DNA from: Promineifilum sp.
Lineage (GTDB): Bacteria > Chloroflexota > Anaerolineae > Promineifilales > Promineifilaceae
Assembly: GCA_019454405.1 (NCBI GenBank)
Contig: JACFOH010000004.1
Coordinates: forward strand, 27,565 to 91,564
Direction: 5' to 3'
Length of the DNA stretch: 64,000 bases
Notes under the pieces: generated by a model
What the model saw: only the letters and a program-made list of their open reading frames with translations
What the model was told of the DNA's origin: nothing
Database searches by the model: none
Made by a program: the position numbers and the translations under genes
In this document: piece by piece, positions 1-64,000 of the stretch
Layout: each line of letters starts with the position of its first letter
Numbering within the stretch: the stretch's first letter is position 1

Positions 1-173
1 GCCAGCGCTGCCCGAATATCTTCCACCGTCAGCCGTGGATATGCGTCCAGGAGATCGGCTTCTGTCGCGCCCTCGCTCAGCTTACGCACAATCAGTTCCA
101 CCGGAATTCGCGTGCCGCGAATCACCGGCTTGCCCATCATTACGGCCGGATCGATTTCAATTCGTTCAAGCAT
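1..173 (-). CDS. DUF433 antitoxin-family protein (3' end cut by window)
   Basis: Partial gene of 57 visible codons, reading MLERIEIDP, MGKPVIRGTRIPV and LLDAYPRLT. This is the usual DUF433 pattern: a small winged-helix protein often found as the antitoxin half of VapBC-like pairs. The start is ATG at 173 with an AGGAG ribosome site about 8 bases upstream. An extended -10 (TG-T-TATACT on the minus strand, positions 194-199) lies about 14 bases before that site. The gene follows adenine deaminase on the same strand with only 41 bases between them. Its own promoter suggests it is expressed separately. Any toxin partner would lie outside the window, so an antitoxin role is inferred from the family only. 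Confidence 0.75.
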   Translation of the reverse strand, partial: MLERIEIDPAVMMGKPVIRGTRIPVELIVRKLSEGATEADLLDAYPRLTVEDIRAAL

Positions 174-214
174 GTCATCTACTCCTAATCAGAAGTATAA
201 CACAACCCGCCGAG

Positions 215-2026
215 CTACTTCTCCGCCACCAGCGGCACCACCTCAAACGTCCGCACATCCACGATCCCCTTGTCCGAGATGCGCAACTCGGGGATGACCA
301 CCAGCGCCAGCAGGCTCAACTGCATGTAAGCATTGTTCAGCGTGCAGCCACATTCGGCGAACGCCTCGACCATCCGCTCCGCCTTGGCGGCCACGGTCTC
401 CGCCCGCTCGTCGCTCATCAGCCCGGCAATAGGCAGCTCCACCAGAGCGATCTCGCGCCCTTCCTTGAACACCACCACCCCGCCGCCGACCTCGCCCAGC
501 CGGTTGGCCGCGCGAGCCATATCGGCCGTATCCGTGCCGACGACGATCATATGATGGCTGTCGTGGGCCACCGTGCTGGCCACAGCGCAGGGCACATTGA
601 AGCCAAAGCCGCTAACGAAGCCGTTGGTCACTTCCCCGGTGGCTTCGTGCCGCTCCACCAGCGCGATACGGGCGACATCCTGCGACAGATCCGCGCCGAT
701 AATCCCGCCGGCCACCGGCAATTGCCGCTCCAGCGCCTGCGTGGGGGCCTGATTCTCGATGACGCCGATGACGCGCGCCGTGACCGTCGCCGGTCCTTGT
801 CCGTTGGCTTGCGGCGCGGCCGCCTCGAAATCCTTGGCCTCAAGCTTCCGGCCCAGCTTGACCGTCCCCTTGGCGAAGTCTGGATAGCTATACGTGGGTA
901 TGTCGACCGTCATCCGGCCGTTCTCCGCCAGTACTTCCCCGCCGGCCATGACCAGTTCGACAGGCAGCGTGACCAAATCGCTGGAGATGACGATATCAGC
1001 CCGGCGGCCGGGCGTGATACTGCCAATCTCGCGCTCGACGCCGAAATGCAACGCCGTGTTGAGCGTGGCCATCTGGATCGCCGTGATCGGCCGCAGCCCC
1101 TGGGCGATGGCGTGCCGCACCACGCGGTCCATATGCCCCTCGCCCACCAGCGTGCCCGAATGGGAGTCGTCGGTGCAGAGGATGAAGTTGCGGCTGTCCA
1201 GCCCCATCTCGGTGATTGCCTTCACTTGCGTGGCCACATCGTACCACGCCGAGCCGAGACGCAACATCGCCTTCATACCCTGCCGCACGCGAGCGATGCC
1301 GTCTTCCACCCGCGTGCCTTCGTGGTCGTCGGACGGGCCGCCGGCCACATAACCATGAAACGGACGGCCGAGATCGGGCGAGGCGTAATGGCCGCCGATC
1401 ACTTTGTTAGCCCGCATCGTCGCCGCCATCTCCGCGTGCATCTTGTCGTCGCCCGTGAAGACGCCGGGGAAGTTCATCATCTCTCCCAGGCCGATGATGC
1501 CCGGCCAGGTCATCGCCTCGGCCACTTCCTCCGGGCCGATCGACGCGCCGGGCGTCTCCAGGCCGGGCGCGCTGGGCACGCAGCTGGGCATCTGCACATA
1601 GATCGAGATCGGCAGTGTGGCCGCCTCGTCGTGCATCAGCCGCACGCCGGGCAGCCCCAGCACGTTGGCGATCTCGTGCGGGTCGATGAACATGCTGGTC
1701 GTCCCGTGGGGAATGACGGCGCGGGCGAACTCGGTCACGGTGACCATGCCGCTCTCGACGTGCATATGCGCGTCGCATAGCCCCGGGACAAGATAGCGTT
1801 GTTTGGCCTCGATGATCCGCGTCTGCGGCCCGATGCAATGCCCCGCGTCCGGCCCCACGCAGGCGATGCGGCCGCCATAGATGGCGACGTCGGTGCCGGG
1901 CAAAATCTCGCCGCTATGGACGTTGACCCAGCGGCCATTACAAATGACGGTGTCGGCGGGTTTGCGCCCCATCGCCACGGCGACGAGGTCTTGTGTCAGC
2001 TCATGCCAGGGTTGGCGAATAGCCAT
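215..2026 (-). CDS. ade: adenine deaminase
   Basis: Predicted to deaminate adenine to hypoxanthine and ammonia in the cytoplasm (purine salvage). About 603 residues, the usual length for the Ade/AdeC family of the amidohydrolase superfamily. Metal-binding motif DAHMHVES lies near residue 86, then the family motifs IDPHEIANVLG and CTDDSHSG, and the C-terminal Ade domain with STVAHDSHH. An ATG at 2050 is possible, but the ATG at 2026 is preceded by a GGGGGT ribosome site and gives the better N-terminus (MAIRQPW). The gene lies downstream of proS on the same strand, with a hairpin between them. A phosphoribosyltransferase that may also use adenine lies 2.5 kb away on the other strand. The family call is secure. 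Confidence 0.93.
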   Translation of the reverse strand: MAIRQPWHELTQDLVAVAMGRKPADTVICNGRWVNVHSGEILPGTDVAIYGGRIACVGPDAGHCIGPQTRIIEAKQRYLVPGLCDAHMHVESGMVTVTEFARAVIPHGTTSMFIDPHEIANVLGLPGVRLMHDEAATLPISIYVQMPSCVPSAPGLETPGASIGPEEVAEAMTWPGIIGLGEMMNFPGVFTGDDKMHAEMAATMRANKVIGGHYASPDLGRPFHGYVAGGPSDDHEGTRVEDGIARVRQGMKAMLRLGSAWYDVATQVKAITEMGLDSRNFILCTDDSHSGTLVGEGHMDRVVRHAIAQGLRPITAIQMATLNTALHFGVEREIGSITPGRRADIVISSDLVTLPVELVMAGGEVLAENGRMTVDIPTYSYPDFAKGTVKLGRKLEAKDFEAAAPQANGQGPATVTARVIGVIENQAPTQALERQLPVAGGIIGADLSQDVARIALVERHEATGEVTNGFVSGFGFNVPCAVASTVAHDSHHMIVVGTDTADMARAANRLGEVGGGVVVFKEGREIALVELPIAGLMSDERAETVAAKAERMVEAFAECGCTLNNAYMQLSLLALVVIPELRISDKGIVDVRTFEVVPLVAEK

Positions 2027-2100
2027 AATAACTACCCCCTTTTTGCTCATTGATTGTAGCTTTGTTGGGGCAGATGCGCACGCTCGGGAGATATAGAAAC

Positions 2101-2134
2101 CAGGCCGATCGCCCTTGTCCGAGCGACCGGCCTG
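2101..2134 (-). terminator. hairpin between proS and ade
   Basis: A 12-bp stem (CAGGCCGATCGC against GCGACCGGCCTG, one mismatched position) with a 10-base loop. On the minus strand it is followed by GTTTCTATAT, which is only moderately T-rich. It would end or weaken transcription leaving proS before ade. It is a weak intrinsic terminator by composition. Confidence 0.5.
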
Positions 2135-2185
2135 ATGACAGAGGTCGTTAAAAGCGCCCGTATCGGCGCGAGGTTTCAGCAGGTT

Positions 2186-3922
2186 TCACGAGCGAAAAGT
2201 CGCCACTAGTTGGTCCAGCGATACGATCTGCCGCTCGCTCTCGCTGCGCCGCTTCACTTCCGCTCCGCCCTGCTCCAGGCTGCGGCCGGAGACGGTGACA
2301 CGCCAGGGGATACCCATCAGGTCGGCGTCCTTGAACTTCACGCCGGCGCCCAGCCCGTCGCGGTCGTCGTAGAGCACCTCGACGCCGACCGCCGTCAGTT
2401 CGGCATAGACCGCCTCGGCCTTCTCTTTCGTGCCGTCGCCGTCCTTGCCGATGTGGACCAGATGCACCTGATAGGGCGCAACGCTGTCCGGCCAGATGAT
2501 GCCGTCCTTGTCGTGGTGTAGCTCCACAACCACGGCCATCAACCGGTCGAGGCCGATGCCGTAGCTGCCCATGTAGATGAGCCGCTCCTGGCCGTCCTCG
2601 TCCAGATAGGTGGCATTGACCGCCTTGCTGTAGCGCGTGCCCAGCTTGAAGCAGTGGCCAACCTCGATCGCCCGCTTGGCCTCGATGCGGCCGCCACAGT
2701 TGGGGCATTTGTGGCCCGTAGCCGCCTGGGCGATGTCGGCGATGCGGCTCACCTGGAAGTCGCGGCCGTAGTTCGCGCCCGTGTAATGATACGGGTCGTC
2801 GTTAGCCCCGACGACGTAGTTGCCGCCGTAGTTGATCGACTCGTCGGCGACGATCATCACCCCCGGCGACTCCATATCCTTGGCCGGCGTCATGCCGATA
2901 GCCGAGGCGTAGCCGGGCACCGCGCCGATGGAGCGCACTTCTTCTTCCGTCGCCTGCCGGATGAAGCCGCCACCCACCGCATTGACCAGCTTGGTATCGT
3001 TGATGTTCAGATCGCCGCGCGTCATGGCGAACACCATACGCCCTTCGCCGGGCTTCTCGACATAGTTCGGCCGCCACCAGTAGAAAACGCACTTCAGCGT
3101 CTGCGTCGTGGGCACGCCGATGAACGCCGCCACGTCGGCGATGGTCTTGCAATCGGGCGTCAGCACCTTGGACAGCTCGTCCATCGTCGCCGGCTTCTCG
3201 CCCTCGCGGACGAACCCGGCCGCCTCGACGTTGGCCGCGTAGCCGCAGTCCTCGCAATAGATGAACTCGTCTTCGCCCTGCGGGTGCGGCACGGTGAACT
3301 CCTGCGACGACTTGCCGCCCATCGCGCCCACGTCGGCGTTGATCATCACCGTCGGCACGCCGCAGCGGTCGAAGATGTTGGTATACGCCTGCAACATGCT
3401 CGGATAGTACTCGTCCAGCGCTTCCTCGCTGCGGTCGAGTGTGTAGGCGTCCTTCATGATGAATTCGCGCAGCCGGATCAGGCCGCCGCGTGGCCGGGGT
3501 TCATCGCGGAACTTCTTGCTGATATGGTAGATCATGCGCGGCAGGTCGCGGTAGCTCTCGATGTCCCGCAACGACAGATCGACGACGATCTCCTCGTGCG
3601 TGGCCGAGAGGGCATACTCACGGTTGCCGCTGGCCTTCAGCTTATAAAGCACGTCCACCTGATTCCAGCGACCGGTCGCCTGCCACAGCGCCGCCGGGTG
3701 CAGGTTAGGCATCCACATCTCCTGGCCGCTGATGGCGTCCATCTCTTCGGCCATGATGTCCCATATCTTGCGGATGACACGGTAGCCGAACGGCATGAAG
3801 GTGTAAATGCCCGCGCCGGCGGGGCGGATAAAATCGCCACGGAGCAGCAGTTGATGGCTGATAAGCTCGGCCTCGGCCGGAGCTTCGCGCAATGTTTTTC
3901 CAAAGGATCGTGAAAGACGCAT
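2186..3922 (-). CDS. proS: prolyl-tRNA synthetase, bacterial type with editing domain
   Basis: Charges tRNA-Pro with proline. 578 residues, the length of the bacterial-type ProRS that carries the INS (YbaK-like) editing domain. Class II motif 2 is visible as RDEPRPRGGLIRLREF near residue 140. The editing insert spans about 230-400 and contains TRGDLNINDTKL with the conserved lysine. Cysteine pairs YCEDCGY and KCPNCGG flank the insert. Motif 3 lies at MGSYGIGLDRL, followed by the anticodon-binding domain. The promoter at 3931-3959 places the transcript start at or within a few bases of the ATG, and no ribosome site is seen, so the mRNA is probably leaderless. A free-standing YbaK-type deacylase is encoded at 26944-27411. 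Confidence 0.96.
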   Translation of the reverse strand: MRLSRSFGKTLREAPAEAELISHQLLLRGDFIRPAGAGIYTFMPFGYRVIRKIWDIMAEEMDAISGQEMWMPNLHPAALWQATGRWNQVDVLYKLKASGNREYALSATHEEIVVDLSLRDIESYRDLPRMIYHISKKFRDEPRPRGGLIRLREFIMKDAYTLDRSEEALDEYYPSMLQAYTNIFDRCGVPTVMINADVGAMGGKSSQEFTVPHPQGEDEFIYCEDCGYAANVEAAGFVREGEKPATMDELSKVLTPDCKTIADVAAFIGVPTTQTLKCVFYWWRPNYVEKPGEGRMVFAMTRGDLNINDTKLVNAVGGGFIRQATEEEVRSIGAVPGYASAIGMTPAKDMESPGVMIVADESINYGGNYVVGANDDPYHYTGANYGRDFQVSRIADIAQAATGHKCPNCGGRIEAKRAIEVGHCFKLGTRYSKAVNATYLDEDGQERLIYMGSYGIGLDRLMAVVVELHHDKDGIIWPDSVAPYQVHLVHIGKDGDGTKEKAEAVYAELTAVGVEVLYDDRDGLGAGVKFKDADLMGIPWRVTVSGRSLEQGGAEVKRRSESERQIVSLDQLVATFRS

Positions 3923-3930
3923 AAGGGGTG

Positions 3931-3959
3931 AGTATATCTATGGGGGCGCGGCGCGTCAA
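3931..3959 (-). promoter_or_regulatory. sigma70-type promoter of proS
   Basis: On the minus strand TTGACG (3954-3959), a 17-base spacer and TATACT (3931-3936). Only eight bases (CACCCCTT) separate the -10 from the proS ATG at 3922. Transcription would therefore start at or next to the first base of the start codon. Confidence 0.75.
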
Positions 3960-3976
3960 AGCCCAATACGCATGAA

Positions 3977-4435
3977 TCAACCAACTTCAAGGATCACCTT
4001 GCCGATATTCCGGTTGGCCAGCACGTATGCGTGGGCCGCCTGCGCCTCGGCGATGGGAAACACTGTGTCGATGATCGGCCGCATCTCGCCAGCGGCCAGC
4101 CTGGGCATGATCGTTTCGTTGAACCGGCGCGTGATGTCGATCTTCTCTGCCAACGGCCGCGTCCGCAACGTTGAACCGACGACGCGCAACCGCTTGCCCA
4201 ACAGCTGGCCCATGTCCAGCTCGCCCGTCCGGCCACCCAGCGTGCCGATATTGACCAGCCGTCCGAACCGCCGCAGCGCCTTGATGTTTCGCTCCAGGTA
4301 CGCCCCGCCGACCGGGTCGAGAATCACGTCCACTCCCTGCCCCTCCGTCGCGGCCATGACCGCCTCGAGGAAATCCTGCGCTTTGTAGTTGATCGCCGTC
4401 GCTCCCAGCTCGCGGCAGAACGCCGCCTTCATCAC
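3977..4435 (-). pseudogene. 5'-truncated quinone oxidoreductase (MDR/zinc-free ADH family) remnant
   Basis: The 152 residues match only the C-terminal half of NADPH:quinone oxidoreductase-like medium-chain dehydrogenases. Visible are CRELGATAINYK (end of the Rossmann beta-alpha unit), GVDVILDPVGG, GRLVNIGTLGG and the C-terminal RNIGKVILEVG. Family members are about 325 residues. The substrate domain and the glycine-rich NADP loop that should precede this part are missing. In frame upstream there is a TGA at 4460-4462, and nothing resembling the lost N-terminus follows before the apt-like gene. AAGGAG precedes a GTG at 4435, so a short protein could still be translated. I read it as a decaying fragment; a shortened functional protein is less likely. 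Confidence 0.75.
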
Positions 4436-4547
4436 GTCACGCTCCTTGCCGCTATCGGCTCATACGATAAACTTCATTCTACAGGCAGTCTCGCGAACAC
4501 TCCAGCAAGATACTGTCGAGCCGTAAGCAGGAGAGTTTTTTCCAATC

Positions 4548-5096
4548 ATGAACCAACGAGACGTATTAACGGTCGAAGTGGCCGGCCTGACCCGCCATTT
4601 CCCGCTCTTCGAAGTCGCCCCCGGCGTGCGCATCGCCGTCTTCAATATGCTGGGCGATACCTACGTCGTAAAAGCCTCAGCCGCGGCGCTGGCCGAAAAG
4701 CTGAAAGATATCCACGCCGACGTGCTGGTGACGGCCGAGGCCAAGAGCATCCCCCTCATCTATGAGATGAGCGCCCTGATGGGATTGCCCTACGTCGTCA
4801 TGCGCAAGGCTTACAAGAGCTACATGGGCGACGCCATCAGCGCCGAAACTGTGTCGATCACCACCGGCGCGCCCCAGACGCTATTCCTGGATGAAAAGGA
4901 CCGCGCCCTGGTCAAGGGCAAACGGGTCATCGTTGTCGATGATGTCATCAGCACCGGCAGCACGCTCAACGGCATGGAGAAGCTGGTCATCAAGGCTGGA
5001 GGAGAGGTGGCGCAGGTCGCGGCCATCTTCACCGAAGGCGACGACGACTGGTCGCGGGTCATCGCCCTGGGTAATCTGCCGGTCTATAAGGAGTAA
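4548..5096 (+). CDS. phosphoribosyltransferase, adenine-type (apt-like)
   Basis: 182-residue type I phosphoribosyltransferase. The PRPP-binding signature VIVVDDVISTGST is at about residues 125-137. The upstream pattern LVTAEAKSIPLIYEMSALMG resembles the adenine phosphoribosyltransferase group, which makes AMP from adenine and PRPP. Xanthine or hypoxanthine use cannot be excluded from sequence alone. The start ATG at 4548 has an AGGAG site upstream. The gene stands between the oxidoreductase remnant (opposite strand) and hydantoinase B, 51 bases downstream on the same strand. With adenine deaminase nearby, adenine could be either salvaged directly or deaminated; this link is inferred. Confidence 0.8.
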   Translation: MNQRDVLTVEVAGLTRHFPLFEVAPGVRIAVFNMLGDTYVVKASAAALAEKLKDIHADVLVTAEAKSIPLIYEMSALMGLPYVVMRKAYKSYMGDAISAETVSITTGAPQTLFLDEKDRALVKGKRVIVVDDVISTGSTLNGMEKLVIKAGGEVAQVAAIFTEGDDDWSRVIALGNLPVYKE

Positions 5097-5147
5097 GCAT
5101 CGCCGGCGTTCCAGCCCCGTCGCATATCGCTCAAAACTCGTCACACC

Positions 5148-6773
5148 ATGGATGCCGCGTCGCTAACCATCTTCGGCCATCTCTTCGCCTCTGTCGCCGA
5201 AGAGATGGGCGTCACGCTCGGCCGCACCGCCTATAGTCCCAACATCAAGGAGAGGCTCGACTATAGTTGCGCCGTCTTCCTGAATGGCGGCGAGCCGAAG
5301 CTGCTGGCCCAGGCCGCCCATATTCCCGTCCACCTGGGGGCCATGCCCGCCTCGGTCCGCGCGGCCGTGGCCCAATGCGCCCCCTTCCGGCCGGGCGATG
5401 TCGTCATCCTCAACGATCCGTATCATGGCGGCAACCATCTGCCGGATATCACGCTGGTGTCGCCGGTCTTCACCGAAGGAACGCCGGCCGCGCCCTTCTT
5501 CGTCGCCAGTCGCGCCCACCACGCCGACGTCGGCGGCATGTCGCCCGGCTCGATGCCGCTTTCAACCGAGCTTTATCAGGAAGGAATCATCATCCCGCCC
5601 ATCAAGCTCATCGACGGCGGGCAGCGCAACGAGGCCGTCTGGCAGCTCATTTTGCGCAATGTACGCACCCCGTGGGAGCGTGAGGGCGATCTGGCGGCGC
5701 AGTTGGCAGCCCACACCGTTGGCGCCCAACGGTTGGTAGAGATTGTCGGACGCTACGGTCTGGATGAGACGCTCGAACGGGCGCATATGCTGACCGCCTA
5801 CGCAGAATCGCTGACCCGAGCCGCCATTCGCCTGATCCCCGACGGCCATTATTCCTTCACCGACTACCTGGACAACGACGGTCAGGGCGACGATCCCGTG
5901 CCTGTCAGCGTCTCTTTGACAGTAATTGGCGACGAACTGGCGACTGATTTCACAGGCACGGCCGAGGCGGTTGCCGGCAATCTCAACGCTGTGCCGGCCA
6001 TCGTCGATTCGGCCGTAGTCTACTGCTTGCGCTGCGTGGCGATGGCCTTGCTCGGCGCTGATCTGCCGATGAATCAGGGCGTCTTCGCCCCGCTGACGAT
6101 TCATATCCCCCCAGGCTCCCTGCTCGATCCCAAACCGCCTCACGCCGTCTCGGCCGGAAACGTCGAAACGTCGCAACGTATTGTCGATGTGGTCTTCGGC
6201 GCGCTGGCCCACGCCCTGCCGGACATCATTCCCGCTGCCAGCCAGGGCACCATGAACAATCTGACCTTCGGCGGCACCTATCCTGACGGTTGGCCCGCGC
6301 CTGCATCCCATTTCGCCTATTATGAGACCATAGGCGGCGGTGCGGGAGCCGGGCCGGAGAGCGACGGCGCATCGGGCGTCCATGTTCACATGAGCAACAC
6401 GCGCAATACGCCGGTTGAGGCGCTGGAGTACGGCTTTCCCATCCGTATCGAGGAATATAGCTTGCGCGAAGGTTCGGGCGGCCGCGGCCGGCACACCGGC
6501 GGCGAAGGACTGGCCCGTAGCATCAAATTCATGGTTCCGGCCACGGTGACCATCACCTCCGAACGGCGGGAGCGCGGACCGTATGGGTTAGCCGGCGGAG
6601 GTAGCGGCGCTCCCGGTCATAACACGCTGATTGACGGCCGCGAGACCATACCGCTGCCCGGCAAAGTGACCTTTATCGTGCAGCCGGGCAATATCGTCCG
6701 GCTGGCCACACCCGGCGGCGGAGGCTGGGGCGAGCCGAACCAGATCACCGCCACATTAGTCAGAACCGGGTGA
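5148..6773 (+). CDS. hydantoinase B / oxoprolinase-family protein
   Basis: 541 residues throughout resembling HyuB (hydantoinase_B domain), the beta partner in ATP-dependent N-methylhydantoinase, 5-oxoprolinase and acetone-carboxylase-like enzymes. Recognisable stretches are [46 protein letters not shown] and [10 protein letters not shown]. HyuB normally works with HyuA, which binds ATP, but no hyuA is present on either side. This copy is an orphan or pairs with a distant HyuA, so its substrate is unknown. No good ribosome site is visible before ATG 5148. Its last 18 bases overlap the convergent EamA gene. Confidence 0.88.
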
Positions 6774-7691
6774 ATAATCGTCTCTCATCGCCCGGCGGCG
6801 CAGCACAGGCAGATGATTATCGAGCAAGCCGTTGACGACCATCACGCCGAACAGGATCAGAGCAAAACCCGCCAACGTATGCCAGGTTAATTGCTCATCC
6901 AGGACGAGTACGCCAAGGATGACCCCAAAGACGGGAATGATATAGGTAACCATCGAAACGTAGGTCGAGTCGGCCGTCTCGATGAGGCGATAATAGACAA
7001 TGAAAGCCAATCCCGTCCCCAAAATACCGAGCGCCACCAGAGAGCCTAGCGCGGCTGCGGACGGGCTTTCCATCGTCCAGGGCCGATCGACAAGCAGCGT
7101 AACAGGCAACATGAAAAGCGTTGCCAGCGATAATTGTGTGGCGGGGGCGACGAGTGGCGGCAAGCCCCGCAAATGTTCCCGACTATAGATGATCGCCACG
7201 CCATATAACGCCGCAGCGACAGCCACGGCGACGAGGCCCCACGTCGTCGCCTGCACACCGTCCGTCAGTGACGGCACGATTAGCAGGAACAAGCCGGCAA
7301 AACCAAGCACGACGCCGAGCAGCTTCGAGGATGTGATCCGGTCGTCTTCGACCATGAAATGCGCCAGCACGATGGTGAAGATCGGCGTTGTCCCGTTCAG
7401 GATCGAGGCCAGCGAACTATCGATATATTGCTCGCCCCAGCTCAGCAAGACCCAGGGGAGCGTATTATGCAGCATGGCCATAACTGCCAGGCTCTTCCAC
7501 AGCCGTCGGTCGCGAGGCAAGCGCCGGCGCTGGGACAGCAGCACAATTAACAGGAATATCGCGCCGATTGAAACACGGCCGAGGACCAGTGTCAGCGGCG
7601 GAATCTCTTCCACCGCCACCTTGATGAACAAAAATGACGGGCCCCACATCGCCGCCAGCATCACGAGCAACAAGACGTTTTTCCATTTCAT
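6756..7691 (-). CDS. DMT-superfamily transporter (EamA type)
   Basis: 311-residue inner-membrane protein with about ten hydrophobic segments arranged as two EamA repeats, each of five helices, the layout of RhaT/EamA-type metabolite exporters. The first repeat opens MKWKNVLLLVMLAAMWGPSFLFIKVA and the second begins near residue 150. Substrates for this family (amino acids, nucleobases, sugars, drugs) cannot be read from sequence. The gene converges on hydantoinase B with an 18-bp overlap at the 3' ends. It diverges from the zinc-finger gene across a 131-base region holding two inverted repeats. Confidence 0.88.
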   Translation of the reverse strand: MKWKNVLLLVMLAAMWGPSFLFIKVAVEEIPPLTLVLGRVSIGAIFLLIVLLSQRRRLPRDRRLWKSLAVMAMLHNTLPWVLLSWGEQYIDSSLASILNGTTPIFTIVLAHFMVEDDRITSSKLLGVVLGFAGLFLLIVPSLTDGVQATTWGLVAVAVAAALYGVAIIYSREHLRGLPPLVAPATQLSLATLFMLPVTLLVDRPWTMESPSAAALGSLVALGILGTGLAFIVYYRLIETADSTYVSMVTYIIPVFGVILGVLVLDEQLTWHTLAGFALILFGVMVVNGLLDNHLPVLRRRAMRDDYSPGSD

Positions 7692-7722
7692 GTGTGTAAC
7701 TCATCTGAATTATTGCACGAAG

Positions 7723-7749
7723 TTACCCTGTCCGTAAAATTCAGGGTAA
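7723..7749. promoter_or_regulatory. inverted repeat in divergent promoter region (candidate operator)
   Basis: TTACCCTG (7723-7730) and CAGGGTAA (7742-7749) form perfect 8-bp arms around an 11-base AT-rich centre. They lie between the divergent EamA and zinc-finger genes. The 19-bp centre-to-centre spacing suits a dimeric repressor bound to two turns on one DNA face. No T-run follows, so it is not a terminator. Confidence 0.5.
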
Positions 7750-7759
7750 GATTAGCGCT

Positions 7760-7776
7760 TGATCCGCACTGGATCA
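7760..7776. promoter_or_regulatory. second inverted repeat upstream of the zinc-finger gene
   Basis: TGATCC (7760-7765), five bases, GGATCA (7771-7776). It lies 11 bases after the first inverted repeat and 46 bases before the start codon. It could be an operator half or a short RNA hairpin in the leader. Confidence 0.35.
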
Positions 7777-7822
7777 GCCCACGCTTCAAAGCGAAGTAAA
7801 ACGACACAATTAGGGGGTTGCT

Positions 7823-8899
7823 ATGACCAAAAAATCCTTGGGTTATGTCGAACTTGAGTGGACTTGTCCCTACTGCAACACAAGAAACCCTGGCCGGGTG
7901 AAGGTTTGCAGCAATTGCGGCGCAGCTCAGCCAAAAGACACCCAATTTAATCAGGCGGCTGAAGACAAGATCATCACCGATCAAGAGGAACTGAAGCAGG
8001 CACAAGTGGGGCCGGATATTCACTGCCCCTTCTGCGGCACGCGCAACCCAGGCAATGCGACTACATGCTCAAACTGTGGCGGCGACCTGACCGAAGGCGA
8101 GAAGCGCGAGACGGGCAAGGTGCTGGGGGCTCAGCAGACCGCGCCCTCGGCCGACGTTCTCTGCGAATACTGTGGAACGCCAAATCCCGCAACCAACTTC
8201 AAATGTTCGAACTGTGGTTCACCGCTGAGCAAGGCCGGCGCCACAGTGAAAGCGCAGCCTGCTGCAAAGAAACGAAGCTCGACGTTCATGATCATTGGCA
8301 TCTTGCTGGTGTTGCTGGTCTGCGGCGGGTTCGGCTACATGATGATGAAAGGCGCGCAAACCAAGAGCACCGTCGCCGCGGTGCAGGACGTCAGCTGGAA
8401 ACGCAGCATCGTCGTGCTCGGGCTGGCCCCGGCAACACACGAGGCATGGCGCGATGAGATGCCGTTCGACGCTAGCGTGAACTCCTGCAGCGAGCGCGAG
8501 CGCAGCCGCTCTTCCTTCCCTTCTGCGAACTCGGAAGAAGTCTGTGGCACGCCCTATGTCGTCGATCAGGGTTCGGGCTTCGGCGAAACGGTGCAGGATT
8601 GCGAATATATCATCTATGATGACTACTGCGAGTACACCGTTATCGAGTTGCAACCGGTCAGGGTTGTCGAGGAAACAGGCTCGGACCTGAACCCCTTCTG
8701 GCCACAAACACGTCTGGATCAAGGACAGGAATTAGGCGAGCAAACAGAAACTTATCGGATCACGTTCATCGTGAACGGCGAATCCAAAGTCTACGAAACG
8801 GAAAACTTCGACGAATATCAACGCTTCCAACTGGGGAGTAAATGGAATCTGGAAATCAACGGCTTCGGCAAGATCGTCAGGGTTGAGCCGGCTCCCTGA
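7823..8899 (+). CDS. membrane protein with three RanBP2-pattern zinc fingers
   Basis: 358 residues, function unknown. Three fingers follow the pattern C-x2-C-x3-N-x6-C-x2-C exactly, at C15-C32, C68-C85 and C114-C131; the first also has the tryptophan at 13. In eukaryotes this pattern is the RanBP2-type finger, which binds single-stranded RNA or ubiquitin. A basic stretch (KKRSS) and one transmembrane helix at about 154-175 follow. The remaining 180 residues should be outside the cytoplasm and contain four cysteines (contexts SCSE, VCGT, DCEY, YCEY) that could form two disulfides. Orientation is inferred from the positive-inside rule. Start: ATG after AGGGGG. The next two genes encode exported envelope proteins. 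Confidence 0.7.
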   Translation: MTKKSLGYVELEWTCPYCNTRNPGRVKVCSNCGAAQPKDTQFNQAAEDKIITDQEELKQAQVGPDIHCPFCGTRNPGNATTCSNCGGDLTEGEKRETGKVLGAQQTAPSADVLCEYCGTPNPATNFKCSNCGSPLSKAGATVKAQPAAKKRSSTFMIIGILLVLLVCGGFGYMMMKGAQTKSTVAAVQDVSWKRSIVVLGLAPATHEAWRDEMPFDASVNSCSERERSRSSFPSANSEEVCGTPYVVDQGSGFGETVQDCEYIIYDDYCEYTVIELQPVRVVEETGSDLNPFWPQTRLDQGQELGEQTETYRITFIVNGESKVYETENFDEYQRFQLGSKWNLEINGFGKIVRVEPAP

Positions 8900-8907
8900 C
8901 ACCGCGT

Positions 8908-9870
8908 ATGAATTTTCGTCGTTGGGAGGCTGCAACACGTCGTTGTAGCCTCCTCATCATCGGTTTAATGCTGCTCCTGTTAGGAGCTTGCTCTCCGGGC
9001 AGGACGACCGCTTCGTCGGCCGCCGTGGCCGAGTCAACCCTGACGCCCGAGGCCACTATCCGGCCACCAGCCGTCAGCACTGGCCTCCCGCCAACGACCA
9101 CATCGTTGGCTGAGATAACGACCTCGCCCACATCAGCGCCATCGACACCGGCGCCGCCCACTCCCATTCCAACATCCACGATTGCCGCCACGGCTACGAT
9201 TACGCCGTCGCCCACGCCGGACCGGGATGTTCTGTGCTCGCAGCGCATGCCGGACAACGGGTTGCTGGCTATCGTGACACTAACCTATGGCCTCAGCCGC
9301 GACTACGTGCCCGCGGGACTAGTGGATCTGTCCGCCTACCTGCCCAAGGAAGTCACGCTGGGCTATCCTACACAACTACGCCGGCTGGCCATTGGGCCGC
9401 TGGTCAACATGATCAATGACATGCAGGCCGGCGGACTTCATCCGATGATCATCTCCGGCTATCGCAGCTATTCCGCCCAGGCCATCGCCCGGCAGAAATG
9501 GGCAGAAAAAGAGCCGGACCGCGTGAACATTCTCAGCGCCCCGCCCGGCTTCAGCGAGCATCAGCTGGGCACGGTCATCGACTTTGGCTCGCCTGAACTG
9601 GCGGAGATCGTTGGCGTCGAGGATATCGAATTCCACACCTACTTTTATAAGACGAGCGAAGGCATCTGGCTGCTGGAAAACGCCCACAAGTACGGCTTCA
9701 CCCTTAGCTACCCGTTCGAGGCGACCGAGGTAACAGGGTTCTTCTATGAGCCATGGCATTATCGCTATGTCGGCGTGGAAATGGCGACGTTCCTGCACGA
9801 ACAAGGCACCTCCCTGACCGAATACCAGCTATCAACCGAGCCGCCGCCCTGCATCCCGGACAAATCATGA
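8908..9870 (+). CDS. VanY-like D-alanyl-D-alanine carboxypeptidase, lipoprotein
   Basis: 320 residues. A hydrophobic segment ends in the lipobox LLGAC, so it is an anchored lipoprotein on the outer face of the membrane. A Thr/Pro-rich linker (about residues 40-108) precedes a peptidase M15B (VanY) domain. ISGYRSYSAQ, the zinc motif SEHQLGTVIDFG and EPWHYRYVG supply the expected His, Asp and His ligands. Predicted to trim the terminal D-Ala from peptidoglycan stem peptides. The gene begins 8 bases after the zinc-finger gene, and its TGA overlaps the ATG of the CapA-like gene, so the three look co-translated. Activity is family-based. Confidence 0.9.
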   Translation: MNFRRWEAATRRCSLLIIGLMLLLLGACSPGRTTASSAAVAESTLTPEATIRPPAVSTGLPPTTTSLAEITTSPTSAPSTPAPPTPIPTSTIAATATITPSPTPDRDVLCSQRMPDNGLLAIVTLTYGLSRDYVPAGLVDLSAYLPKEVTLGYPTQLRRLAIGPLVNMINDMQAGGLHPMIISGYRSYSAQAIARQKWAEKEPDRVNILSAPPGFSEHQLGTVIDFGSPELAEIVGVEDIEFHTYFYKTSEGIWLLENAHKYGFTLSYPFEATEVTGFFYEPWHYRYVGVEMATFLHEQGTSLTEYQLSTEPPPCIPDKS

Positions 9871-11504
9871 GTCGTAAACGCTCAACGCTGGCGACGGCAT
9901 TATCGACGCTGTTCATCATCCTTGTGTTAGCCGCGTGTGGCAGGGCCGCGCCCGCCGGTATCGATCCGGCTGAAGCGTCGCCGGCCGCTCCGCCGGCCGA
10001 TACAACCACGCCTACAAACACGATCGAGCCGTCACCTACCCCGATACCAACGGCCACCCCATCACCGATCCCATCGGCAACCCCCGCGCCCACGGCCACG
10101 CCCCAGCCGCTGACGCTGGCCGTCCCGCCAGAGTGGGAACTGGAGGCGAAAGCTGCGCTGGAAACGCTGAAGGAATCCGGCTCATTCCAATATGCCTGGT
10201 CGTTACTGGTCGACGAAGGTGTCGAAGCGGCCCTGGCGGACGGCCGCGCTCAATTCGCCCTGGTGAGCGGCGACGCGGGCATCGTTGTACGCAACGAGCC
10301 GCTGGCTTTCGCCGTTCCCTTCACGACTGAATGGGAAAACCTCATGCCCAATGAAGCCGAAGCGGTGCTGGTCAACGGGCATCGACTAATCCGGCCCATT
10401 CGCTGGAGCGCCATGACGCCGGATAACAAGGCGATGCGGGTGGATGGCCGCCATCCGACCGACCCGGATTACCCCTACCGGGAGACGTGGTCGCTCGTGG
10501 GCATGACGGACAACAAAGAGGCGACGGCCGAACTGACTGAAGCGCTAACGACGGCGATGACTCCCCCGCCGACGATACGGATCGCCGCCGTCGGCGATCT
10601 CAACCTCGACCGGTCAGTTGGCTACATCATCACCACGACGGGCGACCTGGCCTATCCGCTCTCGCGCGTGAAGCCCATCTTCGACGCGGCCGACTACACC
10701 ATCGGTAATCTTGAAACGGCTCTGGGTGACATAGGCGAGCCGGCCACCAAAATCTACACCTTTCGTTCTCCGCCCGAGGCGGCCCAGGCGCTAGCCGTCG
10801 GGGGTGTCGACCTGGTGACGCTGGCCAATAATCACGCCCTGGATTACGGTCCGGAGGCGCTGCTGCAAGGCATCGACCTGCTGCACGCGGCCGGTGTAGC
10901 CACAGTCGGCGGAGGCGCGGACGAAGAAGCCGCCCACGCTCCCCACATCGTCGTGATCGGTGACCTGAAAGTCGCCTTCCTGGGTTATGTCAACGTTCCC
11001 CCCGAACCAAGCCCCCATTTCGACACGCGAAGCTGGGAGGCGACAGCCCATTCACCCGGCCTGGCCTGGGGCGATCCGGAGCGCATCGCGGCCGATGTCG
11101 CCGCTATACGTCCGGAGGCCGATCTGGTCGTGGTCATTCTGCACAGCGGTTACGAATACATCGAGGAGCCGAGCGAGGAACAGGTCGCGGCAGCCCACGC
11201 GGCCGTCGACGCGGGAGCAGATCTGGTCGTGGGTCATCATGCTCACATCCTGCAAGGCATCCATCGTTACGGCGACGGGGTCATCGCTTACGGGCTGGGC
11301 AACTTCCTGTTCGACATCGACGGCCCGCCCGAGACGGCCATCCTCAATGTGTGGCTGGATCGCAACGGCGTGCGCCAACTGGAACTGCTCCCGGTTATCA
11401 TCCAGGAGCATGGCCAGCCGCGCCCGGCCGAGACTTGGGAAGCGGAGCCGATCCTGTCGCGCGTCTACTATCTGACGATGCTGCTCAACGCGGCCAACCC
11501 ATGA
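9867..11504 (+). CDS. CapA-like metallophosphatase-family lipoprotein
   Basis: 545 residues from the ATG at 9867, which overlaps the preceding stop (ATGA). The lipobox VLAAC and a Pro/Thr-rich linker are followed by a roughly 140-residue region resembling a solute-binding domain, then a CapA (PGA_cap) domain from about residue 235 to the end. Metal-site motifs are GDLNLD, NLETAL, ANNHALDYG, LHSGYEY, GHHAHILQG and GNFLFD. CapA proteins act in poly-gamma-glutamate capsule synthesis, but many lone CapA-domain proteins have unknown roles and no capBC is here. The call is therefore fold-level. A longer in-frame start at 9753 would run inside the VanY gene and is rejected. Confidence 0.87.
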   Translation: MSRKRSTLATALSTLFIILVLAACGRAAPAGIDPAEASPAAPPADTTTPTNTIEPSPTPIPTATPSPIPSATPAPTATPQPLTLAVPPEWELEAKAALETLKESGSFQYAWSLLVDEGVEAALADGRAQFALVSGDAGIVVRNEPLAFAVPFTTEWENLMPNEAEAVLVNGHRLIRPIRWSAMTPDNKAMRVDGRHPTDPDYPYRETWSLVGMTDNKEATAELTEALTTAMTPPPTIRIAAVGDLNLDRSVGYIITTTGDLAYPLSRVKPIFDAADYTIGNLETALGDIGEPATKIYTFRSPPEAAQALAVGGVDLVTLANNHALDYGPEALLQGIDLLHAAGVATVGGGADEEAAHAPHIVVIGDLKVAFLGYVNVPPEPSPHFDTRSWEATAHSPGLAWGDPERIAADVAAIRPEADLVVVILHSGYEYIEEPSEEQVAAAHAAVDAGADLVVGHHAHILQGIHRYGDGVIAYGLGNFLFDIDGPPETAILNVWLDRNGVRQLELLPVIIQEHGQPRPAETWEAEPILSRVYYLTMLLNAANP

Positions 11505-11506
11505 GG

Positions 11507-12904
11507 CTAGGGCTGTGGCGAGTCCCCAGCCACCGTTCCGGTGGAGGCGCTGCCTGGCCCGATGAGCTGTTCGGTTGAGAAACCGCCGATCAATCCCTGA
11601 GCGTTCAGCGCGGCGATGCTAACCGCATAGGTGACGTTCGGATCGAGGCCGGTGAGGGCGACGTTGCCGGCATGGTTGGCCTTTACATAGCGGAACGCCG
11701 GATAGTAGGCCGAGCCGGATGGGCGGAAGGAAATGGCGTAGCCGGCGGCGTCGGGCGCAACCGACCAGGTCAGCAGAAACGCCCCCGGTTCGGCCATCGG
11801 CGTGATGAGAGGCGGAGCCGGCTGATACGGTCCGCCGGCCAGATTGGCGGCCACGGCCACATTCAACTGTACCATGCGTTGCAGATAGCTGTAGTCGATC
11901 AGGCTCCAGGTATCCCGGTTGGAGTTAATCAGGTCGGGGTCCTCGATGGATTCGACCAGGCGGATGGCCGGGAAGCCGACCGCCACAAACTCGCGATGAT
12001 CACCCCAACGACCTTCGCGGTCGAGCGCATCGAAAATAGTTACAGGAAAAGTCGGCAAATAGAGTCCGCCAACATACTCATAGTAGCGCCCCAGCGCGCC
12101 ATGGACCGACGTCAGAAAGTCAACGGCAAAGAGGCGCACACTCTGAGGGATGCCCAACCGGCCGCCGACTGTGTCATAGTTAAGCACGCTGATGACGTTC
12201 TTGCCGTCCAGAAACGCATTCTCGGCAAAGTAGCGCGCGCCAAACGAGCCTTGTTCTTCGGCCGACGTAGCCAGAAAGACGACGGTCTGGTTCCAGTCAC
12301 GCGAACTCATGACGCGGGCTGTTTCCAGCAGCAAGGCCACGCCAGAGCCGTTGTCGTTGGCCCCGGTCGAGCGGCTGAAGCCGTCGGTTACATCGGGTGG
12401 CCGGCTGTCGTAGTGCGCCATGATCACGATGACACCGTCGCCGCCCCCCTTGCCGGGCAACGTGGCCACGACGTTACTCTGATCGGCCACGTAACCGGCG
12501 TACGAGAGCGGGAAATCCTGGAACTCCACATTCAAGCGACCATTGCCCACCCGCACAAATTCGTTGAAGATCCAGCGGCGGGCTGCGCCAATGCCAAACG
12601 TCTCCGACTGGGTGTCGCTGAAGGCGTTGCGCGTGCCGAAGCCCTCGAGCTGCCGGACGTAAGCCATCAACTGCTGTTGGGACACCTCGGAGATGAGCCT
12701 CTCGACGGCCGGATCGACCGTTGGCACGACATCGCTCACAGGGTCGGTCACCAATTCGCCGGCCTCATTGGCGATGAGCAGTTCAGGGGTCGCCGGCGGC
12801 GGGGTAGGGATGACGAGGTCGGGCTGCGGAGACAAAAGGCTGCACCCGGCGAGGAGTGTTGACAAGGCGATCAGCAAGAATAAACGATTGACTAGTTTCG
12901 GCAC
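11507..12904 (-). CDS. M28-family zinc peptidase with C-terminal Fn3-like domain, lipoprotein
   Basis: 465 residues starting at GTG with an AGGG site. Lipobox LLAGC marks an exported lipoprotein. The M28 aminopeptidase fold shows its zinc ligands in order: MAHYDSRP, GANDNGSGVA, SAEEQGSFGA and LNYDTVGG, plus a later histidine in WGDHREF. Residues about 365-450 resemble a fibronectin type III domain (LLTWSVAPDAAGY, LTGLDPNVTYAVSIAA). Likely an aminopeptidase working outside the membrane on peptides; the substrate is not known. It converges with the CapA-like gene with only two bases between stops and follows the YfhO gene by 142 bases. Confidence 0.9.
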   Translation of the reverse strand: MPKLVNRLFLLIALSTLLAGCSLLSPQPDLVIPTPPPATPELLIANEAGELVTDPVSDVVPTVDPAVERLISEVSQQQLMAYVRQLEGFGTRNAFSDTQSETFGIGAARRWIFNEFVRVGNGRLNVEFQDFPLSYAGYVADQSNVVATLPGKGGGDGVIVIMAHYDSRPPDVTDGFSRSTGANDNGSGVALLLETARVMSSRDWNQTVVFLATSAEEQGSFGARYFAENAFLDGKNVISVLNYDTVGGRLGIPQSVRLFAVDFLTSVHGALGRYYEYVGGLYLPTFPVTIFDALDREGRWGDHREFVAVGFPAIRLVESIEDPDLINSNRDTWSLIDYSYLQRMVQLNVAVAANLAGGPYQPAPPLITPMAEPGAFLLTWSVAPDAAGYAISFRPSGSAYYPAFRYVKANHAGNVALTGLDPNVTYAVSIAALNAQGLIGGFSTEQLIGPGSASTGTVAGDSPQP

Positions 12905-13046
12905 CGGCTACCCTAAGTAAACATCTCCATGAATTGACAACGAGCAAGCATAGCCAATATCGCGACAAGATGCACACCTCTTGATCTGCAGTTAAGCTAT
13001 CCTGACGCAGTTGGCCCACCCGCGCTCGCTCGCCCGATTAACGCCG

Positions 13047-15881
13047 CTATTGTCGTCCGGCAGGTCGCTTGATAACGATGATCATGGCCAGCATCAGGGC
13101 CAGGAACAGGCCCATCACCGTGACGGCCGCGCCAACCATCAGGCTGCGCGGCCGGTAGGAAAACTCGACCTCGTGCTCGCCGGCCGGCAGAAATACACCG
13201 CGAAACAAGCCATCGGCCTGTTCCACTGTCGCCGGGCGGCCATCGATGGACGCCTGCCAGCCGGGATAACCGGCGTCGGCCAGGACAAGCAACCCCGCCC
13301 GGTCGCTCTCGGCACGTAAGACGACTGATTCAGGCGAATAGTGGGTGATCGTCGCGCGGCCCAGGCCATCTCCGGGCGGCTCGCCGGACACGCGTTGGCC
13401 AGTGACGACGGCCGACCGGCGCGGGTCAAATCCGGGTTCGCCCATCATGGCCACTGCCTCGTCACTGCCGGCCGCCCATCGCCAATCATAGACCATGAAG
13501 GCTCGTGGCTGCACTTCAAGGTTCTCGTAGATTTTGACATCCCCGGACTGGATCAGCCTATACGGAGCCACAACCAGCGGCTGGAAGGAGCCATCGCGCG
13601 CGTCCACCAATGTTAAGGCGCTCACACCGCAATCGACCACATCAGCAGGGCAGGGCAACAAGGAAATCGCCACGGGCGCGGTTGCTCGGGCGAACGGCAA
13701 ACGATACAAGTCTGCTCCGGTCAATCGCTGGGGCAACAGGCGCTGGACAGTCCCATCGGACGCCATCACCTCGACTGGCGGCGGGGTTCCTTCAGCCAGC
13801 AGCCACAACTCTGTGGCCTCGAATTCCGGCATATCGGCCACCGCAACCGGATCATCGCCCAACGTCACCGGATGTTGGCGGTCGAAGAAAACCCCCTCAC
13901 GCCAAACATCGCCGGTTTTGTCAGTGATGAGGTACCGGCCATTGAAAAGGCTTAGCCAGCGCGTGTCGGGAGCGGCCGTCAGATATTCGCGCAGACGGCC
14001 GTCGGTGGTGGCGGCGCCTTCCGGCAGGATCAGGCTCATTAGCGTCGAGTAGTCACGCAGGGGCAAGATACCGCCGTCGAACCCGTCGATCGCCGGCGCG
14101 CCAGTGATCATCGACAGATTAGGCGAAAGCACCTCTTTATGTTTCACCGCCACGATGTAGTCATATAGCGCCGATTCACTCAATTGGTTGACATAAATTG
14201 ATTCAATCTCAGCCGCGTCGCCGGGGTCGAAGAAAATCTCCGACAAACTGAGGAAACGGCCGGGTGGTGTGGCGCAGGGTTCGTCAGGAATGACGCACGC
14301 GCCCAGCGCGATGAGGCGGGCTTGCGGCGGTCGCAGGTCAAAGTAAGCCTCCGGCGTGGTCAACTGGTTGTAGGGTAACCCGCGTGAGCCTAACCACAAG
14401 ACGGCCGCGCCAAGGAAGAGCAATTCAACCGTTGCCGAGCGAGCGCGTTCCGCCGGACCATTCAGGATGACGCTCAATAATAATGCGGCCAAAACAAACT
14501 CAATCGCCCAGCCGAGCAGGGCTATCATGGTCGGACGTGTGTAAGGGGCTTCCGTGCCGGCCGGCACGATCTTCGCGACCCATCCAGCGGCGAACCCCCA
14601 CACAATCAAGAGCGCAATGCCCACCCCAGCAGCGACAAGTGGTCGGACGAGTTCGCGCCGCGCGGCCGCGCCCCTGCCCTCCTCCACATAAAGCCAGAGT
14701 CGCTGCCAACCGTAGCCGGCCAGCAAGGCAACGCCCAACGCGACGATAGCCAGCCAGCGGGCAGGAACGCGGAATAAGTCAAACCCAGGCAGGCGACCGA
14801 GCAGATAATAAACAGGAGTGAATCGCCCCAGAGCCAGGAGCAGCCCGACCAGAACAAGCGCCAGCCACGGCCGGAGCGCCGGATTTCGCCGCCAACCCCA
14901 GCCTCCTGCGACCGCCAATGCCAACCCCGTCAGCGGCAGGAAAGCGATGTACTCCGTGAAAAGCGATTGGCCGTAGTCGGGCAACAGGGCGCGTGTCAGG
15001 TGGATCGGGTGCCAGGAAAAAGATAGCACCTCATTAAGAGACAGACCGCCTTGCCGGCTGGAGAGACCGGTCAGCTCCAGAGTAGGCAAGAGCTGCACGG
15101 CCGCCAGCATCGCCGCCAGCGCCACACCGGCCGCCAGAACAATAACAAGCCACGCTAGTTGACGATAGCGTCCGGCGCCTGCCCGCGGCATATTCTGCAC
15201 AACATGAACGACCAGCCAAAGGGCGACCGCGACCCCGCTGATAAACACTGTCTGCGTATGTCCGGCCAGCAACTGCAAGGCGAACAACGTACCTATCAAC
15301 AGGATAGAGCGAGCAATGGCACGCCCGGACGGAGCCACGTCAGGAGACGCGACCACAGGCGCCAGGGACACAAAGAACCACGGCAGCCAGGCCAGCCCTT
15401 GCAACTGATTGATATGCTCCACTTGTGCGGTCAGGTAGCCCCCGAGGGCAAACGACGTCGCGGCGACAAGAGCGGCCGCGCGGCTCAAACCCAGTGTCCG
15501 CCGTCCGGCCCAATACGTTCCACTGCCGGCGATGAACAAGTGGATCAAAATCGAGGCGCTGACGGCATAAGGTGTCCGCAGTAACAACCAAACCGGCCAG
15601 TTGAGCGGGTAGAAGAATCCCACCTGACTATTGGCGAGAAACGGCACACCCATGAAGATATCGGGGTTCCACAAAGGGATACGCCCGACACGCAAGGCAT
15701 CAGCCGCCACTTGCCAGTAGGGGTAGAAATACAGAAACGTATCGCCGCGAGCCAGAATGAGATTGCTAAGGGCCATCCTGTTGAAAAACAACAGAATCAA
15801 GCCGCCCAGCGCGAGCGGCACAAACAACCCGTACCGTGAAATCCGGGCGAGGCCGGTTTGTGGTCGATTGAGATCAGTCAC
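13047..15881 (-). CDS. YfhO-family membrane protein
   Basis: 944 residues. About twelve or more transmembrane segments fill the first 480 residues and one more lies at the C-terminus (AAVTVMGLFLALMLAMIIV). Between them is a large extracytoplasmic region ending in the YfhO-type motif DAGYPGWQASIDG and FLPAGEHEVEFSYRP. YfhO proteins are GT-C fold relatives; in Gram-positives they glycosylate wall or lipoteichoic acids from undecaprenyl-linked sugars. The gene overlaps the upstream GT39-type gene by 8 bp and is third in a GT2-GT39-YfhO operon. This fits a lipid-linked sugar donor made by GT2 and used by two membrane transferases (inference). Confidence 0.85.
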   Translation of the reverse strand: MTDLNRPQTGLARISRYGLFVPLALGGLILLFFNRMALSNLILARGDTFLYFYPYWQVAADALRVGRIPLWNPDIFMGVPFLANSQVGFFYPLNWPVWLLLRTPYAVSASILIHLFIAGSGTYWAGRRTLGLSRAAALVAATSFALGGYLTAQVEHINQLQGLAWLPWFFVSLAPVVASPDVAPSGRAIARSILLIGTLFALQLLAGHTQTVFISGVAVALWLVVHVVQNMPRAGAGRYRQLAWLVIVLAAGVALAAMLAAVQLLPTLELTGLSSRQGGLSLNEVLSFSWHPIHLTRALLPDYGQSLFTEYIAFLPLTGLALAVAGGWGWRRNPALRPWLALVLVGLLLALGRFTPVYYLLGRLPGFDLFRVPARWLAIVALGVALLAGYGWQRLWLYVEEGRGAAARRELVRPLVAAGVGIALLIVWGFAAGWVAKIVPAGTEAPYTRPTMIALLGWAIEFVLAALLLSVILNGPAERARSATVELLFLGAAVLWLGSRGLPYNQLTTPEAYFDLRPPQARLIALGACVIPDEPCATPPGRFLSLSEIFFDPGDAAEIESIYVNQLSESALYDYIVAVKHKEVLSPNLSMITGAPAIDGFDGGILPLRDYSTLMSLILPEGAATTDGRLREYLTAAPDTRWLSLFNGRYLITDKTGDVWREGVFFDRQHPVTLGDDPVAVADMPEFEATELWLLAEGTPPPVEVMASDGTVQRLLPQRLTGADLYRLPFARATAPVAISLLPCPADVVDCGVSALTLVDARDGSFQPLVVAPYRLIQSGDVKIYENLEVQPRAFMVYDWRWAAGSDEAVAMMGEPGFDPRRSAVVTGQRVSGEPPGDGLGRATITHYSPESVVLRAESDRAGLLVLADAGYPGWQASIDGRPATVEQADGLFRGVFLPAGEHEVEFSYRPRSLMVGAAVTVMGLFLALMLAMIIVIKRPAGRQ

Positions 15882-17319
15882 TCGTAGACTCGGGTATGAT
15901 TCGATAAAGTGTCATATCCGGCTCGCCGGCATGCGCGTCGAGCGGCTCCAGACGATAGCCATTCTCCAGCAGGCGGCGGATGATCGGCCGAGCGCTATCC
16001 GACGACGGCAGGGCGATGTAACGAGGCGGCCCTTGCCCGGCGAAGACGGCCAGATCGGCCAGTAGCGCGTCGGCGTCGGGAAACCAGCTCACATAAACCC
16101 GGCTGTCAAACAGTTGGTAGCGCCAATGCCAACTATACTCATGATCATACAGGACAGTGCCATAGGGGGCATCTTTCAACAGCCGGGCCACGGCCGCCGC
16201 GCCGCCGTCAGCATCGGGCCGGCCGCCAATGGGCAATCGGCCGCTGCGGGCGGCAGCAGCCGTGGGCAAATGGGCGATGGCCAGGACGACAAGCGCCAGA
16301 ATGAAGACCGGCCGTGCCCATGATACCTGGCCGGCGGACGCCCATAACAAAGACAAGCCACGAGCGATCAGGATCGCCACGAGGGGCAGGACGGGTAGAA
16401 GATAGCGATCCCAGACCGGGACAGCCCATAGCCAATGCAACGACAGATAGCCGAAGATAAAAAGCGCCAACAAGGCATCGGCAGGCTGAACACGAGACGA
16501 CACGCGCCGGGAGCCGGCCAATCCTAATATGACGACTACAGCCAGGATAATCATGGGCCAGCCCAACGCTAATGACCACAGTCGCGCATAACCCCAGAGT
16601 CGGGGCCATAGCTCCCACGAGCGAGCCAGGCGCGCCCCGCCGATATTGGCCCACTGTAATGCCACCAGTCCGCCAGTCGCCGGCCGGGCGGCCTGCCAGG
16701 CGAACAAGGCGCCAACGACCGCCAACAGCCCCACCGAGAGACGTAGCCAATACTTTGTGTCGCGGCTGTGGCCGGCCAACCAGACGATCCCGACGAGCAG
16801 CGGAGCGAAGAGAGCGGCCTGGTATTTGGTCGCCAAGGCCAGCCCAAACAGCAAGCCGGTGCGAAACGGAGCCGGACGGGTGGCGCCGTAGAGCGCGGCC
16901 ATCACCCAGAAGGTTAATAGCGGATCGCTAAAGGCTGTGGCGCTGAACTGCACAGCCAGCGGCGAAACAGCCACAAACAAAGCAGTCACCATGGCGGCGA
17001 GCGTGTCCCCGGTCAGCCGTCGCGCGAGTTGCGCCACGAGGGGGACGAGCAGGAGCGAGGCGATCAGCGATGGCATCCTGGCCGCCCATTCCACAGGCCC
17101 GAACAGGGGGTAGAAGAGGGCCTGGAGGTAGAACAGGAGCGGCGGCTTATCGACCGCCTGAGTCAATAGGAGCGGGTCGCGCCAGACGGCGATGAGCCTG
17201 GCCCACCCGGCAAACAACGCTTCATCGGCGCTAAAACGATTGGCGAACAAGCCGTGGAATCGCAGGGAAGCGCCCAACAGGCAACAAACCAGCAACCAGA
17301 ACCGCCAGGATCGGAGCAT
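15874..17319 (-). CDS. GT39 (ArnT/PMT)-type membrane glycosyltransferase
   Basis: 481 residues with around eleven hydrophobic helices. The first outside loop carries NRFSADEALFAGW, the acidic DE motif of ArnT/PMT-type GT-C enzymes that transfer a sugar from a polyprenyl phosphate carrier to lipid or protein. A soluble C-terminal tail of about 100 residues follows. The gene lies 43 bases after the GT2 gene and overlaps YfhO by 8 bp, so it is surely in the same transcript. The acceptor is unknown. Confidence 0.85.
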   Translation of the reverse strand: MLRSWRFWLLVCCLLGASLRFHGLFANRFSADEALFAGWARLIAVWRDPLLLTQAVDKPPLLFYLQALFYPLFGPVEWAARMPSLIASLLLVPLVAQLARRLTGDTLAAMVTALFVAVSPLAVQFSATAFSDPLLTFWVMAALYGATRPAPFRTGLLFGLALATKYQAALFAPLLVGIVWLAGHSRDTKYWLRLSVGLLAVVGALFAWQAARPATGGLVALQWANIGGARLARSWELWPRLWGYARLWSLALGWPMIILAVVVILGLAGSRRVSSRVQPADALLALFIFGYLSLHWLWAVPVWDRYLLPVLPLVAILIARGLSLLWASAGQVSWARPVFILALVVLAIAHLPTAAAARSGRLPIGGRPDADGGAAAVARLLKDAPYGTVLYDHEYSWHWRYQLFDSRVYVSWFPDADALLADLAVFAGQGPPRYIALPSSDSARPIIRRLLENGYRLEPLDAHAGEPDMTLYRIIPESTSD

Positions 17320-17362
17320 GAAATCGATCCGTGACCGGCGATCGTTCGCGCGTCAGGGACGC

Positions 17363-18052
17363 TTAATCGACAAACCGGTACTTCAGTAGATAGTAGAGCG
17401 CTTTGGGGCCTTCACGCCAGGGGTTGAGCTTCTTGCCCTCTTCGAACTCACGGCCGTTGTAGGAGATAGGCACTTCGTAGATGCGGTAGCCACGCTTCAG
17501 CACCTTCGAGGTGATCTCCGGCTCGAACTCAAAGCCCCGCGACCGTAACGGAATGTCGCGCACGACATCGGCACGGAAAACCTTATAGCAGGTCTCCATG
17601 TCGGTCAGAATAGTGTTGTAGGTAATATTAGTGATGAACGTCAGCAGCTTGTTGCCGACCATATGCCAGAAGAACATCGTCTTCGTCGGCCCGCCACGAA
17701 AGCGAGAACCATAGACGACGGCCGCCCGCCCTTCGATGATCGGCCGCAGCAGGTTAGGATAATCACGCGGATCGTACTCCAGATCGGCATCCTGAATCAG
17801 GAAAATATCGCCCGTCGCGTTGGCAAATCCGGTGCGCACAGCCGCGCCCTTACCCATGTTTTTCTCGTGCAGAATAACCCGGATCGAGTCGTCGAGGGCT
17901 TGAATAGCTGGATACAGCTCGCGCGTGCCGTCGGTGGAGCCATCATCGACGATGACGATCTCATCAGCTTGCTTAACAGCTAAAACCGCCTTGACGGCGG
18001 GTTCAACAGTCGAAAACTCATTATAGACCGGGATAATGACAGATACTTTCAC
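17363..18052 (-). CDS. GT2 glycosyltransferase, dolichyl/polyprenyl-phosphate sugar synthase type
   Basis: About 229 residues from a GTG at 18052. The frame stays open to 18247, but GAGGA precedes this GTG, the protein then begins directly with the family's VSVIIPVYNE, and the promoter at 18083-18111 fits. GT-A motifs: IVDDGSTDGT, then the DxD region IQDADLEYDP, and MGKGAAVRTG. It has no C-terminal membrane helices, so it resembles soluble DPM1-like enzymes that charge a polyprenyl phosphate with mannose or glucose on the cytoplasmic face. First gene of the GT2-GT39-YfhO operon, where it may supply the lipid-linked donor. Confidence 0.88.
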   Translation of the reverse strand: MKVSVIIPVYNEFSTVEPAVKAVLAVKQADEIVIVDDGSTDGTRELYPAIQALDDSIRVILHEKNMGKGAAVRTGFANATGDIFLIQDADLEYDPRDYPNLLRPIIEGRAAVVYGSRFRGGPTKTMFFWHMVGNKLLTFITNITYNTILTDMETCYKVFRADVVRDIPLRSRGFEFEPEITSKVLKRGYRIYEVPISYNGREFEEGKKLNPWREGPKALYYLLKYRFVD

Positions 18053-18082
18053 GTATAATTCCTCACTGATGGTAGCTCGCGC

Positions 18083-18111
18083 ATTATAGCACCGTGCCGG
18101 GCCGGTTCCAA
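18083..18111 (-). promoter_or_regulatory. promoter of the GT2-GT39-YfhO operon
   Basis: On the minus strand TTGGAA (18106-18111), 17 bases, TATAAT (18083-18088) with an extended -10 TGC directly before it. Transcription would start near 18076, leaving a leader of about 24 bases with a GAGGA site. Confidence 0.75.
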
Positions 18112-18148
18112 CCCGTCGCATTGCCTCATCGACCCGATAGAACAAATG

Positions 18149-18157
18149 TGGTATAAT
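18149..18157 (+). promoter_or_regulatory. extended -10 promoter of the membrane protein-gyrB operon
   Basis: TGG followed by a perfect TATAAT (18152-18157). No convincing -35 lies upstream, as is common with extended -10 promoters. The expected start near 18164 is only about 7 bases before the first ATG, with no ribosome site, so the transcript is nearly leaderless. Confidence 0.6.
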
Positions 18158-18170
18158 CATCCTGTTAACC

Positions 18171-19175
18171 ATGATGCAGAAACAGAGTACAACAGCGGCG
18201 CTTCCGGGCGTCTTTTCTACGCTTTCCGCGGGGTTCGAGTTGACCACTCGTTACCTTTGGTTGATCCTTATCCCGGCCGCGCTCGACTTTTTCCTGTGGT
18301 TGGGGCCGCGACTTAGCTTTCAACCGCTCATCGAATCGATCATCACCCAATTGCCGGCACAGGCCATGCCGATCGATTTCGCCTCACTGCTGGATGTTGC
18401 CGCCGCTCGACTCAATCACTTCACTTACCTGAGCGTCTCCGGCATGGGTGTCCCCGCATTGATGACCGGACTGACTCCCGAGAAAACACCTATTCAGCCG
18501 GCGATCATCGTGCGCGACGGCCTCGGCGCGTGGTTTGGCTCTCTGGCGCTGTTCACACTCGCCGGCTTGCTATTGACGGCGATCTATTACTCCCTGATCG
18601 CCTTCGCTCTGCGCCGGGCAAGCGCGACAACCGCGGGCACATCGGCTCCATTCGCGCCGCTCCGGTTCGTCCGACGCTCCATCCGCACCTGGTTACGTCT
18701 CACGGGATTGGGCATTCTGTTTCTCGTCCTCACGCTCGTCATCGTCTTTCCTATCAGCCTCGTAGCCGGCCTTCTATCCTTGATGAGCCAGGCCATCAGC
18801 ACCCTGTTTCTGATGGGCGCGCTGCTGCTTATCATCTGGGTGGCCATGTTCCTGAGCTACGCCCCTCAGGGTATGACGCTTAATCCGCGCCCGCTGCCGA
18901 AGGCCCTTTTCGAGAGCGTGCTCCTCTTCCGTGCCAATCTGCCGACCTCTCTGGGGCTGCTCTTCATCGTCGTCCTGATTCGGCGACTATTAGAAGCGCT
19001 CCTGCTCTCGGCCGATTCCGGCACCTGGGTAACCGGCATCAACCTGGTCGCCCATGCCTACATCAGCACAGCGCTCATCGTCGCCCTGTTTATTTTTTAT
19101 CGCGACCGTTACACTGCCTATCTTCAAAACATTCGGACAATAAGCACCCCGGATCAGGTGAACCAGCAATTATGA
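18171..19175 (+). CDS. multi-pass membrane protein, function unknown
   Basis: 334 residues with about six hydrophobic helices (near residues 22-42, 119-145, 178-205, 207-226, 262-280 and 290-312) and no recognised enzymatic motif. Two ATG codons in a row (18171 and 18174) follow the extended -10 closely. Its stop overlaps the gyrB ATG (ATGA at 19172-19175), so gyrB translation is probably coupled to it. I do not recognise the family. The link to gyrB is positional only. Confidence 0.75.
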
Positions 19176-21109
19176 TCGCCAAGACCAAGCATAATGATAA
19201 TCCTGTCGCCTACGACGCCGGCAATATCCAGGTACTGAAAGGCCTGGAAGCCGTACGCCGCCGGCCCGGCATGTACGTCGGCGGCACCGACGTGAAAGCC
19301 CTGCATCATCTCGTCTTCGAGATCGTCGACAACTCCATCGACGAGGCGCTGGCTGGGCGCTGCGATCGCATCGAGGTCACCATTCACCCCGATTCCAGCG
19401 TCAGCATCAGCGACAACGGCTATGGCATTCCCGTCGCCGAGCACCCCACCGAAAAAGTCTCCGCCTTGCAGATCGTCCATACCAGCCTGCACTCCGGCGG
19501 CAAGTTCGATAATGCCGCCTATAAGGTTTCGGGCGGCCTTCACGGCGTCGGCGCGGCGGCCGTCAACGCTCTCTCGGAGTGGATGGAGGTCGAGGTCAAG
19601 CGCGACAAGGCCGTCTGGAAGCAGCGCTATGAGCGCGGTATTCCCGTCACGCCCGTCGAGAAGGTACGCCCTCTGCAGAAGAACGAAGCCACGGGCACGA
19701 CCACGACGTTCAAGTTCGATCCCACCATCTTCACCGAAGACAACGATTACCGGTTCGAGATGCTGGTCACCCGCTTTCGCGAGATCACCTTCATCACCAG
19801 TAGCGTCTTTCTGCAATTAGTCGACGAGCGTGTCTCTCCTGCGCGAGAGATAAACTTCTATTTCGAAGGCGGTGTGCGTTCGTTCGTTCGTTATCTGAAT
19901 CAGAACCGCAAGACCCTCCACGACCCCATCTACGCTCACAAAGAAGTGGACAATGTTGATATCGAGGTTGCCTTGCAATACACCGATGGCGTGGCCATCT
20001 CTGAATTCGCCTTCGCCAACACAATTAACACGCCCGATGGCGGCACACATCTAACGGGCGCCCGTACCGCCCTGACCCGCGTCATCAATAACTACGCTCG
20101 CAAGAACAATTTCCTGAAGGAGAAGGACAAGAACTTCTCCTCTGATGACACCCGCGAAGGCGTCACGCTCGTCGTCAGCGTCAAGCACCCCGACCCGCAA
20201 TTCGAGAGCCAGACCAAGGTAAAGCTCATGAATGCCGAGGTGGCCGGCCAGGTATCGGCCGTGCTGGGCGAGGCTCTACAGGCTTTCCTGGATGAGAACC
20301 CGCGCGAGGCCAAGCGCATTATCGATCGTTGTCTCACTTCATCGCGCGCCCGCGACGCGGCCAAGGCCGCCCGTGAATTGGTTATGCGTAAGAGCGCCCT
20401 CGACAGTCTCACCTTACCCGGCAAGCTGGCTGATTGCTCGGAACGCGACCCCCACCGCGCCGAACTCTACATCGTCGAGGGTGAATCGGCCGGCGGTACG
20501 GCCAAACAAGGTCGCGACCGCCATTTCCAGGCCATCCTGCCCTTGCGCGGCAAGATTCTCAACACCGAGCGCGCTCGCCTGGATAAAATCCTGGCCAACA
20601 ACGAAGTGAAGGCGCTCATCTCCGCATTGGGCACGGGCATCGGCGAGTCGTTCGATCTTGGCAATCTGCGCTATGGCCGCACCATCATCATGACCGACGC
20701 CGACGTGGACGGCAGCCATATCCGCACCTTGTTGCTGACCTTCTTCTTCCGCTACATGCCGTCGCTCATCGAAAACGGGCATCTCTATATCGCCCAGCCG
20801 CCGCTTTACGCAGTGAAACACGGCAAAGAGATCTCCTATGCCTACACCGAAGCCCAGCGCGAGGCGCTCATCAAGCAGCTCGATGGCCAAAAGATGAGCG
20901 TCCAGCGTTACAAAGGTCTGGGCGAGATGAACGCCGAGCAACTATGGGAAACCACGATGGATCCCGAGGTGCGCACGCTCCTGCAGGTCACCATCGACGA
21001 CGCCGTCGTGGCCGACCGCACGTTTGATATGCTGATGGGCGACGAGGTCGCGCCTCGCCGCCGGTTCATCAACACTCACGCCGGCGAGGTACGCAACCTG
21101 GACGTCTAA
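19172..21109 (+). CDS. gyrB: DNA gyrase subunit B
   Basis: 645 residues. ATPase half of DNA gyrase, which introduces negative supercoils together with GyrA. GHKL ATPase motifs are [19 protein letters not shown] and the lid GGLHGVGAA. The TOPRIM domain has [16 protein letters not shown] and DADVDGSHI, and the C-terminal tail has [20 protein letters not shown]. The length matches the short GyrB of most phyla, lacking the 170-residue gammaproteobacterial insert. ParE is a possible alternative; GyrB fits better by the QGRDR and KGLGEM signatures. A strong terminator follows at 21141-21176. Confidence 0.95.
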
Positions 21110-21140
21110 GCGTCCGACCCGATTTGATAGTTATAAAAAG

Positions 21141-21176
21141 AAAGAGCGCCACAGTTTAAGCTGTGGCGCTCTTTTT
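21141..21176. terminator. strong bidirectional intrinsic terminator
   Basis: A perfect 14-bp stem (AAAGAGCGCCACAG / CTGTGGCGCTCTTT) with a TTTAAG loop. A T-run follows on the plus strand and an A-rich stretch precedes it, so it serves the converging gyrB and Na/Pi cotransporter genes. Confidence 0.92.
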
Positions 21177-21203
21177 ATCTGGCCAGGCTGGCCGTGCCGG
21201 CGC

Positions 21204-22832
21204 TCATCCGGCGATGGCCGGCACGTGATTCAGGTTACGGATCACACTTATCCCAAGGTTATCGGCGTGATCGCTGATACGTTCGAGCAACCGCAGCGTC
21301 TCGATGAAAATAACGCCCGCTTCCGGGTGACAGGCACCCGACATCTGCCGCTGGATATGTCTCTCGCGGACTTTCCAATACAAATTGTCGAACTCTTTCT
21401 CTCTCTCGCCGACCGTCTTCGCCAGATCTCGATTCTGTTCCCGTAATGCCTGCAGCGATTGGCGATAGATCGAAAGGGCAAACTCGTACAACTCAGTAAG
21501 TTCGTTGGTGGCTTCCTCGGTAAAGGGAATATCGCCTGCCACCCGATCCTTGGCATAATCGGCGATATCCTCAGCCATGTCTCCGACCCGCTCGACATCA
21601 ACCAACAAGTCTTTGATCTGGAAGGCGCGCTTTTGCTGGACAAAGCTCAGATCTGAACGCATCAATACGCTGACGAAATGTTCCAGATCCCTGGTCACAG
21701 GATCAGCAACGCCACTCTCCAGATAGAGCACCCTTTCGGCAGCCACAATATCCTTTTCCAGCAGCGCGCGACAACTCAATTCGACCATTTCAACCGTTAT
21801 ATCCCCTAGCCGTTGCAACTCGCGCGATGCCTCTTTCAGAGCCACCGTTGGTACAGCGTATTGCATTTCGTCGATGTACATGGTCACCTTATGCTCCACC
21901 TTCTCCGGATCGGCCGGGGCGAGTCTCATGGCAACAGCGGCAATCTGACGGACGAACGGGAAGAGCATCAGGCTGACCGATACGTTGAAGACGGTATGCG
22001 CATTGGCGATCTGGCGTGGCAAGTCCGGCGACGTACGCTGGATCAGATCGGCAAACTGGGGGATGAAGGGCATGAACAGGAGCACCCCAAACACATTGAT
22101 CATGATCTGGGAATACGAGACCTGCCGGGCGACAGGCGAAAGCCGCAATGCAGCGATCAGACCGGTGATGCAGGAGCCGATGTTGGCGCCCAGGATGATT
22201 CCAATGGCTCCTTCAAGTGAAATGGCGTTGGTCATGCCCATAGCGACGGTGACGCTGGTTACGGCCGTGCTGCTCTGGGTAAGCGAAGTCGCGATGATGC
22301 CGGCCAGGATACCTATCCAGGGGTATTGTCCCATGGCCACCAATGAATTAGCGATCCAGGGGATGTCGACCAACTCATTCAAAGCGCTGGCCATGTAGCT
22401 CATACCGACGAAAATAACGCCAAGGCCCATCAAGATCCCGCCATATTTCTGCCAATCGCGATTGGGAAAGAACTCCAGGAAGATAATACCCAGGATCACC
22501 AGTATCAATCGGAAATCACCGATCTCAAAAGCAACGATCTGGGCAGTGACCGTGGTGCCAATCTCCTGACCCAGCATCACGCTGATCGACTGGACAACGG
22601 TCATCAGGTTGGCGTTAACCAGGCCGATCATCGTGACCATCAGCAAACCACTGCTTTGCAAGATAGCCGAAGCGGCCGTGCCGAAGAACATACTCTTGAG
22701 CCGGCTGTTAGTCACTCGGTCGAGCCATTTCTGGATCTGGTCACCGGCGAGCATCTCCATGCCCGAACTGAGCAGGGAAATGCCGTAGAGGAACAGCGCC
22801 AACCCACCTAATATTTTGATAACGCCTATCAT
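21204..22832 (-). CDS. Na+/phosphate cotransporter with PhoU-like C-terminal domain
   Basis: 542 residues. The membrane half (about 1-320) has two Na_Pi_cotrans repeats, each with the QSS signature (ILQSSGLLMVTM and LTQSSTAVTSV). The cytoplasmic half (about 340-542) is a PhoU-like helical bundle (SRELQRLGDITVEM, DVERVGDMAEDIADYA). This fits the bacterial NptA/YjbB class, which moves phosphate with sodium; YjbB itself exports phosphate, so direction is open. GGAGGGG precedes the ATG. A minus-strand extended -10 (TGC-TATAAG, 22940-22945) would give a leader of about 100 bases containing a 7-bp stem hairpin (22866-22897). Confidence 0.9.
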   Translation of the reverse strand: MIGVIKILGGLALFLYGISLLSSGMEMLAGDQIQKWLDRVTNSRLKSMFFGTAASAILQSSGLLMVTMIGLVNANLMTVVQSISVMLGQEIGTTVTAQIVAFEIGDFRLILVILGIIFLEFFPNRDWQKYGGILMGLGVIFVGMSYMASALNELVDIPWIANSLVAMGQYPWIGILAGIIATSLTQSSTAVTSVTVAMGMTNAISLEGAIGIILGANIGSCITGLIAALRLSPVARQVSYSQIMINVFGVLLFMPFIPQFADLIQRTSPDLPRQIANAHTVFNVSVSLMLFPFVRQIAAVAMRLAPADPEKVEHKVTMYIDEMQYAVPTVALKEASRELQRLGDITVEMVELSCRALLEKDIVAAERVLYLESGVADPVTRDLEHFVSVLMRSDLSFVQQKRAFQIKDLLVDVERVGDMAEDIADYAKDRVAGDIPFTEEATNELTELYEFALSIYRQSLQALREQNRDLAKTVGEREKEFDNLYWKVRERHIQRQMSGACHPEAGVIFIETLRLLERISDHADNLGISVIRNLNHVPAIAG

Positions 22833-23370
22833 CGGCCCCTCCGAAAATCACGGGCTGTATGTCGGATAGGGAACAATTGTGTTTGATGCATCCCTATTCC
22901 CTCATAACCAAAGTGTTTTATCATTGACGTTCATATCGACTTATAGCAGACAAGGCACCAGCGCAATCGAAACTTACAAAGCGTCCTTATTAGCAACCAT
23001 GGTCGCCCCAGGCTGCCAGACGCAAGCGATCGAAAGCGTGCGAAGGCCTGCTTGAGTCAAATATAGATTGTTCAGGATTTGTTTTGGATCGTTTTAGATG
23101 ATGTGAGACGCGGCCGCAGACGGGAACGATTGCCACCGTGAGCACACCTGCCAAATACAAATGGTAAGGCGTCGCCTGATGATCATGAGGCTATCTAGCC
23201 GGCGGCGTACCTCGGGGCAATTCTAACTCAATTGTGGATTTTGGGAATGGTAGAAGGCACAAATCGGCGAACGATTTTCAAGCTGCGGCGACTCTACTTA
23301 TTTATAAGGCGCTGCCAGCCAATCAGGGATGCTTCCTGATTCTGACGAGATGCAGAACTCCTGACTAGCC
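22833..23370. other. 538-base intergenic region without a recognised gene
   Basis: Separates the Na/Pi gene from the end of modB, both on the minus strand. It holds the probable Na/Pi promoter (TGC-TATAAG at 22940-22945), a leader hairpin ATAGGGA/TCCCTAT (22866-22897) and a small hairpin AATCAGG/CCTGATT (23321-23341) after modB that lacks a T-run. I find no convincing reading frame, tRNA or known riboswitch, and no trace of a modC gene. Confidence 0.6.
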
Positions 23371-24204
23371 CTAATCGCTATCTTCTCGTCCCAAGACCCC
23401 TCTGACAAGCATCAACACGATGAACGAGCACGCCACCAGGATCACTGATAGCGTAACGGCTACACCCAGGTCCAGTTCAAAACCAAGATAGATCGCCAGA
23501 GGCATCGTCTGTGTACGACCGGGGAAGTTGCCGGCGAAAATGATCGTCGCCCCAAATTCGCCCAACGCTCGCGCCCACGCCAAAGCCACCCCTGACAAAA
23601 TAGCCCGACGCGAGAGAGGCAGCGTGATAAGCCGGAAGGTCTGCCAATGATTTGCGCCATCGATCGCTGCTACGTCTTCCATCTCCGGCTCCACTCCAGC
23701 AAAGCCGATCGTCGCCGCCCGGATAAACAACGGAACGGCAATAAATGTCTGGGCGATGACGACGGCCAGTTCCGTGAAAGTGATGCGCACACCCAGAGCA
23801 TCCAGGGGTGCGCCGAGAAGGCCGCGACGGCCGAACACCAACAACAACGCCAATCCGGCCACGGCCGGCGGCAAGACAATGGGCAAATCGATAAGGCTGT
23901 CCAGCAACGTACGTCCCGGAAACTGCCGTCGCGCCAGCAGGTACGCGACCGGCATCCCTAGCGCCACCGCGACCAGCGTCGCCCAGGCGCTCGTTCTCAG
24001 GCTGAGGCTGAGCGCCTGCCGGACCTGTGGCAGGCGTAGATTGGCCGCAAATTCAGCCGGGGAACTATAGAAGATGAGCGCCAGTAACGGCAACAGCAGA
24101 AACAGCAAAAGTGGCAGCGAAAGCGCCCACCATGCTTCAACCCCATGCCGGCGAACGGCAGGGCGTCCCGGCGATCCGTATCGCGGCAAGACGAATGACC
24201 TCAA
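23371..24204 (-). CDS. modB: molybdate ABC transporter permease
   Basis: 277 residues with about six membrane helices. The EAA loop that docks the ATPase is visible (DVAAIDGANHWQTFRLITLP). GEFGATIIFAGNFPGRTQTMPLAIY is the characteristic ModB/CysT-type stretch. It should form the channel for molybdate or tungstate. The ATG overlaps the modA stop (ATGA). No modC ATPase gene follows; 538 bases without a gene come next, so the ATPase must be encoded elsewhere or another ATPase is shared. Confidence 0.9.
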   Translation of the reverse strand: MRSFVLPRYGSPGRPAVRRHGVEAWWALSLPLLLFLLLPLLALIFYSSPAEFAANLRLPQVRQALSLSLRTSAWATLVAVALGMPVAYLLARRQFPGRTLLDSLIDLPIVLPPAVAGLALLLVFGRRGLLGAPLDALGVRITFTELAVVIAQTFIAVPLFIRAATIGFAGVEPEMEDVAAIDGANHWQTFRLITLPLSRRAILSGVALAWARALGEFGATIIFAGNFPGRTQTMPLAIYLGFELDLGVAVTLSVILVACSFIVLMLVRGVLGREDSD

Positions 24205-25019
24205 CGCGACCCCACCGGCTCAAATCCATAATCTGCCAACACGGCCTGCCCGGTCTCGCTCAGGACGAACTCCACAAAGGCGGCGGCAACGGTCGGGTTT
24301 GGGCTATCCTTGAGGGCCGCAATGGGGTATTCAGCCAGAAGGTTTAGCGCGTCAGGTATTTCCAGGCTGGCCACGCCATCGACCCCAACCAGGTCACTGG
24401 TGTAAACGATGCCCGCGTCGGCCTCGCCCAGGGCGACTTTATTGAGGACTGTACGAACATTCTTCTCGTAGGAAGCCACATTGGCTAATACGCCGCCCCG
24501 GAACGACGAGCCAAACGCCGGATCGACCGAGGCCTTGTCGAGGAATTCGAGCGAATAGCGGCCGACCGGGACTTCCTCAGCTGCCAGCACGAGCAGGATA
24601 CCGGGCTTGGCCAAGTCTTGCAGGCTCTCGATCTGGCCAGGGTTGTCGGCCGGAATGACCACGACAAGGCGATTGGTGACAAAGACGACCGGCGCGTTCG
24701 CGTCGACCATGCCTGACGCAACCACTACATCCATTTGCGCATGGTTGGCGCTGGCAAACACATCGGCCGGGGCGCCCTCGTCGATCTGAGTCGCCAGTTG
24801 ATTGGACCCGGCGAAATTAAAGGCCGTCGTGACGCCGGGGTTGGCCGCGTCAAACTGGCCTCCGATTTCAGTGAACGCATCAGTCAGCGACGCAGCGGCG
24901 AAGACCGTCAATGTTAGCCCTTTGATCTGCGCGGTGCGTCTCCCACAACCGGAGAGGGCGATCGCCATCAGGAAAATGGCCAAAACGAGCCTCCGGCTCC
25001 CCATAAAATTCACCTTCAT
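24201..25019 (-). CDS. modA: molybdate-binding lipoprotein
   Basis: About 272 residues from ATG 25019, which overlaps the padR stop (ATGA); an upstream in-frame start at 25055 would lie inside padR. Lipobox ALSGC. The periplasmic-binding type 2 fold carries ModA motifs: VFAAASLTDAF, FNFAGSNQLATQIDEGAPADVFASA and GEADAGIVYTSD. The conserved Ser residues of the oxyanion site (AAS, AGS) are present. Binds molybdate or tungstate and passes it to ModB. Confidence 0.92.
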   Translation of the reverse strand: MKVNFMGSRRLVLAIFLMAIALSGCGRRTAQIKGLTLTVFAAASLTDAFTEIGGQFDAANPGVTTAFNFAGSNQLATQIDEGAPADVFASANHAQMDVVVASGMVDANAPVVFVTNRLVVVIPADNPGQIESLQDLAKPGILLVLAAEEVPVGRYSLEFLDKASVDPAFGSSFRGGVLANVASYEKNVRTVLNKVALGEADAGIVYTSDLVGVDGVASLEIPDALNLLAEYPIAALKDSPNPTVAAAFVEFVLSETGQAVLADYGFEPVGSR

Positions 25020-25555
25020 ACGATGGAATCCTGAACCGCTAATGATGCCAGCCACATCTGGATTGCTTCGATATGCTTGAGGCGATAGCGCAGGACGTCG
25101 CGACCGAATAGACTCATTCCCGCCTCATCACCCACCCACACAGCTAACCAATGCCCACAAACAGCCTGCTGCTCTTCAACCAGTCTCCTAACCGTCTCAG
25201 CCCCTTCTTCCTGGGCAAAGTAAAGCTTGAGCATGAATTCCAGCCGCATTTCGCGCGGCAGGCGGACCGGCTCAATTAGCCAGCGGCCGAAAGCGGCCTC
25301 CCCTTCCGGTGTCAGGTGGTAAACCTTGCGCGGCGGACGGCCATCTTGCGGCTCGTGCGTGGCGCGTAACAAGCCGTCGTCCTCCAGCCGCGCCAGCAGC
25401 GCATACAGGCGGCTCTGCTTCACTCGCCAGATGAGCTGTAATTCAGGGGTCTCGACCAGGCGGCGGTAGATCTCGTAACCATGCAGCGGTTCGCGTCGAA
25501 CGAAACCGAGCAACGCATACTCAACCGTGAGAGGAGATTGTAATAGGGGACTCAT
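25016..25555 (-). CDS. PadR-family transcriptional regulator
   Basis: 179 residues starting at ATG 25555; the frame opens further upstream, but the promoter and palindrome occupy that DNA. The N-terminal winged helix carries the PadR pattern YALLGFVRREPLHGYEIYRR, then LYALLARLEDDGLL, and a C-terminal helical dimerisation part follows. It leads a three-gene operon with 4-bp overlaps to modA, which overlaps modB. The usual molybdate regulator is ModE, so PadR control of a mod operon is unusual. The palindrome at its own promoter suggests autoregulation. Confidence 0.88.
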   Translation of the reverse strand: MSPLLQSPLTVEYALLGFVRREPLHGYEIYRRLVETPELQLIWRVKQSRLYALLARLEDDGLLRATHEPQDGRPPRKVYHLTPEGEAAFGRWLIEPVRLPREMRLEFMLKLYFAQEEGAETVRRLVEEQQAVCGHWLAVWVGDEAGMSLFGRDVLRYRLKHIEAIQMWLASLAVQDSIV

Positions 25556-25563
25556 TATCTGAC

Positions 25564-25580
25564 TATTCAATAAATGAATA
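25564..25580. promoter_or_regulatory. palindrome at the padR transcript start (candidate operator)
   Basis: TATTCA, five bases, TGAATA: a perfect inverted repeat. It begins about 9 bases downstream of the padR -10, covering the expected transcription start near 25582. This is a natural site for autorepression by the PadR protein. Confidence 0.6.
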
Positions 25581-25588
25581 TAGGCGAC

Positions 25589-25617
25589 ATTATAGAGTGG
25601 AATGTGGGAGAGGTCAA
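25589..25617 (-). promoter_or_regulatory. promoter of padR-modA-modB
   Basis: On the minus strand TTGACC (25612-25617), a 17-base spacer and a perfect TATAAT (25589-25594). Confidence 0.8.
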
Positions 25618-25709
25618 ACAGGAATACAAAGCGACGGGTGACACATAGCATAAAAAAAGCTACCATTCTGAACGACCTTCATACTCATTATGGGGTCATT
25701 ATTTATGAT

Positions 25710-26429
25710 ATGAAATTTCTGGCACGCCTTTTTCCCGTCCTGTTCTTATCCGGCTTGTTCATCGCCTGCCGGAATGTCACGCCTTCCACCCAAGGCCCGT
25801 CCGATCAGCCGCCCGCTTTTGCCGGGGCGCCTGCCGGCGACACATCACAGCCGGCCGAATCACCGCCGACGACCCCTGCAGGCGAGCGAGCCAAAGTCAC
25901 CCATGTCTACGATGGCGACACCATCAAAGTCGAAGCAGGCGGCCGCTCCTATCGCCTGCGCTACATCGGCGTCGACACGCCCGAGCGTGAGGAGCCGTTC
26001 TATCAGGAAGCGCTGGATTTCAATCGCCAACTGGTCGAAGATCAAACCGTCATCCTCGTCAAGGATGTCAGCGAGACGGATCAATATGGACGTCTGTTAC
26101 GTTACGTATATTTGGAGGATGGAACATTTGTCAACGCCGAATTGATGCTCAACGGCATGGCTCGGTTGGTCACCTTCCCGCCCGACGTAGCCCAGACCAA
26201 CTACTTCCGCGAGCTACAACGTCAGGCCCAGGAGGCCGGCGCGGGCATGTGGAGTCGCCCCGATCTGGTGGGGCCATGTGATTGCGACCGCAATCTCTAC
26301 GACTGTCGCGATTTCCAGACCCAATCCGAGGCACAAACCTGCTACGACTATTGCATGGAGACGACCGGCCGCGATGTTCACCGGCTGGACGGCAGCGGCA
26401 CCGGACGAGCCTGTAAATCTTTACCTTGA
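25710..26429 (+). CDS. thermonuclease-family lipoprotein with Cys-rich C-terminus
   Basis: 239 residues from ATG 25710 (an earlier in-frame codon at 25602 lies in promoter DNA). A signal segment ends in a lipobox-like LFIAC. After a Pro-rich linker the staphylococcal nuclease fold runs from about 65 to 185, with VYDGDTIKV, RYIGVDTPE and QYGRLLRYVY supplying the catalytic Asp, Arg, Glu and Arg. The last 50 residues hold six cysteines (PCDCDRN, DCRDF, TCYDYC, RACKSL). They end in GSGTGRACKSL, similar to the excalibur-like tails of other secreted nucleases. Probably cuts DNA or RNA outside the cell. Confidence 0.88.
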   Translation: MKFLARLFPVLFLSGLFIACRNVTPSTQGPSDQPPAFAGAPAGDTSQPAESPPTTPAGERAKVTHVYDGDTIKVEAGGRSYRLRYIGVDTPEREEPFYQEALDFNRQLVEDQTVILVKDVSETDQYGRLLRYVYLEDGTFVNAELMLNGMARLVTFPPDVAQTNYFRELQRQAQEAGAGMWSRPDLVGPCDCDRNLYDCRDFQTQSEAQTCYDYCMETTGRDVHRLDGSGTGRACKSLP

Positions 26430-26440
26430 CAGGGTCTGGT

Positions 26441-26941
26441 ATGTTGATCTACCTGTTCGGATTGCCCGCGGCCGGCAAGAATTACGTCGGCGAAATACTG
26501 GCTGACGAGTTCGATTATACATTCTACGATGGCGATCTCGACCTGACACCCGAGATGCGCGACGCTGTACACGATGGGCGGCCGTTCACAGCGGAAATGC
26601 GCGACCGGTTCTACGGCCTGCTAATCGATCGCATCGCTGAACTACGTTCGGCTTACCCCAACCTGGCTTTTTGTCAGGCCACATTCAAGGAACATCATCG
26701 CGAGCTTATCGCCGCGGCCCACCCGGACATCGTCTACGTGCTGGTGGAGGCCGACGAAGCGGTGCGGCTGGCACGTCTCTCACACGGCAACAATCCTGTG
26801 ACCGTCGAATACGCCCGGATGATCGCCGGTTTCTTCGAGCCGCCACGCCACCCCCATTTCATCATCAGCAACAACGGGGGGCGCGAAGACGTCGTGCGAC
26901 AACTGGCCGCTCTACTGGCCTGGTTCGACGAACTGGAATAG
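26441..26941 (+). CDS. P-loop kinase, gluconate/shikimate-kinase-like
   Basis: About 166 residues. The P-loop is GLPAAGKNY: the usual Ser/Thr after the lysine is replaced by Asn, which would weaken Mg-ATP binding. The rest (FYDGDLDLTPEM, FCQATFKEHHRELI, VYVLVEADEAVRLARL) resembles gluconokinase-type small kinases. The substrate cannot be assigned. The ATG at 26441 follows AGGG; a TTG at 26426 is less likely. It begins 12 bases after the nuclease stop and converges with the YbaK gene two bases from its stop. Confidence 0.65.
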   Translation: MLIYLFGLPAAGKNYVGEILADEFDYTFYDGDLDLTPEMRDAVHDGRPFTAEMRDRFYGLLIDRIAELRSAYPNLAFCQATFKEHHRELIAAAHPDIVYVLVEADEAVRLARLSHGNNPVTVEYARMIAGFFEPPRHPHFIISNNGGREDVVRQLAALLAWFDELE

Positions 26942-26943
26942 AT

Positions 26944-27411
26944 CTAGAGGACCGACACCCGCTCGACGTCGCCCAATGCCCGCGCCAGATCGGCCGCGGT
27001 CAGGATGACGGCCGTGCCGCGTACGCCCGAGCCGAGAGAGATCTCCTCCTCCCGCATCACGCTCTCATCCAGGAAAATCCGAACCGGCTGCGCCAGAGCA
27101 AACGGCCCTACCGCCCCGATCTCATAGCCTGTCACGGCGCGAACCTCATCCGGCGTAGCCATCGTCATCCGCGAATGCCCCACGACATGGCGCAGCGCCT
27201 TCCAGTTGATCTGCTTCGGGCCACCCACCACGACCATCAGGTACTCATCCTGCGCCAGGCGGAACAGGATGCTGCGAACGACTTGTTCAGGGCGCTGCCC
27301 GCGCTCTTCGGCCGCCTGCTCCAGAGAACGAACCGGCCCCTCGTGACTAAACTCGCGGAAGGGAACGCCTAGCGCTTCCAACGCTCGGCCGACTGGCGTC
27401 ATTGCGCTCAC
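26944..27411 (-). CDS. YbaK/ProX-type aminoacyl-tRNA deacylase
   Basis: 155 residues, a single YbaK/EbsC domain. Visible: [24 protein letters not shown], the lysine in [12 protein letters not shown] and the C-terminal [16 protein letters not shown]. Family members clear mischarged Cys- or Ala-tRNA-Pro in trans. The gene's ATG overlaps the stop of the amidotransferase upstream (ATGA), so they are translated together although their functions look unrelated. Which tRNA it edits cannot be told. Confidence 0.88.
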
Positions 27412-28163
27412 GAGCGAACCAATTCAGTAGCGTTCACCAGACCGCGGAACAACGACAGCATCGTTGGGTCGTCCCCGATCAGGTTTTCGGGGTGCCATTG
27501 CACGCCAAGGGCAAAGGGGTGGTCAACCGACTCAACACCCTCGATGAGGCCATCCGGTGCATAAGCCGTCGCCACCAGTCCCGGCGCCAGATCGTGAACG
27601 CCTTGATGATGCAGGCTATTGACCATCGCCTCAGTTCGCCCCAGAGCCATCGCCAGCTTGCTATCCGGCTCAATCGTCACCGCGTGCGCCCGATAATTGC
27701 GCGGATGATCGTCGAAGAAATCGTGCTTCATCCCGCCCGGCATCCATTTATAGACATCTTCGTAGAGCGTACCGCCCAGGGCGACATTCAACATCTGATG
27801 GCCACGGCAAATAGCCAGCAATGGCTTGTTCTGCTCCATGGCGGCCCGCGCCAGAATCAGCTCGACACGGTCGCGATCCTCATCGACGTCGAAGATCTGT
27901 CCCAGATGCTCACTGTGATAATACTTCCCGGCGATATCGCCGCCGCCGGTTAGCACAAGGCCGTCCAGCCTGTCGAGCAGATTCAACAACGACTCGTCGC
28001 CCAGCCCCAGCGGGATCATTACCGGCGTTCCTCCCGCGGCTTCCACCGCTTCGATATAGCTAGGCATCAGGGCAAAGTATGTCACCGACGGCGCTTGTTT
28101 GGTCGTCTTACGATAGGTCGTCAACCCGATCATCGGCCGATTGTTATTTTTTAGGTTAGTCAT
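27408..28163 (-). CDS. class I glutamine amidotransferase-like hydrolase (PuuD type)
   Basis: About 251 residues from ATG 28163, chosen because GGAG lies upstream and the family begins IGLTTY. Catalytic triad: Cys in LAICRGHQMLN, His and Glu in GVQWHPE. GTLYEDVYKW and LTGGGDI match the gamma-glutamyl-GABA hydrolase (PuuD) group, which frees GABA in putrescine breakdown. No other putrescine genes are nearby, so another gamma-glutamyl amide may be the substrate. It follows rplS after a terminator and is coupled to the YbaK gene. Confidence 0.88.
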   Translation of the reverse strand: MTNLKNNNRPMIGLTTYRKTTKQAPSVTYFALMPSYIEAVEAAGGTPVMIPLGLGDESLLNLLDRLDGLVLTGGGDIAGKYYHSEHLGQIFDVDEDRDRVELILARAAMEQNKPLLAICRGHQMLNVALGGTLYEDVYKWMPGGMKHDFFDDHPRNYRAHAVTIEPDSKLAMALGRTEAMVNSLHHQGVHDLAPGLVATAYAPDGLIEGVESVDHPFALGVQWHPENLIGDDPTMLSLFRGLVNATELVRS

Positions 28164-28195
28164 CTCAGGGTTATCTCCGGCAAGAAACAAAGCAA

Positions 28196-28226
28196 AACAG
28201 GTGAAAGACGAATGCTTTCACCTGTT
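28196..28226 (-). terminator. intrinsic terminator after rplS
   Basis: A perfect 12-bp stem, AACAGGTGAAAG / CTTTCACCTGTT, with a 7-base loop. On the minus strand it runs into TTGCTTTGTTT. It separates rplS from the amidotransferase gene. Confidence 0.82.
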
Positions 28227-28280
28227 ATTGATCACATGACTCGAGTTTACCGCCATTGGGCGGTGATGCAAGGGAACGGA

Positions 28281-28646
28281 CTATCGCGAGTCAAAAGTCC
28301 GCTTGGCGCGCAGACGCGTCGCCTTGCCCGTGCGGTTGCGCAGGAAATAGAGGCGCGCGCGACGGACGTGGCCGTGGCTTTGAATCTCGATCTTCTCAAT
28401 TCGCGGGGAATTGGCCAGGAAGGTTCGCTCGACGCCGATGCCATTAGACGCGATCCGGCGAACAGTGAAGTTGGCATTGTTGCCTTCGTTACGCTTGCGG
28501 ATGACCGTGCCACGAACCATCTGGACACGCTCGTTTTTGTCGCCGACATTGATGCGCACGTAAACCGTGACGCTATCGCCTACGCTTACCTCCGGCAGGT
28601 CCGAGTTCTTTTCCTTATCAAATGCTTTCAATAGTAAATCAGACAT
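28281..28646 (-). CDS. rplS: 50S ribosomal protein L19
   Basis: 121 residues from ATG 28646, with a GGAGC site upstream; in-frame codons further up are part of the structured leader. Typical L19 stretches: VGDSVTVYVRI, VQMVRGTVIRKR, FTVRRIASNGIGVERTF and the C-terminal RRARLYFLRNRTGKATRLR. L19 sits at the 30S-50S interface. It is usually in the rpsP-rimM-trmD-rplS operon; here it stands alone, preceded by the NAD(P)HX repair gene and a leader with three hairpins. Confidence 0.97.
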   Translation of the reverse strand: MSDLLLKAFDKEKNSDLPEVSVGDSVTVYVRINVGDKNERVQMVRGTVIRKRNEGNNANFTVRRIASNGIGVERTFLANSPRIEKIEIQSHGHVRRARLYFLRNRTGKATRLRAKRTFDSR

Positions 28647-28667
28647 GATTCTGTGCTCCAAAGAACG

Positions 28668-28692
28668 AAAAAACAACGTTCCTGCCGGAACG
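28668..28692 (-). promoter_or_regulatory. terminator-like hairpin in the rplS leader (candidate attenuator)
   Basis: On the minus strand CGTTCC, GGCA loop, GGAACG, then TTG and a run of six T (28668-28673). This is the form of an intrinsic terminator, only 30 bases before the rplS start and just upstream of its ribosome site. It could stop read-through or serve as an attenuator for rplS. Confidence 0.65.
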
Positions 28693-28742
28693 CCGTCGCT
28701 GCCCCAGGAAACCTGGTTAATATTAGTCGCGTAAATATAAAA

Positions 28743-28780
28743 CCCGTTCCACGGGCCAGTCATGAAGTCTATCATGACTG
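28743..28780 (-). promoter_or_regulatory. two further hairpins upstream of rplS
   Basis: CAGTCATGA / TCATGACTG (28757-28780), perfect 9-bp arms with a 6-base loop. Directly after it on the minus strand comes CCCGT-GGA-ACGGG followed by TTTTATATTT (28743-28755), which looks like a weak terminator. Together with the next hairpin they give a compact structured leader. Confidence 0.55.
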
Positions 28781-28832
28781 CGCTTGTTTGGCAATCCCTC
28801 GGGCAAATTCTGTTTCAATTCAGTGTCTGTAC

Positions 28833-28892
28833 TCATAGCGTCAACGCTCATAGCGTCAACGCTCATAGCGTCAACGCTCACAGCGTCAACGC
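28833..28892. repeat. four tandem 15-bp repeats spanning the nnr stop codon
   Basis: Unit on the minus strand GCGTTGACGCTRTGA, four copies (28878-28892, 28863-28877, 28848-28862, 28833-28847). The first copy is the last five codons of the NAD(P)HX repair gene (Ala-Leu-Thr-Leu-stop). The other three repeat the same codons and stop downstream. Each unit contains AGCGT/ACGCT arms two bases apart and can fold into a tiny hairpin. Confidence 0.95.
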
Positions 28893-30533
28893 CCGTCGCG
28901 CGTGGGAAACCCAATCGGCCAGCTCGCCGGCCAGCAAGCCGGAATCGCCCCAGAAGTCGCGAGCCATCTCCCCGGCAGCGCCATGAAGATAACCCGCCAA
29001 CACCGCCGCCTCATAGCTCGCCAGCCCCTGGGCCAGCAAGCCGGCGATGATCCCCGCCAGCACATCGCCGCTGCCTCCCACGGCCAGGATCGGATTGGCG
29101 AACGGCAGCAATGTAGCCCGACCGTCCGGCGCGGCAACGACCGTATAGGCGCCCTTCAGGACGACGATATGACCCCACTCGGCCGCCTTCTCTCGCGCCA
29201 ATTCAACCCGGTCCTCGTCACGGATGGCGTCGAGCGGGCGGCCAACCAACCGCGCCATTTCACCTGGGTGCGGCGTCAAAATAGTGCCCGGCGGCAGGCG
29301 TTTCGGCCAACCGTCCAACATTGACAGCAAATTCAACCCGTCAGCGTCGATGACCAACGGCGGCGTATGTCCCTGGGGCGGCTCGCGCAAACCGTCGAGC
29401 ATGGCCCCCAGGAAGGAACCGGCTTCACCCAGCCCCGGCCCGATAAGAATCGCCGAGTAATCCTTTAGCGAACTCAGAAGCAAATTCGCTGTTGAGACTC
29501 CCAACAGATCAGTATCGGTGATCAACGGATAAGTCGCTTCGGGAAACTGGCTCGCCAGCGCCGGACGCAAGCGTTGCGGCACGGCGAGCGTCACCAGACC
29601 CACGCCACTGCGAAACGCGCCGCGAGCGGCAAGAGCCGGCGCGCCCCAGTAGCGGATGCTACCGGCGGCGATGAGCGCGGTACCAAATGTCCCCTTGTGT
29701 CCGTCCAACGGCCGCTTGGGCAGCAATCGACGGGCCAGATCAGCCGTCGCCAGTTCGATCGGGACAGCGGCAACGACCGGTAATTGGGGATCGATGCCGA
29801 TATCGGCCACGATCAGTTCGCCACACGCGGCCGCGCCGGGGAACTTGAAGTGGCCGCGCTTAGGCCCGGCAAAGGTGACAGTGTGATCGGCGGAGATCGC
29901 CAGCGGATCCAGTTCGCCGCTATCGCAGTTCAGTCCACTGGGGCAGTCGACGGCGACGACCACCGGCCAGCCAGGCAACTTATCCTCCGGAGCTTCTGTC
30001 TCAGGAGGAAGTGGCGGCGCGGCAACACGAATCAGCGGCGACGGCCTGTTCCCCGCTTGCCGCCTTCCGGCGATACCCAGACTCACTTGTCGCATAAGTT
30101 CGCCCAAAACCCCGACGATCGGCCGCGAGGCCCCCGTTCCCAGCAGCGCGTCGATGAGAATGTCGGTGGTTTGCAAACGGTGATGCAAGATGCGGAACCG
30201 CTGGTCATGCTCAGCCAACAAAAATTCCAGCCCCATCGCCTCGGCCTGGGCCATATTGGCATCGCCATCAGCCGACCTCGCCTTCAACAAATAGAAGGCG
30301 ACCTTCGCCCCTGCCTCGGCCAGATAGCGCCCGGCCACTAACCCGTCTCCGCCATTGTTACCCGGCCCCACCAGGACGAGCACCTGCCGTCCAACGACTT
30401 CATAGCGCTGCCAGATAGCCTCGGCCACACGCAGGCCAGCCGTCTCCATCATCTGGGCATAGGTCAGGCCGGCAGCATCGGCCGCTTTCTCGGCGGCCAC
30501 CATTTCATTAACGGTGAATAGTTTGACTGTCAT
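28878..30533 (-). CDS. nnr: bifunctional NAD(P)H-hydrate epimerase / ADP-dependent dehydratase
   Basis: 551 residues, the usual fused form that repairs hydrated NAD(P)H. The N-terminal YjeF_N epimerase (about 1-245) has VGPGNNGGDGLVAGRYL, DALLGTG and VAVDCPSGLN. The C-terminal ribokinase-like dehydratase (about 265-545) has HKGTFGTALIAAG, LVIDADGLN, LTPHPGEMARL and AVGGSGDVLAGIIAG. It begins 20 bases after tRNA-Arg on the same strand and has no clear promoter of its own, so the tRNA promoter probably serves both. Its final 15 bases are duplicated in tandem past the stop. Confidence 0.95.
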   Translation of the reverse strand: MTVKLFTVNEMVAAEKAADAAGLTYAQMMETAGLRVAEAIWQRYEVVGRQVLVLVGPGNNGGDGLVAGRYLAEAGAKVAFYLLKARSADGDANMAQAEAMGLEFLLAEHDQRFRILHHRLQTTDILIDALLGTGASRPIVGVLGELMRQVSLGIAGRRQAGNRPSPLIRVAAPPLPPETEAPEDKLPGWPVVVAVDCPSGLNCDSGELDPLAISADHTVTFAGPKRGHFKFPGAAACGELIVADIGIDPQLPVVAAVPIELATADLARRLLPKRPLDGHKGTFGTALIAAGSIRYWGAPALAARGAFRSGVGLVTLAVPQRLRPALASQFPEATYPLITDTDLLGVSTANLLLSSLKDYSAILIGPGLGEAGSFLGAMLDGLREPPQGHTPPLVIDADGLNLLSMLDGWPKRLPPGTILTPHPGEMARLVGRPLDAIRDEDRVELAREKAAEWGHIVVLKGAYTVVAAPDGRATLLPFANPILAVGGSGDVLAGIIAGLLAQGLASYEAAVLAGYLHGAAGEMARDFWGDSGLLAGELADWVSHARRALTL

Positions 30534-30552
30534 CAGAGTTCCGGCGCTTGTG

Positions 30553-30626
30553 CGCCCCCGGCAGGGCTCGAACCTGCAACATTCGGCTTAGAAGGCCGAC
30601 GCTCTGTCCTATTGAGCTACGGGGGC
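30553..30626 (-). tRNA. tRNA-Arg (anticodon UCU)
   Basis: 74 bases on the minus strand. The acceptor stem GCCCCCG pairs with CGGGGGC. The D-arm begins GCTC, the anticodon stem TCGGC/GCCGA holds loop CTTCTAA (anticodon TCT), and the T-arm is GCAGG-TTCGAGC-CCTGC. The discriminator base is G and the 3' CCA is not encoded. It reads AGA codons. Confidence 0.95.
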
Positions 30627-30637
30627 GGGCAATTTCA

Positions 30638-30666
30638 ATTGTAATGGGCGAGGATGGCTGCGTCAA
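30638..30666 (-). promoter_or_regulatory. promoter of tRNA-Arg
   Basis: On the minus strand TTGACG (30661-30666), 17 bases, TACAAT (30638-30643). Transcription would start about 5 bases before the mature tRNA. Confidence 0.75.
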
Positions 30667-30765
30667 CGACGTTAACGAGAGGCTATGATTGAACGCAACC
30701 GGCGAGGAATGCCGGTTCTGTCCCAGGTTACGGGCGAGGTTTACCTAATCCGGCCGGCGCAGCGC

Positions 30766-31221
30766 CTAATCGTCGTCAAACAACGGCCGGATGCCGTTGA
30801 AGATCGTCGGCCCACCGAAGGTTTTGACGATAAGATCGGGTTGCCTGTGGACCTGTTCGGCGATCTCGGTCGCCGTCAGCGGTTCGTTGCCGTTAGCCAA
30901 CAGGACGCTGAACACGGCATCCACCAGCGAACCCTGGGTCGCCATGTCGTTACCGTGCCGGCTGAAGTAGCTGCGCACGAGATATTGGAAGGCGTCGACC
31001 CGGCGTACCTCGCCGGTCTTGGAGTCAACCAGATCAATCTGGTCGGCAGCTATCTCCTGCCCAAGTTCGCTGCCCAGCGACAGGCGCGCCAACAGGTAGG
31101 TCTTTAGATCGAGATGGCTTTCATCCCACCAGGAGTAGTCGATATAAAATCGGGTGTCAGGCGTTACGCGGCGCAGGCTTGCCGCTTTAATCTGTGGCCG
31201 CGGATTTCTAGACAAAGACAA
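30766..31221 (-). CDS. unrecognised small protein with C-terminal winged-helix-like part
   Basis: 151 residues; I do not recognise the family. The N-terminal half (FYIDYSWWDESHLDLKTYLL) looks like a compact folded domain. The C-terminal half (residues about 90-145, SLVDAVFSVLLANGNEPLTATEIAEQV) reads like a winged helix-turn-helix. The frame has no early ATG. TTG at 31221 (AGGAG three bases upstream) or TTG at 31215 (nine bases) are the likely starts. It lies 23 bases after the larger unknown gene, so the two form one operon and probably one functional unit. Confidence 0.7.
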   Translation of the reverse strand: MSLSRNPRPQIKAASLRRVTPDTRFYIDYSWWDESHLDLKTYLLARLSLGSELGQEIAADQIDLVDSKTGEVRRVDAFQYLVRSYFSRHGNDMATQGSLVDAVFSVLLANGNEPLTATEIAEQVHRQPDLIVKTFGGPTIFNGIRPLFDDD

Positions 31222-31244
31222 TGTCTCCTCACCATCAATGGGCG

Positions 31245-32813
31245 CTAAGCCGCGCCTCCATATTGCCAGTAATGATCGCCAACAGACTTGAATGCGGGAT
31301 TGCGTACGAGTTCGGCGAAGATCGGTCCCGGCGGCAGTCGTCGCAACATATTAACCGCGCTGTAGAGCGTTTTGGCATGGACGGTATTCTGTGGCGTCAG
31401 GCCGGCCAATGACGGAAATACCTCGGTCAGTAATGCCGCTACCGACATTTTCATCGAGGAGGCCCGGCGCGCGTGTGCGTCGATGGCCGTCACAACATCC
31501 GTGCCGACGATCAGTAAATCGTCATAGCCACAGGGAACGGCGCGACGCATTAATTCAAACTGGATTCGGTTATCCTTCACAACGGCCAGTCGCACCCATT
31601 CGCGTTGCGGCCGCCGGCGATCAAAGCCTAGCATGACGATTCCCGGCTCGGGGCCGGGTTGCAGATGAATAAACCCTCCCACCGGGATCTGGTTGTCGCG
31701 GTACCATTGAGAAAGTCCATATACATAGCGCCCTTCAGCGACCACCCAGGCGGGGATTTCCTCATTGGTCTGGTCGTCGACCAACGTGATCCGCTGTCGC
31801 GGAGACCAACCAGGCTTAAATAAGGCGCGAGTCCTGGAATTAATGGGCAACGTTCCGGCCCAGCGATGCGGATAGGACAAGGCCAGCATAACCGGTACAG
31901 CCACCTCAATCGGAGGGTTGTCGGACCACTCGTCATCCAGTTCCTGTTCCAACAAAATCTGCTGTGGGGTCAGCGCACTGCGATCATAGGAAACCGGCTG
32001 ATACACGAGCCGCTCCGGAATCGTCTGAACGCCATCCGGTTCCATACGATGCAGGAACCAGGTCGACGGCCCGTGCGACGAAACCTCATCAAAGCGGCCG
32101 TCGAGTTGCATCTGCTGCGTCAGCGAGAACGCCTGCACGTCAGGGTCGATATCAGAATCCAGTTCCAACTGCGGCAGGATTTGGGCCGTTGTCAGTGGGC
32201 CGCCTTTGGCCACCTCCAGAATGGCTTCAGTCAGATGCAGATGGCCGATATTGATGTCGGCCAGGAGCGGCTTCACGAACCAACGCTCGCCAACATGAAT
32301 GAAATCCTCTCGTTTTTCCAGAGATGCGTCGATCTTTTTCGCGACGGCATCGCCATAGGCCGCCTGAATGTTCTGAGCGTCGCCAACCATCTGGGCGGTC
32401 AACTCTCCAGTATCACTGATGTTCAGCGGGTGCGATTGTTTGAAGTTGGCTGCGAATTCACGGGATTTCCCCTTGATCGCGACGCTAATCACGCTGAACT
32501 CGCCGTAGTCAGGATTGAAACCCTCGCGCACGCCGGTCACTTTGCCCTGGGCCAGCTTCAGCGCCGGGAAAACCAATTCCTCACCCACCTCGTATGCTCT
32601 CTCGGGCTGATAGACAGTACGACCGGCCATGACGCGGCGTAGCTCGTTCTCCCGTTCCCGCACCCGAAGTTGAATGATCAATTCAGCCAATTTGGCCGAA
32701 CTTTGGGGCTTTCCTGTATCAAGAAAATAGTTGTAGATTTGCTCAAGGTCAGAATCGGAGAGCGAGAATTGGGATTCCCAATACTCCGCCGCCTGGATTT
32801 GAGTCTGATTCAC
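31245..32813 (-). CDS. unrecognised ~522-residue protein with HARE-type winged-helix-like segment
   Basis: I cannot name the family. N-terminal helical part (about 1-60), then a beta-rich stretch (GEELVFPALKLAQGKVTGVR, about 75-120). A helix-rich region follows, with GGPLTTAQILPQLELDSDID (about 210-260) resembling a HARE/RpoE-delta-type winged helix. The middle part is rich in Trp, Pro and Arg (HRWAGTLP, ARVLGW-like spacing absent), and the C-terminal 90 residues are helical and contain VAALLTEVFPSLAGLTPQNT. No signal peptide, membrane helix or nuclease motif is seen. GTG at 32813 with AGGAG six bases upstream is the best start; TTG 32816 is adjacent. It is co-transcribed with the small gene downstream and divergent from gntR. 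Confidence 0.7.
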   Translation of the reverse strand: MNQTQIQAAEYWESQFSLSDSDLEQIYNYFLDTGKPQSSAKLAELIIQLRVRERENELRRVMAGRTVYQPERAYEVGEELVFPALKLAQGKVTGVREGFNPDYGEFSVISVAIKGKSREFAANFKQSHPLNISDTGELTAQMVGDAQNIQAAYGDAVAKKIDASLEKREDFIHVGERWFVKPLLADINIGHLHLTEAILEVAKGGPLTTAQILPQLELDSDIDPDVQAFSLTQQMQLDGRFDEVSSHGPSTWFLHRMEPDGVQTIPERLVYQPVSYDRSALTPQQILLEQELDDEWSDNPPIEVAVPVMLALSYPHRWAGTLPINSRTRALFKPGWSPRQRITLVDDQTNEEIPAWVVAEGRYVYGLSQWYRDNQIPVGGFIHLQPGPEPGIVMLGFDRRRPQREWVRLAVVKDNRIQFELMRRAVPCGYDDLLIVGTDVVTAIDAHARRASSMKMSVAALLTEVFPSLAGLTPQNTVHAKTLYSAVNMLRRLPPGPIFAELVRNPAFKSVGDHYWQYGGAA

Positions 32814-32902
32814 CAATTGCTCCTATACCGGGGCTACGCCTGCCGGGGATCATTAAGACTTGTTAATTGTACCAACCTGGGGGGCATGTAGCAATCTTAC
32901 GC

Positions 32903-32931
32903 TTGACATCCATCCGGAATACGGGTACTAT
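32903..32931 (+). promoter_or_regulatory. promoter of the gntR-yge-like operon
   Basis: Perfect TTGACA (32903-32908), 17-base spacer, TACTAT (32926-32931). Start expected near 32939, about 48 bases before the gntR ATG. Confidence 0.8.
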
Positions 32932-32960
32932 TTGTCATACAATCATACCAATATACAAAT
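32930..32960. promoter_or_regulatory. repeat-rich site at the gntR transcript start (candidate operator)
   Basis: Three 8-bp direct repeats ATACAATC, ATACCAAT, ATACAAAT (starting 32937, 32945, 32953) lie inside an inverted repeat ATTTGT (32930-32935) / ACAAAT (32955-32960). The site covers the expected transcription start, as expected for autorepression by the GntR protein. Confidence 0.5.
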
Positions 32961-32986
32961 TGATTTAATCTAATATAGCCATTCAA

Positions 32987-33727
32987 ATGCTCCGGCGCGC
33001 GCCTTCCCTAACCGATCAGGTTAAAGCCCATATCAAGGACCTTATCGTCCAAGGGCAGTTCGCCGATAGCCGCGTCCCCCCCGAGATGGAATTAGCTGAA
33101 CTGTTGGGAGTCAGCCGCACCACCGTCCGAGAGGCCCTTAGCCGGCTGGAGATGGAAGGAACCATCAGTCGCCGGCAAGGCTCCGGTACGTTCGTCAACG
33201 ACCCCGTGCTACAAATTCGCTCGCGGCTGGATGAGATCTGGTCTTATGAAGCGGTGCTCCGGGCTCACGGCTTCACACCCTCCACGCGCGTCCTGGAAGC
33301 ATACGCATTGACCGTCGGAGATGAAGGGCTACCGAAAAACATCATCAACGAACTATCGCTGGCCGCCGACGAACAGGTTCTGTTCACCAGCAAGCTCTTC
33401 CTGGAAGACGACGTACCGGTCATCCTGGCCCATAATTACCTGCCGATGCGTCTGCTGGCAGAACCTTATACGGCCGAAGACCTGGAGCGGCCAGTATACG
33501 ATTTCCTGGAGATGTTCAGTCACCGGCGATTGGCCTACTACTTATCCGAGATCATGCCGATCGCAGCTGATAGCGAACTGGCCGAGGCCCTGCTAATCGC
33601 GCCCGGCACTCCCCTGATCGCCTTCGATGAAATCGGCTATGATGATGACAATGTGCCTATCCTGAAGGCCATGTCCTATTTCCGTGACGACCTCCTTCGT
33701 TTCCGCATTCTTCGTCGTCGAGTTTGA
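32987..33727 (+). CDS. GntR-family regulator with UTRA effector domain
   Basis: 246 residues. The N-terminal GntR winged helix (about 5-70) has VPPEMELAELLGVSRTTVREALSRLE and RRQGSGTFV. The C-terminal UTRA/HutC-type ligand-binding domain (about 85-240) has RVLEAYALTV and the closing GTPLIAFDEIGYDDDNVPI. It heads the operon of four catabolic enzymes that follows, and most likely represses it until the substrate or a breakdown product binds. A short hairpin follows the stop. No clear ribosome site is seen before ATG 32987. Confidence 0.93.
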   Translation: MLRRAPSLTDQVKAHIKDLIVQGQFADSRVPPEMELAELLGVSRTTVREALSRLEMEGTISRRQGSGTFVNDPVLQIRSRLDEIWSYEAVLRAHGFTPSTRVLEAYALTVGDEGLPKNIINELSLAADEQVLFTSKLFLEDDVPVILAHNYLPMRLLAEPYTAEDLERPVYDFLEMFSHRRLAYYLSEIMPIAADSELAEALLIAPGTPLIAFDEIGYDDDNVPILKAMSYFRDDLLRFRILRRRV

Positions 33728-33739
33728 TCCTTAGAACCG

Positions 33740-33752
33740 CCCCGGATCGGGG
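33740..33752 (+). terminator. short hairpin after gntR
   Basis: CCCCG-GAT-CGGGG followed by TCTGTTTCG. A 5-bp GC stem with a modest T stretch; it may partly reduce transcription from gntR into the enzyme genes. Confidence 0.4.
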
Positions 33753-33803
33753 TCTGTTTCGTAATTAACCCAAATACCATAGTTTTTGAGGGAGTTAACA
33801 AAT

Positions 33804-35009
33804 ATGAGTAACCAGATTGATGAATTGAATCGTCGTGTAGCCGAAGCGCGGGAAGATCTGCTGAAGTTCTTCCGTGAAATCGTGGCTATCCCCAGCATGG
33901 ACAGCGACATCGAAGCCGTCGGCAAGCGGATCGGCGAAGAGATGACCCGCCTCGGCTTCGACAAGGTTTACGTCGATCGCTACGGCTCCATCGTTGGCAA
34001 GATCGGCAACGGCCCCAAGATTCTCCTCTACGACAGCCACATCGACACCGTCGGAATCGGCGACCCAGACCAGTGGCAATGGGATCCGTTCCAGGGCAAG
34101 ATCGAGGACGGTATGTTCTACGCGCGTGGCGCGCTGGACGAAAAAGGGAGTACCCCCGGTATGGTCTATGGCATGGCCATCGCCCGCGATATGGGGCTGC
34201 TCGACGGCTACACTGCCTACTACCTCGGCAACATCGAGGAGTGGTGCGACGGCATCGGCTGCCAGGCATTCGTCGATTGGGAGAACATCAAACCCGACTT
34301 TGTCGTCATCGGCGAGCCGACCAAGATGAACGTCTACCGCGGCCACAAAGGACGCCTCGAACTGGAGGTCGTCTGCAAGGGCGTCAGCGCCCACGCCGCC
34401 AGCAACTTCATGGGCGACAACGCCGTTTACAAGATGATGCCGGTCGTCGAAGGCATTCGCGACAGCGACGCGACCCTGCCAACCCACGAATTCCTGGGCC
34501 AGGGACGCATCACCGTGACCCGCATCTCCAGCATCTCCCCCAGCGACAACGCCGTGCCCGATGAGTGCCGCATCTTCATCGACCGTCGCGTCACCTTTGG
34601 CGAGACGCCGGAATCGGTCATCGCCGCCATCGAAAAGCTGATCCCCGAAGAGACTCGCAAGGACTTCTCGATCAATCGCCTCGTCTACGATGAGCCAAGC
34701 CACACCGGCGCGGTCTTCGTCTACGACAAATATTTCCCCGCCTGGGCGCTGGAAGAGGACGATCCGTTCGTTGTCGCCGGCAAGGAAACGATCAAGGCGC
34801 TGTGGGGCCGCGACGTGCCCGCTGGCAAGTGGGACTTCTCGACCAACGGCAACTACTGGCGCGGCAAGGCGGGCATCCCCAGCATCGGCTTCGGCCCTGG
34901 CGACGAGATCTATGCTCACGCCGTCGAAGAACACGTTCCGTTGGAAGATGTCGTTGAGGCGACCAAGTTCTACGCCCTGCTCCCGGCCATGCTGAAGGGC
35001 AAGATCTAA
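33804..35009 (+). CDS. ygeY: YgeY-like M20 metallohydrolase
   Basis: 401 residues from ATG 33804 (GGGAG ten bases upstream). Peptidase M20/M25 fold. YDSHIDTV and ARGALDEKGS give the first His, the bridging Asp and the next metal ligand region, and NIEEWCDG carries the catalytic Glu pair. GHKGRLELEV opens the dimerisation domain, and HAVEEHVPLED contains the last His. The whole pattern fits the YgeY selenium-metabolism-linked hydrolase group better than general ArgE/DapE enzymes. In E. coli ygeY sits with ygeX, ygeW and a carbamate kinase; the same kinds of gene follow here. The substrate is unproven; a carbamoyl or ureido amino acid derivative is plausible. Confidence 0.85.
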   Translation: MSNQIDELNRRVAEAREDLLKFFREIVAIPSMDSDIEAVGKRIGEEMTRLGFDKVYVDRYGSIVGKIGNGPKILLYDSHIDTVGIGDPDQWQWDPFQGKIEDGMFYARGALDEKGSTPGMVYGMAIARDMGLLDGYTAYYLGNIEEWCDGIGCQAFVDWENIKPDFVVIGEPTKMNVYRGHKGRLELEVVCKGVSAHAASNFMGDNAVYKMMPVVEGIRDSDATLPTHEFLGQGRITVTRISSISPSDNAVPDECRIFIDRRVTFGETPESVIAAIEKLIPEETRKDFSINRLVYDEPSHTGAVFVYDKYFPAWALEEDDPFVVAGKETIKALWGRDVPAGKWDFSTNGNYWRGKAGIPSIGFGPGDEIYAHAVEEHVPLEDVVEATKFYALLPAMLKGKI

Positions 35010-35074
35010 TTTGTGCATCTCAGGTAAAACCGCCTGAATTGAGTTGTTTAGCTTAACTAGGAATTGGAGAAACC

Positions 35075-36049
35075 ATGCAAACTAATCTACACGGTCGCGA
35101 CCTGATCACCACTCAGGAGTGGACAAAGGAAGAGATCGACACCCTGCTTGACGTTGCTTTCGATCTGAAGCGCAAGCGCGCTCTGGGTCAGCCCCATGCC
35201 TATCTGCGCGACAAGGTGCTGGGCATGTTGTTCTTCTTCAGCAGCACCCGCACGCGCGTCAGCTTCGAGGCAGGCATGGCCCAACTGGGCGGCCACGCGC
35301 AGTTCATCGAGAGCCAGACCACGCAGATCAGCCACGGCGATACCGCTATGGAGATCGGCGAGATCATCGGCCGCTACACCGACGGCATCGCCATCCGCCA
35401 GTGCGACTGGGATTACGGCAACAAATACATCCGCGAGGTTGCCGCGGCCTCCCGCGTGCCCGTCCTCAACATGCAGTGTGACGTCTACCATCCTTTCCAG
35501 ATCCTGGCCGACTTGATGACCATCATCGAGAAGAAAGGCGACCCGCGCGGCCTGACCATCAACGTCAGCTACGCCTACGCCAGCAGCTACCAGAAGCCGA
35601 TCAGTGTGCCTCAGAGCCTCATCCTGCTCATGACCCGCTTTGGGATGAACGTGCGCTTGACCCGTCCGCCGGAGTTCAAGCTGATGCCCGAGATCATGGA
35701 ACAGGCCAAGGAAAACGCCCGCAAGTCGCGCGGCTCGTTCGAGGTACTCGAGGAGTTCGATGCCGGGTTCAAGGACGCCGACGTCATCTACGCCAAGAGC
35801 TGGGGCTCCATGCTGACCACCTCCGACCATGCCGAGTCGGCCAAGATCAGCCAGCAGTACACCGACTGGATCACTGACGAGCGCCGCATGGCCATGGCCA
35901 AGGAAGACGCCATCTACATGCACTGCCTGCCGGCCGATCGCAACATCGAGGTCACTGACGGCGTCATCGAAGGCCCGCAGAGCGTCGTCTATGATGAGGC
36001 CGAGAACCGTCTGCATGTCCAGAAGGCCGCCATGGCGCTGACCATGTAG
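35075..36049 (+). CDS. ygeW: carbamoyltransferase of the aspartate/ornithine family, YgeW-like
   Basis: 324 residues. The carbamoyl-phosphate motif FFFSSTRTR is at about residues 53-61, followed by SHGDTAMEIGEIIGRYTD, QCDVYHPFQILADL and the C-terminal HCLP with a following Arg. Run in the phosphorolytic direction it would yield carbamoyl phosphate for the next gene's kinase. The YgeW assignment rests on position between ygeY and carbamate kinase; E. coli YgeW is longer (near 396 residues). Ornithine- or putrescine-type carbamoyltransferase is therefore the main alternative. TAGGAATTGGAG precedes the ATG. Confidence 0.85.
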   Translation: MQTNLHGRDLITTQEWTKEEIDTLLDVAFDLKRKRALGQPHAYLRDKVLGMLFFFSSTRTRVSFEAGMAQLGGHAQFIESQTTQISHGDTAMEIGEIIGRYTDGIAIRQCDWDYGNKYIREVAAASRVPVLNMQCDVYHPFQILADLMTIIEKKGDPRGLTINVSYAYASSYQKPISVPQSLILLMTRFGMNVRLTRPPEFKLMPEIMEQAKENARKSRGSFEVLEEFDAGFKDADVIYAKSWGSMLTTSDHAESAKISQQYTDWITDERRMAMAKEDAIYMHCLPADRNIEVTDGVIEGPQSVVYDEAENRLHVQKAAMALTM

Positions 36050-36093
36050 TCCGTTTTTCTGCACATTACCTACTTACCCATTGACCGTTGATC

Positions 36094-36133
36094 ACAGGCG
36101 GCCGGTCGTGCACCAGCTCGGCCGGTCGCCTGT
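36094..36133 (+). terminator. terminator-like hairpin between ygeW and carbamate kinase
   Basis: ACAGGCGGCCGG (36094-36105) pairs with CCGGTCGCCTGT (36122-36133) through 12 bp including one G-U pair. It is followed by GTCCCTTTTGG. The T stretch is short, so partial termination or mRNA stabilisation is as likely as full termination. Confidence 0.5.
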
Positions 36134-36155
36134 GTCCCTTTTGGAGAGTCATCCC

Positions 36156-37103
36156 ATGAACGGAAAACTGGCCGTCATCGCCATCGGCGGCAATTCACTG
36201 ATCAAAGACAAGCAACATCAAAGCGTCGAAGACCAATACCAGGCGGCGCATGAGACGGCCGGACACATCGCCCGGATGGTCAAGGACGGTTGGAACGTCG
36301 CCATCGCCCACGGTAACGGACCGCAAGTTGGATTCATCCTGCGTCGCTCCGAGCTGGCCAGCCACGAACTACACGAGGTCCCCCTTGATGTATGTGGCGC
36401 CGACTCGCAAGGGGCCATTGGCTACGCGCTGCAACAGAGCCTGCAGAATCATTTCCTCGATATGGGTATCGACCGCGCCGTAGCAACGATCGTCACTCAG
36501 ACCGAAGTCAGCGCGGACGATCCCGCCTTCAAGAACCCGACCAAACCTATCGGCTCGTTCATGGACGAGGAAGAGGCCATGAAACGGCGCGAACGTGACG
36601 GCTGGGACGTTGTGGAAGATGCCGGTCGTGGCTGGCGGCGCGTGGTGGCCTCGCCCATCCCGACGCGCATCGTTGAAGAGCCGTCAGTCCGTGCCCTGAT
36701 CGCCGCCGGACAGATCGTCATCACCGTCGGTGGAGGCGGCATCCCCGTCGTCGCCGATGAGAAAGGTCATCTGCACGGTATCGCCGCGGTCATAGACAAG
36801 GATTTCGCCTCCTCGCTGTTGGCCACCAAGCTGGGCGCGGACACATTCATCATCAGCACGGCCGTGGAAAAGGTCGCCATTAACTTCGGCAAGCCTGATC
36901 AGCAGTGGCTGGATAAAGTGACATTGGCCGAAGCCAAGGCATATTTGGAAGAAGGCAAGCACTTCGCCAAGGGTAGCATGGCGCCCAAGATCCAAGCCAT
37001 CATCAACTTCCTGGAAGCCGGCGGCACACATGCCATCGTCACCGACCCGCCGAACATCCCGCGCGCGCTGGCCGGCGAGACCGGAACACATTTCGTGCGC
37101 TGA
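36156..37103 (+). CDS. carbamate kinase
   Basis: 315 residues from ATG 36156 (GGAGAG upstream); an earlier in-frame codon at 36081 would translate through the hairpin. Makes ATP from carbamoyl phosphate and ADP, leaving carbamate. Amino-acid-kinase fold with VIAIGGNSLI, HGNGPQVGF, TQTEVSADDPAF, PTKPIGSF, GWRRVVASPIP, GGGGIPV and FAKGSMAPKI, all in the expected order. It is the energy-yielding last step of the operon, equivalent in place to E. coli yqeA. Its stop is two bases before the next ATG. Confidence 0.95.
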   Translation: MNGKLAVIAIGGNSLIKDKQHQSVEDQYQAAHETAGHIARMVKDGWNVAIAHGNGPQVGFILRRSELASHELHEVPLDVCGADSQGAIGYALQQSLQNHFLDMGIDRAVATIVTQTEVSADDPAFKNPTKPIGSFMDEEEAMKRRERDGWDVVEDAGRGWRRVVASPIPTRIVEEPSVRALIAAGQIVITVGGGGIPVVADEKGHLHGIAAVIDKDFASSLLATKLGADTFIISTAVEKVAINFGKPDQQWLDKVTLAEAKAYLEEGKHFAKGSMAPKIQAIINFLEAGGTHAIVTDPPNIPRALAGETGTHFVR

Positions 37104-37105
37104 TC

Positions 37106-38362
37106 ATGGACCACATACTGCACCTCAAGAGCCTGATCAGCGGCCGAACCTTCCGGCCCGACGAGATCGAATACGTCGACCCTGAATTTGGGCCGGACGG
37201 CGTCGTCGATGTCGTCTACGACTACGATCTCATCAAGAGCCGCATCAGCCGCGAGAGCTTGCGCGACAATCGCGACTACTCCATCTGGCGCTATAAGCCG
37301 CTCTTGCCGATCGAGCCTGACGCTGAAGTGCCGCCGCTCCAGATCGGCTGGACGCCCATCTACGCCGTGCCAAGACTGGCCGCCGAGCTAGGCCTGCGCC
37401 ATCTGTGGGTGAAAGATGATGGCCGCAACCCAACCGGTTCCTTCAAGGACCGCGCCAGCGCCATCGCCGTCGTCAAGGGACGCGAGCGCGGCGCGGAGAT
37501 CATCACCACGGCCAGCACCGGCAACGCCGCCGCCGCTCTCAGTGGCATCTGCGCCAGCGTGGGGCAAGCCAACGTCATCTTCGTGCCGGAGAAAGCGCCG
37601 CCGGCAAAGGTCGCCCAATTACTGGCGTATGGCGCGACGGTCATGCTGGTGCGGGGTACCTATGACGACGCCTTCGAGCTATGCCTGCAAGCGGCCGACG
37701 CTTATGGCTGGTACAACCGAAACACTGGCTATAACCCTTATATGTCCGAAGGCAAGAAGACAGCCACGCTGGAAATGTGCGAGCAACTCGGTTGGGAAGC
37801 CCCCGACCGGATCTTCGTCAGTGTCGGCGACGGCTGCATCATCGGTGGCTTGCACAAGGGCTTGAAGGATCTCATGGCTATGGGCTGGATCGACAAGATG
37901 CCCAAGCTGATGGGCGTACAGGCCGCCGGCAGCAACTACCTGGCCGAAGCGTGGGAGCGCGGCGAGAATGTGCTGACCAAACCGGCCATCAATGCCCAAA
38001 CGGCGGCCGACAGCATCAGTGCGGGATTGCCGCGCGACCGCATGAAGGCGATGGCCGCCGTGGTCGAGACGGATGGAGCCTATATCACCGTATCTGACGA
38101 TGAGATTCTGAGCGCCATCCCGGTTCTGGCTCGCGGCTCAGGCGTGTTCGCCGAACCGGCCGGCGCGGCTGCCTATGCGGGGCTGGTGAAGGCTGTGGCT
38201 GAAGGGTTGGTCTCGGCCGATGAGCGCATCGTTGTCCTGAATACGGGCAGCGGCCTGAAGGATGTCGCGGGGGCGATGAAGGGCGTGGAGCTTTCCGGCA
38301 CACAACCCCATCGCGTCGATGCGAATCTGGACGATCTGCGTCGCGTCATGGCCACTCTTTGA
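37106..38362 (+). CDS. threonine-synthase-like PLP enzyme (fold type II)
   Basis: 418 residues. PLP lysine in GRNPTGSFKDR near residue 115; TTASTGNAAAALSG binds the phosphate and the C-terminal NTGSGLKD closes the site. Overall it matches threonine synthase (ThrC). In this operon the position corresponds to E. coli ygeX, a PLP fold-II 2,3-diaminopropionate ammonia-lyase. It may therefore eliminate ammonia from a diamino acid rather than make threonine. No homoserine kinase or dehydrogenase gene is nearby. The call as a fold-II PLP enzyme is firm; the substrate is open. A good terminator follows. Confidence 0.9.
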   Translation: MDHILHLKSLISGRTFRPDEIEYVDPEFGPDGVVDVVYDYDLIKSRISRESLRDNRDYSIWRYKPLLPIEPDAEVPPLQIGWTPIYAVPRLAAELGLRHLWVKDDGRNPTGSFKDRASAIAVVKGRERGAEIITTASTGNAAAALSGICASVGQANVIFVPEKAPPAKVAQLLAYGATVMLVRGTYDDAFELCLQAADAYGWYNRNTGYNPYMSEGKKTATLEMCEQLGWEAPDRIFVSVGDGCIIGGLHKGLKDLMAMGWIDKMPKLMGVQAAGSNYLAEAWERGENVLTKPAINAQTAADSISAGLPRDRMKAMAAVVETDGAYITVSDDEILSAIPVLARGSGVFAEPAGAAAYAGLVKAVAEGLVSADERIVVLNTGSGLKDVAGAMKGVELSGTQPHRVDANLDDLRRVMATL

Positions 38363-38385
38363 CGCGAGGCCGGTTACGTCTGCCA

Positions 38386-38416
38386 AAAAAGGCGCACTTG
38401 AACGGTGCGCCTTTTT
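38386..38416. terminator. intrinsic terminator closing the yge-like operon
   Basis: AAAAAGGCGCAC / GTGCGCCTTTTT, a 7-bp GC stem flanked by A and T runs. It works in both directions and also serves the converging membrane-protein gene. Confidence 0.92.
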
Positions 38417-38426
38417 CATTCACACA

Positions 38427-38879
38427 TTACTCTTTCGGCTGCACCGCTCCGACAGCCAGCGTAAACACGATCAGCAAGGCAGCGGCTATTTTGGCGTCAT
38501 AAAAGCTGAGCGTATTGAACGGCACGCCGAGCGCCAGCGCCCAAACGACGAAGGCGAACGTGGAGATAAATACTTGTGTCCAGGCCGGCGGCAGGCCGGA
38601 TACCTTTGTCTGGCGGTAGGTCCAGAAGAAGGTGATGATCGTCAGCGCCGTCCACATAATCCACAAAATGTTGGTCGTGCGTAAGTCCCCGACGGCTCCC
38701 GGCGAGACACCGAACAGACCCAGAATAGCTGTCCAGCCGGCTACGATATCGCCTGGAATATTCTTGATGACCCGATCCCAATAGCCGTCAATGCGCTGGA
38801 TACCGTCATCTTCGCGGTCTACCGGCCCTAGTCCTTTAACGGTCTCCAGAGCTTCAGGGGTGATAATCCGACGTCCCAT
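38427..38879 (-). CDS. small multi-pass membrane protein, function unknown
   Basis: 150 residues from ATG 38879 (AGGAG upstream). A charged N-terminal 45 residues (TPEALETVKGLGPVDRED) are followed by four hydrophobic helices at about 48-62, 70-90, 102-122 and 125-145. No known motif. An extended -10 on the minus strand (TGT-TATGAT, 38921-38926) gives it its own promoter. It stands alone between two terminators. Confidence 0.7.
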   Translation of the reverse strand: MGRRIITPEALETVKGLGPVDREDDGIQRIDGYWDRVIKNIPGDIVAGWTAILGLFGVSPGAVGDLRTTNILWIMWTALTIITFFWTYRQTKVSGLPPAWTQVFISTFAFVVWALALGVPFNTLSFYDAKIAAALLIVFTLAVGAVQPKE

Positions 38880-39023
38880 GATGGTTTCTCCTGTCAACAC
38901 TTTCAGATGCAGTAGCGAGTATCATAACATAATCGCCTGAAAATCCCTCAATCGGCGGTCGGTCAGGGTTATTGTTTTTACAAAGAGGGCTTGGCTCTTG
39001 GCTGAGTCCCGCCCCAATCCACG

Positions 39024-39093
39024 AAAAAGTCGCCAGAAACGCGTACAGCCCCGGCCAGGAGGGGGAACCGGGGCTGTACGCATTCTTGGCGAC
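39024..39093 (-). terminator. long-stem hairpin with T-run after the 39.2-41.2 kb gene
   Basis: Arms of 26 bases (39029-39054 and 39068-39093) pair at all but four positions around a 13-base loop. The inner GCGTACAGCCCCGG-type core is perfect. On the minus strand TTTTT follows (39024-39028). It ends transcription of the membrane GT-C-like gene. Confidence 0.8.
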
Positions 39094-39183
39094 TTCAAGC
39101 ATAAGTCTATCGTCGCTTCCTAAATCTCAGGTGAGCTAAAGGTGAGCGGTTCGTTAGCGCGAGATATGGCTTATCCTTGCTCG

Positions 39184-41187
39184 CTAGGGCCTATCGAAAA
39201 GTCGAATAGTGAAGATATCGTCATCGAGCGTCTGGCCACCCGCGCGGGCCGCCAATCGAGCGCCATCGGTCGTTTGATAGACACCGATAGCCGCCCGATA
39301 TGAACCATTCGGGAGGGACGATAGATCGATCCGGTGCTCATCAGCCAAGATATCCAGCGGCTGCCAGAGGCGCTCCGGCACAAGCCCAAATCCCGGCGGC
39401 CCGTCGCTTTGTGCCACCAGAACGCCCGCAGCATCATAAACATGGACGAAGACAGCCAGCGGTATTTCTCCAGCCTGATCGACGCGCCATCGCGGCTTGA
39501 CGACGAGTTCATCAGCCTCGACATCCGACCAGATGTCATAGAGGGACAACCGGTCGCCAAACGTCGCCAGCGGCGCCCCAAACATGGCCGAACCAGGTTG
39601 CCATACAGCCGACAGGTCGTCGAAAGAACCACGCATCAAATCGAATACATAGGTTGCCTCACCAGCCGCAAGGCCTCGTAAAATACGGCCGTCGATCTCC
39701 GGGCCAAAAGTTCGCCAGCCGGGACCATAACCGGCATAGGTGACTCCCACGACATCGCGGTCCGGTCCTCCGTTAAAGCGCACAAAATCCCGTGCCTGGG
39801 CATAGGGGGGAATGAGGACGGCCCCCACCGGCGTCCACGGATAGGGCGACGGACAGCCGCCGGGTCGGGCAGCGGTAGAGCTGAAGAAGAACGGCGCGTT
39901 GACGAACACCACCCCGCGCTCCGCCGGGGCATCGCCTGCGGCATGAGCCATCCCGCGCGCGAATCGGCTCGCCTCATCGTAAAAGTCAAGCTGGCAACGG
40001 ATGAAGGGCCACGGCGGCAGAGCAAGAGCGAGGAGAAACAGCCCCCCCACCAACCCGGCGATGACAAGGCGAAGGCGACGCCCCAAGCTATGCGACTCAC
40101 CCTCATGAACGCCAGGCACGCCGGAAGAAACCCATCGTCCGAGCCACAAAACAGGCAACGCCCATAGCATCGCCATGCCGACGGACGGCAGATAGCCCAG
40201 GCGCGGGCTGCCGTAGACGTAGGCCGGGCCGAGGAAGAGCAACGCCGGCACGATCGACAGCACAAACCACATCAGCGCATAGGCCCACATGCGCAGCGTC
40301 CTCATTCGCCATGCCAGCAAGCCCGTCATCGCCATCATGGCCACCACCGCCAGCGCTAACCAGACGGTGTCGCTCGACTCGAGCCGGAGCGCAGGCAACA
40401 AGGGATAGATGAGCGTCTGGAGGAACGGGGCGGTATTGCGGGCAATATCAGTCAGACTGTTCAATCCCTGGTCGCTGTTCTTGGGAATGGCCAGCCAGAG
40501 GACGACAAATAACAGCGGCGGCACGGCAAACGGCCATAGTCTGCGTGCCCTCTCGCTGACGGGTGAATGCGGTCGCATCATCCAGTCAACGCCCACCAAC
40601 GCGGGCAAGATAAAGAGACCGTTCTCATGGGTCAATAATCCCAGGATCAGGGCGAGCATGGCGGCGACCCGGCGGCCGTCCATAAACGACAACAACGCCA
40701 CCAGCAACCAGAACAGCAGCAACGGATGAGTCAGCGAGGCGACGTAGGCTACGGCCTCATAATTAAAGGGCACGCTCGCGAAGATAAGCGCCGTGGCCCA
40801 GGCAAAAGCTGCGCTGTCACTTAGTCGTCGAGCCAATAACCAGGTCAGCGCGACATTTCCTCCGTGGAGCAGCCAGAGCAGCGCGTGATCGGCCACCGGA
40901 TTATGGGGAAAGATCGCATTGCCAAAGAGAATTTCGGACAAGCGCAAGACAGCGAAGACAATAGGGCGATAGTAGCCGTACTCGGCCGAACTAGTAAAGA
41001 ATTGCAGCAGGGATCGACCTTCCATCCAGGCGAAATGACCGGTAGGGTCGTCATTGAAGTAGGCGAAGCCCAATGCACGGCGATAGAGCCACATCGCCAC
41101 CAGGGCTACAGCCAGCGCCTGGATATAACGAAGAATATTGGCCCGTGCTCGGTGGTCGTCGGTGGTGCGAGTGCTATCGGAATACAT
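39184..41187 (-). CDS. large membrane protein, GT-C glycosyltransferase-like
   Basis: 667 residues. About eleven hydrophobic helices fill residues 20-405, and the first extracytoplasmic loop has YFNDDPTGHFAW, an acidic DD motif at the place where GT-C enzymes carry theirs. The last 260 residues are soluble and beta-rich (LAVFVHVYDAAGVLVAQSDG, LPNGSYRAAIGVYQTTDGARL), like the C-terminal sugar-binding-type domains of such proteins. It probably transfers a sugar from a polyprenyl carrier at the outer membrane face. No partner genes are adjacent, so the acceptor is unknown. Confidence 0.7.
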   Translation of the reverse strand: MYSDSTRTTDDHRARANILRYIQALAVALVAMWLYRRALGFAYFNDDPTGHFAWMEGRSLLQFFTSSAEYGYYRPIVFAVLRLSEILFGNAIFPHNPVADHALLWLLHGGNVALTWLLARRLSDSAAFAWATALIFASVPFNYEAVAYVASLTHPLLLFWLLVALLSFMDGRRVAAMLALILGLLTHENGLFILPALVGVDWMMRPHSPVSERARRLWPFAVPPLLFVVLWLAIPKNSDQGLNSLTDIARNTAPFLQTLIYPLLPALRLESSDTVWLALAVVAMMAMTGLLAWRMRTLRMWAYALMWFVLSIVPALLFLGPAYVYGSPRLGYLPSVGMAMLWALPVLWLGRWVSSGVPGVHEGESHSLGRRLRLVIAGLVGGLFLLALALPPWPFIRCQLDFYDEASRFARGMAHAAGDAPAERGVVFVNAPFFFSSTAARPGGCPSPYPWTPVGAVLIPPYAQARDFVRFNGGPDRDVVGVTYAGYGPGWRTFGPEIDGRILRGLAAGEATYVFDLMRGSFDDLSAVWQPGSAMFGAPLATFGDRLSLYDIWSDVEADELVVKPRWRVDQAGEIPLAVFVHVYDAAGVLVAQSDGPPGFGLVPERLWQPLDILADEHRIDLSSLPNGSYRAAIGVYQTTDGARLAARAGGQTLDDDIFTIRLFDRP

Positions 41188-41276
41188 AGCGAATCGCGCT
41201 TACGTTAGCACGAATTCGGCTGCGTTGCCATTGTCCTATGGTTGGTATTTTGACAGCTTGGCCCTAAACTAGACGA

Positions 41277-41831
41277 ATGGTCAAGAAATGGGAAAGACTA
41301 AACAGTGAGTATCTGGGCGATTTCCGCATCTTTCGCGCTCGGGCCGATAACAGCCGCTCGCCACGCACAGGAAACGTCCATCGCTTCTTCGTACTGGAAA
41401 CGCCCGATTGGGTAAATATCATCCCGCTGACGCCTGAAGGGAACGTCGTCATGATCCATCAATATCGTCACGGCACGGAGGAGATCACGCTGGAAGTGCC
41501 GGGCGGCATGGTGGATGAGGAAGACGGCGACCCCGCCGTCTCGGCCGCCAGAGAACTACGCGAGGAGACGGGCTACGAAGCTACCGAGGTCATTCACCTG
41601 GGCAGCGTCGCCCCCAACCCGGCCTTCCTCGATAATCGCTGTCATTCCTATCTGGCGCGCGACGCCCGCCACGTGACCGGGATGAAGCTGGACGGGGCGG
41701 AGGACATCGCTTTCACCGAGATCCCGCTGGCAGAAATACCCGACCTGATTAGCAACGGAACGATCACCCATTCGCTGACGATCGACGCCTTTTATTTCCT
41801 CGAGCTTTACCAGCGGCGGAACAATCAGTAA
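41277..41831 (+). CDS. Nudix hydrolase, ADP-ribose pyrophosphatase-like
   Basis: 184 residues. Nudix box region GGMVDEEDGDPAVSAARELREETGY near residues 79-104. The RELREETG half is exact. The first half carries one extra residue, so the usual first Glu is shifted. The upstream VVMIHQYRHGTEEITLEVPGG matches the ADP-ribose pyrophosphatase (NudF-type) group, which splits ADP-ribose and similar nucleoside diphosphate compounds. No ribosome site is obvious before ATG 41277. The gene begins the long plus-strand run. Confidence 0.88.
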   Translation: MVKKWERLNSEYLGDFRIFRARADNSRSPRTGNVHRFFVLETPDWVNIIPLTPEGNVVMIHQYRHGTEEITLEVPGGMVDEEDGDPAVSAARELREETGYEATEVIHLGSVAPNPAFLDNRCHSYLARDARHVTGMKLDGAEDIAFTEIPLAEIPDLISNGTITHSLTIDAFYFLELYQRRNNQ

Positions 41832-41949
41832 TATCACGATAAATAATCACCATCGGGTCGCCGGATGAACCGTTGTTCATCAAGGCTCTTTATCCTCCCC
41901 CACCAGCGCCGACTATGATACGTCATCGGGAGAGTTGCGAATTACCACC

Positions 41950-44733
41950 ATGCCATTGACGAAAGAACATCAAGAACGACTAAGCGACGATATCCATCTG
42001 CTGGGCGATATTCTGGGCCATGTCATACGACGGCAAGCAGGGATCGAAATATTCGAACTGGAGGAGCGCATCCGCGCGCTCTCCAAGACGCGCCGGCTGG
42101 AAAGCGACGAGACCGTCGACGCGCGATTAACCTACGTCGTCGGCCGTCTGAATCCCGACGAAGCCGAACTCGTTGCTCGCAGTTTCACCACCTACTTCGA
42201 ATTGGTCAATCTGGCCGAGGAGCAACAACGCGTGCGTGTACTGCGCGAACGCGAGCGCGACGCCTATCCGCAACCATTGCCCGAATCAGTCGCCTCGGCC
42301 GTAGCCGAGCTATGGAAAGCAGGCGTAGACGAGTTCGAACTACGCCAGTTGCTCAATCGCCTCCATATCGAACTGGTCTTCACCGCCCACCCCACCCAGG
42401 CCAAGCGCCGTACCGTGTTAACCAAGATGCGCCGCATCGCTGCCGCCCTGACTGACATGGACGAGCGCGACCTGTTGCCTGCTGAACGTCAGGCGCTCGT
42501 TGAACAGATCACGGCCGAAGTCACCTTGCTGTGGGTCACTGACCGCAGCCGCACCTCGCGACCGACCGTGACCGACGAAGTGCGCACCGGCCTCTTCTAT
42601 TTCGACACGACTCTATGGGACGTCGTGCCCACCATCTACCGTGATATGGCCGCGGCGTTGGCCCGCTATTACCCCAGCCTGCAGCCACCCGATCGCTTCC
42701 TGACCTACGCCTCCTGGATCGGCGGCGATCGCGACGGCAACCCCAACGTCACCGCTGAGGTGACGGCCGAGACGTTGCGGTTGCATCGTGGTCTGGCGCT
42801 GGAAAAACACCGCGCCGCCGCCCGCGTCCTGGATCGCTCGTTGAGCATCTCTGACCATCTGGCCGAAGTACCCGAAGCGATGCACGAAGCGGCCGCGAAC
42901 AGCAAGATGGAGGGACATCTGGCCTTTCTGCGCGCCCGCTACCCGCACGAAACGTATCGCCATCTGGCCGCTCAACTGGGCGTCGATCTGGCCGAAGCCT
43001 CGGCCGGCGATATGGTCGCCAGGCTGAAGGGCGAGGAACTACCAGTCCTGCGCATGCGACGAATGGAAAACCTGCTGGAACCGCTGACCCTGATGGACCG
43101 GTCGCTGCGCGAGGCAGGCATGGCCGATATCGCCCGCGCCGATTTGGAGCGCAGTCTTCATCAGGCGCGCAGTTTTGGCCTGCACACCGCCCGGCTCGAT
43201 TTACGGCAATACAGCGACTACAACACGGCCGTCCTCGATGAGCTATTCGTCCGTCTTGGCTGGTTCGACGGCTTCAAGGCACTGGACGGACCGCTTCGGG
43301 CTGAGGTTCTGACCGCGATGCTTGTCCGCCCTATCCCCGACCTGACCGGACTCAATGACTTGTCGGCCGAGGCTACGGAGACACTCAACCTGTTCCGCAT
43401 CATCAAGCGCGCCGTCGATTATTACGGTCCTGAATTGCTCGGTCCCTACGTCGTCAGCATGACCCATGGCGCCGAAGACATTCTAGCCCCTCTGCTGTTG
43501 GCCCGCTGGCATGGCATTTGCTTGCGCGACGACGGTGCGCCCGAGGGGCTGACCTTCGCCCCCTTGTTCGAAACACGAGACGATCTGCGCGCTGCCCCGG
43601 CGATCATGACCGAGCTGTTCGCTCATCCGGGCTATGCGCCCCACCTGGCCCGCGCCGGCCGCCGCCAGACGATCATGATCGGCTACTCCGATAGCAACAA
43701 GGACGCCGGTTATTTGGCCGCCAACTGGGAGCTTTATCAAGGGCAAGACGCTCTGGCGCGCACCTGCGAGGCGCACGGCGTGACGATGACGCTCTTCCAC
43801 GGCCGCGGCGGCACCATCGCCCGCGGCGGAGGCCCGGCCAACCGCGCTATCCTGGCCCAGCCGCCCGGCTCCGTCGGCGGCCGCATTCGCATCACCGAAC
43901 AAGGCGAGGTTATCTCCGACCGCTACAGTCATCCCGCCATCGCCGCGCGGCATCTGCAGCAAGTCGTTCATGCCGTGCTCGTCTCCAGCGCTCCGCAGAA
44001 TTACCGGCTGCAGGCACAGCCAAAGCCGGAATGGACGTCGGCGATGGACGAACTGGCGGCCGTCTCCTATCGCGCCTATCGCAGCCTCATCTATGAGACG
44101 CCGGAGTTGTTGACCTATTGGAGCCAGGCCACGCCGATGGACGAAATCAACCTGATGCGCATCGGCTCGCGACCGTCTCGGCGGACGGGCACAGCGACGT
44201 TCGATAGCCTGCGAGCCATCCCCTGGGGCTTCAGCTGGATGCAATGCCGCCACGTTCTGCCTGGCTGGCTCGGCGTCGGCGAGGCATTGTCGGAGTTCGG
44301 CCGCACACCCGCCGGTCTCGCGCAATTGCAGGAGATGTATCGCGACTGGCCGTTTTTTCGCAACCTGATCGACAACTCGCAAGTATCAATGGCCCAGGCC
44401 GACATGGGCATCGCTCGACTCTACGCAGGGCTGGTAGAGGATGAGCGAGTCCGCGATCTCATCTTCGGTCGGGTGGAGGCCGCCTTCGAGAGCACGCGCG
44501 AGGCTGTTCTGCAAACCGTTGGACATCGGGAATTACTGGACACCGCACCGGTGCTCCAGCGCGGCGTTCGTCGCCGCAACCCTTACATCGATCCGCTGAA
44601 CTTCATACAGGTCAGCTTGCTGCGCCGCCTGCGAGCGCTGCCGGACCAGGAAAGCGCGGAAGCTGAGCAACTGCGCGACACGATCTTCTTGACGATCAAC
44701 GGCATCGCTTCCGGCTTAAAGAACACGGGCTGA
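41950..44733 (+). CDS. ppc: phosphoenolpyruvate carboxylase
   Basis: About 927 residues from ATG 41950; a TTG at 41935 also opens the frame but touches the GGGAGAG site directly. Fixes bicarbonate onto PEP to give oxaloacetate, refilling the TCA cycle. Family signatures in order: FTAHPTQAKRRT with the catalytic His, GGDRDGNPNVT, MIGYSDSNKDAG, FHGRGGTIARGGGP, the mobile loop PPGSVGGRIRITEQGE, and the C-terminal TINGIASGLKNTG. This is full-length bacterial-type PEPC, with the allosteric C-terminus present. Confidence 0.97.
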   Translation: MPLTKEHQERLSDDIHLLGDILGHVIRRQAGIEIFELEERIRALSKTRRLESDETVDARLTYVVGRLNPDEAELVARSFTTYFELVNLAEEQQRVRVLRERERDAYPQPLPESVASAVAELWKAGVDEFELRQLLNRLHIELVFTAHPTQAKRRTVLTKMRRIAAALTDMDERDLLPAERQALVEQITAEVTLLWVTDRSRTSRPTVTDEVRTGLFYFDTTLWDVVPTIYRDMAAALARYYPSLQPPDRFLTYASWIGGDRDGNPNVTAEVTAETLRLHRGLALEKHRAAARVLDRSLSISDHLAEVPEAMHEAAANSKMEGHLAFLRARYPHETYRHLAAQLGVDLAEASAGDMVARLKGEELPVLRMRRMENLLEPLTLMDRSLREAGMADIARADLERSLHQARSFGLHTARLDLRQYSDYNTAVLDELFVRLGWFDGFKALDGPLRAEVLTAMLVRPIPDLTGLNDLSAEATETLNLFRIIKRAVDYYGPELLGPYVVSMTHGAEDILAPLLLARWHGICLRDDGAPEGLTFAPLFETRDDLRAAPAIMTELFAHPGYAPHLARAGRRQTIMIGYSDSNKDAGYLAANWELYQGQDALARTCEAHGVTMTLFHGRGGTIARGGGPANRAILAQPPGSVGGRIRITEQGEVISDRYSHPAIAARHLQQVVHAVLVSSAPQNYRLQAQPKPEWTSAMDELAAVSYRAYRSLIYETPELLTYWSQATPMDEINLMRIGSRPSRRTGTATFDSLRAIPWGFSWMQCRHVLPGWLGVGEALSEFGRTPAGLAQLQEMYRDWPFFRNLIDNSQVSMAQADMGIARLYAGLVEDERVRDLIFGRVEAAFESTREAVLQTVGHRELLDTAPVLQRGVRRRNPYIDPLNFIQVSLLRRLRALPDQESAEAEQLRDTIFLTINGIASGLKNTG

Positions 44734-44762
44734 GGTCGGGCAGTGCCCAAATCAACCCGTTC

Positions 44763-45755
44763 ATGGATAATAACCAGATGGACCCTATCAGAATTGAATT
44801 GCCGACCGGCTGGTCCATGGGATCGGTCAACGCCTACCTCTTCACTCACCCGGAAATCATCCTGGTCGATACCGGAGACAAGGCGGAGGACGCCTGGGAA
44901 GCGCTTGTCGACGGGCTAGCCGCGCATGGCGTAGCTCCCCGCGATATCTCGCGCGTCGTCATCACCCACCCGCACGTCGATCATTTTGGTTCAGCCCGGC
45001 GCATCATCGACGAAAGCGACGCTATGGTCTGGATCTTCGAGCAAGGCGCGCCGTGGCTACTGGAATCTTCTACTTTGTGGGAACAGCGCGCTAACTATTA
45101 CCGCGACCATTTCCTGCCACGAACCGGCCTGCCGGCTGAAACGCGCCAACTGATCGTGGCCGGCAATGAGCAGCTCCGGTCAATGGCCGTCTCCGTTCCT
45201 GAGGAACGCATTATTCCCTTCCGGGCAGGCGGAGAGTTGCACATGGGCGGCATGGGCTGGCAGATCATCCACACGCCCGGTCACGCCAGCACACAGACCG
45301 TCTTTTATCAGCCGGAGACGCGTCAACTGATCTCGGCCGACATGTTGCTGGCCGTGGTGCCTGTGCCCATCGTCGAGCATCCCCCGGCAGGCCGGCGCGA
45401 TCGCGATCCGGCATTGCCTCAGTTCATGCGCTCGCTAGCGGCGCTCGAAGCGCTTGAAGTCGACAGAGTTTACCCCGGGCACGGGCGGCCGTTTGACGAT
45501 CACCGCGCGGTAATCGCCCGGCAACGCGAACGCATCGAATCGCGCAAGGCTCAATGTCTGGAACTAATCCGCGAAGGCAAGTCGACCATCCCTGAACTAT
45601 TGGAGATCATGTATTCCCATCAGCCGCCGGTCGGTCGGGTTACCGGCCTATGGATGCTGGTCGGGTACCTGGACTTATTGATCGACGATGGCCTCGTGCG
45701 CGAGGAAGAACTGGATGGGGTCAGTCGCTATTATCCGGTACCTGATCGCCCCTAA
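44763..45755 (+). CDS. MBL-fold metallohydrolase with C-terminal winged helix
   Basis: 330 residues. Metal site: THPHVDHFGSA (HxHxDH), HTPGHASTQTV, the Asp in LISADMLL and the His in YPGHGRPF. A C-terminal winged-helix-like tail (about 265-330) follows, as in the LACTB2/RNase-Z-like group of single-domain MBL proteins. The substrate could be a thioester, a lactone or an RNA end. It begins 29 bases after ppc and 10 bases before the CoA-transferase, whose neighbours handle acyl-CoA, so a thioesterase role is possible. Confidence 0.88.
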   Translation: MDNNQMDPIRIELPTGWSMGSVNAYLFTHPEIILVDTGDKAEDAWEALVDGLAAHGVAPRDISRVVITHPHVDHFGSARRIIDESDAMVWIFEQGAPWLLESSTLWEQRANYYRDHFLPRTGLPAETRQLIVAGNEQLRSMAVSVPEERIIPFRAGGELHMGGMGWQIIHTPGHASTQTVFYQPETRQLISADMLLAVVPVPIVEHPPAGRRDRDPALPQFMRSLAALEALEVDRVYPGHGRPFDDHRAVIARQRERIESRKAQCLELIREGKSTIPELLEIMYSHQPPVGRVTGLWMLVGYLDLLIDDGLVREEELDGVSRYYPVPDRP

Positions 45756-45765
45756 GGAATAGTCC

Positions 45766-46935
45766 ATGGCCGGCCCGCTCGTATCGCTCAAGGTGCTTGA
45801 TTTCACCGCCCTGTTGCCCGGCCCGTTCGCCACGATGGTCCTGGCCGACCTCGGCGCCAACGTCGTCCGCGTGGAATCACCGACGCGGCCGGACATGGTG
45901 CGCTGGCTGCCGCCCTACGACGGCGACACATCGGCCTGGCACGGCGTCCTCAATCGCAACAAACGCTCGCTGTCCCTTGACCTGAAGCGACCGGGCGCGG
46001 CTGGCATCGTCAAGCGGCTGGTCGGCGAAGCCGGCTATGACATCGTCATCGAGCAATTCCGCCCCGGCGTCATGGATCGGCTGGGGATCGGTTACGAGGC
46101 GCTGCGCGAGGTCAATCCGGCGGTCATCTTCTGCTCTCTCACCGGCTACGGCCAGACGGGGCCGCTCCGCGACCGGGCCGGGCACGACAACAATTACCTC
46201 GCCCTGTCCGGCATCCTCAGCTACAGCGGCCGCCGCGAGACAGGACCGCCGCCGCTGGGGATTCAAATAGCCGATATCGGCGGTGGGGCGCTGGGTTCGC
46301 TGGTCGGACTGCTGGCGGCCATCATCCATCGTTCGGCCACCGGGCAGGGCCAGGCCGTCGACATCAGCATGTTCGACATGATGGTCGCCTGGCAGACGCA
46401 TCTTATCAGTCACATGCTCGTGGCCGGCGAGATTCCTGCACCCGAAGCGATGGCGCTCAACGGCGGCCGGGTGTATGATTTATACGAGACGGCCGATCAT
46501 CGCTGGCTTTCGGTCGGCAGCCTGGAGCCTAAATTCTGGGAGGGCTTCTGTCATGCTATCGAACGTCCCGACCTCATCGCGTCGGGGCTTAGCCTCGACC
46601 CGGATGCGCAGACACGGGCCAAGGCCAGCGTGCGCGAGACCGTCGCCGCGCGACCTCTGGCCGAATGGCTGGCCATTTTCGCGCCACTCGACGTCTGCGT
46701 GGAGCCGGTGCTGACCGTGCCGGAGATGTTGGCTCATCCACAGACGGTCGCGCGCGAATTGGTGGTCGATGTGCCAAAATCGACAGGTGGGGTGCAGCGA
46801 CAAATCGGCAGCCCGTGGCGCTTCTCGGAGCAAACCGCCGAATATCGCCATACCGGCACGGCACTGGGGGTACACAACGGGGAGATATTGCACGAGATCG
46901 GATTATCATGGACCGAAATCCAGAGTTGGCTATAG
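45766..46935 (+). CDS. CaiB/BaiF-type (class III) CoA-transferase
   Basis: 389 residues, the standard length. Moves CoA between carboxylic acids through an aspartyl-CoA intermediate; the catalytic Asp is in AGHDNNYLALSG near residue 144. N-terminal LVSLKVLDFTALLPGPFATMVLADLGANVV and NKRSLSLDLK bind CoA, and SLTGYGQTGP precedes the active site. AAGGA lies before ATG 45766. An alpha-methylacyl-CoA racemase relative is the alternative within the same fold. Followed by an acyl-CoA dehydrogenase. Confidence 0.93.
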   Translation: MAGPLVSLKVLDFTALLPGPFATMVLADLGANVVRVESPTRPDMVRWLPPYDGDTSAWHGVLNRNKRSLSLDLKRPGAAGIVKRLVGEAGYDIVIEQFRPGVMDRLGIGYEALREVNPAVIFCSLTGYGQTGPLRDRAGHDNNYLALSGILSYSGRRETGPPPLGIQIADIGGGALGSLVGLLAAIIHRSATGQGQAVDISMFDMMVAWQTHLISHMLVAGEIPAPEAMALNGGRVYDLYETADHRWLSVGSLEPKFWEGFCHAIERPDLIASGLSLDPDAQTRAKASVRETVAARPLAEWLAIFAPLDVCVEPVLTVPEMLAHPQTVARELVVDVPKSTGGVQRQIGSPWRFSEQTAEYRHTGTALGVHNGEILHEIGLSWTEIQSWL

Positions 46936-46971
46936 CGTGAGGTTTCTTTTTCGCACGATACGGAGGGCGTA

Positions 46972-48669
46972 ATGAATTTTAAGCCGTTTAACCAACCCGG
47001 CCCGCAACTGGGCAACCAATACGATACTGACAGGGTTTTGCGGACATATCTCAGACGAGTTCTGCCGCCCGATATCCTGGCTGAAGCCGAGCCACCCTTG
47101 CGTGAAATGGGCGAGCTGGCCGGCGGCGAGCTTTATCAGTTGCAGCTGGATGATCGCCTGAATATGCCCGTGCTGACGCAGTGGTCGCCCTGGGGCGAGC
47201 GCATCGATCACATCGAGGTCACGGCCGTGTGGAAAAGAGCCGAACGATTGGCGGCCGAGTTCGGCGTCGTCGCGACGGCCTATGACCGCTCACTCGGCCG
47301 TTATGCCCGGCCTCTCCAGTTCGCGATGGCTTATCTTTTCCATCCCTCAACCGACGTCTACACCTGCCCGCTGGCCATGACCGATGGCGCGGCGCGAACC
47401 CTGCTCCTCAGCGGCAATCAGGAGCTGATCCAGCGCGCTGTGCCTCATCTAACCAGCCGTGACCCGGCCACCTTCTGGACCAGCGGTCAATGGATGACCG
47501 AATCAACCGGCGGCTCCGACGTTGGCACCAGCGAGACGATGGCCTGCCGTGATTCGACCGACATCTGGCAATTATTCGGCCGCAAATGGTTCACCAGCGC
47601 GGCCACATCCCAAATAGCGCTGACCCTGGCGCGGCCGGGCGGAGGTAATCCCGGAGGCCGCGGGCTGGCCTTGTTCTATCTGGAGTTACGTGACGAGAAT
47701 GGCCGGCTCAACAATATCGAGGTTAACCGGCTGAAAGACAAGCTGGGCACGCGCAAGCTACCGACGGCCGAGCTGATGCTCAAGGGCACGCCGGCCATTC
47801 CGGTGATGGAGCTGGCCAACGGCGTGCGCAACATCGTACCCATGTTGCACCTGACGCGCACCTGGAACAGCGTCATGGCCACGGCCACGATGCGGCGCGG
47901 CGTAGCCCTGGCGCGAGATTACGCTCAGCGTCGCCAGGCGTTTGGCGCTCTCCTGGCCGACCAGCCGCTCCATATCGACACGTTGGCTCGGTTGCAAGCC
48001 GAGACCGAGGCCGCGTTCCTCTTGAGTTTCTTCCTGGTCGAGCTAATCGGCCGCGACGAAGCCGGCGACGCTTCCACAGAAGAAGTGGAGTTGCTGCGCC
48101 TGCTGACGTCTATCGCCAAGCTGACGACCGGACGGCAAGCTGTGGACATCGCCAGCGAGGTTCTGGAGGCGTACGGTGGCGCGGGTTACATTGAAGATAC
48201 GGGCCTGCCCTTGCTGCTGCGCGATAGCCAGGTGATGCCCATTTGGGAGGGCACGACGAACGTGCTGTCGCTGGACGTGTTGCGCGCGGTGGCACATGAT
48301 CCGAGCGGGTTGGTTGCCTTCAATCGCAAGATAAGTCAGATCGTTGCCCGCGTCCAGGACCCGGCGCTGGTCGAACTGGGGCGCATGGCAATTGAGATCG
48401 TTCATCTGGCGATTCATTGGCTGCAGGAAGTGAAAGGGGATCGTCCGGCCACGGAGGCAGGCGCGCGACGCTTCGCCCAAACATTAGGGCGCGCGCTATC
48501 CCTGGCGCTGATGGTGGAACAAGCGCAGTGGTCTCTGGACAACGAGCACGATGGCCGGGCACGAGCCGCCGCGCGACGATTCGCCCGTGGCCCAATTAAT
48601 CTGCTGGCCGAAACAAACCTCGAAGAAGATCGCGCCCTGGCCAATGATGAAAGCCTGATGCTGGCTTAA
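46972..48669 (+). CDS. acyl-CoA dehydrogenase family protein, AidB-like
   Basis: 565 residues, longer than typical acyl-CoA dehydrogenases (about 380) and matching the AidB subgroup. FAD-binding and fold motifs: YTCPLAMTDGAART, WMTESTGGSDVG, GRKWFTSAATSQ, LKDKLGTRKLPTAEL and the C-terminal AYGGAGYIEDTGLP and PIWEGTTNVLSLDVLR. AidB itself binds DNA and has weak dehydrogenase activity; these Chloroflexota/Actinobacteria-type homologues lie with fatty-acid genes and probably oxidise branched or unusual acyl-CoAs. GGAGG precedes the ATG. Confidence 0.92.
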   Translation: MNFKPFNQPGPQLGNQYDTDRVLRTYLRRVLPPDILAEAEPPLREMGELAGGELYQLQLDDRLNMPVLTQWSPWGERIDHIEVTAVWKRAERLAAEFGVVATAYDRSLGRYARPLQFAMAYLFHPSTDVYTCPLAMTDGAARTLLLSGNQELIQRAVPHLTSRDPATFWTSGQWMTESTGGSDVGTSETMACRDSTDIWQLFGRKWFTSAATSQIALTLARPGGGNPGGRGLALFYLELRDENGRLNNIEVNRLKDKLGTRKLPTAELMLKGTPAIPVMELANGVRNIVPMLHLTRTWNSVMATATMRRGVALARDYAQRRQAFGALLADQPLHIDTLARLQAETEAAFLLSFFLVELIGRDEAGDASTEEVELLRLLTSIAKLTTGRQAVDIASEVLEAYGGAGYIEDTGLPLLLRDSQVMPIWEGTTNVLSLDVLRAVAHDPSGLVAFNRKISQIVARVQDPALVELGRMAIEIVHLAIHWLQEVKGDRPATEAGARRFAQTLGRALSLALMVEQAQWSLDNEHDGRARAAARRFARGPINLLAETNLEEDRALANDESLMLA

Positions 48670-48765
48670 GTGGCGTTTGCGTCGTGATTCAGCCGAGCTT
48701 AGAATGGTTCATCTTCAGCGTTGCAGCGCCATAGAGCGAGCGCGCCCTACGGAAAGGTGATCAGG

Positions 48766-49125
48766 ATGGCGGGAACCGGCAATCTTGGCTTATATCTCAT
48801 CGGCCTGGCCATCGGCGTGGGTGTCGCATTGGTGGGCGGGCTGGTCGAATACATCTTGCATCTACGCCATGATGGGGAGCCACGATTTGGCGTGCCGGGT
48901 TGTGTTGTTTACGTCGTGGGAGGGCTGGTGTTGGGCGGAATCGTAGCCATTATCGTTTCCCTCGTCTACGCCGGCAGTATCCGCCCGGCGCTAGTGATAG
49001 GCATGGGCGTCCTGACAGGTTTTTATGGCGGATTTGCCTTTCTCATCGCTCTATGGTTCTTGCTCGAGTCGCTCCGCCATCCCAAAGATGTGCCGATATC
49101 CTCTGATTCTTCACTGACTCAATAA
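48766..49125 (+). CDS. small membrane protein, function unknown
   Basis: 119 residues from ATG 48766, after AAAGGTGATCAGG. Three hydrophobic helices at about 6-27, 45-68 and 75-103. The N-terminal loop after helix 1 has EYILHLRHDGEPR. No motif I recognise. It is 14 bases from the next membrane-protein gene and lies within the acyl-CoA/amidase run. Confidence 0.6.
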   Translation: MAGTGNLGLYLIGLAIGVGVALVGGLVEYILHLRHDGEPRFGVPGCVVYVVGGLVLGGIVAIIVSLVYAGSIRPALVIGMGVLTGFYGGFAFLIALWFLLESLRHPKDVPISSDSSLTQ

Positions 49126-49139
49126 GCGATGCGATATTT

Positions 49140-49472
49140 ATGTCTATTCGTATTATCCTGACGCTCCTCTTCATCGGCGCCGGCATTGCCATCATGTATT
49201 GGCTGCAGCCGACGTTCGGCGGGTTGACGGCCGTGCTGGTCGGGTCGTTGTTCTTCATCTTCTCGCTATCGATCTGGACCCTGCCGGCGACCACCTTTCA
49301 ACGAGGAGTCGCCCTTGATCCGGCTCAACGACGGCTGGCCGGCACGTTTCTCGGCATCGGTCTGGGCATGGTCGGCGGACTGGCCGTTGCCGCCCTGGTG
49401 CCGCCGCCGTTCAACTGGCTGGCGATGGGCATCGCCCTCGTGGTCGGAACTGTTTGGTACTTGAAAAAGTGA
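49140..49472 (+). CDS. small membrane protein, function unknown
   Basis: 110 residues with four hydrophobic helices (about 4-20, 25-45, 66-86, 90-107). No recognised motif. Close spacing to the previous gene suggests the two small proteins are made together. A ribosome site is not obvious before ATG 49140. Confidence 0.6.
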   Translation: MSIRIILTLLFIGAGIAIMYWLQPTFGGLTAVLVGSLFFIFSLSIWTLPATTFQRGVALDPAQRRLAGTFLGIGLGMVGGLAVAALVPPPFNWLAMGIALVVGTVWYLKK

Positions 49473-49555
49473 CGGCCGCACTCGCGGCCATAATCGTGGT
49501 ATGATTCCATGAACAATCAACCACTTGTCCGCGAATGAATCATCAGGAGGCTCCC

Positions 49556-51265
49556 GTGACAACTGATACCTATAATCTCTCCTCGCTCGACTTGCCCAAA
49601 CTCAACGGACGCACGTTGCGATTATTCGCTTCTTCGCTGGATAACGGCATGATTCGCAGCGTCCTCATCGGTCAACTATTGAAGCAGGGTGGCATCACGG
49701 GTCTGCGCAAGAAACGATTCACTGATTCACCGACGTTCTACCCGCTAGCGATCGATGAGGCTGAGGCTTTGCGAGACACGACGCCGGCCGACTGGGACGC
49801 GCTGCAAGAGCAGGTCGCCGCGCTGCCGAACCGCGAGCCACTGACTTCCTCGGCCGACTACGCACGCGCCTATCGCGACAGGACGGCCGATCCCGAAGAC
49901 GTCGCGGAAGCCATTCTGGCGGCTATCGCCGACAGCGACCAGGGACAACGGCCACTACGCGCCTTTCGCGCCACCGACCGCGCTGATTTGTTGACCATGG
50001 CGCGGGCCTCGGCCGAACGACTGAAGGCCGGACGGCCGTTGAGTCTGCTGGACGGCGTGCCCGTGGCCGTGAAGGACGAGGTCAACCAGGTTCCCTATGG
50101 CACGACGGGCGGCACACGTTTCCTGGGCAGGGATCCCGCGCCGGAGGACGCGACGGTCGTGGCCCGCTTGCGCGCCGCCGGAGCGATGCTCATCGGCAAG
50201 ACCAACATGCACGAGATCGGCATCAATCCCGACGGCTTCAATCAACATTACGGCACAATACGCAACCCGTACAGCCTCACCAGCCACCCTGGCGGCAGTT
50301 CAGGCGGATCGGCTGCGGCCGTGGCCGCCGGCTTCTGTCCCGTGGCGATCGGGGCCGACGGCGGCGGCTCCATCCGTATTCCGGCGGCGCTGACCGGCAT
50401 GGTGGGCCTGAAGGCGACGTTCGGCCGCGTCAGCGAGTTTGGCGCTGTCCCGCTCACCTGGTCGATGGGTCACCTCGGCCCCATCGGCGCAACCGTCAGC
50501 GATGTGGCCCTGACTTACGCTTGCATCGCCGGGCCGGACGAGCATGATCCTCTGTCACGATACCAGCCTCCCGTCGATCTGGGGCAATGGACCAACATCG
50601 ATCTACACGGCGTGCGCCTGGGCATCTTCCGGCCGTGGTTCGAGCATGCCGATCCGGCCATCGTCGAGGATTGCTGGCTGATCGTGCAGCAGTTAACGGA
50701 GATGGGTGCGACGATCCACGATATCGTAATTCCCGAACTGGACGAGATCCGTGTAGCCCAGGCAGGCACGATTCTGGCCGAGATGGCCAACAACATCGCC
50801 TTGCTGCACGCTGAACATTGGTCAGAGCTTAGCCCGTCCACAAGAGTCAATCTGACGTTGGGCAAGGCGCTAACGGCATCGGACTATTTGCAGGGGCAGC
50901 GCGTGCGCACACGCGCGATCGAACATTTCCGACGCGCTTTCCAGCAGGTGGACGTTATCTTGACGCCGGCCACGGCCGTCACCGCGCCCGTGATCCCTGA
51001 CGGCGGCGAACACGACGGCTGGTCAGACCTGGGCACGGTGACGGAGCTGATGCGCTTCGCCATGCCGGGGAACCTGACCGGGCTGCCCGCCATCGCCTTT
51101 CCGGTCGGCTATGACTCACACGGGCTACCTACGTCCATGCAAGCGATGGGGCGGCCATGGGAGGAAGGGCTGTTGCTGCGGGTGGCATTCGCCGCCGAGC
51201 AAGTAGCTCCGCGTCGCCGGCCGCCGGTATTCTATGACATCCTGGAGCAAGTAAAGAAGAAATGA
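49556..51265 (+). CDS. amidase-signature family hydrolase
   Basis: About 569 residues. GTG 49556 is preferred because AGGAGG lies five bases upstream; an in-frame ATG at 49535 has no ribosome site. Ser-cisSer-Lys catalytic triad: Lys in GVPVAVKDEVN, Ser in GADGGGSIRIPA and Ser in GGSSGGSAAAVAAG. It hydrolyses an amide of unknown structure; family members include GatA, fatty-acid amide hydrolase and nitrile-derived amide enzymes. There is no gatB or gatC next to it, and the N-terminal 130-residue extension is not GatA-like, so it is not the tRNA amidotransferase. Confidence 0.9.
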   Translation: MTTDTYNLSSLDLPKLNGRTLRLFASSLDNGMIRSVLIGQLLKQGGITGLRKKRFTDSPTFYPLAIDEAEALRDTTPADWDALQEQVAALPNREPLTSSADYARAYRDRTADPEDVAEAILAAIADSDQGQRPLRAFRATDRADLLTMARASAERLKAGRPLSLLDGVPVAVKDEVNQVPYGTTGGTRFLGRDPAPEDATVVARLRAAGAMLIGKTNMHEIGINPDGFNQHYGTIRNPYSLTSHPGGSSGGSAAAVAAGFCPVAIGADGGGSIRIPAALTGMVGLKATFGRVSEFGAVPLTWSMGHLGPIGATVSDVALTYACIAGPDEHDPLSRYQPPVDLGQWTNIDLHGVRLGIFRPWFEHADPAIVEDCWLIVQQLTEMGATIHDIVIPELDEIRVAQAGTILAEMANNIALLHAEHWSELSPSTRVNLTLGKALTASDYLQGQRVRTRAIEHFRRAFQQVDVILTPATAVTAPVIPDGGEHDGWSDLGTVTELMRFAMPGNLTGLPAIAFPVGYDSHGLPTSMQAMGRPWEEGLLLRVAFAAEQVAPRRRPPVFYDILEQVKKK

Positions 51266-51281
51266 TTCGCCAAATCGACGG

Positions 51282-51656
51282 ATGATTTTTTGGAATCTCG
51301 ATATGGAAATGACATTGCGCGAGGCTCAGAATCGGGTCGATGAATGGATCCGCACCGTCGGGATACGCTATTATTCCGAACTGACCAATCTGGCTGTGTT
51401 GGTCGAAGAAGTCGGCGAGGTCGCCCGGCTCATGTCGCGGCAGTACGGCGATCAAAGCTTCAAGAAGTCCGACGAGGGGCGCGAGCTGGCTGACGAGTTC
51501 GCTGACGTGCTGTTCGTGCTCATCTGTCTGGCCAACCAAACCGGCGTGGATCTGACGGCCGCTTTTGAGCGCACCATGGAAAAGAAGACGAACCGCGACC
51601 GCGAGCGACATGCCAACAACCCCAAGTTGCGACGACCGGCGGACGATGCAAGCTAG
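51282..51656 (+). CDS. MazG-like nucleotide pyrophosphohydrolase
   Basis: 124 residues, a single MazG/all-alpha NTP-pyrophosphatase domain. Metal-binding EExxE in LVEEVGEVARL near residues 45-49, then ELADEFADVLFVL (ExxxD) near 75-80. Removes pyrophosphate from non-standard or excess NTPs. The start could be ATG 51282 or ATG 51303 (MEMTLREAQ); neither has a strong ribosome site. It begins 16 bases after the amidase stop. Confidence 0.88.
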   Translation: MIFWNLDMEMTLREAQNRVDEWIRTVGIRYYSELTNLAVLVEEVGEVARLMSRQYGDQSFKKSDEGRELADEFADVLFVLICLANQTGVDLTAAFERTMEKKTNRDRERHANNPKLRRPADDAS

Positions 51657-51713
51657 ACGCTGACCAATTGACATAATCCTTATGACACATAGCCTACACG
51701 TACGAGGAGAGTC

Positions 51714-53567
51714 ATGACCAGGGAATTACGATTTGACGGGCGGGTCGCCATCATCACCGGCGCGGGCGGCGGGCTAGGTCGGGCCTATGCCTTGCTGCTG
51801 GCTTCACGCGGCGCGAGCATCGTCGTCAACGATCTTGGCGGCACCATGCACGGCGAGGGCGCGGGACACTCGGCCGCCGACCGCGTCGTGGACGAGATCC
51901 TGGCCACAGACGGCGAAGCCGTGGCCAACTACGATTCCGTCGAGAACGGCGAGCGCATCGTGCAGGCCGCTCTCGACCATTTCGGTCGCGTCGACATCCT
52001 GATCAACAACGCCGGCATCCTGCGCGACACCAGCTTTCACAAGATGACTGACGAGGATTGGGAGAAGATCTATCGCGTCCATCTCTATGGCGGCTACAAG
52101 ATGGCCCATGCTGTCTGGCCCTATATGCGCGACCAGGGTTACGGCCGCATCGTCAACACCAGCTCGGCCGCGGGCCTCTACGGCAACTTTGGTCAGGTCA
52201 ACTACAGCAGCGCCAAGCTCGGCCTGTTGGGCATGGCCAACGCGCTGGCCGTGGAGGGCCAGAAGCGCAATGTCCTGGTTAACACTATCGCCCCGCTGGC
52301 CGGATCACGCCTCACGGAAACGATCCTGCCACCGGAGATGATCGCCGCTCTCAAGCCGGAATATGTCGCCCCGCTCGTCGCCTACCTGTGCCACGATAGC
52401 AACACCACCACTGGAGAAGTGTTCGAGGTGGGTGCGGGCTGGTTCTCGCGACTGCGCTGGCAGCGCAGCCGGGGAGCATTCCTGCCAATCGACCAACCGC
52501 CGACGCCTGAAGAGATAGCCGAGCAATGGTCTGTCATCCAGGACTTCAGCGACCCCACGTATCCAGAGACACCGACCGACTCTTTCGCGCCGGTGATGGA
52601 AAATCTGATGCGCGCGGCCAATGCCGCCCCTCCGGCCGAAGCCAACGATGACAGGAAACAACCTTCGCCGGCCGGTGAAGGCCCGTTGTCGGCGATCGGT
52701 TATCAGTTCAAGCCAGCGACCGTCACCTACACCGAGAAAGATTTGAGCCTCTATGCTCTGGCGGTCGGCGCGGCCGTCGATCCGCTGGATGCGTCCGAAT
52801 TGCAGTTCGTTTACGAGATGAGCCGCGACGGATTCAAGGCGCTGCCAACGTATGCCGTCACCTTCCCGTTCTCGCTCCTGTGGGAGATCGTCAGCGTGCC
52901 CGGCCTGCGATTCAACCCGGCACTGTTGCTGCACGGCGAACAATACCTTGAAATGAAACGACCGCTACCCGTCAACGCCACCGTGACGAATACGGCCTTC
53001 ATCTCCAACATCTACGACAAGGGATCAGGCGCTCTGGTGCTGCTCGACGTTCACACGGCCGATGAGAAAGGCGAGGCGATCGCTTTCAACCAGGTGTCGC
53101 TCTTCATTCGCGGCATGGGCGGTTTCGGTGGCGAGCGCGGGCCGTCATCATCGGCTGATGCCTTGCCCGACCGCGCACCCGATGTCGTGGCTCGCCAGCA
53201 AACGAACGAGAACCAGGCCCTGCTCTACCGGCTGGCATCGGGCGACTTCAACCCGCTCCACGCCGACCCGGCCTTCTCGTCGATCGGCGGATTTGACCGG
53301 CCAATTCTCCACGGACTGTGTACCTTCGGTTTCGCCGGTCGGGCCGTGTTGCGCCATTTTGCCGGCAACGATCCGGCACGCTTCAAGAGCATTCGGACGC
53401 GCTTTACCAAACATGTCTTCCCCGGCGAAACTCTCGTAACAGAGATGTGGGCTGTCAAGGGGGATAACGGCGGCAGCGACCGGATACTCTTCCAGACCAA
53501 GGCGGCCGAGAGAGATGAGGTCGTGCTGGCCAATGGTGTTGTGGAATTATGGGACGAAAGCCAATAG
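51714..53567 (+). CDS. SDR-MaoC fusion: 3-hydroxyacyl-CoA dehydrogenase / enoyl-CoA hydratase 2
   Basis: 617 residues, resembling peroxisomal multifunctional enzyme 2 without its SCP2 tail. The N-terminal SDR domain (about 1-260) has GAGGGLGRAYALLLA for NAD, NNAGILRD and the catalytic SSAAGLYG...YSSAKLG. The C-terminal hotdog part (about 320-617) has the hydratase-2 motif LASGDFNPLHADP with Asp and His. It would perform the hydration and second oxidation of beta-oxidation through the (3R)-hydroxyacyl-CoA route. GAGGAGAG precedes the ATG. Its end overlaps the sulfotransferase by 19 bp. Confidence 0.93.
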   Translation: MTRELRFDGRVAIITGAGGGLGRAYALLLASRGASIVVNDLGGTMHGEGAGHSAADRVVDEILATDGEAVANYDSVENGERIVQAALDHFGRVDILINNAGILRDTSFHKMTDEDWEKIYRVHLYGGYKMAHAVWPYMRDQGYGRIVNTSSAAGLYGNFGQVNYSSAKLGLLGMANALAVEGQKRNVLVNTIAPLAGSRLTETILPPEMIAALKPEYVAPLVAYLCHDSNTTTGEVFEVGAGWFSRLRWQRSRGAFLPIDQPPTPEEIAEQWSVIQDFSDPTYPETPTDSFAPVMENLMRAANAAPPAEANDDRKQPSPAGEGPLSAIGYQFKPATVTYTEKDLSLYALAVGAAVDPLDASELQFVYEMSRDGFKALPTYAVTFPFSLLWEIVSVPGLRFNPALLLHGEQYLEMKRPLPVNATVTNTAFISNIYDKGSGALVLLDVHTADEKGEAIAFNQVSLFIRGMGGFGGERGPSSSADALPDRAPDVVARQQTNENQALLYRLASGDFNPLHADPAFSSIGGFDRPILHGLCTFGFAGRAVLRHFAGNDPARFKSIRTRFTKHVFPGETLVTEMWAVKGDNGGSDRILFQTKAAERDEVVLANGVVELWDESQ

Positions 53568-54358
53568 ATCCATTGGATAGCTCGCCCGTCATCTTCTACC
53601 ACATCCCAAAATCGGCTGGGACGACGCTTAACCGCATTCTGAAAAAGAACTATCCACCGGAAAATTTCGTCGAGTGTGGCATCGATACCCATGCGTTTAT
53701 GGCCGAACTAGCCGGCTGGCCTCCAGAACGGCTGGCTCAGGTGCGGCTGTTACAGGGGCATTTCCCGTTTGGCATCCACGAACTACTTCCTGGCCCGGCT
53801 GCGTACTTCACCATTCTGCGCGAGCCGGTCGACCGCGTCATCTCCTACTTCTATCACGCTCAACGAGAACCTCGCCACTATCTCTATGATGAGATTCATG
53901 ACAACAACTGGACGTTGAAAGAGCTGCTGGAGAACGGCTCGCCCCTGATGATGAACGACGGCCAGGTACGCCTGATCTCCGGCGTGTTTGGCGCAGTCCC
54001 GTTCGGTGAATTAAACGAGACCCATCTGGAGCAAGCTATCGCCAACCTCCGGTCGTTCGAGGTGGTCGGCGTGACCGAGAAGTTTGACCTGACGCTCCTG
54101 CTATTGCAGCGGGCGTTCGGCTGGCGGGATATTAGCTATCGCTCGGTCAATATCGGCGAAAACCGCCGGCCGACCGAATCGCACCCGGCCGATCTCATCG
54201 AGACCGTCCGTCGCTACAACCAGCTGGACATCGCCCTGTACAAGGAAGCTCAGCGGTTGTTGGCTGAAAAGGCGGCGGCCGTCGGGCCGTCGCTCCACTG
54301 GCGCTTGTGGGCCTTTCGCCTTAGGAATCGCCTGATAGTCGGGCAAAATGCAGAATAG
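53549..54358 (+). CDS. sulfotransferase family 2-like protein
   Basis: 269 residues. The PAPS 5'-phosphosulfate loop is FYHIPKSAGTTLNRIL at about residues 16-31. The 3'-phosphate-binding region FTILREPVDRVISYFYH is at about 87-103, with the Arg and Ser expected. Transfers sulfate from PAPS to a carbohydrate or other hydroxyl acceptor; the acceptor is unknown. It starts inside the end of the SDR-MaoC gene (19-bp overlap in a different frame), so expression is coupled. No membrane anchor is visible. Confidence 0.88.
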   Translation: MGRKPIDPLDSSPVIFYHIPKSAGTTLNRILKKNYPPENFVECGIDTHAFMAELAGWPPERLAQVRLLQGHFPFGIHELLPGPAAYFTILREPVDRVISYFYHAQREPRHYLYDEIHDNNWTLKELLENGSPLMMNDGQVRLISGVFGAVPFGELNETHLEQAIANLRSFEVVGVTEKFDLTLLLLQRAFGWRDISYRSVNIGENRRPTESHPADLIETVRRYNQLDIALYKEAQRLLAEKAAAVGPSLHWRLWAFRLRNRLIVGQNAE

Positions 54359-54374
54359 GCGATAAGGGGGATGA

Positions 54375-56288
54375 TTAACTCGCCGGCGACTTGACAGATC
54401 GGCGCGCCTGACGATTGACCACTTTGGTCACCGGCGGGCACTTCCAGGCTTCATCCGGCGTCTCGCGACGGAGATCCTTCAGTTTGGGCAGGATGCCGCA
54501 GGCGAAACAGTGCTCGCGACAATCGACGCGCGTCTCCTGACGCTGGCTCATCAGATAGTCTTTCGTCAGATAGCGGCGCGTCACGGCGATGTCGATATGC
54601 TCCCATGGGAAAATCTCGTCGATGGATCGCTGGCGATGGGAATAGAAAGCCGGATCGAGACCCTCCTCGGCCATCGCCTCATACCAGGCGTCGCACCGAA
54701 AATGATCGAACCAGGCGTCGAACCTGGCTCCCTTTCGCCAGGCCCGCTCGACGACTTCGGCCAGGCGCCGATCGCCACGAGTCAGGATGCCCTCAAAGAC
54801 CGATTCGTCCGGATCGTTCCAGCTTAGCTTCAAGCCCGGCCGTCTGAATTCGCGGATCAGATAGCCCAGCTTATCGCGGATATCCTCCATCCGGCCCATC
54901 GCTTCCCACTGGAACGGGGTATGCGGCTTGGGAATGAAGGTGCTTACCCCGGCATTGACGGCCGCCTGATTATTGTGGAAGCGCCGCCCCTCGGCTAACA
55001 CTTGTCGCGACAGATCAGCGATCGCCTCCACGTCGGACATTTCCTCCATCGGGTGACCGATCATGAAATAGAGCTTGATAGTGCGCCAGCCGCGACGGTA
55101 GATCTCGCGCGCGGTCTCCAGCAGCTCCTCATGCGTGACGTGCTTGTTGATGATGTTACGCATCTTCTCCGTAGCCGCCTCGGGGGCCAGGGTGAAGCCG
55201 GTGCGGCGGCCGTCGCCGAGATTGTCCATCAGTTGCGTGCTGACTGTCTCGATGCGCAAGGATGGCAAGGAGAGATTGATGCCCAAATGACCAAAGCGAC
55301 GGCCGACTTCTTCGGTCAGTTCCAACACATGGGTATAGTCGCTGGAGGAAAGCGACATCAGGGCGATCTCCTCATAGCCGGTCTTTTCGATGATGGTCTG
55401 CATGGCTGATAGCACGTCCTCGACCGGTCGCTCGCGCACGGGCCGGGTGACCATACCTGCATGACAGAAGCGGCAGCCGTGGGTACAGCCGCGCATAATC
55501 TCGATGGGCGCCCGATTATGGACAGTCTGCACGAAGGGCACGATGAAATCGGTAACCGGCGGCGGCAAGACGGGGACAATCCGTTTGAGAATGCGTGGCG
55601 GAGCCTCGGGCACGTTGGGCGTGATGGCCGCCACCGTACCGTCCGGATGATAAGCCACATCATAAAATCGCGGCACATAACAACCGTCGATCTGGGCAAC
55701 ATGGCGCAACTGGGCCTCGCGATCCAGGTGGGCGGCCGCTCGCATCGTGCCGATGATCTCCAGGAGCGCTTCCTCCCCTTCGCCGATGACGAACACATCG
55801 ATAAAGGGCGCCATCGGCTCGGGGTTGTAGCAGGCATGGCCGCCAGCCACAACCAACGGGTGACTTGCATCACGATCGGCTGCGCGCACCGGCAAGCCGG
55901 CCAGATTGAGCAGGTTCAGAACATTGGTGAAGAGCTGTTCATAAGGCAGGGTGATGCCCAGCAGATCGAAGTCCCGGACGGGGTGTTTGGTCTCCAGGGA
56001 GAAGAGCGGCATATTCCGCTCGCGCATGGCCGCTTCCATGTCATCCCACGGGCAAAAGACGCGTTCGGCCAGCAGGTTACGGTGCTTGTTGATGATGTCG
56101 TAATGAACCATCCAGCCCAGGTTGGACATGCCGATGTCGTAAACATCGGGGAAGGCCATGGCGACCTTGTAGTCTATCTCATCCCAATTTTTGACGACCT
56201 GATTCAGTTCGCCGCCGGTGTAGCGTCCCGGCTTGGCGACGCGGGGCAGAATGCGCTCAAGAGCGACTTCGATCTGTTGTGGGGTCAT
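54375..56288 (-). CDS. B12-binding-type radical SAM protein, TIGR03960 family
   Basis: 637 residues. An N-terminal cobalamin-binding-like domain (about 1-200, with YDIGMSNLGWMVHYDIIN and VVAGGHACYNPEP) is followed by the radical SAM core. The iron-sulfur motif CTHGCRFC lies in RGCTHGCRFCHAG near residue 268. The C-terminal CFACGILP holds another pair of cysteines. It matches the TIGR03960 family, whose reaction is unknown; members are often fused to or next to a DUF2344 protein, which is absent here. It follows glnS by 32 bases. It converges with the sulfotransferase gene, 16 bases between stops. Confidence 0.92.
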   Translation of the reverse strand: MTPQQIEVALERILPRVAKPGRYTGGELNQVVKNWDEIDYKVAMAFPDVYDIGMSNLGWMVHYDIINKHRNLLAERVFCPWDDMEAAMRERNMPLFSLETKHPVRDFDLLGITLPYEQLFTNVLNLLNLAGLPVRAADRDASHPLVVAGGHACYNPEPMAPFIDVFVIGEGEEALLEIIGTMRAAAHLDREAQLRHVAQIDGCYVPRFYDVAYHPDGTVAAITPNVPEAPPRILKRIVPVLPPPVTDFIVPFVQTVHNRAPIEIMRGCTHGCRFCHAGMVTRPVRERPVEDVLSAMQTIIEKTGYEEIALMSLSSSDYTHVLELTEEVGRRFGHLGINLSLPSLRIETVSTQLMDNLGDGRRTGFTLAPEAATEKMRNIINKHVTHEELLETAREIYRRGWRTIKLYFMIGHPMEEMSDVEAIADLSRQVLAEGRRFHNNQAAVNAGVSTFIPKPHTPFQWEAMGRMEDIRDKLGYLIREFRRPGLKLSWNDPDESVFEGILTRGDRRLAEVVERAWRKGARFDAWFDHFRCDAWYEAMAEEGLDPAFYSHRQRSIDEIFPWEHIDIAVTRRYLTKDYLMSQRQETRVDCREHCFACGILPKLKDLRRETPDEAWKCPPVTKVVNRQARRSVKSPAS

Positions 56289-56320
56289 AAGTCTTGCCTC
56301 ACTCGCCCACCGGCCGGATA

Positions 56321-57991
56321 TTACTTACCCTTGGCCCACGTATCCTTTAGGGACACCGTCCGGTTAAATACCAGGCGGTCGGCGGTAGAATCGAGATCGA
56401 CACAAAAATAACCGACGCGCATGAATTGAAATTTGTCGCCAGGGACGGCCGTGGCCAGACTCGGCTCGAGCATGGCGTCAACGACCTTCAACGAATCCGG
56501 GTTGAGGTTTTCGATAAAGTCCTCGCCGCCTTCCTCCGGGTTAGGCTTGATAAATAATCGATCATAGAGCCGCACCTCAGCTGGAAGAGCGTGCTCGGCC
56601 GACACCCAATGAATCGTGCCCTTCACTTTGCGGCCGTCCGGCGATTGCCCGCCACGTGTGGCTGGATCATAAGTGGCGCGCAGTTCCACGATGCGCCCGG
56701 CCGAGTCCTTCACAACAGCGGTGCAAGTGATGAAATAGGCGTTCATCAAACGTACTTCAACGCCGGGAGCCAACCGGTTATATCCCTTGATCGGTTCTTC
56801 CATGAAGTCGTCGCGCTCGATATAAATCTCACGGGAGAAAGGGATCAACCGCGACTCCTCGCGGCTCTTGTCCTGCGGGAAGGAGGGAACATCGAAGCTG
56901 TCCTCCTTGCCCTTGGGATAATTCTCAATGACGACCTTAAGCGGTTCCAGCACGGCCATAACGCGCGATGTGCGAACGTTCAGGTCTTCACGGACGGCGT
57001 GCTCAAGCATCTGGTAGTCGACCAGGCTGTTGGCCTTGGAGACGCCGATCATGTCGGTGAACAAACGGATGGCCTCCGGCGTGTAGCCGCGGCGACGCAA
57101 CCCGCGAATCGTCCAGAAGCGCGGGTCGTCCCAACCATTGACATAACCATCCTTCACCAGCCGGATCATCTTGCGCTTGCTCATGACGGTGTAGGTCAGG
57201 TTGAGCCGGGCGAACTCGATCTGCTGCGACCGGCGTATGCCCAACGCCTCTTGAAACCAGTCGTATAGGCGACGGTTGTTTTCGAATTCCAGCGTGCAAA
57301 TCGAGTGCGTGATGCTCTCGATGGAATCACTCTGGCCGTGGGCCCAGTCGTAGGTCGGATAGATATGCCAGGCGTTGCCCGTGCGCGGGTGCTCTGCATG
57401 GAGGATACGGTACATGACCGGATCGCGCAGCACGATAAACGGCGAAGCCATATCGATTTTGGCCCGTAGCACGCGCGAACCTTCGTCGAACTCGCCGGCC
57501 CGCATGCGACGAAACAGGTCAAGGTTTTCCTCGACGGTGCGCTCGCGGTAGGGACTATTCTTGCCCGGCTCGGTCAGCGTGCCGCGATATTCGCGAATCT
57601 CGTCCGCGCTGAGGTCATCGACATACGCTTTGCCGGCTTTGATGAGTTGCTCAGCCCAGTCGTAGAGCTGGCCAAAGTAGTCCGAGGCGTGATACAGGCG
57701 ACCATCCCAATCAGCCCCCAGCCAGCGAACATCTTCCATGATGGCATCGATGTACTCTTGCTCTTCCTTCTCCGGATTGGTGTCGTCGAAGCGCAGGTTA
57801 AAAAGGCCACCATAATCCTGGGCCAGGCCATAATTGAGGTTGATCGACTTGGCATGGCCAATGTGCAGATAGCCATTTGGCTCCGGCGGGAAGCGGGTAT
57901 GGACGAAGCCGTCGTATTTACCGGTGGCATTATCTTCGTCGATGATGGTGCGGATGAAATTGGAAGTCGTTGGTGGAGTCAGATCAGTCAT
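56321..57991 (-). CDS. glnS: glutaminyl-tRNA synthetase
   Basis: 556 residues, standard GlnRS length. Class I HIGH motif in [15 protein letters not shown] near residues 35-49 and the KMSKS counterpart VMSKRKM. The GlnRS-specific [30 protein letters not shown] and C-terminal [13 protein letters not shown] set it apart from GltX. Charges tRNA-Gln directly. Many bacteria lack GlnRS and use GatCAB, so its presence next to gltX (29 bases) is noteworthy and suggests acquisition by transfer at some time. Confidence 0.96.
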
Positions 57992-58020
57992 ACGATTTTC
58001 AGCGATTGTTCGTGTTGTGA

Positions 58021-59511
58021 TTATTTATGCCATAACGCGATGGCGCTATCAAGCCGGCCCAAGGCGCGCTCGCGACCGAGGGCGACGATCGATTCGAACA
58101 CCGGCGGCGAGACGTCTTGCCGGGTGACAGCCAACCGCAGGACGCCCAGGAACGGGCCGGCCTTACCGTTGGTGGTGTGCGCCTCGCCGATGGTCGTCAA
58201 ACCGGCGGCCAGCGTATCGAGATCGAACGGCTGCACCGTGGCGATGAAGTCGCGAGCCGCCTGTAAACTACGCAACGCGGCATCGCTCGGTAATTTATTA
58301 TGAGCCAGGCGCTCGGCGGTGATAACACCGGTGTTTCCCTCATCGTCCCACAGGAATCTCAGGAAATCATCGGCGTCGGTCAACTTCTTCAGCCGCACGC
58401 GCAGCGACGGAGCCACAGCCAGAAGAGCTTCAGCTCCGACTTCGTGCCCTTGCCGGTCAAGAAACGGCTTGAGGGCTTGAGCTAGCTCCAGCGGTTCCAT
58501 ATCCTGAATCCACTGGCCGTTGAGCCAGTCCAGCTTGTCGTAGGGTAGTCGTGTCGGCGCGGGGTTAATGTCCTCCAGCCGAAAGCGCGGGATAGCCTCC
58601 TCGATGGGGAACTTCTCGCGATCATCGCCGAACGACCAGCCGACATTGGCCAGGAAGTTATTCACCGCTTGCGGCAGATAACCGGCGTCGCGGAACTCTT
58701 CGACCTTGACCAACACCTGATGGCCGTGGTCGTCAAAGGCCTGGGCGCGCTTGCTCAGCTTGCCCCGGCCACTGGGGTTAAGCACCAGCGGCAAATGAGC
58801 GTAGACCGGGTTCTCCCAGCCAAAGGCCGCGTAGAGGTTGATATGCAGGGGCGCGCTGTTGATCCACTCGTCGGCGCGCAAAATATGGGTGATCCCCATG
58901 AAATGATCGTCGACGACGTTGGCCAGATGATAGGTGGGCAGGCCGTCGGATTTGAGCAGCACCGCATCGGCGATCTGGCTGTTGGGCACGGTGATCTCAC
59001 CGCGAATCACGTCATGGATAACCGTCACGCCTTCTATTGGCGCCTTGAAACGGATCGTATAAGGCAGACCATCACGTTCGCGCGCGGCTCGCTCTTCAGG
59101 CGTCAGATAACGGCAGCGTCGATCGTAGCCCTGGTCGCTGCGCGCGGCTTTCTGGGCGGCGCGGCGAGCTTTCAACTCGTCGGCCGTGCAATAGCATTTG
59201 TAGGCGTGGTCATGGTCGAGCAGCCAGCCGGCCCATTGACGATACAATTCGGCACGCTCGCTCTGAATGTAGGGGCCGTAAGGGCCGCCGACGCCGGGGC
59301 CTTCGTCCCAATCAAGGCCCAACCAGCGCAGCGCGTCCATCAACGCCTGCACCGCGCCCTTGACGGCCCGCTTCTGGTCAGTGTCCTCAATGCGCAGAAT
59401 AAATTGTCCGCCATGCTTGCGGGCGAACATCCAGTTATAGAGGGCGGTACGTGCCCCGCCGATATGCAGATAGCCCGTGGGGCTGGGTGCGAAACGAACG
59501 CGAACAGTCAT
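58021..59511 (-). CDS. gltX: glutamyl-tRNA synthetase
   Basis: About 496 residues from ATG 59511, giving the family N-terminus [24 protein letters not shown] 59535 adds eight non-family residues. HIGG-type class I motif at residues 14-17 and KLSKR in [12 protein letters not shown]. The C-terminal helical anticodon-binding cage is present. With GlnRS encoded next to it, this enzyme can be the discriminating form that charges tRNA-Glu only. Lies between rodA (126-base gap) and glnS. Confidence 0.96.
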
Positions 59512-59637
59512 AAGCTCGTGGATAATCGACAACAATCAATGAATTTAGCCGCCCGCTGGTCACACCAAGCACCAACGACCGAACTGAAAGGATAGCAGAT
59601 AAAGGGGTTTTTGGCAGGTGATACGATCCGGCGCCGA

Positions 59638-60747
59638 TCAGCCAAATTCCTGCTTGCGTTGTCGCATCAGAACCGACTCGACCACGCCGATAGCCAGGAA
59701 CAGGGTGACGAGCGAACTGCCGCCATAGCTGACAAACGGCAACGTCAACCCGGTCACGGGCAACACACGCACATTCATACCCACATTGACGGCCGTCTGG
59801 AAGAACAAAATGGCCGCGATACCGGTGCAGATCAGTTTGCCGGCCGGATCGGGGCTGAGCGCGGCCGCCCGCAAAATGCGTAACAGGATAAAGGCCATGA
59901 GGCCCAGCACAATCAGCGAGCCGAACAGCAGGCCCATCTCCTCCGTCAGCACCGAAAAGATAAAGTCGGTGTGCTGCGCGCGCAAAAAGCCCAGCTGGCT
60001 CTGGGTCCCCTGTAGATAGCCCTTACCATATAACCCGCCGGAGCCGATGCTAATCTCGGCCTGGTCGATGTTGAACACATCGTCGCGACTGGCTTCCTCA
60101 GGGTTCAGGAAGGTCGTGATGCGGCCGCGCTGGTAGTCGGCCAGGAAGGGGAAGACCGCTAGCCCCATCGCCAGTCCCAACATCCCCAACAAAACGAAAT
60201 GTCGCAGGGGCAAGCCGGCCACCCAAATCATCACGAACCAGATGAACATGAACAAAATGGTCATACCCAGGTTCGGCTGAATAAAGATGAGGCCTACAGG
60301 GATGGCAAAGTAAATCAGCGTGACGATCGTGTTGTCGAAGCGGTTGATCAGGTGCCGCCGATTGGCCAGAAATTGGCCAAAGGTGATGGCGATGAAGATA
60401 CGACCAAATTCCGATGGCTGAATCTGGATCGAGGATGTGATCTGGATCCAGCGCCGCGCGTCGTTGTTGACCTGGCCGGTGATAATCACCAGAACCAGCA
60501 AACCGACCAGTCCGGCATAGATCCACCAATGGGACGAGGTCAGGATACGATAATCAATGGCCGCCGTCACCAGAAGGACGATCAGGCCCAATATAGCCCA
60601 GATAAGTTGCTGTTGGGGGTAGCCCGCAAAGGCCGGCGCGCCGGTGATGGCGCTGCGAATGATGAGAATGCCATAGCCCGTCAGCAGCATCACCGCTGCC
60701 AACAGCCATACATCAAAATAGCGCCAAACCGAAGTCTTCGACAGCAT
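59638..60747 (-). CDS. rodA: rod shape-determining protein RodA (SEDS glycosyltransferase)
   Basis: 369 residues with about ten membrane helices. SEDS peptidoglycan polymerase of the elongation machinery. Signature NVRVLPVTGLTLPFVSYGGSSL near residues 325-345, the WIQITSSIQIQPSEFGRI segment and the catalytic-region Asp in GMTILFMF-proximal loops agree with RodA rather than FtsW by length. Unlike the common mreBCD-mrdA-rodA arrangement it follows minCDE here, with no class B PBP gene adjacent. Likely the same transcript as minE (89-base gap). Confidence 0.92.
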   Translation of the reverse strand: MLSKTSVWRYFDVWLLAAVMLLTGYGILIIRSAITGAPAFAGYPQQQLIWAILGLIVLLVTAAIDYRILTSSHWWIYAGLVGLLVLVIITGQVNNDARRWIQITSSIQIQPSEFGRIFIAITFGQFLANRRHLINRFDNTIVTLIYFAIPVGLIFIQPNLGMTILFMFIWFVMIWVAGLPLRHFVLLGMLGLAMGLAVFPFLADYQRGRITTFLNPEEASRDDVFNIDQAEISIGSGGLYGKGYLQGTQSQLGFLRAQHTDFIFSVLTEEMGLLFGSLIVLGLMAFILLRILRAAALSPDPAGKLICTGIAAILFFQTAVNVGMNVRVLPVTGLTLPFVSYGGSSLVTLFLAIGVVESVLMRQRKQEFG

Positions 60748-60836
60748 ATCGTACCCATTTTAACCCGCCGAGGAGGTACGAATCCACCGATTTAACGCAT
60801 TTCACAGCAAAGCCGGGACGGCCACTAATCCTTGTG

Positions 60837-61115
60837 CTACTTGCTGGCCGCTCCGTTCCGCCTGGCGCGCGCCGCCAACAGCGGAATCTCGGCCACCAGC
60901 CGGTTCTCTTGCGTGTTTTGCTCCAGATGTACAACCACCTTGTCCGTATCAATGGCCGTATGTTTGGCGATCACCTGGATAATGTCGTCCTTGATCACCT
61001 CCAGCAATCCCGGCGGCAGATCCGATCGGTCGTAGGTGAGGACCATTTGCAGCCGCTGCTTGGCCATCTGGCTGCTGGTTTCGTTTTTGCCGAGCAAGCG
61101 ATCGAGCCAACTCAT
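60837..61115 (-). CDS. minE: cell division topological specificity factor MinE
   Basis: 92 residues. The N-terminal amphipathic membrane-binding start MSWLDRLLG, the contact helix region AKQRLQMVLTYDRSDL and the dimer domain LLEVIKDDIIQVIAKH are all present. Stimulates the MinD ATPase so that MinCD oscillates or is cleared from mid-cell. It starts 10 bases after minD. The C-terminal RARRNGAASK tail is short and basic. Confidence 0.95.
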   Translation of the reverse strand: MSWLDRLLGKNETSSQMAKQRLQMVLTYDRSDLPPGLLEVIKDDIIQVIAKHTAIDTDKVVVHLEQNTQENRLVAEIPLLAARARRNGAASK

Positions 61116-61125
61116 GTTACATCCC

Positions 61126-61929
61126 TCACTGGCCGTTCATGAGCGCTCGCAGGCGGCTCATGAAGGTCTGCTTCTGGACCAACTCCACGAAAGGCACGTC
61201 TTCACCTTCCAGTCGCCGGGCCACATTGCGGAAGGCCTCGCCCGCGCTGGCTCCATTGACGCCGTGCATCACCAACGGCAAGCCCTGATTGCTGGCCACC
61301 AGGATCCGTTCATCCTCCGGTATAACGCCCAGCAGCTCAACGGCCAGGATGTCGAGCACATCGTCCACCGACAGCATATCCCCACGACCAACCATGGCCG
61401 GTTTCACCCGATTGAGGATGAGTTGACCCGGCCCCTTCTCCTCGGCCTCGATTAAGCCGATGATGCGATCGGCGTCGCGCACGGCGGATACCTCGGGGTT
61501 GGTGACGACGAGCACCTTGTCGGCCGGCGCTACGGCATTGCGGAAGCCGCGTTCGATGCCCGCCGGTGAATCGATGATCACATAATCCATCTCTTCGCGC
61601 AGCTGGTCGCAAATGAGCACCATGTCCGACGGGCTGACGGCGTTCTTGTCGCGCGTCTGGGCGGCAGGGATGAGGTATAGCTCCGGTTGGCGTTTATCCT
61701 TAATCATCGCCTGGCGCAGGCGGCAGCGCCCTTCGACCACGTCCACGAGATCATAAACGATGCGATTCTCCAGCCCCATCACGACGTCGAGGTTGCGCAG
61801 ACCGATGTCGGCGTCGATGGCCACGACGCGCTTGCCCATCATGGCCAGCGCCGCCGCCAGGTTAGCCGCCACCGTCGTCTTGCCCACGCCTCCTTTACCC
61901 GAAGTAATCGTCAAGATTTGTGCACTCAT
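61126..61929 (-). CDS. minD: septum site-determining ATPase MinD
   Basis: 267 residues. Deviant Walker A GKGGVGKTTVAANL at residues 11-24; DADIGLRNLDVVMGLENR and IIDSPAGIERGF give switch I and Walker B. The C-terminal amphipathic helix (QTFMSRLRALMNGQ) is the membrane-targeting sequence. It binds membrane in the ATP state, recruits MinC and is released by MinE. Second gene of minCDE. Confidence 0.97.
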   Translation of the reverse strand: MSAQILTITSGKGGVGKTTVAANLAAALAMMGKRVVAIDADIGLRNLDVVMGLENRIVYDLVDVVEGRCRLRQAMIKDKRQPELYLIPAAQTRDKNAVSPSDMVLICDQLREEMDYVIIDSPAGIERGFRNAVAPADKVLVVTNPEVSAVRDADRIIGLIEAEEKGPGQLILNRVKPAMVGRGDMLSVDDVLDILAVELLGVIPEDERILVASNQGLPLVMHGVNGASAGEAFRNVARRLEGEDVPFVELVQKQTFMSRLRALMNGQ

Positions 61930-61984
61930 AACGTCTATCCTCTCGGATCATCCATATACCACTACGAATACCATTACAATGTTC

Positions 61985-62686
61985 TCAATGTCTCCACGGC
62001 TCAGCCACGATCTGCCCATCGCGAACGCTGGCTTGCTCCGGAACAGAAGCCGCGTGGCTGTCATCAGGCGCCACAGCGATCTGGTCGCCGATGCGCAATT
62101 GCGTCGGGTTCAAATCAAGCGCGCAGATCATCGCCGCCGAATCGCCTCCTGCTCCAGCATGAACCATCCCGCGCAGCCTGCCCCAGACGACAACGTTGCC
62201 TGTGGCGATCACCTGCGCGCCGGGGTTCACATCACCCAAAATAATAACATGGCCTTCGTGTACCACCGATCGGCCGGAACGCACGGTCTCATGCAGGAAA
62301 AGCGCGTTAGCAACGGGCAATTCCTTCGTCCCGCTGTCCTTGCCGTTGGGCACGGTCGCCATCGCGTTGCCCTCCAGATCTGTGGCGCTGCCCGACAAGC
62401 GCGTCGCCAATCCTATCTCGCGGGCTTTTTCGCGCGTCTCACTGTCATCGGCGATGACCGCCCACAAAGTCAGTCCCTGGTCATCAAACAACGCCTGCAG
62501 GCCAGCCAGTTGTTCGTCATTCATGGGGCGCCGGCCGATCTCCAGAGCGATGCGGCTACCTTGCAGGAAGTCGCGTTTCTTGTCCAGCTCGCGACGCAAC
62601 CCCTCGTAAACGGCAAAGTCCGGGTGATCCGTCACCCGGATGAGCAAGCCATCGCGATTTCCCTTGATCTCGATTTGCCGTCCCAC
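61985..62686 (-). CDS. minC: septum site-determining protein MinC
   Basis: About 233 residues from GTG 62686, where the protein begins GRQIEIKGNRDGLLIRV as other MinC proteins do. The frame is open to an ATG at 62788, but that adds 34 non-family residues with three cysteines in a row. The N-terminal FtsZ-inhibiting domain spans about 1-95. The C-terminal beta-helix (about 125-220) has HVIILGDVNPGAQVIATGNVVVWGRLRGMVHAGAGGD-type repeats, which bind MinD. Blocks Z-ring assembly away from mid-cell. No ribosome site close to the GTG is evident, so the exact start is uncertain. Confidence 0.9.
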   Translation of the reverse strand: MGRQIEIKGNRDGLLIRVTDHPDFAVYEGLRRELDKKRDFLQGSRIALEIGRRPMNDEQLAGLQALFDDQGLTLWAVIADDSETREKAREIGLATRLSGSATDLEGNAMATVPNGKDSGTKELPVANALFLHETVRSGRSVVHEGHVIILGDVNPGAQVIATGNVVVWGRLRGMVHAGAGGDSAAMICALDLNPTQLRIGDQIAVAPDDSHAASVPEQASVRDGQIVAEPWRH

Positions 62687-62751
62687 GTATGTCCGATGGG
62701 ACCTCCCTAGGCCCAGGATCGGTCCTATTCGACCCCCAAATCCTGGAAGAA

Positions 62752-62771
62752 TTGTTGAAATAATACAACAA
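62752..62771. promoter_or_regulatory. inverted repeat upstream of minC
   Basis: TTGTTG (62752-62757), eight AT-rich bases, CAACAA (62766-62771). It lies about 65 bases before the likely minC GTG, within the shared region between minC and the protease gene. It could be a repressor site or a leader hairpin. Confidence 0.4.
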
Positions 62772-62826
62772 CATCTATTTGATGGCAAGCGAAGCGGCAG
62801 AGACGCCCCATTTCACCGGCTCAAGG

Positions 62827-62857
62827 TTGACAAACATGACATAACCCATTATATAAT
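62827..62857 (+). promoter_or_regulatory. promoter of the HtrA-type gene, with a symmetrical -10
   Basis: TTGACA (62827-62832), 17 bases, TATATA (62850-62855), merging with TATAAT (62852-62857). The -10 region ATTATATAAT is a perfect palindrome and reads as TATAAT on the minus strand as well, facing minC. Both directions may therefore start here. Confidence 0.7.
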
Positions 62858-62960
62858 AGCGGCTAATATCCAGCTTGAGCACACGCCATACGATAACGCC
62901 AATTCACGCTCAGCTACCATCGCTTTATCGTCATAACTGTAGTCTCAATGGAGGAGAATG

Positions 62961-64000
62961 ATGAAACGATCGCTGTCCGTACTGTTCCTGTTGCTGTCTT
63001 CGGCACTGCTGTTGTTAACCGCCTGTGAATTCAGCGCCAGCACTGCCAATATCAAGAGCGCCACGCTGGCCAAGGATCCGGACGGGAAACAGGCGGCCAC
63101 GACCTTCGAGACGAACGAGCCGTTTTATCTCATCGTCGATCTGGCCAACGCGCCCGACTCAACCACGGTCAAAGCCATCTGGTATGCCGTAGATGTGGGC
63201 AGTGTCGCGCCGCCCAATACACTCATCGACCAGAACTCCATTCAGACCGGCAGCGGTATCGTGACCTTCGATTTGACGCCCAGTGGTCAGTGGGCGCCGG
63301 GCACGTACAAGGTAGAGTTGTATCTGAACGACGAGCTAAATCAGACGCTCAACATTACGGTCAACGGCGAAATAATCCAGGCCGCCCCGGAACCGACGGC
63401 CGAACCGGCTGCAACCGAAGCTCCGGCCGTCGCCAACGCACCCCAGAATGCAGCGACATCACTGGACGACGTCCGCGCAGCCACCATCCGCATCCGTGCC
63501 CAGGGCACCTTCCTCGACCCATCATATGGGGAGATGACCAACGCCAGGGGCCAGGGGTCGGGCTTCATCATCGATCCATCGGGCATCGCCGTGACAAACA
63601 ACCACGTTGTCACGGGATCGGCATTCCTGCAGGTCTATGTTGAGGGCGAAGATCGTCCACGCAACGCCAAGATTCTGGGCGTATCCGAATGCTCAGATCT
63701 GGCTGTCATCGATATCGAAGGCGATGGCTTCCCAGTTCTTCCATGGCGAGACGAGCCGGTCAATGTAGGACTCGACGTCTACGCGGCCGGATTCCCGTTT
63801 TTCGCCAATGAAGAGTTCACCCTGACGCGAGGCGTTGTCTCCAAGGCCAGGGCCGACGGCGAGACGAACTGGGCCTCGATCGACCATGTTCTGGAAGTCG
63901 ACGCCACTGTCAACCCCGGCAACTCCGGCGGGCCGCTGGTCGATATGAACGGTCGCGTCGTAGGCGTTAATTACGCCGGCAACGATCAGACCAGCCAGTA
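62961..64000 (+). CDS. HtrA/DegP-type S1C serine protease, lipoprotein (3' end cut by window)
   Basis: 346 codons visible, open to the window edge. ATG 62961 lies four bases after GGAGGAG; the ATG three bases earlier is too close. Signal segment with lipobox LLTAC (Cys22). Residues 30-130 form a beta-rich domain of unknown type (TFETNEPFYLIVDLA, GQWAPGTYKVELYLND). A Pro/Ala linker leads to the trypsin-like core. The catalytic triad is complete: His215 in TNNHVV, Asp246 in CSDLAVI and Ser322 in NPGNSGGPL. PDZ domains, if any, lie beyond the edge. Acts on damaged exported proteins. Divergent from minC. Confidence 0.93.
   Translation, partial: MKRSLSVLFLLLSSALLLLTACEFSASTANIKSATLAKDPDGKQAATTFETNEPFYLIVDLANAPDSTTVKAIWYAVDVGSVAPPNTLIDQNSIQTGSGIVTFDLTPSGQWAPGTYKVELYLNDELNQTLNITVNGEIIQAAPEPTAEPAATEAPAVANAPQNAATSLDDVRAATIRIRAQGTFLDPSYGEMTNARGQGSGFIIDPSGIAVTNNHVVTGSAFLQVYVEGEDRPRNAKILGVSECSDLAVIDIEGDGFPVLPWRDEPVNVGLDVYAAGFPFFANEEFTLTRGVVSKARADGETNWASIDHVLEVDATVNPGNSGGPLVDMNGRVVGVNYAGNDQTSQ

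Follow-up and report, generated by a model that had tools for sequence, protein, structure and literature searches.

Results

Two adjacent genes behind a conserved promoter

The window, by which we mean the whole 64,000-nucleotide stretch of Promineifilum sp. DNA analysed here, holds two adjacent minus-strand genes, flanked by a tRNA-Arg gene (TCT; 30552-30626) and by a GntR/UTRA regulator gene (32987-33727) that is divergent from the pair. An earlier interpretation of the locus, referred to below as the sequence-only reading, had placed the pair between a tRNA gene and a GntR-regulated operon and had noted the non-ATG starts; both open reading frames were confirmed and both neighbours were found. 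The large frame can be read as 31245-32816 from a TTG or as 31245-32813 from a GTG, a choice that had been left open. Alignment with five genus-level relatives shows that the GTG at 32813, the NQTQ stretch after it and the upstream AGGAG are all kept, whereas the relatives do not share the in-frame TTG one codon before the GTG, at 32816, which supports the GTG as the start. The small gene has two in-frame TTG codons, of which only the one at 31215, and not that at 31221, is invariant in the six relatives compared. As it also has an AGGAG nine bases upstream, the small protein is probably 149 residues long and not 151 as initially given; the 23-base gap quoted between the genes is correct for the TTG at 31221. 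Homologues of the pair down to ~30% identity occur in dozens of genomes, with an open frame and in the same order, which argues that both genes are real.

The promoter was compared across one class of Chloroflexota (Anaerolineae and allies), hereafter the class. Upstream of 62 class members the words ATTATA and GTATAA are found in 51 and 40 loci, respectively, against an expectation of ~4-6, and a -35/-10 pair agreeing with the consensus at 9 or more of 12 positions is present in 48 of the 62 loci, as compared with 19% of shuffles. The listed sites mostly have an extended -10 (TGGTATAAT) and mostly lie 35-75 nt from the start. In the window the elements are TTGCTA-17-TACAAT with an extended TGG, and the promoter of the pair reads as one of the ordinary housekeeping sigma factor type. 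Apart from promoter elements and the Shine-Dalgarno sequence, which account for the enriched words, the region upstream of the operon shows no distinct operator.

Table 1. Features of the gene pair, in window coordinates.
Feature	Position	Strand	Description
Promoter	32866..32894	minus	-35 TTGCTA, 17-bp spacer, extended -10 TGGTACAAT; conserved across the class
Large-gene Shine-Dalgarno	32820..32824	minus	AGGAG; invariant in six genomes
Large gene	31245..32813	minus	522 aa, GTG start; from ORFs, alignment of relatives and AlphaFold
SH3/Tudor-like beta barrel	32439..32615	minus	Large protein, residues 67-125; from predicted secondary structure only
Winged helix 1	32040..32258	minus	Large protein, residues 186-258; most conserved domain, acidic (median pI 4.4)
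B3-like DNA-binding pseudobarrel (predicted)	31611..31904	minus	Large protein, residues 304-401; PHxRAGTLPLS arm and GLxxWY motif conserved; median pI 9.8
Winged helix 2	31257..31493	minus	Large protein, residues ~441-519; Stn1 C-terminal winged helix match
Small-gene Shine-Dalgarno	31225..31229	minus	AGGAG; invariant in six genomes; 9 nt upstream of TTG 31215
Small gene	30766..31215	minus	149 aa, start at the conserved TTG 31215
N-terminal module, zinc-ribbon-derived	30964..31152	minus	Small protein, residues 24-86
Winged helix of the small protein	30778..30936	minus	Small protein, residues 96-148 counted from TTG 31221

Elsewhere in the window, a 667-aa frame (39184-41187, minus strand) with many hydrophobic segments has no Pfam match at E 0.01; by eye it is a membrane protein of glycosyltransferase-like layout.

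The pair is a core operon of the class

Among 301 genomes drawn evenly from the phylum, 38 belong to the same class; 37 of these have the large gene, and the same 37 have the small one. In a second draw, of closer relatives, the large gene was present in 56 of 59 genomes (49 of the 52 class genomes beyond the first draw), so that both draws together, with the overlap removed, give 86 of 90 class genomes, in single copy; the window's own genome likewise has one copy. Four class genomes lack the large gene even by profile search. In one of these (G312) the small gene begins at the contig end, the cut passing through the pair, and the absence is thus an assembly break; the other three lack the small gene as well. 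Named relatives are Promineifilum, Ardenticatenia, and Anaerolineales and Anaerolineae bacteria, and a contig scan with short peptide patterns returned only records of Chloroflexota type.

In every locus examined the large gene is immediately followed, on its own strand, by the small one, and the count of neighbours across Chloroflexota that had been proposed for the pair gives 37 of 37 class genomes. The spacing ranges from a 4-bp overlap, seen in many loci and typical of coupled translation, to a gap of ~160 bp. The flanking genes beyond the pair vary among loci, from which it follows that the pair is a unit of its own. In the gene trees, clades f2 and f3 are recovered for both genes and f1 in the small-gene tree too, while f5 is recovered in neither; the mirror-tree distances of the two genes correlate with r 0.72, a correlation expected for any two vertically inherited genes. 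No match to the pair was obtained in plasmids (72,556), phage records (50,697) or viral contigs, the last scanned with single proteins as queries.

The existence and the distribution of the pair are firm: it is conserved class-wide and is a vertically inherited core operon. A lack of conservation, which the sequence-only reading had named as its refutation, was looked for and not seen. The sequence-only reading had named the pair as a candidate for an undescribed system, a word that in its accessory or defence sense finds no support here. Anti-phage defence and a mobile element were rejected as explanations, given the near-universal presence, the lack of a PADLOC model and the failure to find matches in plasmids, phages and viral contigs.

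Neither protein belongs to a named family

No Pfam, NCBIfam or PADLOC model exceeds its cut-off for either protein and no meaningful PHROG match was found, in keeping with the earlier statement that the two match no nameable family. The nearest approach is a sub-threshold HARE-HTH match of the window's small protein (E 0.023; 15.5 bits against a cut-off of 25.9). Among the relatives the best E-values of this model (PF05066) are 0.0054 in the small family and 0.011 in the large one, and since every member of both families stays below the cut-off, membership was rejected. The Pfam B3 and EcoRII-N models remained unmatched among 63 large-family members at E up to 1, a sequence search of solved structures with all three family profiles gave nothing significant, and hhalign (4.9%) gives no support for a shared origin of the small and large families. 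A description of either family was not found in open-access text. We conclude that the two are conserved core genes, apparently undescribed, and that one of them has a predicted B3 DNA-binding domain, as set out below.

A second, different HARE-like protein is encoded by the window's genome, outside the window (G000:C29, L137, 1751-4327, minus strand). This 858-aa frame has two tandem sub-threshold HARE-HTH matches and, by eye, a segment resembling sigma-factor region 4 (LPERERDIIEKRFG...TRERVRQ).

A predicted B3-type domain in the large protein

The large protein was modelled by AlphaFold with 63 relatives (pLDDT 93.5), and the four modules listed in Table 1 were delimited. The N-terminal region is beta-rich, as pointed out before. 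The Foldseek E-values of the model are weak, the best being 0.014 for LlaJI.R1, followed by plant B3 domains. When residues ~305-401 were realigned, the first 23 rows were all B3-fold proteins, from plants and from restriction enzymes: VAL1, FUS3 and ARF5 at Z 11.5, LlaJI.R1 at 9.7, BfiI at 8.2, NgoAVII at 7.6 and EcoRII-N at 6.9. By the tool's own guide, models without a clear match typically reach a best score of Z 7-8, a level that the top value exceeds. A search of a viral structure library with the same model gave no match at E 0.001.

With the plant B3 domains (VAL1, FUS3, LEC2, ARF1/ARF5) the model shares the pseudobarrel over 93-97 residues (rmsd 2.1-2.8, Z 10.4-11.5), and a similar role as a sequence reader may be shared too. 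In contrast, the identity is only ~7-16%, no Pfam B3 match exists, and the large protein is bacterial, combines the domain with two winged helices and an SH3-like barrel, and is part of a two-gene operon. The B3-like domains of BfiI, R.NgoAVII/R.CglI, EcoRII and LlaJI.R1 are of the same fold (Z 6.9-9.7) and are bacterial as well; the bacterial B3 domains with solved structures that we found are restriction-enzyme parts (BfiI, EcoRII, NgoAVII, LlaJI; PMC4267653, PMC4081073), and the BfiI domain has been noted to resemble plant factors (PMC4081073). The isolated B3 domain of CglI/NgoAVII binds its target site on its own, as a monomer (PMC4267653). Unlike these enzymes, the pair has no nuclease, helicase or methyltransferase, either in the protein or as a recurring neighbour, and it consists of core genes rather than a mobile accessory system. 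No nuclease family matches the large protein and the modelled domains leave no room for one, which places it outside the BfiI, NgoAVII/CglI, EcoRII and LlaJI enzyme families. The large protein is thus predicted to carry a B3-type DNA-binding domain without a nuclease. The sequence-only reading, which had seen no nuclease or ATPase motif and had thought a nucleic-acid-associated role plausible, is borne out to that extent.

Winged helix 1 has the topology and the acidic character of HARE-HTH and the RpoE delta subunit (residues 186-258, Z ~7), so that the HARE/RpoE-delta-type resemblance noted earlier holds at the level of the fold only. It is not specific, however, as Z-alpha, forkhead and MarR winged helices are equally similar and no member reaches the HARE-HTH cut-off. 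The delta subunit, moreover, is not known to have a B3 domain. Winged helix 2 aligns over residues 457-519 with the C-terminal winged helix of Stn1 (Z 7.1). Prediction and fold search of the proteins taken singly recovered the winged helices that had been suspected by eye, and added the B3-like domain (304-401) and winged helix 2, which had been missed.

The B3 domain is basic, most other segments of the large protein being acidic: the family medians fall to pI 4.2 in the linker after winged helix 1, and reach 8.4 in winged helix 2 (see Table 1 for the others). This charge pattern suggests that the C-terminal half contacts DNA and the N-terminal half contacts proteins.

The small protein and its zinc-type motif

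The model of the small protein (pLDDT 85.9) consists of an N-terminal alpha/beta module followed by the C-terminal winged helix that had been anticipated; its fold matches are weak and generic. The N-terminal module had been overlooked, and it is here that relatives of the small protein bear a zinc-type motif, Cx2C/H...(H/C)C. Its two key cysteine columns are filled in 18 of 18 relatives from outside the class and in ~40 of 56 class members; the motif is lost throughout the window's own family and otherwise in few class members only, which suggests a relaxed or changed role of the small protein in that family. Class members have a basic winged helix (median pI 10.1), solo relatives an acidic one.

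A zinc-type motif combined with a winged helix (Z 4.7) recalls archaeal TFE-alpha. The Z-value is in the background range and there is no sequence link, and TFE-alpha has its modules in the reverse order, winged helix first and zinc ribbon second. The tandem winged-helix proteins of the ScpB/KITE type are weak fold matches of both the large and the small model. Replacement of ScpB by the small protein was rejected, as true ScpA and ScpB are encoded in the same genomes, both exceeding their cut-offs in 19 of the 20 that were tested.

The two families part outside the class

The large-family profile detects homologues in 39 further genomes outside the class (best-domain E 1e-12 to 1e-27). These proteins, of 540-730 aa, match only residues ~140-510 of the large family; over 366 columns the class and out-of-class profiles align with 99.85% probability. 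Their N-terminal region is different, and the SH3-like half and the small gene are both absent. The small-family profile in turn detects 36 further out-of-class genomes, none with a large partner. The two sets do not overlap in a single genome, and the small protein can accordingly work alone outside the class.

The SH3-like barrel was not found outside the pair-carrying class. Conversely, two class lineages (L073, L074) keep only the N-terminal half of the large protein (~250 aa), beside the small gene. The N-terminal half is thus never seen without the small gene, and binding between it and the small protein is suggested; these isolated halves, and out-of-class carriers with neither of the two, link one to the other. 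A further locus (L109) encodes a full-length large protein with a C-terminal half that, by eye, is of the out-of-class kind. The possibility that the N-terminal winged helix of out-of-class large proteins is a fused small protein (a Rosetta-stone arrangement) was unsupported (hhalign 0.3%). Outside the class the B3-like domain is acidic (pI 5.0) and may not bind DNA there, so that binding is perhaps not a property of the whole superfamily.

In 12 of the 16 loci from outside the class, the large homologue is directly followed by a gene for a HEAT-repeat protein of ~310 aa (L053, L114-L116, L118, L119, L121, L123-L126, L128), after which, in several of them, comes what by eye is a PIG-L-like deacetylase gene. 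The two form a second undescribed conserved pair. Solo small genes are downstream of yebC, often as yebC-ruvC-ruvA, in 9 of 19 loci (one group among L054-L072); in several loci another group lies between signal-peptidase-like and macro-domain genes. In a different lineage, a 2031-aa sacsin/DUF3684-like protein (L127, 3401-9496, minus strand) includes a B3-like and winged-helix segment that matches large-family residues 300-522 (E 3e-9). This is a case of domain transfer into a giant protein, possibly a chaperone- or defence-like one.

Discussion

We propose, with a probability of roughly 0.55, that the two genes form a housekeeping operon whose products make up a DNA-binding complex of the chromosome, acting as a regulator or as a nucleoid/architectural factor. 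It is from fold, charge and genomics that we infer this function, including the physical complex, the DNA sequence specificity and the regulatory output; the operon, its promoter and its near-universal occurrence, together with the folds as predicted and the distribution of charge, are results of the analysis. In the large protein, the B3-type domain and probably winged helix 2 too would recognize specific double-stranded DNA, while the acidic N-terminal half, formed by the SH3-like barrel and winged helix 1, would serve for protein docking and hold the small protein, whose basic winged helix would provide a second DNA contact. Given that no catalytic domain is present, the effect of the complex would come from its occupancy of DNA, whether it regulates transcription globally or serves as a nucleoid/architectural factor; a B3-type DNA-binding fold being predicted and the cutting part being absent, the large protein probably controls or organizes the chromosome. 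It should be borne in mind, however, that both winged helices and B3 folds can also mediate contacts between proteins. More tentatively, the near-universal non-nuclease B3 protein could be a general transcription or nucleoid factor of the whole class, with lineage-specific partners, namely the zinc/winged-helix protein and, elsewhere in the phylum, the HEAT-repeat protein.

An association with RNA polymerase, in the manner of the delta subunit of Bacillota, would have the acidic winged helix 1 and its linker bind the polymerase while the B3 domain tethers the assembly to DNA. We consider this improbable. Winged helix 1 does align with delta, including that of the B. subtilis RNAP-HelD complex, at Z 7.1-7.2 and 19-20% identity, the succession of an acidic winged helix and an acidic linker is that expected, and a core gene behind a housekeeping promoter would fit. 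Nevertheless, the match is as unspecific as described above, the HARE-HTH model fails in every member and no RNA polymerase gene recurs among the neighbours of the pair.

More doubtful still is a role as an accessory of chromosome structure or repair, linked to condensin or recombination, for which the winged-helix and HEAT-repeat partners would be interchangeable scaffolds. The recurrent HEAT-repeat gene, the ScpB matches of both models and the place of the solo small genes behind yebC are consistent with it, but the ScpB matches are no better than those to other winged helices, ScpB itself is retained beside the small protein, and yebC-ruv is a generic neighbourhood.

We give little credence to an RNA-binding or translation-linked pair, in which the winged helices and the SH3-like barrel would bind RNA in place of DNA. 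The winged helices of SelB, RPC39 and Egalitarian are among the fold matches, and YebC, the gene of which adjoins solo small genes, is reported to act on translation; the dominant match is nevertheless the B3 fold, and characterized B3 domains bind double-stranded DNA (PMC4267653). Least likely of all, a DNA sensor for defence or modification, derived from a restriction system minus its nuclease, would account for the restriction-enzyme origin of the solved bacterial B3 domains and for the distant relative of the C-terminal half fused into the sacsin/DUF3684-like giant, but not for a near-universal, single-copy, vertically inherited pair that was not found on plasmids, phages or viral contigs, has no PADLOC match and shows no recurring nuclease, methyltransferase or helicase neighbour.

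The pair matters first for the organisms themselves. Members of the Chloroflexota abound in sediments, sludge and the ocean and are poorly amenable to experiment, and a core pair carried by nearly all genomes of one class offers a defined entry point to a part of their chromosome biology that is still missing. Because the two families separate in complementary fashion outside the class, nature has also set up an experiment on the part played by each partner. Known instances of the B3 fold in bacteria are for the most part recognition domains of restriction enzymes, and a housekeeping B3 protein that is inherited vertically and has no nuclease would be informative about the origin of the fold and the rise of the plant B3 transcription factors. 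If the large protein is indeed a general factor of the whole class, Chloroflexota would possess a component of core chromosome machinery not described before, and the B3 fold would have a place in bacteria outside defence.
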